22,806 nt of DNA from IMG/VR virus record IMGVR_UViG_3300044546_000427, positions 1-22,806 of that record. One strand, written 5' to 3'. How positions within the stretch are numbered: position 1 is the first letter of the stretch; each line of letters begins with the position of its first letter. The position numbers were made by a program, and so were the translations under genes. Positions 1 through 22,806 of the stretch are shown here, piece after piece. Origin of the DNA: a virus. Under the pieces are notes generated by a model. It was not told the origin of the DNA and did no database searches. It saw only the letters and a program-made list of their open reading frames with translations.

Positions 1-360
1 ATTTTGGTACGGCCTGACTGCATCTGACCTTGACGCTACCAGTCCAGGGTTCTGGTTTAACTCCTTGCAAATAGCAACATCGTCCAGCAACATCCTATAA
101 CTATTTGGCGTCAAGACAATATCATCATTCGCTATCACTACAGCCCCATAACCATCACTCAGCGCCCTGCTGATCACTGCGTTGTAGTCATCACCAAAGT
201 TACTTGGCTCACCCAATATCAGTGTGCAGCCGTATCCGCTAACCACATTCTCTGGACCCTTCAGGTAAACCTGAACGTCAGGTGCGTACTGCCTGATACT
301 CTCAAGCAGTACGGGTAAACCCTTACCGTGGACGGTGCTGATGACAATGGGAGGGTTCAT
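1..360 (-). CDS. Glycosyltransferase-like protein, C-terminus cut by window edge
   Basis: The first 120 residues are visible, with the start at 360 and the reading frame open to the left edge. The protein begins MNPPIVISTVHG. It has a GT-A-like pattern: a short N-terminal beta strand, then 'GEPSNFGDDYNAVI' around residues 50-63, then 'VVIANDDIVLTP' around residues 74-85. The NDD acidic motif sits where GT2-type enzymes keep the DXD motif that holds the nucleotide-sugar metal ion. The role is inferred from this pattern; the acceptor is unknown, and virion or DNA modification are both possible. The start codon overlaps the stop of the upstream Cys-rich gene by four bases (ATGA), so the two are probably translationally coupled in the late operon. 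The catalytic C-terminal half cannot be judged. Confidence 0.7.
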   Translation of the reverse strand, partial: MNPPIVISTVHGKGLPVLLESIRQYAPDVQVYLKGPENVVSGYGCTLILGEPSNFGDDYNAVISRALSDGYGAVVIANDDIVLTPNSYRMLLDDVAICKELNQNPGLVASRSDAVRPYQN

Positions 361-779
361 TCTTCCAGCTCTGTGTCCATTTCCTCGTCTTCAACAATCC
401 AAGCATCACACGTTCTGGAGGCGGCACACTTGAAGTCAAATATCTCGCAGTACCCCAAATCCTCAACGTCTTCGCTACCAATACCCTCGGCAATGCAATC
501 CAGCATCTCCTCGTCTTGGTTGAACGCCGAACAGTTACCGCATCGGCTCATCTTGGCGTCCTTGGCGCTGACGTCCCATTTCTCTGCCTTCCGCATCCAA
601 AACTCGGTATTGGGCAGCTTGGGGTTCTCTGGACCGTATGCCGCCTTGGTAATCGCCTTCTCCCGGTTCTTCAGGTTGAGCGTTACGTCTTGGGTTGCCT
701 CTGGACAACTGTCGCCAGGCTCCTTACCGCCCATGATAATCATCACGGCGTGTTTCATCTCCCTGGGTATGCTTCTCAT
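357..779 (-). CDS. Cys-rich HiPIP-like phage protein
   Basis: A 140-residue protein with an acidic C-terminal tail and a dense Cys cluster: C80-x2-C83, C95, C111, C118 and C124, plus an isolated C25. The segments 'SRCGNCSAFN', 'GYCEIFDFKC' and 'RTCDAW' recall high-potential iron-sulfur proteins, where a CxxC, a third Cys after an aromatic residue and a fourth Cys followed closely by Trp or Tyr bind a 4Fe-4S cluster. The family resemblance is from memory; cluster binding is inference, and the two extra cysteines could mean a zinc or disulfide fold instead. I know similar proteins as uncharacterised phage proteins near packaging genes. It overlaps both neighbours by ATGA. The start at 779 is supported by the upstream overlap and an AAGGGGA-like ribosome site; Met8 is an alternative. 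Confidence 0.8.
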   Translation of the reverse strand: MRSIPREMKHAVMIIMGGKEPGDSCPEATQDVTLNLKNREKAITKAAYGPENPKLPNTEFWMRKAEKWDVSAKDAKMSRCGNCSAFNQDEEMLDCIAEGIGSEDVEDLGYCEIFDFKCAASRTCDAWIVEDEEMDTELEE

Positions 780-943
780 TTCATCCCCTTCTTCATCTTC
801 TGCGCCTTCTGCGCCTCGGACATGGCGATCGCCACGGCCTGGTCACGGGTCTTCACCTTCTGACCGGAGCTGCTCATCAGCTTCTTGTCTTTAAATTCAC
901 CCATCACCTTTGCAATTTTCTTGGTTGCTGCTGTAAGTTTCAT
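776..943 (-). CDS. DUF6496-like small basic protein
   Basis: A 55-residue, strongly basic protein starting MKLTAATKKIAKVMGEF. It matches the pattern of DUF6496 proteins: 'KKIAKVMGEFK', then a Ser/Gly/Lys linker 'SSSGQKV', then 'RDQAVAIAMSEA'. These proteins are common in phages and bacteria and have no established function; the Lys-rich helix suggests nucleic-acid contact, which is inference. The start codon overlaps the terminase stop (ATGA, 940-943), and the stop overlaps the next gene's start (ATGA, 776-779). It therefore sits inside a tightly coupled late operon. Confidence 0.8.
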   Translation of the reverse strand: MKLTAATKKIAKVMGEFKDKKLMSSSGQKVKTRDQAVAIAMSEAQKAQKMKKGMK

Positions 944-2343
944 GCTGCCCTCGTCAGGTTACGTTTCAAACTCGAACCATACTTATGCATCTGCGAGCCG
1001 AACATCGCAGTCCCGGCATCGCTGGCAAATGTAAGGCAAAAGGCATCAGCCTTGTCGGGTGACGCCAACCCACGCTTGCGAATCTCGTCCTTGCCCTCAA
1101 TCTGAATTTTACCCCCGCTGGTAAAAAAGTATCTCACTGTCGCCAACTCAGCAATCAAGGACTCATCCTTGGGAATAACGCAGTCACGCTTCTCCAGCCA
1201 TGCCTTGGCCTTGTGCCACAACTCAGCCTTCAGATTCCGGTAGGTACTCCCCAATGCCGGGGATTCTGCCACGTTAATGCCAATGGCTGGCAACTTCAAC
1301 TCACGAAGCCTGTCCACCACACCAGCCCCCAACCCAATACTATCCACCATAATCTCATGCGGACGTTGGTCCGGTGGCAATGCCTGGTACTCAGCCATCA
1401 CCGCACCAGTCAGTTGCATCAGGTCCAGGTTCTTCCACGTTTTCACTGGCTCGGTAACTGCATTACCCTGCCGCTTGCATAATGCGCTCCTGTCTGACCC
1501 AAACCGCGCAACGTCCAGCCCCCACACAACCTTGGCTATTGGGCTGACTGCTACGTCCCTGTTGGTTGCAGCCTCCAACAATTCCATCGGTATCACCGTA
1601 TCGTCGTCGCTCCTTGGGAAGTCGCCCAGCACCCTTATTCGGTAGGCGTTGGACTCCTCGCCGTACCTAGACTTCATCTCGCCCATATAGGCGTCTGACA
1701 CCCTCGGGCTGTCGGCGCAGCTCACCTTCATGGTCACCCAGTCATCCTTCAGGCGGTTGTGCGTATCAAAGAAGAATCCGCTGCTGCGTACCGGGTTACC
1801 TAAGAGTAACGTCACGGCCTTGTGGCCCGACATACTGCCTGCCGCCGCCTCGAACACCTGCTCTGGTATACCGCTGGCCTCGTCAGCCACCAGCATCACA
1901 TTGTCGGAGTGGACGCCTTGCAACGCCTCGGGCTGCTCTGCGCGTGATGTCCTGGCGCTGATGAACGCCTCTGTCGGTGCCTCCTTAACCTCGATGCGGT
2001 CCTGCTTCACCTCCAGTTGCTCTTGTAACGGCGCGGGAAGTTGTTTCACCCACCGCTTCAGTTCAGCAAACAGCGCATCGTATAGCTGGCTTGAGGTAGG
2101 TGCCGTCACCACAATCTTGACGGGGAAGCGCAGCAGCAGATACCAGATGATGGCCCAGGACGCTGCCGTACTCTTGCCTACGCCATGCCCGGACCTAACG
2201 CTGATGCGCCTGTTGTTGGCTGCAATATGCCCCAAGAATTCCTCTTGCCAGGGGTCGGGTTTAACGCCCAGCACCTCTTTCACAAACAGCACAGGGTTGT
2301 TTCGGTAGAGTTGCGTAAAAGCAACAAATGGGTTTTCACTCAT
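940..2343 (-). CDS. terL: Terminase large subunit
   Basis: A 467-residue packaging motor of usual length. The N-terminal ATPase shows Walker A 'SGHGVGKST' (residues 51-59), a Walker B 'VMLVADEA' (149-156) with catalytic Glu155, and the coupling motif 'LLLGNP' (179-184). The C-terminal RNase H-like nuclease shows 'GLDVARFG' (275-282, Asp277), 'MVDSIGLGAG' (332-341, Asp334) and a third acidic site near 'SPDKADAF' (428-435). The protein pumps DNA into the prohead and cuts the concatemer, working with the small subunit and the portal. The start at 2343 has no Shine-Dalgarno sequence; an A-rich stretch precedes it. A copy of the repeat found around terS lies 12-30 bases upstream. It is followed by ATGA-coupled small late genes. 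Confidence 0.97.
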   Translation of the reverse strand: MSENPFVAFTQLYRNNPVLFVKEVLGVKPDPWQEEFLGHIAANNRRISVRSGHGVGKSTAASWAIIWYLLLRFPVKIVVTAPTSSQLYDALFAELKRWVKQLPAPLQEQLEVKQDRIEVKEAPTEAFISARTSRAEQPEALQGVHSDNVMLVADEASGIPEQVFEAAAGSMSGHKAVTLLLGNPVRSSGFFFDTHNRLKDDWVTMKVSCADSPRVSDAYMGEMKSRYGEESNAYRIRVLGDFPRSDDDTVIPMELLEAATNRDVAVSPIAKVVWGLDVARFGSDRSALCKRQGNAVTEPVKTWKNLDLMQLTGAVMAEYQALPPDQRPHEIMVDSIGLGAGVVDRLRELKLPAIGINVAESPALGSTYRNLKAELWHKAKAWLEKRDCVIPKDESLIAELATVRYFFTSGGKIQIEGKDEIRKRGLASPDKADAFCLTFASDAGTAMFGSQMHKYGSSLKRNLTRAA

Positions 2344-2354
2344 TTTTTAAATTT

Positions 2355-2373
2355 TTTGTGGTCAATGTGGGCA
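2355..2373 (-). repeat. terS-region repeat copy upstream of terL
   Basis: Read on the minus strand this is TGCCCACATTGACCACAAA. It matches the copy in front of terS (2890-2908) at 17 of 19 positions, both differences being transitions. It ends 11 bases before the terL start codon and keeps the same orientation and similar position relative to its gene as the terS copy does. Confidence 0.7.
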
Positions 2374-2374
2374 G

Positions 2375-2454
2375 TTTGTGGGTGGTTTGTGGGTGGTTTG
2401 CTAGGTGTTTGGTGCTGCAGTTTACACCCCCCAGCTTTTTGTCAAGGGGGGGGG
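2375..2454. repeat. Low-complexity spacer between terS and terL
   Basis: The 127-base gap between the terminase genes holds no gene. It contains two exact tandem copies of the 11-mer TTTGTGGGTGG (2375-2385, 2386-2396) and a partial third, then a C6 run (2427-2432) and a G9 run (2446-2454). The C and G runs could pair into a hairpin. The long G run is a likely replication-slippage site. Confidence 0.6.
2419..2445 (-). promoter_or_regulatory. Possible promoter for terL
   Basis: On the minus strand there is a perfect -35 box TTGACA (2440-2445) followed after a short 15-base spacer by TAAACT (2419-2424, four of six matches to the -10 consensus). The short spacer makes it weak. It would give a leader of about 70 bases before terL. 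Confidence 0.3.
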
Positions 2455-2470
2455 CTGTACATCCATACAG

Positions 2471-2881
2471 CTATTCGGCATCTAGGACGGTGATCTGGCG
2501 TAAAGCATCCAGGCGCAAGCTACCTATGTTGATGCTAACCTCAGTTTGCTTCGTGCCATATTGCTTTGGGTCCCAGCGTTCGGCGAGCCATTGTCGCGTT
2601 CTGATGCGATGCAACGGCTTAGCTGGATTGTCATCCGGTATCGAATCAGCTATCGTCAATGTCTCACATGCCATTAGATCGGCGGCACGCACGCGCGCAC
2701 GTAGTATATCGTCCTCGAAGCCCGTCTGACGTATCCAGATGTCCAAGGCACGCTTGCTGATGCCTAAAGATAGGCACACGTCCGCGATGGATTTGCCTAC
2801 CTCAAGCATGCCTACGATTAGGTCCGAGTCGATCGCGTCAAGCACTTCCAGGTCGCTTCGTTTCTTTTTGGTCCCGGCCAT
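2471..2881 (-). CDS. terS: Terminase small subunit
   Basis: A 136-residue protein immediately upstream of terL. The N-terminal half has a helix-turn-helix: 'GKSIADVCLSLGISKRALDIWI' spans about residues 29-50, the usual DNA-binding part of small terminases. The middle has a helical region (ILRARVRAADLMACETLTIAD) typical of the oligomerisation domain, and the C-terminal third carries 'RIRTRQWLAERWDPKQYG', a signature seen in this small-terminase family. It recognises the packaging site and hands DNA to TerL. The start at 2881 has a good ribosome site, AAGGA with a five-base gap. Repeats that could be its binding sites sit directly upstream. Confidence 0.88.
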   Translation of the reverse strand: MAGTKKKRSDLEVLDAIDSDLIVGMLEVGKSIADVCLSLGISKRALDIWIRQTGFEDDILRARVRAADLMACETLTIADSIPDDNPAKPLHRIRTRQWLAERWDPKQYGTKQTEVSINIGSLRLDALRQITVLDAE

Positions 2882-2889
2882 GATGGTCC

Positions 2890-3130
2890 TTTGTAGTCAA
2901 TGTAGGCATTGTAGTCACGTAGTTTTAGGCCGCGCCAGTTCCGCACAAACTGCGCCAACTTCGCGCGCTACGCTGGCGCCCGACCTAACCTATACATATA
3001 CATATACACCCTTAAGATTAAACAGAATACATGGCTACATTGACTACAAATAGGCTTTTCCCCTCTGGTGCGCTGTAGTCAATCGCGCCCAAAAACATTG
3101 ACTACAAATCGGCCACATTGACTACAAATC
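2890..3130. repeat. Clustered repeats with core ACATTGACTACAAA
   Basis: Plus-orientation copies lie at 3032-3050 (TGGCTACATTGACTACAAA), 3095-3110 and 3115-3130; the last two are identical over 16 bases with a 20-base period, about two helical turns. A minus-orientation copy, 2890-2908, matches the 3032 copy at 18 of 19 positions. Shorter minus-orientation half copies (GTAGTCA core) are at 2909-2917 and 3074-3083. A further copy lies at 2355-2373. Copies point towards the gene they precede. Such an array is expected for a sequence-specific DNA-binding protein such as TerS, a replication initiator or a regulator. Confidence 0.85.
2991..3008. repeat. (TATACA)3 AT-rich tract
   Basis: Three exact copies of TATACA in tandem within an otherwise GC-rich flank, between the outer and inner repeat copies. 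It could be a DNA-unwinding or bend element, or supply a leftward -10 box for terS. No clear -35 box accompanies it. Confidence 0.5.
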
Positions 3131-3162
3131 AGGGTAAACACCTATTCCATCGTCTTAAAATC

Positions 3163-3171
3163 TGTTACACT
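3163..3171 (+). promoter_or_regulatory. Extended -10 promoter candidate for mini-gene operon
   Basis: TG-T-TACACT fits an extended -10 element. No good -35 box stands at the right distance (TATTCC at 3143-3148 is poor), which extended -10 promoters tolerate and which also fits activation from upstream. The predicted start near 3178 puts the tandem repeats at roughly -48 to -83. Confidence 0.45.
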
Positions 3172-3177
3172 ACTCTA

Positions 3178-3195
3178 CATGGCAACATCGCCATG
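3178..3195 (+). promoter_or_regulatory. Short inverted repeat in the leader of the mini-gene operon
   Basis: CATGGC-AACATC-GCCATG forms a six-base-pair stem with a six-base loop. It sits at the predicted 5' end of the transcript and 15 bases before the first start codon, just ahead of the AAAGGA ribosome site. It could stabilise the mRNA end or be a small operator. Confidence 0.4.
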
Positions 3196-3210
3196 CACTA
3201 AAGGACCACC

Positions 3211-3498
3211 ATGCAGCACCGCGTAACAGAAGCCCAACTCCAAGCCGTCGTCGCCCGTATCAACAAGATTACCGGCTCACCCCTGACGCCTTACGCTGTC
3301 AACGCTGACGGCAAGCACGTACCGCAACCCGGCAACTATCACATCAGCCACGCATACGGCGGCGTTTGTCTGCATCGTATGCACAACGGAGGCGGCGGCG
3401 TATCCTCACCACTCAGCACCGGCCATATCCCCAAGCGCGAATTGCTTAGCCTAATGTTTGCTTTTATTGAAGGCTTGAACCAAGGGGCGACGGCATGA
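3211..3498 (+). CDS. Conserved phage protein of unknown function
   Basis: A 95-residue protein with the recognisable sequence order 'LQAVVARINKITGSPLTPY', then 'GNYHISHAYGGVCLHRM', a Gly-rich turn, and 'HIPKRELLSLMFAFIEGL' at the C-terminus. I recall proteins with this arrangement in many phages of pseudomonads and burkholderias, none with a known function. The order suggests a helix, a small beta region and a C-terminal helix. It is the first gene of the rightward mini-gene operon, with a clear AAGGA ribosome site five bases before the ATG. Its stop overlaps the next start by ATGA. Confidence 0.85.
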   Translation: MQHRVTEAQLQAVVARINKITGSPLTPYAVNADGKHVPQPGNYHISHAYGGVCLHRMHNGGGGVSSPLSTGHIPKRELLSLMFAFIEGLNQGATA

Positions 3499-3686
3499 TT
3501 ACGCTATCCAATATGTTTAGCCGGTACAGCATCCCCCAATTGCTAGACTTCGCCGATAGCTTGGACCCTAACAATGGCTGGCGCGAGTCGGTCGCAGAAG
3601 ACCCCGCTATAACGCGCGCCGAACTGGCCGACGCCATGCTAGTCGCATACGACGACGCCGACACTCACGCATGGATCAACAAATGA
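3495..3686 (+). CDS. Small acidic protein, unknown function
   Basis: A 63-residue acidic protein. Its middle reads 'SIPQLLDFADSLDPNNGWRE', and the C-terminal half is mainly helical with several Asp residues ('AYDDADTHAWINK'). No family is recognised. The start is fixed by the ATGA overlap with the preceding stop and by AAGGGG seven bases upstream. Its acidity could suit a DNA-mimic or protein-inhibitor role, but nothing in the sequence shows that. Confidence 0.75.
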   Translation: MITLSNMFSRYSIPQLLDFADSLDPNNGWRESVAEDPAITRAELADAMLVAYDDADTHAWINK

Positions 3687-3778
3687 AGCACATTCTCTGG
3701 ACCCTCGTCCAAGCAATTCTCGGCGCGGCCATCTGGGGCGCGCCCTTCGCCTACTATTTTTGGATCATGAAACCATGA
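3683..3778 (+). CDS. 31-aa single-pass membrane peptide
   Basis: A 31-residue peptide, MKHILWTLVQAILGAAIWGAP and ten further residues. Nearly the whole length is one hydrophobic aromatic-rich segment (about residues 4-28) flanked by Lys2/His3 and Lys30. It would span the inner membrane once. The ATGA overlaps with the genes on both sides support it being translated. Tiny membrane peptides of phages can be lysis regulators, superinfection-exclusion or host-takeover factors; none can be preferred here. Confidence 0.65.
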   Translation: MKHILWTLVQAILGAAIWGAPFAYYFWIMKP

Positions 3779-3924
3779 AAATCTACTTTGTGAAAATAAA
3801 ACACAGTGCTACGGGTACTGTGTACACCGTACCAGTACTGGCAAGCTCTCGTGCAGACGCTGAGTACAAGGCCGGCCAATGGCCGTATTCAAACGATTCC
3901 TTTGTGGTTGAGGTGGCAGCATGA
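3775..3924 (+). CDS. 49-aa protein, unknown function
   Basis: A 49-residue protein starting MKIYFVKIKHSATGTVYTVP and ending 'SNDSFVVEVAA'. The pattern is beta strand, turn, beta strand, helix ('SSRADAEYKAGQW'), beta strand, a compact alpha/beta layout. No family is recognised. It is joined to both neighbours by ATGA overlaps. A ribosome site is weak, so translation probably depends on coupling from the preceding gene. Confidence 0.68.
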   Translation: MKIYFVKIKHSATGTVYTVPVLASSRADAEYKAGQWPYSNDSFVVEVAA

Positions 3925-4130
3925 AAATTACTTGGACAGCATCAAATAACTCTACCTTTTTGAACGGTAGCAGGGGCGCGCCTACGATATTGGCCGCCGT
4001 CCGGGCCGCACGGGCCTATGTGCGCGGCGAGTTGTACGGTGATGGTGCGCTTGTTATTATGGTCGACGGCGAACCAGTCCGCCGGGATGAACGGTCGATA
4101 TTTACCAAATTTCAGTGGGTAACATCATGA
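3921..4130 (+). CDS. 69-aa protein, unknown function
   Basis: A 69-residue protein with an N-terminal strand (MKITWTASNN), a helix 'TILAAVRAARAYVRGEL' around residues 22-38 and a C-terminal beta part 'ALVIMVDGEPVRRDE'. No family is recognised. It has a good GAGG ribosome site seven bases before the ATG, inside the end of the previous gene, and ATGA overlaps at both ends. Confidence 0.72.
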   Translation: MKITWTASNNSTFLNGSRGAPTILAAVRAARAYVRGELYGDGALVIMVDGEPVRRDERSIFTKFQWVTS

Positions 4131-4348
4131 AAACACTATCCTGGCCGCACCTGCGCTCCCTTGGCCGTACCGACAACGGAAACAGATGGTATCCACGCGA
4201 AGATATCGCGCCCTACTTCAACGGCCTACGCGCACCATCTAGGGCATGGCCGAACAGCTACGCCAAAGCCGCGCAGACCCTGAAATTTGCGCGCTGGCTG
4301 CGCGATAACCGCCCGGCCCTGGCCGCTCAATTGGGAGTCGAAGTATGA
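4127..4348 (+). CDS. 73-aa basic protein, unknown function
   Basis: A 73-residue basic protein. It has 'NRWYPREDIAPYFNGLRAP' in the N-terminal half and a C-terminal helix 'KFARWLRDNRPALAAQLGV'. The 'RWYPREDIAPYF' segment looks like a small substrate- or DNA-contacting loop, but no family is recognised. A GTG at 4115 would extend it by four residues; the ATG at 4127 is preferred because it forms the ATGA overlap used throughout this operon. Confidence 0.75.
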   Translation: MKTLSWPHLRSLGRTDNGNRWYPREDIAPYFNGLRAPSRAWPNSYAKAAQTLKFARWLRDNRPALAAQLGVEV

Positions 4349-4557
4349 TTCACATCATCACCTACCGTGCCGGCCAACCCGGCTACATTGTCGACCGCCA
4401 GCGCGGCACCGTCGACATCTGGCATGACCAAAAGCGGTACATATATAAATCCGCGCCGCCCGCCGCCGCGCGCGCGTTCATTGAACACGCTTGGCAGCAG
4501 GAATGTATCAAAATCACTGGCCGTCACCCGTCCTATACCGTGGAGAACACACAATGA
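4345..4557 (+). CDS. 70-aa protein, unknown function
   Basis: A 70-residue protein. The N-terminal half is a series of short strands ('IHIITYR', 'GYIVDRQRGTVDIWH', 'KRYIYKS') and the C-terminal half is a helix 'AAARAFIEHAWQQE' followed by a short tail. This looks like a small beta-sheet with one packed helix. No family is recognised. A GGGAG ribosome site lies seven bases upstream, and ATGA overlaps occur at both ends. Confidence 0.75.
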   Translation: MIHIITYRAGQPGYIVDRQRGTVDIWHDQKRYIYKSAPPAAARAFIEHAWQQECIKITGRHPSYTVENTQ

Positions 4558-4880
4558 AAACCATAATCCTGAACCGCGCACGGTACACAGTGCGCGATGA
4601 CCGGCACACTTTTATGTCCGACATTCTCAAGCTCACGGGTAAGCATAAGCCCGTCAAATCGAAGGGGCCAGAGCGGCGCCTGTACCCGGCGGACGGCGCC
4701 ACGCTAAGCACTGCGGCCTATGTCGGGCAGTACTACGCTCTAAACAGTACTCGCAAGTTGTTTAAAAACAACGCGGCGCCTTACGGCGACGCTAACCTGG
4801 CCGGGTTTTATGAGGGTCTTAGCGACCGGGTGAGCATACCCGAGGGCGAGGACAGCATGGAGTTGTGCTATGAGGACTGA
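4554..4880 (+). CDS. 108-aa protein, unknown function
   Basis: A 108-residue protein starting MKTIILNRARYTVRDD. The N-terminal half is basic ('KLTGKHKPVKSKGPERR'); the C-terminal end is acidic ('IPEGEDSMELCYED'). The pattern does not match a family I know. An in-frame start at 4491 lies inside the previous gene; the ATG at 4554 is preferred because of the ATGA overlap and a GGAG site eight bases upstream. It is the longest product of this operon. Confidence 0.75.
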   Translation: MKTIILNRARYTVRDDRHTFMSDILKLTGKHKPVKSKGPERRLYPADGATLSTAAYVGQYYALNSTRKLFKNNAAPYGDANLAGFYEGLSDRVSIPEGEDSMELCYED

Positions 4881-5046
4881 ATTTCACAACGACGAATTCC
4901 AAATAACGTCGGAGGTCATGCAGACCGACGACGGGCGTTGGCGGGTCATGCTGCGCGACGACGACAGTGGCCAAACAGTTGGCCACCAAACGTTCTACAC
5001 CAATGAAACCGACGCCCTGGCCTATGCGGAGAAACTATGCTCTTAG
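4870..5046 (+). CDS. 58-aa acidic protein, unknown function
   Basis: A 58-residue acidic protein beginning MRTEFHNDEFQITSEVMQ, with 'GRWRVMLRDDDSGQTVG' in the middle and a C-terminal helix 'ETDALAYAEKLC'. The order is strand, strand, strand, helix. No family is recognised. It overlaps the previous gene by 11 bases and has a GGAG ribosome site seven bases before its ATG. Confidence 0.68.
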   Translation: MRTEFHNDEFQITSEVMQTDDGRWRVMLRDDDSGQTVGHQTFYTNETDALAYAEKLCS

Positions 5047-5093
5047 CGGCGGCGCTGCTGGCCGCCCTGGTGGCGGTTCTTTTCAACCTATAA
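5037..5093 (+). CDS. 18-aa hydrophobic micropeptide
   Basis: The peptide MLLAAALLAALVAVLFNL is entirely hydrophobic. It overlaps the previous gene by 10 bases, has a GGAG ribosome site five bases before the ATG, and its stop lies directly before the operon's terminator. It is below the length most gene finders accept. The position and ribosome site make translation plausible, but chance cannot be excluded. Confidence 0.45.
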   Translation: MLLAAALLAALVAVLFNL

Positions 5094-5094
5094 C

Positions 5095-5117
5095 AAGCCC
5101 CGAAAGGGGCTTTTTTT
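5095..5117 (+). terminator. Intrinsic terminator of the mini-gene operon
   Basis: AAGCCCC-GAAA-GGGGCTT forms a GC-rich stem with a GAAA tetraloop, followed by a run of seven T (5111-5117). It closes the rightward operon. The stop codon of the convergent primase-helicase gene (5116-5118) lies within this T tract. Confidence 0.9.
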
Positions 5118-7392
5118 ACGCCACGGCCCGGCGCATGTCCGACTTCGACAGCCCGGCCACGTCGGGCGCTGCGAAAATATGCTTTTTAGATGGGTACTCT
5201 CTGGACGTCAGACGGCCCATATCCGACCACCCAGCCTCGCGCAGGGCATGGAACAGCGCGGCCTGGACAATCTTGACGCCGGGCGGCGCGGCGCCCGACC
5301 CCTGCACCCGGTCGCAGATGACGTGAAACGGCGAGCCGATCACGCCAGCAGCGAACGGGCCACGCCGCTCGCGCAGCATCTCGGTAAGCACTGACTCGGC
5401 GGTGCTCATGCCAGCCTCGATCATTATGGCCTTGGCCTCGGTCATAGGCGGCGGCGCGGACGGGTTGAAGGCGGACACGTCACGGGCCATCAGCCAAGCG
5501 GCCACGCCTGCGAAGCCGTTACGATGTATGTACCAATTCCACAGGCCCACAGCCTCGGCTTCTGGGAGGCGTCCGGCCTCGGCCCACAGTACGAACCAGC
5601 GCCTATCATCAGAGGGGAGACTGATAGAAACGCGCTCGTTAGAGAAGGCGACGACCAGCACTCGGTTAAGGGCCATGTAAGGGTGCAAGCCTTTACGATT
5701 GATGGGGAGATACTCGGGCGGGGCGGCGATGACGGGCTTAAGGTGATTCTCCAACGCCCGGCGGTCTTTAGCCTCACTCTGGCGCAGCTCGGCGATCTCC
5801 ATCACCTCGCACTCCAGCCCGTAGCCCCACTGCGAGGTCAGGTCTTCATTTTTGACCATCGAGCAGTTGACCTTGGCCGGGCCTCCGATGGACCAGAAGA
5901 AGGGCGCCAGCAGCGTGTCCTTACCGGAGCCGGGCTTGCCGCCCAGCAGAACGGCGTGATTGATCTTGTGGCCGGGATACTGGACCTTGTGGGCCAGCAC
6001 GTTCAGGAGGTGCTCGCGCTCGAAGTCTATCGGGACCATGCGCGAGAGGTGGCGCAGCCAGATGCTGATGTCGCAGGCCACAGGTGTCGGGCGAGCGTCG
6101 CGCCAGCGGTTGCCGTAAACCTGGCCGTCCTTATCGACTAGGACCGACTCACCCGCTGAATAGGTGATACCGACCAGTGACTTGGCACCAGCGGCCTGGC
6201 GGTTCTCGTCAAAGCATACGCTGGCCTCGACCCGACGGGCGGACTTGCCGGTAGCGTGGATGGAGACGCACTTGATGTGGCGAAACAGGGCGTTAAAGGT
6301 CGCGCGCGACAGCTCGCGGCGGTCCACCATATCGAAAAAAGCCTCATCGTCCTGCAAGTATGCGAACCGCTCATACCAGCCTGACTTCTCGACCCGGCCC
6401 AACTCCTGGCGCTCGACCTCGGCAATAACCGCAGCCGCCACGTCCGGGTAAGCAGGGCTAGGCTTGAGCTTGGCGAGGGCCAGCTCCAGATGCGCGGCCA
6501 TCAGGTCATCACGCAGGCCGGGCGAGTGGCGGGGGCCACCGTTGTCGGCCACCCACTGCATAAAGGTGTTGCTGTCCAGATCGACGCAGTGACTGTGCAT
6601 ACAGCAAAAGGCGCGGTTCAGGGGCATGTAGCGGCCCTCTGGGTTGCCGTCGGTATGCTCGGCGCTGTTGGGGCAGACCACACCGGCCCAACCCTCGGCG
6701 TTGGCGCGGGAGAGCAGCAGACCCTGACCGGAGAGCCAAGCCAGCACATCATCGTCGCCATCGTCACTGATTCGGATAGGGCGGGGGCCACCAGACTCGG
6801 CAGGGCCGGGCGTCACGTCCAGGGCGGCGCAGATGTCGGCGAGTACGAACTCGCGCTCGGGGTGGAACTCAACCAGGGCAGACGCGAACTCGGCCTTGTC
6901 AGGCTTGAGGTTGACAGAGCCAGGCAGTCGGAAGTTGCGGACGGGGTTACAGGCGCCGGGGTCGGTGTAGCCAGCAGCGGCGATGGCCTTGATAGCGGCG
7001 GCGAAGGCGCCCTTGGGCGGCTGCTCACTGAAGACGTAGCCGTACTGGAAGTTATCGGGCGATGTCTCCATGATCCAGGTCGGCGGCAGCGGCGGGGTCT
7101 TGGACTTGGTGCCGATATCGTCCAGCACCATCACGGCCACGTACTCGCAATTAGCTGACGCTGCGGACACCCGGCCCTCGACAAAGCGGTCGCAGATGAA
7201 GGAGGCGGTGTTGCCGTACCAAGCCTGGCCCTTACGGACACCGTGCGACGGCAGGTAGGAGGGCCAGGTGGCCTTAACGGCTCCATCGGCATGATACTGG
7301 CGCTCACCGCCCCGTAACTGTGGTTTTTGCTGCACAAAAAGCATCGTCTCGCCCTCGGGCGCCAGACTGGTGATAAAATCTAGGAATTGCAT
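5116..7392 (-). CDS. Primase-helicase (AEP-like primase, zinc site, DUF5906-type ATPase)
   Basis: A protein of about 758 residues (760 from an alternative start at 7398). Numbered from the longer form, residues 85-165 look like an archaeo-eukaryotic-type primase core: 'VMVLDDIG' with paired Asp93/Asp94, then 'GYVFSEQP' and 'NPVRNFRLPGS'. Residues 242-271 carry a probable zinc site (C242, H248, C265/C266, H268, C271). The C-terminal half is a phage superfamily 3-like/DUF5906 ATPase with Walker A 'GGKPGSGKDT' (486-495), 'EVMEIAEL' (531-538) and 'LVVAFSNE' (581-588). It probably makes primers and unwinds DNA at the fork with the polymerase encoded just upstream. The start at 7392 is preferred because AGGA lies five bases before it; the ATG at 7398 abuts the ribosome site. 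Confidence 0.9.
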   Translation of the reverse strand: MQFLDFITSLAPEGETMLFVQQKPQLRGGERQYHADGAVKATWPSYLPSHGVRKGQAWYGNTASFICDRFVEGRVSAASANCEYVAVMVLDDIGTKSKTPPLPPTWIMETSPDNFQYGYVFSEQPPKGAFAAAIKAIAAAGYTDPGACNPVRNFRLPGSVNLKPDKAEFASALVEFHPEREFVLADICAALDVTPGPAESGGPRPIRISDDGDDDVLAWLSGQGLLLSRANAEGWAGVVCPNSAEHTDGNPEGRYMPLNRAFCCMHSHCVDLDSNTFMQWVADNGGPRHSPGLRDDLMAAHLELALAKLKPSPAYPDVAAAVIAEVERQELGRVEKSGWYERFAYLQDDEAFFDMVDRRELSRATFNALFRHIKCVSIHATGKSARRVEASVCFDENRQAAGAKSLVGITYSAGESVLVDKDGQVYGNRWRDARPTPVACDISIWLRHLSRMVPIDFEREHLLNVLAHKVQYPGHKINHAVLLGGKPGSGKDTLLAPFFWSIGGPAKVNCSMVKNEDLTSQWGYGLECEVMEIAELRQSEAKDRRALENHLKPVIAAPPEYLPINRKGLHPYMALNRVLVVAFSNERVSISLPSDDRRWFVLWAEAGRLPEAEAVGLWNWYIHRNGFAGVAAWLMARDVSAFNPSAPPPMTEAKAIMIEAGMSTAESVLTEMLRERRGPFAAGVIGSPFHVICDRVQGSGAAPPGVKIVQAALFHALREAGWSDMGRLTSREYPSKKHIFAAPDVAGLSKSDMRRAVA

Positions 7393-7404
7393 TGCCATCC
7401 TTTG

Positions 7405-7431
7405 CGCCGCCCCTGACCGGGCGGCGTTTTT
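7405..7431 (+). terminator. Hairpin between polymerase and primase genes
   Basis: CGCCGCCC-CTGACC-GGGCGGCG is a perfect eight-base-pair stem followed by five T on the plus strand, so in that strand it reads as an intrinsic terminator against antisense transcription. On the coding (minus) strand no U tract follows; the hairpin lies between the polymerase stop and the primase ribosome site and may act as an mRNA processing or stability element. Confidence 0.6.
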
Positions 7432-9328
7432 ATTTGCCGTAACGCGGCATCGTCTTGATCCCAGCGGCCAGCGGCAGGCCGGTGGCCCAAGCTGGCGGCG
7501 TAGTCATCACCCTACGCACTTCCTCCTCTGAACCGCCCTCGACGACGATCTCGTCATGGACGTGCAGAACTACACCATCGAGCTGTCGCAGGGCAAACCG
7601 GAGGAGGTCATTGGCAACGGCCTGCGTCACATTCTCGCAGGCCAAGCCCTTCCAAAGTCGGGCGCGCGGCCATTCTTTAGCATCCTGGGCAGGCTTCCAT
7701 GATGCCTTGGCATAGCTGATGCCGTCGTCCTCCAGCCGGGCAAACGGGTAGCAAAGCACCCGGCCTGAAGGTAGAGCGTACCAGAGATGCAGACCGTCGA
7801 ACAGGTAGGTAACCCGCCCGGCAGCAAACTCATTATTTTTATTTCGCATGGCGCGGGTGTACTGCTGCTCGAGCTGCGACCAGAAGCCGACGGCCCACTG
7901 ATTGTTGCGGCGCCAGGCGTCCACCATGCGCTTGGAGTCGGCCTCGGACAGGCGCACACTGTAGATGCGCGCCATCGACGCGAAGGCGCCCACACCACCC
8001 GCGAACCCGCAGGCCAGCTCCTGCACCTTGCCAATCTGACGCTGGGCGGACTCGCCGTCTCGGTCGTAGTCGGCCTTGATGTCGTCGTAGGTGCGCTGGA
8101 AAGTACCGGCGGCGTTGACGATGTAGGGGTCTAGGCCCGACTCGAAAATGTCCAGCTTGGCCTGGCCCGTCCCAGACAACCAAGGGTTTACCCTAGCTTC
8201 GATGGATGACCAGTCGGCAACAACTAGGTGTTTACCCTTGGCCGGTATCAGTGCAGGCCGTAGCATCCCCCGGAGGACATCGGTAACTCGCTGGCCGAAC
8301 TTGGGGACGATGCTGTGTCCCCGGCACATTGCAGCCCGGACATCCTCGGGTGCTTTGGCGCACTTGCGTGTGAAGTTATGGACCTGCGCCCCATAGCTAG
8401 ATGCGCGGCCAGTAGCTGAGCCTCCAGCGAAAACAAAAGCACCCCTAACTCGACTGTCCTCCTCATCTGCAAGCTGCGCGAGTCGGGCGAACTTGGCGAC
8501 TGATGAGGCCCACAGGTCGTCGGCGCACTGGATGATTTCTTGGACATCGGGGGGTACTCCATCACAGTTAAGAAGGTTGGCGCGGACGGTCTTGTCGATG
8601 CTGACCTTGTCGTCCTTGGTCATCAGGGCACGGGCCTCGGGGCCAACTCTGTCCCAGACCCACTGGCGCATCTTAGGGGAGCGCACCGAGGTCAGCTCAC
8701 CCTCTGACACCTCCTTGACAATCTGGGCAATCTCAGCGGCCTCTGTGGCGGCGTAGGACACGGCTGCACGGCAGAGCGGCACATCGACCAGGACGCCACG
8801 GTCGTTGATGCGCTCGTTGACATGGTAGTCCAGTAGCTCCTCCTCGGACAGTGGGCGCATGGCCTGGCTGATGGCCCTCATGGCCCGGACATCCTGCTCA
8901 CAATAGGCCACCATCTCGGCGGTCAACTCAGCCGACTCTTGGAAGGGGGGGACGCACATCTTGCGGATGAGGGCAGCGCCCCGGTGGTCCTTCTTCATGG
9001 ACGCGCCCATGAACCGGCCCACGTCCTCCAGCGAGCCTGGCGCACAATTGGCACGGGCCTGCGCTGCGGTGCAATAGAAAGACTCCAGCGGGATGTTGAC
9101 CTGCAAGACGTACCAGCAGATCAACCGCTCAAAGGCAGCGTTGTGCGCCATGATGCGGTGGCCGGTCAGGTCGGGCAGTGGCTGGCCGGGGAGCCAGGTC
9201 AGCACCTCGCCGTCATCGACGGCGTAGGACATACACAGCACCTCGGTCGTGAGGTCTTGCGCGTAGTTGTAGACGCCGCGACTTTTTAGGTCGCAGGCAG
9301 AGCGTGTTTCAAAATCAAGCCAGATCAT
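7430..9328 (-). CDS. Family A DNA polymerase with 3'-5' exonuclease
   Basis: A 632-residue replicative polymerase, the short phage form of the PolA family without a 5' nuclease. The N-terminal proofreading exonuclease shows Exo I 'DFETRS' (Asp5, Glu7), Exo II around 'AHNAAFE' (61-67) and Exo III 'YCEQDVRAM' (Asp146). The polymerase part shows motif A 'DWSSIEAR' (372-379), motif B with R430, K434 and 'GFAGG' (441-445), and motif C 'HVHDEIVVE' (589-597, Asp592/Glu593). Motif A differs from the common DYSQIELR at Tyr, Gln and Leu but keeps the catalytic Asp and steric-gate Glu. The ATG at 9328 lies just after a hairpin holding the only plausible ribosome site. It shares an operon with the nuclease, ssDNA-binding candidate and primase-helicase. 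Confidence 0.96.
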   Translation of the reverse strand: MIWLDFETRSACDLKSRGVYNYAQDLTTEVLCMSYAVDDGEVLTWLPGQPLPDLTGHRIMAHNAAFERLICWYVLQVNIPLESFYCTAAQARANCAPGSLEDVGRFMGASMKKDHRGAALIRKMCVPPFQESAELTAEMVAYCEQDVRAMRAISQAMRPLSEEELLDYHVNERINDRGVLVDVPLCRAAVSYAATEAAEIAQIVKEVSEGELTSVRSPKMRQWVWDRVGPEARALMTKDDKVSIDKTVRANLLNCDGVPPDVQEIIQCADDLWASSVAKFARLAQLADEEDSRVRGAFVFAGGSATGRASSYGAQVHNFTRKCAKAPEDVRAAMCRGHSIVPKFGQRVTDVLRGMLRPALIPAKGKHLVVADWSSIEARVNPWLSGTGQAKLDIFESGLDPYIVNAAGTFQRTYDDIKADYDRDGESAQRQIGKVQELACGFAGGVGAFASMARIYSVRLSEADSKRMVDAWRRNNQWAVGFWSQLEQQYTRAMRNKNNEFAAGRVTYLFDGLHLWYALPSGRVLCYPFARLEDDGISYAKASWKPAQDAKEWPRARLWKGLACENVTQAVANDLLRFALRQLDGVVLHVHDEIVVEGGSEEEVRRVMTTPPAWATGLPLAAGIKTMPRYGK

Positions 9329-9334
9329 TTTTCA

Positions 9335-9355
9335 AAGCCCCCTGTCACGGGGCTT
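9335..9355 (-). promoter_or_regulatory. Hairpin covering the polymerase ribosome site
   Basis: On the minus strand AAGCCCC-GTGACAG-GGGGCTT forms a seven-base-pair stem. The only purine-rich ribosome site candidate for the polymerase, AGGGGG (9338-9343), lies in its 3' arm, nine bases from the ATG. No U tract follows, so it is not a terminator. It could hold down polymerase translation unless opened. Confidence 0.5.
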
Positions 9356-9361
9356 CAAAAA

Positions 9362-9985
9362 CTAAGCTGCTACGCGACGGCGACGGCCAGCAGGCGCCTC
9401 CACCTCGGGTTCACCCTCCATACTTATCCACTCGACAATCTCAAACACCGGGGTGTAAATCTTGCCGTAGGACTTGTGCTGGTAGTGGTCCTTCTTCAAC
9501 TTCACGACAGCAACTGGCTTAGTCTGATCGACATCGACCTGCTCGGCCAGCGCAGCGGCGATAGCCTGGACGCCACGCTTACCGCCCACCGAGGTGGTGG
9601 TGTAGCGCACTTCCATACCCTTATCGTCGCCCGACACGCACTTCAGGCTCATGCCAATCTGCTGCTCCCAGCCACGCTTGGCTGATGGCGGCGCATCTTC
9701 GATCTCTGGCAGCGGCTGGCTGACCGCTACCATCTTCTCGCCAAGCACCTCACCGTCGCCCCAGGCGATGAAGCCGTGGACGAAAGAGAAGGGGTTGACG
9801 GCCCAAGTCGAGTCATCCTCGACCTCGGTCTGGTCGGCACCAAACACCCAATGGCCGGTCTTGTCCATCTTGAGGATGACAACACCAGATGGGCCAGCCG
9901 CCGAAACGGCCATGCTTTTAAGAGCGGAGGATAAGGTACTGATAGCTGGCAAACCAGCTTTTGAGAACACTGAAATATTACTCAC
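9362..9985 (-). CDS. Replication-associated protein, candidate ssDNA-binding protein
   Basis: A 207-residue protein encoded between the DUF2800-type nuclease and the polymerase, the slot that commonly holds a phage ssDNA-binding protein (DUF2815/Enc34-like). Visible blocks are 'GHWVFGADQTEVEDDSTWAV' (44-63), 'NPFSFVHGFIAWGDGEVLG', 'SLKCVSGDDKGMEVRY' and 'YGKIYTPVFEIVEW', a beta-rich layout compatible with an OB-like fold. The tail ends in basic 'RRRRVAA' rather than the usual acidic tip. The role is inferred from position and layout; I cannot place it firmly in DUF2815. The start is a GTG with AAGGA five bases upstream. Confidence 0.75.
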   Translation of the reverse strand: MSNISVFSKAGLPAISTLSSALKSMAVSAAGPSGVVILKMDKTGHWVFGADQTEVEDDSTWAVNPFSFVHGFIAWGDGEVLGEKMVAVSQPLPEIEDAPPSAKRGWEQQIGMSLKCVSGDDKGMEVRYTTTSVGGKRGVQAIAAALAEQVDVDQTKPVAVVKLKKDHYQHKSYGKIYTPVFEIVEWISMEGEPEVEAPAGRRRRVAA

Positions 9986-9994
9986 GATTTTCCT

Positions 9995-11119
9995 TTAGAC
10001 TAGTTTAGAGAGACGGGCAAGTTGTTTGCCCAGCAAAAGCACCTCGGGGCGAGGGTCATCCTCGCTTGCCAAGGTGTTACCCGAACTGACGGCGACGACC
10101 ACATCGACAGGCAGGGCGAGCTTGCGCTTTTTCAGCACCTTCTCAACCTTCGCTGGCGACATGATGGATGTCTCCATCACTTCAGATTCTTCAAGGCCCA
10201 ACGCGAACAGGGCGACCTTGGCCTTGTCCTCGTCAGTCCACTGTCTGATCGCACGTTTGGCGACCAGTTTGTAATCTGGCAGTTTAGCACCCGACTCCAT
10301 CATGGAGAGCGCCAGCTCCCGCAGGCTGGATATCCACGTCTCCAGCAAGTCGGCGTTCTTGAGGTAGTCGCTGATCAAGTTCTTGTCCAGGTTATCTATC
10401 TTGACGGCGATAGCCCGGTCAACGGCGCCGGTCATATTTGGGCAGATGGGCTTGGCCGGGCAGAACCGGCAGTGGTCGCCCACCATTAGCTGCGCGTCAG
10501 GCAGGGCCGACTGCTTGACGGCCTGCACCAGCTCACGCTCGAACTGCCTGATGCGCTCGGGTGTGGTCACCCAACGCCGCACCATCGGCGGCTGGATGAT
10601 GACGCACTCCACCTCAGTGGCGCCATCAAACGCCCATGCCGACTCTTGCGTCCGCATGGCGGCAGCAGCGTAGAACATGAGTTGCGCGTTCTCCTCGGCG
10701 TCCACGATCACACCGTCGCCAAACTTCCAATCCAGCACGACGGCCCGGTTGCCTATTCGGCCAATCAGGTCGGTCGAGCCGAACACGCCCGGCAGCAGAT
10801 CGCCAAAGCCGACGCGCGTCTCTGTGGCGAAGTTCATCTCCTCCGCAGGGTCAACTTCGTTGAGCAGCGCCAGTGCCGACTTCAACTTCTCGCAGTGGTC
10901 TTCGCTCAGCGCCACACCGTTGAAGTTCTTGTCGAGCAGGCTGTAGGGGCTGGCGTCACCGTCGTTGACCAGGTAGTCGATGGCTGAGTGCAGGGCCGTA
11001 CCCTCGGCCATGTACTTGTTCTCAACCTGCGGCGGCATCTGCGCCACTAAGGCCACGCTGCCGGGGCAGGCTATCACGCGCTTGGCGGTCGAACCGCCAA
11101 CAATCTTACTGTGCTGCAT
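9995..11119 (-). CDS. DUF2800 RecB/Cas4-like PD-(D/E)XK nuclease
   Basis: A 374-residue nuclease. It has 'AEGTALHSAID' (38-48) with the conserved His44, 'GSTDLIGRI' (114-122) with Asp117, 'VVLDWKFGDG' (127-136) giving the D-x-K pair Asp130/Lys132, and 'NAQLMFYA' (144-151) with Gln146. Cys18 and the cluster C217-x2-C220-x5-C226 match the one-plus-three cysteine layout of iron-sulfur RecB-family nucleases such as Cas4 and AddB. The family is common in phage replication operons; the probable role is DNA-end processing for recombination or replication. It overlaps the upstream 52-aa gene by 14 bases and lies nine bases before the next gene. Confidence 0.88.
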   Translation of the reverse strand: MQHSKIVGGSTAKRVIACPGSVALVAQMPPQVENKYMAEGTALHSAIDYLVNDGDASPYSLLDKNFNGVALSEDHCEKLKSALALLNEVDPAEEMNFATETRVGFGDLLPGVFGSTDLIGRIGNRAVVLDWKFGDGVIVDAEENAQLMFYAAAAMRTQESAWAFDGATEVECVIIQPPMVRRWVTTPERIRQFERELVQAVKQSALPDAQLMVGDHCRFCPAKPICPNMTGAVDRAIAVKIDNLDKNLISDYLKNADLLETWISSLRELALSMMESGAKLPDYKLVAKRAIRQWTDEDKAKVALFALGLEESEVMETSIMSPAKVEKVLKKRKLALPVDVVVAVSSGNTLASEDDPRPEVLLLGKQLARLSKLV

Positions 11120-11264
11120 CTTCTTCTTTCTTCTGGACGGTCACGAGGGTGGGGATATTGCTATACCGAGTTTCAATCTCGTCAAAGCTGTAACCTTCGA
11201 TGAGGGAGTTGGCGTGTGCCAGGATGATGCGCTCAATTTCGGCGCGGGTGAATTCGATCTTCAT
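11106..11264 (-). CDS. 52-aa protein leading the replication operon
   Basis: A 52-residue protein beginning MKIEFTRAEIERIILAHANS and ending 'VQKKEEDAAQ'. The N-terminal half is one amphipathic helix, with a second short 'SFDEIETRYS' segment. No family is recognised, though first genes of such operons often act as small regulators. An in-frame start at 11330 would put the coding sequence through the promoter/operator region, so the ATG at 11264 is preferred. Its stop overlaps the start region of the nuclease gene. Confidence 0.7.
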   Translation of the reverse strand: MKIEFTRAEIERIILAHANSLIEGYSFDEIETRYSNIPTLVTVQKKEEDAAQ

Positions 11265-11302
11265 TGACTTTACTTTCGTTGTTACCCGGATTGGGTGAAC
11301 GA

Positions 11303-11330
11303 ATAGTAGCACAAAAATAATTTTGTGCAA
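11303..11330 (-). promoter_or_regulatory. Leftward promoter of the replication operon with palindromic operator
   Basis: On the minus strand -35 TTGCAC (11325-11330) and -10 TACTAT (11303-11308) are separated by 16 bases. The spacer and -35 contain the inverted repeat GCACAAAA-N4-TTTTGTGC (11309-11328). A protein bound there would block or reshape the promoter. Predicted leader is about 30 bases. Confidence 0.6.
11309..11328. repeat. 20-bp inverted repeat, candidate operator
   Basis: Perfect eight-base arms GCACAAAA and TTTTGTGC flank four A/T bases. It is centred in the only gap between the divergent replication and VRR-NUC/SNF2 operons and overlaps promoter elements of both strands. It is the expected layout for a dimeric repressor or host regulator site. 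Confidence 0.65.
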
Positions 11331-11350
11331 AACTTTTTTTCTGTGATAAA
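11323..11350 (+). promoter_or_regulatory. Rightward promoter candidate for VRR-NUC operon
   Basis: TTGTGC (11323-11328) as -35, a 16-base spacer and an extended -10 TG-T-GATAAA (11342-11350). The predicted start falls only a few bases before the ATG at 11360, implying a leaderless or nearly leaderless transcript; the VRR-NUC gene has no good ribosome site, which agrees. Confidence 0.4.
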
Positions 11351-11359
11351 GTTCAATAC

Positions 11360-11626
11360 ATGGAAAAACACATCGAAGCCTACCTAGTCAAGCGCGTCAA
11401 AGCACTCGGCGGCATAGCGTACAAGTGGCGCGGCCACGGCGGCGTAGCTGACCGCATCGTCGTGCTGCCCGGCGGCGCGGTGTGGTTCGTGGAAGTCAAG
11501 ACCGTCGGCGGTCGGCTGTCTGCGCTACAGAAAGTCTTTGCCGCCGACATGGCGCGGCTGAACCAACGGTACTGTGTGCTGTGGACAAAGGAGCAGGTTG
11601 ATGAATTTACGACCCTACCAAAATGA
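11360..11626 (+). CDS. VRR-NUC domain nuclease
   Basis: An 88-residue stand-alone VRR-NUC protein, the usual phage length. Motifs are an N-terminal Glu (Glu6, 'HIEAYLVKRVK'), 'KWRGHGGVADRIVVLPGG' (22-39) with Asp31, 'VWFVEVKTVGG' (41-51) with Glu45 and Lys47, and 'LSALQ' (53-57) with Gln57. These are the catalytic PD-(D/E)XK residues. Family members cut branched DNA such as Holliday junctions or flaps. It overlaps the helicase gene by 26 bases, so the pair probably acts together during replication or recombination. No good ribosome site precedes the ATG. Confidence 0.93.
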   Translation: MEKHIEAYLVKRVKALGGIAYKWRGHGGVADRIVVLPGGAVWFVEVKTVGGRLSALQKVFAADMARLNQRYCVLWTKEQVDEFTTLPK

Positions 11627-12881
11627 GGCGGCTGACTTCCTGTTCGCCAACGACCGGGCCATGATCCTCGCCCCGGTCGGCGCAGGCAAGACCGCCATCA
11701 CATTGACGGCCATGCAGGCCATGCTGAGCGCGGGTCATGTCAGCCGGTTCCTAGTGCTGGCCCCTAAACGGGTGGCCGTCAGCGTCTGGCCGACCGAGGC
11801 CCGGCTGTGGGCGCCGGGGCTGCGTATTAGTGTGGCCGTAGGGACGCCTAAACAGCGCGAGGCTGCGTTTAAATCTGACTGTGATGTGGTAGTGACCAAC
11901 TACGACAATTTGCAGTCCCTGCCTTCTCTGAGCTTTGACGGAATCGTATTTGACGAACTGACCCGGCTCAAGAACCCTAGCGGCGCCAGGTTCAAGGCGC
12001 TCAACAAGATGCTGACCTGCCAAGTACGGTGGGGTCTGACAGGTTCGTTCACCAGCAACGGCCTGGAGGACGTGTTCGGCCAGTGCAAGATTGTCGATCA
12101 GTCGCTGCTGGGCCGGGCCAAGGGCGCGTTCCAGCAGCAGTACTTCTACCTGGTCAACAAAGAGTTCAACCAATGGGAGCCGCGCCCAGGCGCGCTTGAG
12201 AAGGTCATGGAGCGTATTAAGCCAGCCACGTTCGTGCTGGAGCCGGGCGAGTACAAGGACAAGCTGCCTGAGTTGCACACTGTGCCGGTGCGGTTTGACC
12301 TTGTTGACCGCAAACCTTACGACCAGATGAAGAAGGAGTTTGTGGCGCAGTTCCCCGACGCCCAGGCGGTGGCCGTCAACGCTGGCGTAGTCACGGCCAA
12401 GCTGCAACAGATGGCGTCCGGGTTCGTGTACGGCGACTCGACCGTCTGGTTTGACACTTCCAAGTTCGACGCCCTGGACGACCTACTGGCCGAAAACCAA
12501 CACGCCAACACCATCATTGCCTACACCTACCGGGAGGAGCTGGCTGAACTGAAGCGGCGGTATCCCCGCGCCGTAACGCTGGACGAACCAGACGCCATCG
12601 AACGCTGGAACGCAGGCAAGGTCGAGCTGCTGCTGGCGCACCCTAAGTCAGCAGGCCACGGCCTGAACCTGCAGCATGGCGGCAGCAAGATCATCTTCTT
12701 GTCGCTGCCCTGGTCGCTGGAACTGTACGAACAGACTATTGGGCGCCTGCACCGCAGCGGCCAGCGGCACGATGTGTGGTGTTACGTCATGGTGGCGAAC
12801 AAAACGGTAGACGAAAAGATATGGACGGCGCTCCATGATAAACGCGCTATTTCTGACATTGCACTGGAGGCATTAAAGTGA
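11601..12881 (+). CDS. SNF2/DEAD-like superfamily 2 helicase
   Basis: A 426-residue phage SNF2-type helicase. Motifs, numbered from MNLRPYQ: motif I 'APVGAGKT' (about 24-31), motif II 'FDELTRLKN' in place of the usual DEAH, motif III 'GLTGSF', then in the second RecA lobe 'LLAHPKSAGHGLNLQ' (motif V) and 'QTIGRLHRSGQ' (motif VI, with the arginine finger). Translocation on double-stranded DNA is the known family role. The DELT form of motif II keeps the Asp-Glu pair needed for ATP hydrolysis. An upstream GTG at 11574 is possible, but the ATG at 11601 has AGGAG seven bases before it. It is paired with VRR-NUC, as in many phages. Confidence 0.93.
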   Translation: MNLRPYQNEAADFLFANDRAMILAPVGAGKTAITLTAMQAMLSAGHVSRFLVLAPKRVAVSVWPTEARLWAPGLRISVAVGTPKQREAAFKSDCDVVVTNYDNLQSLPSLSFDGIVFDELTRLKNPSGARFKALNKMLTCQVRWGLTGSFTSNGLEDVFGQCKIVDQSLLGRAKGAFQQQYFYLVNKEFNQWEPRPGALEKVMERIKPATFVLEPGEYKDKLPELHTVPVRFDLVDRKPYDQMKKEFVAQFPDAQAVAVNAGVVTAKLQQMASGFVYGDSTVWFDTSKFDALDDLLAENQHANTIIAYTYREELAELKRRYPRAVTLDEPDAIERWNAGKVELLLAHPKSAGHGLNLQHGGSKIIFLSLPWSLELYEQTIGRLHRSGQRHDVWCYVMVANKTVDEKIWTALHDKRAISDIALEALK

Positions 12882-13042
12882 ATCGAATCACACAACTTAG
12901 AGCAAGACTTAGAGCAGCCCAGGCTGAGCTTGCGATACGCACCCGGACGCACAACAGCGCGGCTCGGGCCTACAACAAAGTTACAGCACACATTGCTGAT
13001 CTGGAGAGACGAATTGCTGAGCTGGCGCAAATTTCAAATTGA
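12878..13042 (+). CDS. 54-aa coiled-coil protein
   Basis: A 54-residue protein from a GTG start that overlaps the helicase stop by four bases (GTGA), with a strong GGAGG site seven bases upstream. The sequence is one long basic helix with heptad-like spacing ('ITQLRARLRAAQAELAIR' and 'HIADLERRIAELAQI'). It probably forms a dimeric coiled coil. Function unknown. Confidence 0.72.
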   Translation: MNRITQLRARLRAAQAELAIRTRTHNSAARAYNKVTAHIADLERRIAELAQISN

Positions 13043-13202
13043 GCTGAACTCTTATAGCGAGGCCGACCTGTTGGCCCTGCTGGATGAGGAGCGCACCCAA
13101 CACCGTAGGGTGTCCATGCTGGAGCGAATTCACCAACGCTACTGCACACTGCGGACTAACCGAGAGCGGATGGAAATAATGAAAGAAGGAAAAAGACCGT
13201 GA
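13014..13202 (+). CDS. About 62-aa helical protein, start uncertain
   Basis: The reading frame gives 'YSEADLLALLDEERTQHRR' and 'MLERIHQRYCTLRTNRERME', a charged helical protein. There is no ATG near the expected start. The TTG at 13014 is chosen because GGAGAG lies five bases before it; this gives a 29-base overlap with the preceding gene. A TTG at 12930 is possible but lacks a ribosome site. No family is recognised. Confidence 0.62.
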   Translation: MLSWRKFQIELNSYSEADLLALLDEERTQHRRVSMLERIHQRYCTLRTNRERMEIMKEGKRP

Positions 13203-13399
13203 GCATTACGCAACAACTAAAACGAATCATCAGGCGCTTGACGCCTGTGGAGATGGCGGCTGCTGAACTGGCTGATGCTGAGCTGCACCGCCTGGAGGCC
13301 CAGAGTGCTGTGGAGTACGCCAACAGCGTGGTGTCTTATGAGGACGCCCGAATCAAACGGTTACGTAAATTTTTAGCAGATGCGGAGAAACAAACATGA
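13199..13399 (+). CDS. 66-aa helical protein, conserved in phages
   Basis: A 66-residue protein from a GTG start that overlaps the previous stop (GTGA), with GAAGGA eight bases upstream. It contains 'LTPVEMAAAELADAELHRLE' and 'AVEYANSVVSYEDARIKRLR', a pattern of two amphipathic helices that I recall in unnamed small phage proteins. A coiled-coil partner role with the 54-aa neighbour is possible but untested. Confidence 0.78.
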   Translation: MSITQQLKRIIRRLTPVEMAAAELADAELHRLEAQSAVEYANSVVSYEDARIKRLRKFLADAEKQT

Positions 13400-13659
13400 G
13401 CATATTGGACGAAATCAAAGTAAACCGCACACCAACTCACATGGTGCGTTCTGCGGCCATAGAGTTGCAAAAAAAGACCAAGGTAATTATGGGCGAGTAC
13501 GTTGAGCGCATCAAGCGTCCTGGTGAGGTCAGCGCACCAGCTCTCAGCATTTGGGAGCGTGGAGTCTACCGTTCAGGCGACGGCGACAGTATGCGTCAGG
13601 TGCCGAGAGAGGGAAGTTTGAAAGCGTTTAGTCTGCCTAGCAGGGGGAATCGGACATGA
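13396..13659 (+). CDS. 87-aa protein conserved in phages, unknown function
   Basis: An 87-residue basic protein. The N-terminal half 'TPTHMVRSAAIELQKKTKVI' is helical, followed by 'YVERIKRPGEVSAPALSIWE' and a C-terminal loop-rich tail with 'WERGVYRSGDGD'. I recall this layout in unannotated phage proteins of betaproteobacterial and pseudomonad phages. It is joined to both neighbours by ATGA overlaps. Confidence 0.78.
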   Translation: MSILDEIKVNRTPTHMVRSAAIELQKKTKVIMGEYVERIKRPGEVSAPALSIWERGVYRSGDGDSMRQVPREGSLKAFSLPSRGNRT

Positions 13660-13775
13660 AAGACGACGATGTTGAAGATTTATTCGCTTATGGCTGGATT
13701 GACACCGCCTTGGCTATTGTCCTCGCGCTGGTGGCGCTAGTGGCGCTGTCCTTTTTTGCGGGGTATCTGATATGA
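13656..13775 (+). CDS. 39-aa single-pass membrane protein
   Basis: A 39-residue protein, MKDDDVEDLFAYGWIDTALA followed by a hydrophobic stretch to the end. Residues about 17-38 form one transmembrane helix; the N-terminal 12 residues are strongly acidic. ATGA overlaps at both ends support translation. The acidic tail would favour an outside-facing N-terminus, as in pinholin-like or signal-arrest peptides, but no lysis gene is nearby, so this is only one option. Confidence 0.68.
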   Translation: MKDDDVEDLFAYGWIDTALAIVLALVALVALSFFAGYLI

Positions 13776-14095
13776 GCCGCTTACTTTTTGCTGCCGCCCG
13801 TGGGGCGAGGATTGAAGATAACGTTTTGGGCCGGTGGACAGGGTCGGAGTCTGTCTACCTTGAGAAAGATATTACGTATTCCTACCGCATCCACCCGGAT
13901 GACGAACACTTGGCCTATGGCCCGATCAGCACGGCGCTGCGGGGTGTGGCACTAACGCGCAACTTCGAAGATTCAAATATACCGTATGTCCGTGTGGAAT
14001 TTGAACGCGAAGACGGCTACTGGAGCAGCACTGAAGAGCAACGCCGTGTATTTTGTTTAATCTTGGCCGAAGCATTGGCCGATGAGGGGATGTAA
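13772..14095 (+). CDS. Tandem paralog A of a 107-aa family
   Basis: A 107-residue protein starting 'MSRLLFAAARGARI'. It shares its N-terminus, the middle block 'YRIHPDDEHLAYGPIST' and the C-terminus 'LAEALADEGM' with the next gene, while residues about 15-36 and 60-90 differ. No function is known to me. The start forms an ATGA overlap with the membrane-protein gene. The last codons (GAT GAG GGG ATG) supply a ribosome site for the next gene. Confidence 0.8.
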   Translation: MSRLLFAAARGARIEDNVLGRWTGSESVYLEKDITYSYRIHPDDEHLAYGPISTALRGVALTRNFEDSNIPYVRVEFEREDGYWSSTEEQRRVFCLILAEALADEGM

Positions 14096-14422
14096 ATGAG
14101 CCGCCTGTTACACGCTGCCGCCCGGGGGGCGAGGATACAAACAAAATGGGTGGACTCAGGAGACTCTTGGCAAGCAACCGGACAACTTGTTTTGGTTGAA
14201 GATATGCGCTATTACCGCATCCACCCGGCAGACGCCCACCTTCAATATGGCCCGATCAGCACGGAGGTACGGAACTATGCACTTGGCCTGCCTCTGACCG
14301 GAACTCGCTGGTTTGCTCGTTTGGCGCTGCACAGTGACGGAGATTTACACGCGCTGTCGCCAAATGATCGCTATGTGTTTTTGTTGCTTGTGGCCGAAGC
14401 ACTGGCCGATGAGGGGATGTGA
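14096..14422 (+). CDS. Tandem paralog B of a 107-aa family
   Basis: A 108-residue protein that starts on the base after paralog A's stop. Conserved blocks are 'MSRLLHAAARGARI' (1-14), 'YRIHPADAHLQYGPIST' and the terminal 'VAEALADEGM'. The intervening segments are unlike those of paralog A, so the pair looks like an old tandem duplication with changed surface segments. The C-terminal codons again provide the GAGGGG ribosome site for the following gene. Function unknown. Confidence 0.8.
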   Translation: MSRLLHAAARGARIQTKWVDSGDSWQATGQLVLVEDMRYYRIHPADAHLQYGPISTEVRNYALGLPLTGTRWFARLALHSDGDLHALSPNDRYVFLLLVAEALADEGM

Positions 14423-14715
14423 TGACTGACATTGAAATCGACAAGGCGCTGGCGCTGGCTATTGGGTACAAGCTGTTTGATGTTAAGGTCCACGACAATA
14501 TGTGGGCAGTTGTTGTGTACAACGGTAGTTGGCGCGTGTTCTCCCACCGCGACTGGCACGTGATCGGCCCGATTGCGGAGAGGTATAACGCATTCCCACA
14601 TCAATCAAGTGTAGGCACTTGGTCAGCTTGTATTGGCGGTGCAGACGCATGGGTTGACCACATACATACCCCGCAGAAAGCAATTGCATTGGCCGTGATA
14701 GGAGCAACAAAATGA
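14422..14715 (+). CDS. Phage ABA-sandwich/DUF2591-like protein
   Basis: A 97-residue protein with 'IDKALALAIGYKLFDVKVH' at the N-terminus, 'DWHVIGPIAERYNAFP' in the middle and 'TPQKAIALAVIGATK' at the C-terminus. This order matches the small phage ABA-sandwich or DUF2591 (NinX-like) proteins, whose role is unknown. The match is from memory. A GTG at 14419 is possible; the ATG at 14422 is chosen because GAGGGG lies five bases before it. Its stop overlaps the next start by ATGA. Confidence 0.75.
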   Translation: MTDIEIDKALALAIGYKLFDVKVHDNMWAVVVYNGSWRVFSHRDWHVIGPIAERYNAFPHQSSVGTWSACIGGADAWVDHIHTPQKAIALAVIGATK

Positions 14716-15284
14716 CAGGATTTAAATCAAAGCGCCAAGCAGCGCAGAACAAGATGAATGATGCCGCCGACACGCTGTCGATTGTGTACCAGCGAGGTTT
14801 TGCCGATGGCAAGAAGGCAGCACAGCCAGAGCAGGAGCCAACCCAGTGGCGTGACATGGTTGTAGTCAGCCTAGTCCGCGAGGGTATCAACAAGCACAGG
14901 GCGCGGGAATTGGCGGATCACTTTGCCACCCCACTTGCAGCAGCGCAGCCAGAACACATGACATGCATAGGAAAAGACCCGCGATGCCCCTGCCAAGACG
15001 GAGATGCGTGTCATTACAAAGACTGTGGGAATACGAAGGCACGGCCAGTAGCACAGCCAGAGCAGGAGCCTGTGGCGTGGTATCACGATGACTTTGACAC
15101 GTTAGAGTTGAGTCGCGTTCAGCGTGTTGGATGGAAGCCCCTTTACACCACCCCACCCGCAGCACAGCGCCCGTGGGTAGGGCTGACGGATGAAGACAGG
15201 CGTAAATTTGCGGCGGCTCAGTATGGCTGGGAAGATTTGCTTATTGCGGCAGAAGCCAAACTAAAGGAGCGCAATCATGGCTGA
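14712..15284 (+). CDS. Modular 'AQPEQEP' repeat protein
   Basis: A 190-residue mosaic protein. 'AQPEQEP' occurs at residues 37-43 and 114-120, and a shorter 'AQPE' at 78-81; the first two copies share an exact 20-base DNA repeat (14820-14839, 15051-15070). A Cys-rich insert follows (C85, C92, C94, C100, C105), possibly a metal site. The C-terminus carries 'AQRPWVGLTDED' (151-162) and 'EAKLKERN', a module shared with the next two genes. Such modules are frequent in phages of the Comamonadaceae/Burkholderiales as I recall; no function is known. Confidence 0.82.
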   Translation: MTGFKSKRQAAQNKMNDAADTLSIVYQRGFADGKKAAQPEQEPTQWRDMVVVSLVREGINKHRARELADHFATPLAAAQPEHMTCIGKDPRCPCQDGDACHYKDCGNTKARPVAQPEQEPVAWYHDDFDTLELSRVQRVGWKPLYTTPPAAQRPWVGLTDEDRRKFAAAQYGWEDLLIAAEAKLKERNHG

Positions 15285-15570
15285 GAAGAGATGTGTATAT
15301 AAATGCGGCGCTTGGAACTGCGGCAGTTATCAATTTAATTTATACAAAGATGACATTGACCAAGGTGATCTGTGTGATGTGCATTACTGGCAAACAAAAG
15401 CACAGCGCCCGTGGCAGGGGCTGACGGATGAGGAAATTTTAAGCACAGACCCTTGGGAAATTTTACGCGCAGACCCTTGGATGGGAACATCAGACTCAAA
15501 TATCAATCCGTACCAAATTTTGCTCAAAGTCCGAACCTTGGAAGCCAAACTGAAGGAGCGGAACACATGA
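15277..15570 (+). CDS. 97-aa protein with shared C-terminal module
   Basis: A 97-residue protein. The N-terminus has a Cys pattern 'KRCVYKCGAWNCG', with a later 'LCDVHYW', that could hold a zinc ion (C6, C10, C15 and C33). The module 'AQRPWQGLTDEEIL' follows, then 'EILSTDPW' directly repeated as 'EILRADPW', and the C-terminal 'LEAKLKERNT'. An AAGGAG ribosome site seven bases upstream sits inside the previous gene's last codons. Function unknown. Confidence 0.8.
   Translation: MAEKRCVYKCGAWNCGSYQFNLYKDDIDQGDLCDVHYWQTKAQRPWQGLTDEEILSTDPWEILRADPWMGTSDSNINPYQILLKVRTLEAKLKERNT
15432..15479 (+). repeat. 24-bp in-frame tandem repeat
   Basis: Two adjacent 24-base units (15432-15455, 15456-15479), identical at 22 positions, each encoding an EILxxDPW octapeptide. 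The repeat keeps the reading frame, so it looks like a recent internal duplication. Confidence 0.75.
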
Positions 15571-15794
15571 GAGACGACCCTGAAACAGATTTCTACCGCG
15601 CTTGGAATGCAGGGCAAGTAAGCCGTGTAAGCGATGGAGAAAGAATGAAACCAACGATCAACAATCAGCGCCAGTGGGTAGGGCTGGATGAGGACGAGAT
15701 ACTTGATTTGTTTGACAGGAACAATGTTTACGGCAGCAAGTGGATTGAGTTTGCCCGTACTGTGGAAGCCAAGCTGAAGGAGAAGAACACATGA
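15567..15794 (+). CDS. 75-aa protein with shared C-terminal module
   Basis: A 75-residue protein beginning 'MRDDPETDFYRAWNAGQVSR'. The middle has 'QRQWVGLDEDEILDLF', a diverged form of the module in the two preceding genes, and it ends 'VEAKLKEKNT'. The start at 15567 forms an ATGA overlap and has AAGGAG eight bases upstream. It is the third member of the local module family. Function unknown. Confidence 0.78.
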   Translation: MRDDPETDFYRAWNAGQVSRVSDGERMKPTINNQRQWVGLDEDEILDLFDRNNVYGSKWIEFARTVEAKLKEKNT

Positions 15795-15886
15795 CCGACT
15801 GGCCCTTCCCCACTGAACTACCTAAACCGCAGCCAAGCAAGCCTATACCTTTTAACCCCAACAATCACGAGGACGCGCCGTGGTAA
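15791..15886 (+). CDS. 31-aa proline-rich peptide
   Basis: A 31-residue, Pro-rich, probably unstructured peptide: 'MTDWPFPTELPKPQPSKP' and a short acidic end 'HEDAPW'. It overlaps the previous gene by ATGA and has AAGGAG upstream. Function unknown; translation is supported by context only. Confidence 0.6.
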   Translation: MTDWPFPTELPKPQPSKPIPFNPNNHEDAPW

Positions 15887-16113
15887 AAGATGATGAGGAT
15901 TTTGAACGAATTATGCACGAGCAAAAGTACAATATGAGAGACAAACGCATTCCCAAACAGAAACGAGTAGGTGAGCCACTGTCTGTGGTCTACTCAATCA
16001 AGCTAACCCAGAGCCAGCGTATTGCACTGATACGTTTAGGCCCACAATGGATGAGGAATCAAGTTGAACGATCTACCGAATTTCGCAGCCTGGGATCGCC
16101 AGACGCTCGATAA
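15880..16113 (+). CDS. 77-aa basic protein, possible ribbon-helix-helix
   Basis: A 77-residue protein from a GTG start, with GAGGA six bases upstream. The first half is charged and flexible. The second half 'VVYSIKLTQSQRIALIRLG' followed by 'WMRNQVE' reads as a beta strand and two helices, similar to ribbon-helix-helix DNA-binding proteins in which the strand contacts DNA. This is a pattern guess, not a firm family match. It overlaps the previous gene by seven bases. Confidence 0.7.
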   Translation: MVKDDEDFERIMHEQKYNMRDKRIPKQKRVGEPLSVVYSIKLTQSQRIALIRLGPQWMRNQVERSTEFRSLGSPDAR

Positions 16114-16228
16114 ATTTGCGCTTGAGGTCTACCTAAAGTTGCAGCAGCAGCAGGACCAGCTTGAGCAACTCAGGGGCGACCTCAAGGACGCCATAGCAGC
16201 ATACCGCTTACGAAATCTGCGTGATTGA
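16064..16228 (+). CDS. 54-aa coiled-coil phage protein
   Basis: A 54-residue protein from a TTG start with GAGGA six bases upstream. It reads 'NDLPNFAAWDRQTLDKFA' then a Gln-rich coiled coil 'QQQQDQLEQLRGDLKDA'. I recall small phage proteins with the same N-terminus and helix. It is the last gene of the rightward operon; its final 21 bases overlap the end of the convergent leftward gene (16208), with no terminator between them. Confidence 0.75.
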   Translation: MNDLPNFAAWDRQTLDKFALEVYLKLQQQQDQLEQLRGDLKDAIAAYRLRNLRD

Positions 16229-16522
16229 GATATCGGTGGCAGTGGCGTTGCGGATAACAGCCACCTTGTCACCCGGTGAGCAAGCCACATACTCGATGCA
16301 ACTGGTTGGCAGCATCGCTGAGGTTGTGATGCTGGCGGTAGGGTTGCTGCCAATCGCAAAGTGGCAGTGCGCCCCTCCACCGTTCGCCAGGCGCAGCATG
16401 GTGACGCCAGCCCCCACTGCCGTGGACTGTGCGCTGGTGGCTGTGACCGTCATCACCTGGGTGGTGCCAAGCGCGCCAAAGGTAGTCAGTTGCCCGTTGT
16501 CGTCCCGAAATAGCTTGCTCAT
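16208..16522 (-). CDS. Small beta-rich virion-associated protein
   Basis: A 104-residue protein starting 'MSKLFRDDNGQLTTFGALG'. The rest is Ala/Thr/Ser-rich with alternating hydrophobic residues, including 'VMTVTATSAQSTAVG', 'CHFAIGSNPTASITTS' and 'YVACSPGDKVAVIRN', a pattern expected of a beta-sandwich. I recall similar small proteins at the end of phage structural operons, probably decoration or head-tail proteins; the role is inferred. GAAGGA lies six or more bases before the ATG. It is the last gene of the leftward late block in this window. Confidence 0.78.
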   Translation of the reverse strand: MSKLFRDDNGQLTTFGALGTTQVMTVTATSAQSTAVGAGVTMLRLANGGGAHCHFAIGSNPTASITTSAMLPTSCIEYVACSPGDKVAVIRNATATDISITQIS

Positions 16523-16539
16523 TGTGGTTCCTTCAAAAG

Positions 16540-18321
16540 TTATCGGTTAAGTCTTCCCAGCCTCAAAAGCTCCTCTTGCTCTGGCGAAAGAATTTTTTGG
16601 TTGGTAAAAGTTGGCAGACCCATCAAAGCTCGCAAAGATGCCTCATTGCTACCCGCCAGCGCGTTAAGACCCGGAGGATTGTAAGTTGGGATAGCGCGGC
16701 TCTGGGCAAACGGGGACATCAGGTAACTTCGTGCTGCGCCTGAAATTGCTTGCGGAATAAATGGAACCGCTGCAGCGGCCAACCCAGGAGTACCTGCGGC
16801 CATCATGCCAGCACCACCCATAGCCACGCTCGTAGGCAATATATTTGCCATGTTGGATAGTCCAAATGTAGCTTGCGAACCGGGAGTGCCCATAGTGTTG
16901 GGCGGTGTCATAACAGGCCGCGCGATGTTTGCAAAACGCGCAATCAAATCTAAGTCGCCAGTAAAATACCGACCCCTATTTTGCAGATCATTTGCCAACT
17001 GCCGAGAATTGACAGAGCCGCCCCCTTCTATAATCGCATCTTCAACCGCATGACTGACGGCCATTCGTTTTCGGGACGCGCGGAATTGATCAAGCATTGC
17101 TTGCGTGTTAGGGTTTCCAGCTTGGGTTAGTTGCCGTTCAATTTGGTCTTCTAAGGCGTTGCCAATAGCACGTTGAGCCAAGCCTAATTCATTGTCACCT
17201 TTCGCCATATTTGCGCGCGACGAATCTCGCAAGTTACGTGTCGCTTTAATTGCATCGGCAGAATCAAACTGCCCTACGCGATAGTTGTTAACTAATTTTT
17301 GCACTGGCTCCGGAATAGCGTTGGGAAATGATTTTCCGCCGCCAGTATATGCAGCCAATACATTGTCAAGCGCGGTGTTAAATTGTGGGTCTGCAGGTAC
17401 TACGCCAATACGGTTTAATGGCTCATAGCCTTTTTGATATTCGTCTTCACGAATCTTTTTCATGCTAGTGCGCGTTAACGGATCGTTTTCACCAATCCCC
17501 GTCGCGCGCCGCGCAAGCCGATCAGTAACTTGCTGGTTTTGAACCGACGCTTCTTGTTGAGTGCGAGTTTTTCCGGCCAATCGCTCAAGCAAAACATTTT
17601 GTGCATTAGGCGTCACGCTGCCTGGCGTTGTAACAAACCCTTCAGCTTGCGCTTGCCGAATTGTTGCATCACGCACTGCGTTGCGTTGCTGTTGGCCCTG
17701 CAAGTTAGCTTGTCTAGCTTGCGCTGCCCCAATTGCAAGCCCTGGCACGGCCATAGAAGTGGCGGCGCCAAGCAGCGGCTCTCCGGTAACTTCAGTGACG
17801 CCCTGCCCAGCAACCCCCGCGCCGCCGCCCATAGCGGCCATAGTGCCTGCTGCGCGGGTCTGTCCCATCAGCGTAGGTGCAGCGGCACGTATGGCAGGCG
17901 CACCGCCCAGCAATCCACCTGTGGCCCCTTGAATTCCAACATCTAACAGTCGTTGAAGCGGCGTAGTTTTGCCTTGCGGCTCTTTGATAAGGCCAGCACT
18001 TTTTAGGAGTTCTGCTACCGGCTGGCGGGGCGCCGTTACGTTTGGTGCCAAGTCTGGTCGGCCTGCCGCAGTCATCGCTGTGCCATACGCCATTTTTCCA
18101 AGGTTGACAACATTCTCAGGCGCGGTAAGAAGCACATCGGCGGCGCCTGCTAATGCTTTGTACGGGGCGCTTGTTGCGATATCTAATGTAGAGGCAGCGC
18201 GTTTATCGCCGCCAAATATTTGGGCGGCAAATTCTTCAATCTGGGCAGGCGTCGCGTCGTCCGGGCCTTCGATGACATGGACCGCGCCGTCTGGCCCTTG
18301 AACACGGTATTTGGTAGCCAT
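16540..18321 (-). CDS. Internal virion/ejection-type protein (593 aa)
   Basis: A 593-residue protein. The N-terminus 'MATKYRVQGPDGAVHVIEGP' followed by 'ATPAQIEEFAAQIFG' is a short conserved domain seen at the start of phage internal-virion proteins. Residues about 110-200 and 480-540 are Ala/Gly-rich and could insert in membranes; the middle (210-440) is helical and charged with many Gln and Arg. It ends 'SPEQEELLRLGRLNR'. The likely role is DNA ejection through the cell envelope, inferred from composition and from the two similar genes upstream. Its start overlaps the previous stop by one base. Confidence 0.78.
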   Translation of the reverse strand: MATKYRVQGPDGAVHVIEGPDDATPAQIEEFAAQIFGGDKRAASTLDIATSAPYKALAGAADVLLTAPENVVNLGKMAYGTAMTAAGRPDLAPNVTAPRQPVAELLKSAGLIKEPQGKTTPLQRLLDVGIQGATGGLLGGAPAIRAAAPTLMGQTRAAGTMAAMGGGAGVAGQGVTEVTGEPLLGAATSMAVPGLAIGAAQARQANLQGQQQRNAVRDATIRQAQAEGFVTTPGSVTPNAQNVLLERLAGKTRTQQEASVQNQQVTDRLARRATGIGENDPLTRTSMKKIREDEYQKGYEPLNRIGVVPADPQFNTALDNVLAAYTGGGKSFPNAIPEPVQKLVNNYRVGQFDSADAIKATRNLRDSSRANMAKGDNELGLAQRAIGNALEDQIERQLTQAGNPNTQAMLDQFRASRKRMAVSHAVEDAIIEGGGSVNSRQLANDLQNRGRYFTGDLDLIARFANIARPVMTPPNTMGTPGSQATFGLSNMANILPTSVAMGGAGMMAAGTPGLAAAAVPFIPQAISGAARSYLMSPFAQSRAIPTYNPPGLNALAGSNEASLRALMGLPTFTNQKILSPEQEELLRLGRLNR

Positions 18322-19646
18322 TATTTGCTTTCTTTGCCTAAGTATTTGAACCCGCCAGTGCCTGATGCAACGTACTTTTTAAGCCCTGGGCTGTCAAACA
18401 GAGATTGACCGCCAGCGCCTGAGTACCAAGCATCATCAGCACCTCGAAGCGTTTTGTTTGTGGCCCACCAGCTTTCCAAGAATTCTTTGCGTTTGATGTC
18501 ACGTTTAAGTTGCTCTTTAGCCACATCAATAATGAATCGGTTAGCATCTACGGTGTTGCCTAACTGAGCGCCAGTATCTGTAATACGCCGGGCATCAGCT
18601 TCTGTTTGTGGACCTTTCTGCTCAAGCTGTTTCTGTAGCACCGCTTGCTGAGTAGCGGCCAAGAATGTTTGCGCGTCGGTAGCAATCCTATTTGCTTCTG
18701 GAACGCCTAGCGCAGCCAATACCGACGCCCCGGCTTTTTGAACTTCCGTGCCAAAACCAGTTGTAAACCCCTTGTTAAGAATTTGAGACTGAACATCTAA
18801 CGACGGCAGCGTTTTTTGCGCCAAAGCCGCTGCGGCGCTTGCGTCCCCAAAGTTTTTTACGTTGAATTCGCCCATGCCTTTTTGTTCAGCATTCTCTAGT
18901 ATCGGCCCACCTACGCTGACATTTGTTCTCGGCGCAATTTGTTGACGATATTGGCCGAGTTGACTTACGCCTGCTTGGCCTGTTCCTGCAAGCGGCGCGC
19001 CTTGGAGGTACTCTACCGCCCGTATGTCTGTGGGCATTGCCTCATAGGGCAATTCATTTGGCACTATTTTTCTTGTTCCATCGCTAAAGGCTTGAACTAA
19101 AGCTGGTTTGCCGCCCATCATAATTGACTGCGCTTGCCCAACTGGTTGAGGTGGCCGCATAAATTCCATTAGTTTTTCTGCTGCTTCTTTTCTTGGCAAT
19201 GTACGTAGCAGTTCAATTTGATCAGGCGATAAAATTGGTCGTCGCGCTGCCGCTGTCAAATTAGGGGATGTTAATTCTTGCATCGATGAAGGCGTCGTAG
19301 GTTCCCCTCCAGCTTGTCGTTTTAAGAGATTGTCAAACGCAAGTTGTCTTGCTCTTTCCGTTTTTGCATCTTCCAACTTCTGCTTCATTGCCATCTGAGT
19401 CAGCGCACCCGTCTGCGCTTTTTCGTACCCGGCTTGGCCTGCCTCAAACGCGCCACCTAGAGCCTCGCCAATACCAATGCGCCGGGTGCTTTCCCCGCCA
19501 GCCTTCAGCAAGGCTGCTGACGCTGCCAGCATTGCATTGCGCTGCATAGCAGCACGTTGCTCTGGCGTCAGGTACTCGTCCAATGCGTTACCGCCACCAC
19601 CGCCAAAGGCGCTGCCAAGCAGTCCCTCTAAATTAAAGTCAGCCAT
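18321..19646 (-). CDS. Internal virion/ejection-type protein (441 aa)
   Basis: A 441-residue protein with an N-terminal Gly-rich stretch, 'LTPEQRAAMQRNAMLAASAA' and 'IGEALGGAFEAGQAGYEKA' (about 58-76). The conserved C-terminal region has 'DAQTFLAATQQAVLQKQLEQ', then 'GPQTEADARRITDTGAQLG' and 'GAGGQSLFDSPGLKKY'. I recall this combination in phage proteins next to ejection and tail genes. Predicted mostly helical; function inferred as an internal virion component. It is three bases downstream of the previous gene in the operon. Confidence 0.8.
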   Translation of the reverse strand: MADFNLEGLLGSAFGGGGGNALDEYLTPEQRAAMQRNAMLAASAALLKAGGESTRRIGIGEALGGAFEAGQAGYEKAQTGALTQMAMKQKLEDAKTERARQLAFDNLLKRQAGGEPTTPSSMQELTSPNLTAAARRPILSPDQIELLRTLPRKEAAEKLMEFMRPPQPVGQAQSIMMGGKPALVQAFSDGTRKIVPNELPYEAMPTDIRAVEYLQGAPLAGTGQAGVSQLGQYRQQIAPRTNVSVGGPILENAEQKGMGEFNVKNFGDASAAAALAQKTLPSLDVQSQILNKGFTTGFGTEVQKAGASVLAALGVPEANRIATDAQTFLAATQQAVLQKQLEQKGPQTEADARRITDTGAQLGNTVDANRFIIDVAKEQLKRDIKRKEFLESWWATNKTLRGADDAWYSGAGGQSLFDSPGLKKYVASGTGGFKYLGKESK

Positions 19647-19649
19647 GAT

Positions 19650-20801
19650 TTATCCCCCCAACAAACCAAGAATACCGCCAATTGCAGCACCTGGAAGACC
19701 ACCGAATTGGTAACCGTATCCAGCCCCACCTAGTGCAGAAGACAATGGATTCTTGTAGGTTGGAGACGTTTGGCTACCGCCAGCATTAGGTAACGCAGTG
19801 GACATTGCCTGCTGAGTAATGCCCAGCTTCTCTAATCCAATACCGCGCAGTGCATCAAGTTGCGCCTGGGTCATTTGCTGCTGCGCTGACCCTACGCCCA
19901 TGACAGCCTGTGCGCCACCAAGACCAAGGCTCTGCTGTTGCGCTCCGAGTGCGCCTAACTGTCCAGCAGCACCAAGACGCTGTGCATTGGCGGCAGCGTA
20001 AGCCTGTTGGTTAGCTAGGTCAGACTGCTGCGCCAACTGAGCGTTGAACTGAGCCATTGCATTCTGCGCTGCTGCATTACCGCCCATCGCAGCGTTGATG
20101 GCACCAGCACCATACTGAGCCGCACCAGTACCTTGTGCTGCTGTTTGGAGGTTAGCCTGCTGCTGTCGTGCCAGGTCTTGCTGCATCAGGTTGGCGCTGG
20201 TGTCAAAGCCTTGCTGTCTGAGCTGCGCTGACATCTGCGCCACCTTGTCAGCATAGGCTTGGTTGGTGGCTGCTGTTGCTACACCCTGGCGTGTACCGCC
20301 AAATGCTTTGGCCCTGGTTGCAGCTTCACCTAGCTGCTGCACAGCCGCCTGCCGTGCGGATTCAATGTCACCCAACACACCAGTGGATTTTCCCGTGGTA
20401 GCGTCATACCCGCCAATGACATTGCTGATGTACGGGTTCATGTAGTTGCTGATGTCGCTCATCTTTGCTTGAGCAGCAGTGACATCAGTTGGTGTGTAGC
20501 CAACAGCACCAATCTGGTTGGACAGACCAGCGTTGACGCCGCCTGTGTAGTAAGGGTTGAACTGAGCCGCTTGGTTGGCGTATTCGGCTGCAAGGTTGGT
20601 GGTTCCAAGACCTTGACCCGCCAAACCAGTATTCACCATCTGCTGCTCACCAGCCCGATAGATGGGGTTGAAGTCAGCAAACTCCCTGACGGGTAACGCC
20701 GAGGCTACGCCCTGCGCCTGCTGCAAGTTCTGCAGGTAGGCAGCTTTAATTGTGGGGTCAATTTGTGTGGTGACTGTCTGGCTTCCGCCGCTTTTGCTCA
20801 T
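19650..20801 (-). CDS. Ala/Gln-rich internal virion/ejection-type protein (383 aa)
   Basis: A 383-residue protein with the N-terminus 'SGGSQTVTTQIDPTIKAAYL', a long Ala/Gln-rich helical body and the conserved 'AKAFGGTRQGVATAATNQAY' near residue 170. It ends in a Gly-rich hydrophobic tail, 'FGGLPGAAIGGILGLLGG', resembling a glycine zipper that can insert in membranes. I recall very similar proteins in podovirus-like genomes as probable DNA injection proteins. The start has GGAG seven bases upstream. Confidence 0.82.
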   Translation of the reverse strand: MSKSGGSQTVTTQIDPTIKAAYLQNLQQAQGVASALPVREFADFNPIYRAGEQQMVNTGLAGQGLGTTNLAAEYANQAAQFNPYYTGGVNAGLSNQIGAVGYTPTDVTAAQAKMSDISNYMNPYISNVIGGYDATTGKSTGVLGDIESARQAAVQQLGEAATRAKAFGGTRQGVATAATNQAYADKVAQMSAQLRQQGFDTSANLMQQDLARQQQANLQTAAQGTGAAQYGAGAINAAMGGNAAAQNAMAQFNAQLAQQSDLANQQAYAAANAQRLGAAGQLGALGAQQQSLGLGGAQAVMGVGSAQQQMTQAQLDALRGIGLEKLGITQQAMSTALPNAGGSQTSPTYKNPLSSALGGAGYGYQFGGLPGAAIGGILGLLGG

Positions 20802-20805
20802 GGTG

Positions 20806-22494
20806 TTACTCCAACAGAGATTTCAAACGCTTGGCTGGAATCTTGCCTGCGTTAATTTGTTCGAAAATGTTCGCGCCGTATTTCTTGACTGCACTCTTTC
20901 GGATGACGTACTCGCCATTGTCCAGTGCTGCGTAACCATCGTCTGGCCCAGGTGGGTTGTTCATCTGGGGTTTCATTTTGACCATGCCGCCCTTGGCATA
21001 CTCTCCACCAAAACCCATTGGGCCGCCAGTTTCGCCAGCCATGCCACCATAATCTGAATAATTAGGTCCGGTAAGTCCACCCATACCCGCTGAAGACCCA
21101 AGACCGCCTTCGTAGGCACCTGGGTCAATATACCCTTCTGGAAAACCACCAGTATTAACACCAGCAATGTTCCCGCCCAAAATGTCAGCTTCAGTCAAAC
21201 TACCAAGTAGATTTCCGACACCTGTTGCTAGCGTTTGACCCAAGCCGTCAAACCCAAGATTGGATAGGGCTGCTGACAAAGCTGCTTGGTTGTTAATGCC
21301 TGCCATACCAGTGCCAGTTGACATATCAGCACTACCCGGTTGCTCTACTGTTGCCCCACCGCCAAGCAAACCAGTCCCTGTCGTTGCCGCTGGTGGTTTG
21401 TAAACGGCTGGGTTGAAGCCACCAAGGTTGGTGTTGGCGGCTGTCAGTCCAGCTTGGGCTGCATACGCTGGTGACAGTGTGCGTTGAGGCGTCAGCGCCA
21501 TCAGGGACTGGTACGGGTTAGCCGACTGAGATGCAGCGTTGATTTGCGCCAGAGTAGGCGCGTTCTGCTGCATAGTCGATGGCGTGTAAATGTTGCGGAA
21601 AGGCGTACCCGTAATGGCTGTGTTGGTGACCTGCGCTGGTGCAAGCTGGGTGCCTGTCACTTGCCTTGGCGTTGTTGGCCTGGTGATGGGCTGGACAGTA
21701 CCAGTGGTGGTTGTACCTGTGCGAGTCGTAGTACCAGCGTTCCGGGCTGCATTGGCGTTGATTTCTTGCGTAGACATTCCCTTAAAGATGTCTAACTCAC
21801 CAGTTTCAACCGTTGGCCCAAAACGGTCAGAGAAGTATTTCAGTCCAGAAGCGTCAGGTTCACGCCCCAAGACTGATAGGTACATCTGCCGAATAGCATT
21901 ATTCGTTGTTGGCGCAGCAGCTCGTTCAGGTTGCGCCGCCACACTGAATGTGGACAACTCAGTAGGGTCAACTCCAGGGCCAAACTGAGATGTCCAGTAA
22001 GCAATTTCATCTTTACTTGGTGTGCGGCCTAAGACTCGCTCGTAGGCGGCTACAATGGACATTTCATTGGCTGCAGTTGTAGTGGCTCCAGTTCCAGCAG
22101 CAGTTGTAGTGGTAGTGTTAGCTGCTGCTGCCGCCTGTTGTGCAGCTAATTGCTGTGCGGCATTTCTAGCTGCATTGGCAGCAACTTCTTCAGCCGCCAT
22201 GTTCTTAAAGATGTCTAACTCACCAGTTTCAACCGTTGGCCCAAAACGGTCAGAGAAGTATTGCAGCCCTGATGCGTCAGGCGCTCTGCCCAGAACTTCC
22301 ATGTACATATTCCGCACTGCGTCATTTGTATTGGGCGCAGCAGCTCGTTCAGGTTGCGCCGCTACGCTGAAGGTTGACAGTTCAACAGGGTCAACGCTGT
22401 TCCCAAACGTAGACTGCCAGTAGGCAACTTCATCGGCACTTGGTGTGCGGCCTAAGACTCGCTCATAGGCGGTTTGGATTGAAATGTCAGCCAT
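20806..22494 (-). CDS. DUF4214-repeat virion protein
   Basis: A 562-residue protein. Residues about 1-110 and 142-251 are two copies of a block, each made of two DUF4214-like units: 'AYERVLGRTPS' with 'STFSVAAQPERAAAP', then 'MYMEVLGRAPDASGLQYFSD' with 'GPTVETGELDIFK'. A Thr/Ala linker lies between the blocks. The middle is Gln/Thr/Gly-rich. The C-terminus 'DDGYAALDNGEYVIRKSAV' followed by 'KKYGANIFEQIN' is shared with many phage tail or ejection proteins. DUF4214 occurs in surface and S-layer-associated proteins, so an adhesion or matrix role is possible. AAGGAG lies seven bases before the ATG. Confidence 0.82.
   Translation of the reverse strand: MADISIQTAYERVLGRTPSADEVAYWQSTFGNSVDPVELSTFSVAAQPERAAAPNTNDAVRNMYMEVLGRAPDASGLQYFSDRFGPTVETGELDIFKNMAAEEVAANAARNAAQQLAAQQAAAAANTTTTTAAGTGATTTAANEMSIVAAYERVLGRTPSKDEIAYWTSQFGPGVDPTELSTFSVAAQPERAAAPTTNNAIRQMYLSVLGREPDASGLKYFSDRFGPTVETGELDIFKGMSTQEINANAARNAGTTTRTGTTTTGTVQPITRPTTPRQVTGTQLAPAQVTNTAITGTPFRNIYTPSTMQQNAPTLAQINAASQSANPYQSLMALTPQRTLSPAYAAQAGLTAANTNLGGFNPAVYKPPAATTGTGLLGGGATVEQPGSADMSTGTGMAGINNQAALSAALSNLGFDGLGQTLATGVGNLLGSLTEADILGGNIAGVNTGGFPEGYIDPGAYEGGLGSSAGMGGLTGPNYSDYGGMAGETGGPMGFGGEYAKGGMVKMKPQMNNPPGPDDGYAALDNGEYVIRKSAVKKYGANIFEQINAGKIPAKRLKSLLE
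21781..22490 (-). repeat. Internal gene duplication, 423-bp offset
   Basis: Two DNA blocks inside the DUF4214 gene are offset by exactly 423 bases (141 codons). The longest exact match noticed is 59 bases (21781-21839 and 22204-22262); another exact stretch begins at 21911 and 22334. The near-identical DNA implies recent duplication or gene conversion. Confidence 0.85.
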
Positions 22495-22495
22495 G

Positions 22496-22801
22496 CTATA
22501 ACTCCTTACTCATAATCCACCACTGTGGTGTGTAACCTGTCTTCGCCAGAAAAGTTTTCTGCCATCCCTTACGTCCAGCTAAAGTAACGCGAGTGCATCC
22601 AAGGCTCTTACCCCAAGCCTCGATCATTGGTGACATCAGTTCTAGTTCTTCCATCACGCCTGCTGCTAGAAAATAGTTTAGGCATTTTTGCTGTGGGTGG
22701 AGAACAATCTCCGTAACCACCACCGAATTCCGTCCAGGCCAGAATTGCATCTTGGCTTGCTGGACCAGCTCAACGACATCCTCAAATGTGTGAGTGTTCA
22801 A
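22496..22801 (-). CDS. Small GNAT-like phage protein, start near window edge
   Basis: About 101 residues from a TTG at 22801. The frame is open to the window edge, so the true start may lie outside. The sequence has 'VVVTEIVLHPQQKCLNYFLA', then 'MIEAWGKSLGCTRVTLAGRK' and 'GWQKTFLAKTGYTPQWWIM'. The last two resemble the end of an acyltransferase (GNAT) fold, with a helix-strand pair followed by 'ktGY.p...'. I recall this family next to tail genes in many phages, annotated as acetyltransferase-like or hypothetical. Enzyme activity is doubtful at this length. It ends one base before the DUF4214 gene's start codon. Confidence 0.75.
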   Translation of the reverse strand: MNTHTFEDVVELVQQAKMQFWPGRNSVVVTEIVLHPQQKCLNYFLAAGVMEELELMSPMIEAWGKSLGCTRVTLAGRKGWQKTFLAKTGYTPQWWIMSKEL

Positions 22802-22806
22802 CGAAT

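Follow-up and report, generated by a model that had tools for sequence, protein, structure and literature searches.

Gene content and repeat units of the locus

The window, meaning the whole stretch of DNA that was analyzed, is a virus record of 22,806 bases from a freshwater phage. Besides the large and small terminase subunits (terL and terS) and a series of small rightward genes, it encodes a primase-helicase of 760 residues, a polymerase of the PolA type, an exonuclease of the DUF2800 type, a nuclease, and a helicase. The features described below are located in Table 1. The product of a large ORF at the far end (20806-22494) is internally duplicated, with a 300-bp direct repeat of 78% identity at 21737-22036 and 22160-22459. 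The first rightward ORF (3211-3498) had no relative in the near loci searched, and the small genes found at its position seem to differ from phage to phage.

The repeat cluster beside terS was confirmed by sequence scanning: the motif ACATTGACTACAAA was present in four exact copies and in one copy with a single mismatch. When up to three mismatches were allowed (≤3), six matches were found in the window compared to a mean of 1.1 in shuffled sequences, and 0 of 100 shuffles reached six. In line with the original prediction, which noticed no comparable cluster elsewhere, ~2850-3130 was the strongest 9-mer repeat window in the 22.8 kb, and both the 20-base spacing of the copies at 3095 and 3115 and the (TATACA)3 tract were present. 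The elementary unit, TGACTACA, was shorter (8-9 bp) than the motif first noted and often occurred in tandem with a 9-bp period. The units were arranged as two arms that diverge from a central tract, the least stable 40 bp of the window. Each copy had been said to point towards its gene; this was true of most copies, the exception being a single inverted unit that lies opposite to its neighbors. The rightward promoter expected behind the tandem was not detected by a simple consensus scan, a simple sigma-70 and terminator scan yielded nothing above chance, and no Rfam family matched in 2300-3300.

Table 1. Features of the terminase-repeat region and of the primase-helicase gene in the window (strand in parentheses).
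Feature	Position (strand)	Description
terL, large terminase subunit	940..2343 (-)	Neighbor of the array
ACATTGACTACAAA, copy with one mismatch	2355-2368 (-)	Sequence scan
terL leader repeats	2355..2394 (-)	TGACCACA 2357-2364, TGCCCACA 2366-2373, variable-number CACCCACAAAC repeats
terS, small terminase subunit	2471..2881 (-)	Pfam Sf6_terminase PF20901, E 1e-14; neighbor of the array
ACATTGACTACAAA, exact copies	2890-2903 (-); 3037-3050, 3095-3108, 3115-3128 (+)	Sequence scan
Left arm	2892..2917 (-)	Three 8-bp units repeating at exactly 9 bp, a short distance upstream of the terS start codon
Left-arm units	2910-2917, 2901-2908, 2892-2899 (-)	TGACTACA, TGCCTACA, TGACTACA, respectively; written TGACTACA-A-TGCCTACA-T-TGACTACA
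AT-rich tract, candidate DNA-unwinding element	2990..3030	Between the arms; (TATACA)3 at 2991-3008
Right arm, proximal pair	3032..3048 (+)	TGGCTACA 3032-3039, TGACTACA 3041-3048; 9-bp period; TGGCTACA-T-TGACTACA
Single inverted unit	3074..3081 (-)	Between GC-rich flanks; conserved in relatives
Right arm, distal units	3099..3126 (+)	TGACTACA 3099-3106, weak CGGCCACA 3110-3117, TGACTACA 3119-3126
Primase-helicase, 760 aa, proposed initiator	5116..7398 (-)	Pfam DUF5906; PHROG DNA primase
C-terminal winged-helix domain, residues 666-760, proposed origin-binding domain	5119..5403 (-)	AlphaFold2 domain model
Putative specificity triple RLT, codons 729-731, base of wing	5206..5214 (-)	Covaries with the array word

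The motif copy in front of terL differed in its surroundings, being joined to different repeats of 11-12 bp, CACCCACAAAC and CACCTAGCAAAC. It keeps TGCCCACATTGACCACA in phages of either array type. Because this copy remains unchanged when the main array switches, its membership in the proposed origin is doubtful, and it may be unrelated to the origin units. The 11-12-bp tandem repeat itself (CACCCACAAAC and CACCTAGCAAAC, 2376-2410 and in L008, L141, and L026) varies in copy number among close relatives, with about seven copies in the terL leader of L008. Between terS and terL (2425-2455, minus strand), a C-tract/G-tract hairpin is followed by TGCAGCACCAAACACC, and distant relatives have a similar C-rich element ahead of terL; the hairpin folded only mildly better than shuffled sequences (z -1.95), and Rfam gave no match.

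Conservation of the array among related phages

Searches with TerS yielded 56 loci, searches with the primase and TerL yielded 160 further rows, and two later primase searches yielded another 160. The relatives came from metagenomic virus collections; the metagenome bins of a few were labeled Rhodoferax or beta-proteobacteria, no more than a hint at the host. About 22 close relatives carried the same units at matching distances from terS, where the original prediction had suggested looking for them, and the left arm was conserved at -22 from the terS ATG. In nearly all primase-bearing relatives, a single array was found at the corresponding place, ~1.5-3 kb past the primase gene. The complete circular relative MW202483, with a primase of 49% identity, had a single dominant array (TTACATAAAC) beside the terminase genes. 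L090, L093, and L096 contain an extra repeat family, ACTAACTTA / TAAGTTAGTG, beside the putative iterons. The first ~60 bases of L200 appear to be sequencing adapter, and this contig end is therefore probably an artefact.

The array words differed among phages and included TGACTACA, GCCCACA/GGCACACA, GTCCACA, GCCAACA, GACCCACA, GCTTACA, and others. In L015, L016, and L029, a different word (TGCCCACA and relatives) occupied the same positions in a word-for-word replacement, and despite the replaced array these phages were 96-100% identical to the window in TerL and 86-94% identical in TerS.

The place between the arms was also distinguished by its low stability. The least stable 40-bp and 60-bp stretches of the whole window start at 2990-2992, and in all 26 near relatives, including phages with the other word, the 40-bp stability minimum of the entire locus fell at the same place between the arms. 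From this stretch 192 of the 228 units in these 26 relatives diverged. The locus has short tandem repeats that are clustered once in the genome and, adjoining them, an AT-rich candidate unwinding element, both of which are expected of an iteron origin. DnaA boxes (TTATNCACA), as expected of a DnaA-dependent origin, were absent from the window. The GC-skew check that had been suggested showed no clear switch point in the fragment, which has many strand switches that make skew uninformative as an origin marker, and in MW202483 the skew had no clear extreme at the array.

Domain structure of the primase-helicase

The primase-helicase consists of an AEP primase (residues ~1-200), a D5/NrS-1-like helicase (~460-660), and a C-terminal winged helix, so that the three activities or folds lie in one chain as in P4 alpha-like initiators. 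The N-terminal part matched AEP primases (S-2L PrimPol, Z 14.7), and the helicase part matched the NrS-1 helicase by sequence (PDB 6k9c, E 7e-7). Since the whole-protein model had low confidence in the helicase, the C-terminal domain was modeled alone; the AlphaFold2 model of the last 110 residues was a winged helix with a mean pLDDT of 91.6, in which residues 729-731 lie where the second strand ends, at the wing base. Structural matches of this domain were mostly winged helices and were weak (Z at most 5.8). Foldseek gave no match at E under 0.001, and a PDB search with the C-terminal profile gave chance matches only. The origin-binding domain of P4 alpha had no sequence match to the C-terminal domain and was absent among the structural matches listed. 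A winged-helix fold is a reasonable assignment from the model, and because the structural matches are weak, no closer family is claimed.

Covariation of the array word with the wing of the primase-helicase

The array word followed residues 729-731, which lie in the winged helix at the C-terminus of the primase-helicase. RLT at these positions went with TGACTACA arrays, and all TGACTACA phages of the near group had RLT. LVH or LIH was associated with GCCCACA/GGCACACA arrays, RLK or RIK plus a D-containing wing mostly with GTCCACA, and RLA plus a QTKK wing with GCCNACA. The words were degenerate within some wing classes, as GCCAACA, GACCCACA, and GCCTACA were all found in RLA-SREYQTKK phages. 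Two phages with RIM/RVM also had GACTACA words in the region scanned.

Among the 26 near relatives, only columns 729, 730, and 731 of the 758 primase columns separated the array types (RLT vs. LVH). No separating column was found in TerS (0/132), TerL (0/467), PolA (0/36), or g357 (0/139). TerS, which did not covary with the array type, and TerL and PolA, which had no discriminating columns, are improbable as readers of the repeats. Two small ORFs had discriminating columns in small samples (g4345, 4/68 in seven sequences; g4554, 1/108), and these small proteins therefore remain in play. The sharpest case was L015, whose primase carries LVH and is ~98% identical to that of the window. Compared with the primase of L014 it has 12 differences, including the three adjacent wing residues. 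Identity of 98% does not exclude the primase as the reader, as the few differences include the wing triple.

The association was not confined to a single lineage. In a tree of the primase without its C-terminus, RLT/TGACTACA phages appeared at separate places among LVH/LIH lineages, and LVH/CCCACA phages appeared inside the RLT clade. Pairs from 202 phages were then sorted by same or different triple and by identity of the primase body. The mean array-word similarity for the same compared to a different triple was 0.50 vs. 0.07 above 95% body identity, 0.52 vs. 0.07 at 85-95%, 0.44 vs. 0.04 at 72-85%, and 0.34 vs. 0.03 below 72%. In some contigs the most repeated words were GC-rich neighboring tandem repeats rather than iterons, and taking these as words added noise and lowered the within-class similarity. 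When triples were permuted within clusters of close primases, 0 of 2000 permutations reached the observed difference in similarity. Because phage pairs in the similarity test are not independent, independent pairs on the tree were also tested. For R.K vs. GTCCACA, ~10 of 14 independent pairs agreed and none opposed (p ~0.002); four other such tests pointed in the same direction with too few pairs for significance. The wing triple changed at least 40 times on the independent-pair tree.

A second group of phages has a similar TerL and another replication protein (~700 aa; a Toprim/ATPase fusion on visual inspection). Arrays lie directly downstream of its replication gene (L144:4392-4600, L168:6258-6400, L176:6253-6460, L178:6340-6450, L184:2093-2310, and L208:4063-4250). 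Their words (TAAACAAATGG, TCAACGAATGG, TCCTACAAATGG, TACAAATCG) differ among phages, and the C-terminus of the protein differs along with them. The same principle seems to be at work here in another initiator.

The array as a candidate replication origin

The data suggest that the array at ~2892-3126 is an iteron-type replication origin recognized by the phage's own primase-helicase through its C-terminal winged helix (probability about 0.88). The iteron reading, one of those named in the original prediction, is strongly supported: the array word and the DNA-binding wing of the primase-helicase covary, both arms point away from the least stable stretch, and relatives show the same layout.

The repeats might instead be operators, the sites of a phage transcription regulator for terS, terL, and the rightward operon. 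Units do occur immediately upstream of the start codons of terS and terL and also upstream of the rightward genes, and their orientation mostly follows the genes, but no regulator gene covaried with the word among the testable genes, and the protein that did covary was the primase-helicase. Operators alone are thus an unlikely explanation, with only a few percent of our belief, and a shared-operator reading is not needed; in a dual role, the initiator may also repress the flanking genes through the same sites. It is also conceivable, at still longer odds, that the origin is as proposed and is read by a separate small phage protein, the wing changing for another reason such as contact with that protein. 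This would be accommodated by g4345 and certain small, variable genes in the rightward operon, which were testable only in part of the genomes, but the same triples and the same words recur over ~200 phages, down to primase identities below 72%, and the association falls on the wing of a DNA-binding fold. The headline of the original prediction, a packaging site at which TerS would bind the repeats as lambda TerS binds R sites beside a cos or pac cleavage site, gained no support and is highly improbable, since, although the array lies directly beside terS here and near the terminase genes in relatives, no TerS or TerL column follows the array type, TerS retains 86-94% identity across the array replacement (that of L029 is only five residues from the TerS of other-array phages), and the array word tracks the primase wing instead.

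Under the iteron-origin reading, two divergent sets of 8-bp iterons (TGACTACA) would flank an AT-rich unwinding element, and the winged-helix domain at the C-terminus of the primase-helicase would bind the iterons, with the variable bases of the unit read by residues 729-731 together with the wing after them (SREYPSKKH). Several subunits would be bound per arm, and helicase rings would assemble on both sides of the AT-rich tract. The rings would then melt the tract so that two forks start and replication proceeds bidirectionally, with the primase-helicase itself making primers and the phage PolA extending them.

A wing code may also operate in these phages, and we lean towards it with some reserve: the three wing residues would set the origin word, and initiator and origin would have been co-switched dozens of times, even inside ~98%-identical clades, so that close phages could share a cell without replicating each other's DNA. 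Such a wing code is not known to have been described for phage primase-helicases, as far as the open-access literature goes and short of a complete review. Origins of uncultured phages are rarely identified, and here a probable origin and its probable reader could be paired from sequence alone in ~200 phages. As the tag word and three amino acids switch together, the matching rule might be read directly from nature, and near-identical natural proteins that are three adjacent residues apart and go with different DNA words would be ready-made experiments on DNA reading by winged helices. Such recurrent switching suggests that origin specificity is under selection, perhaps exerted by competing phages, satellites, or decoy origins.

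Comparison with known replication initiators

Among the closest parallels in domain order and repeat array are phage P4 alpha and the P4 ori/crr. In the account of P4 given in one source (PMC4234260, citing Ziegelin and Lanka 1995 and Yeo et al. 2002), alpha combines a primase, a helicase, and a C-terminal winged helix that binds short origin repeats. P4 alpha has a Toprim-type primase (PMC4234260), whereas the protein here is of the AEP type, and the C-terminal domains have no sequence match. The repeat word also varies widely among relatives of the window phage, in contrast to P4 ori/crr.

An initiator helicase that reads iterons by its C-terminal domain, as proposed here, is likewise found in SaPI Rep (SaPIbov1 and SaPI5) and SCCmec Cch2, in which this domain binds an iteron origin (PMC7581432). 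SaPI5 Rep also fuses a primase to a D5-type helicase, and SaPI Rep was reported to bind apparently as two hexamers (PMC7581432). The window phage is another type of element with a different host group. In SaPIs the origin immediately follows rep, whereas the array here stands beside terS, ~2 kb away from the 3' end of the primase gene and separated from it by other genes.

Two other proteins share the enzymatic domains and differ in the origin. The NrS-1 polymerase of a deep-sea phage likewise joins an AEP primase and a superfamily 3 helicase in one protein, and its genome is reported to have two copies of an 8-nt recognition sequence rather than an iteron array (PMC7102993). The replication protein of the crenarchaeal plasmid pRN1 shares the domain set of the primase-helicase here (AEP primase, helicase, and C-terminal winged helix), and the pRN1 origin contains a large stem-loop and no iteron structure (PMC4234260). 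For the covariation only, a parallel is provided by geminiviruses, single-stranded DNA viruses with an unrelated rolling-circle initiator, in which closely related viruses have different iterons and the parts of Rep that contact these iterons change along with them (PMC12548392).
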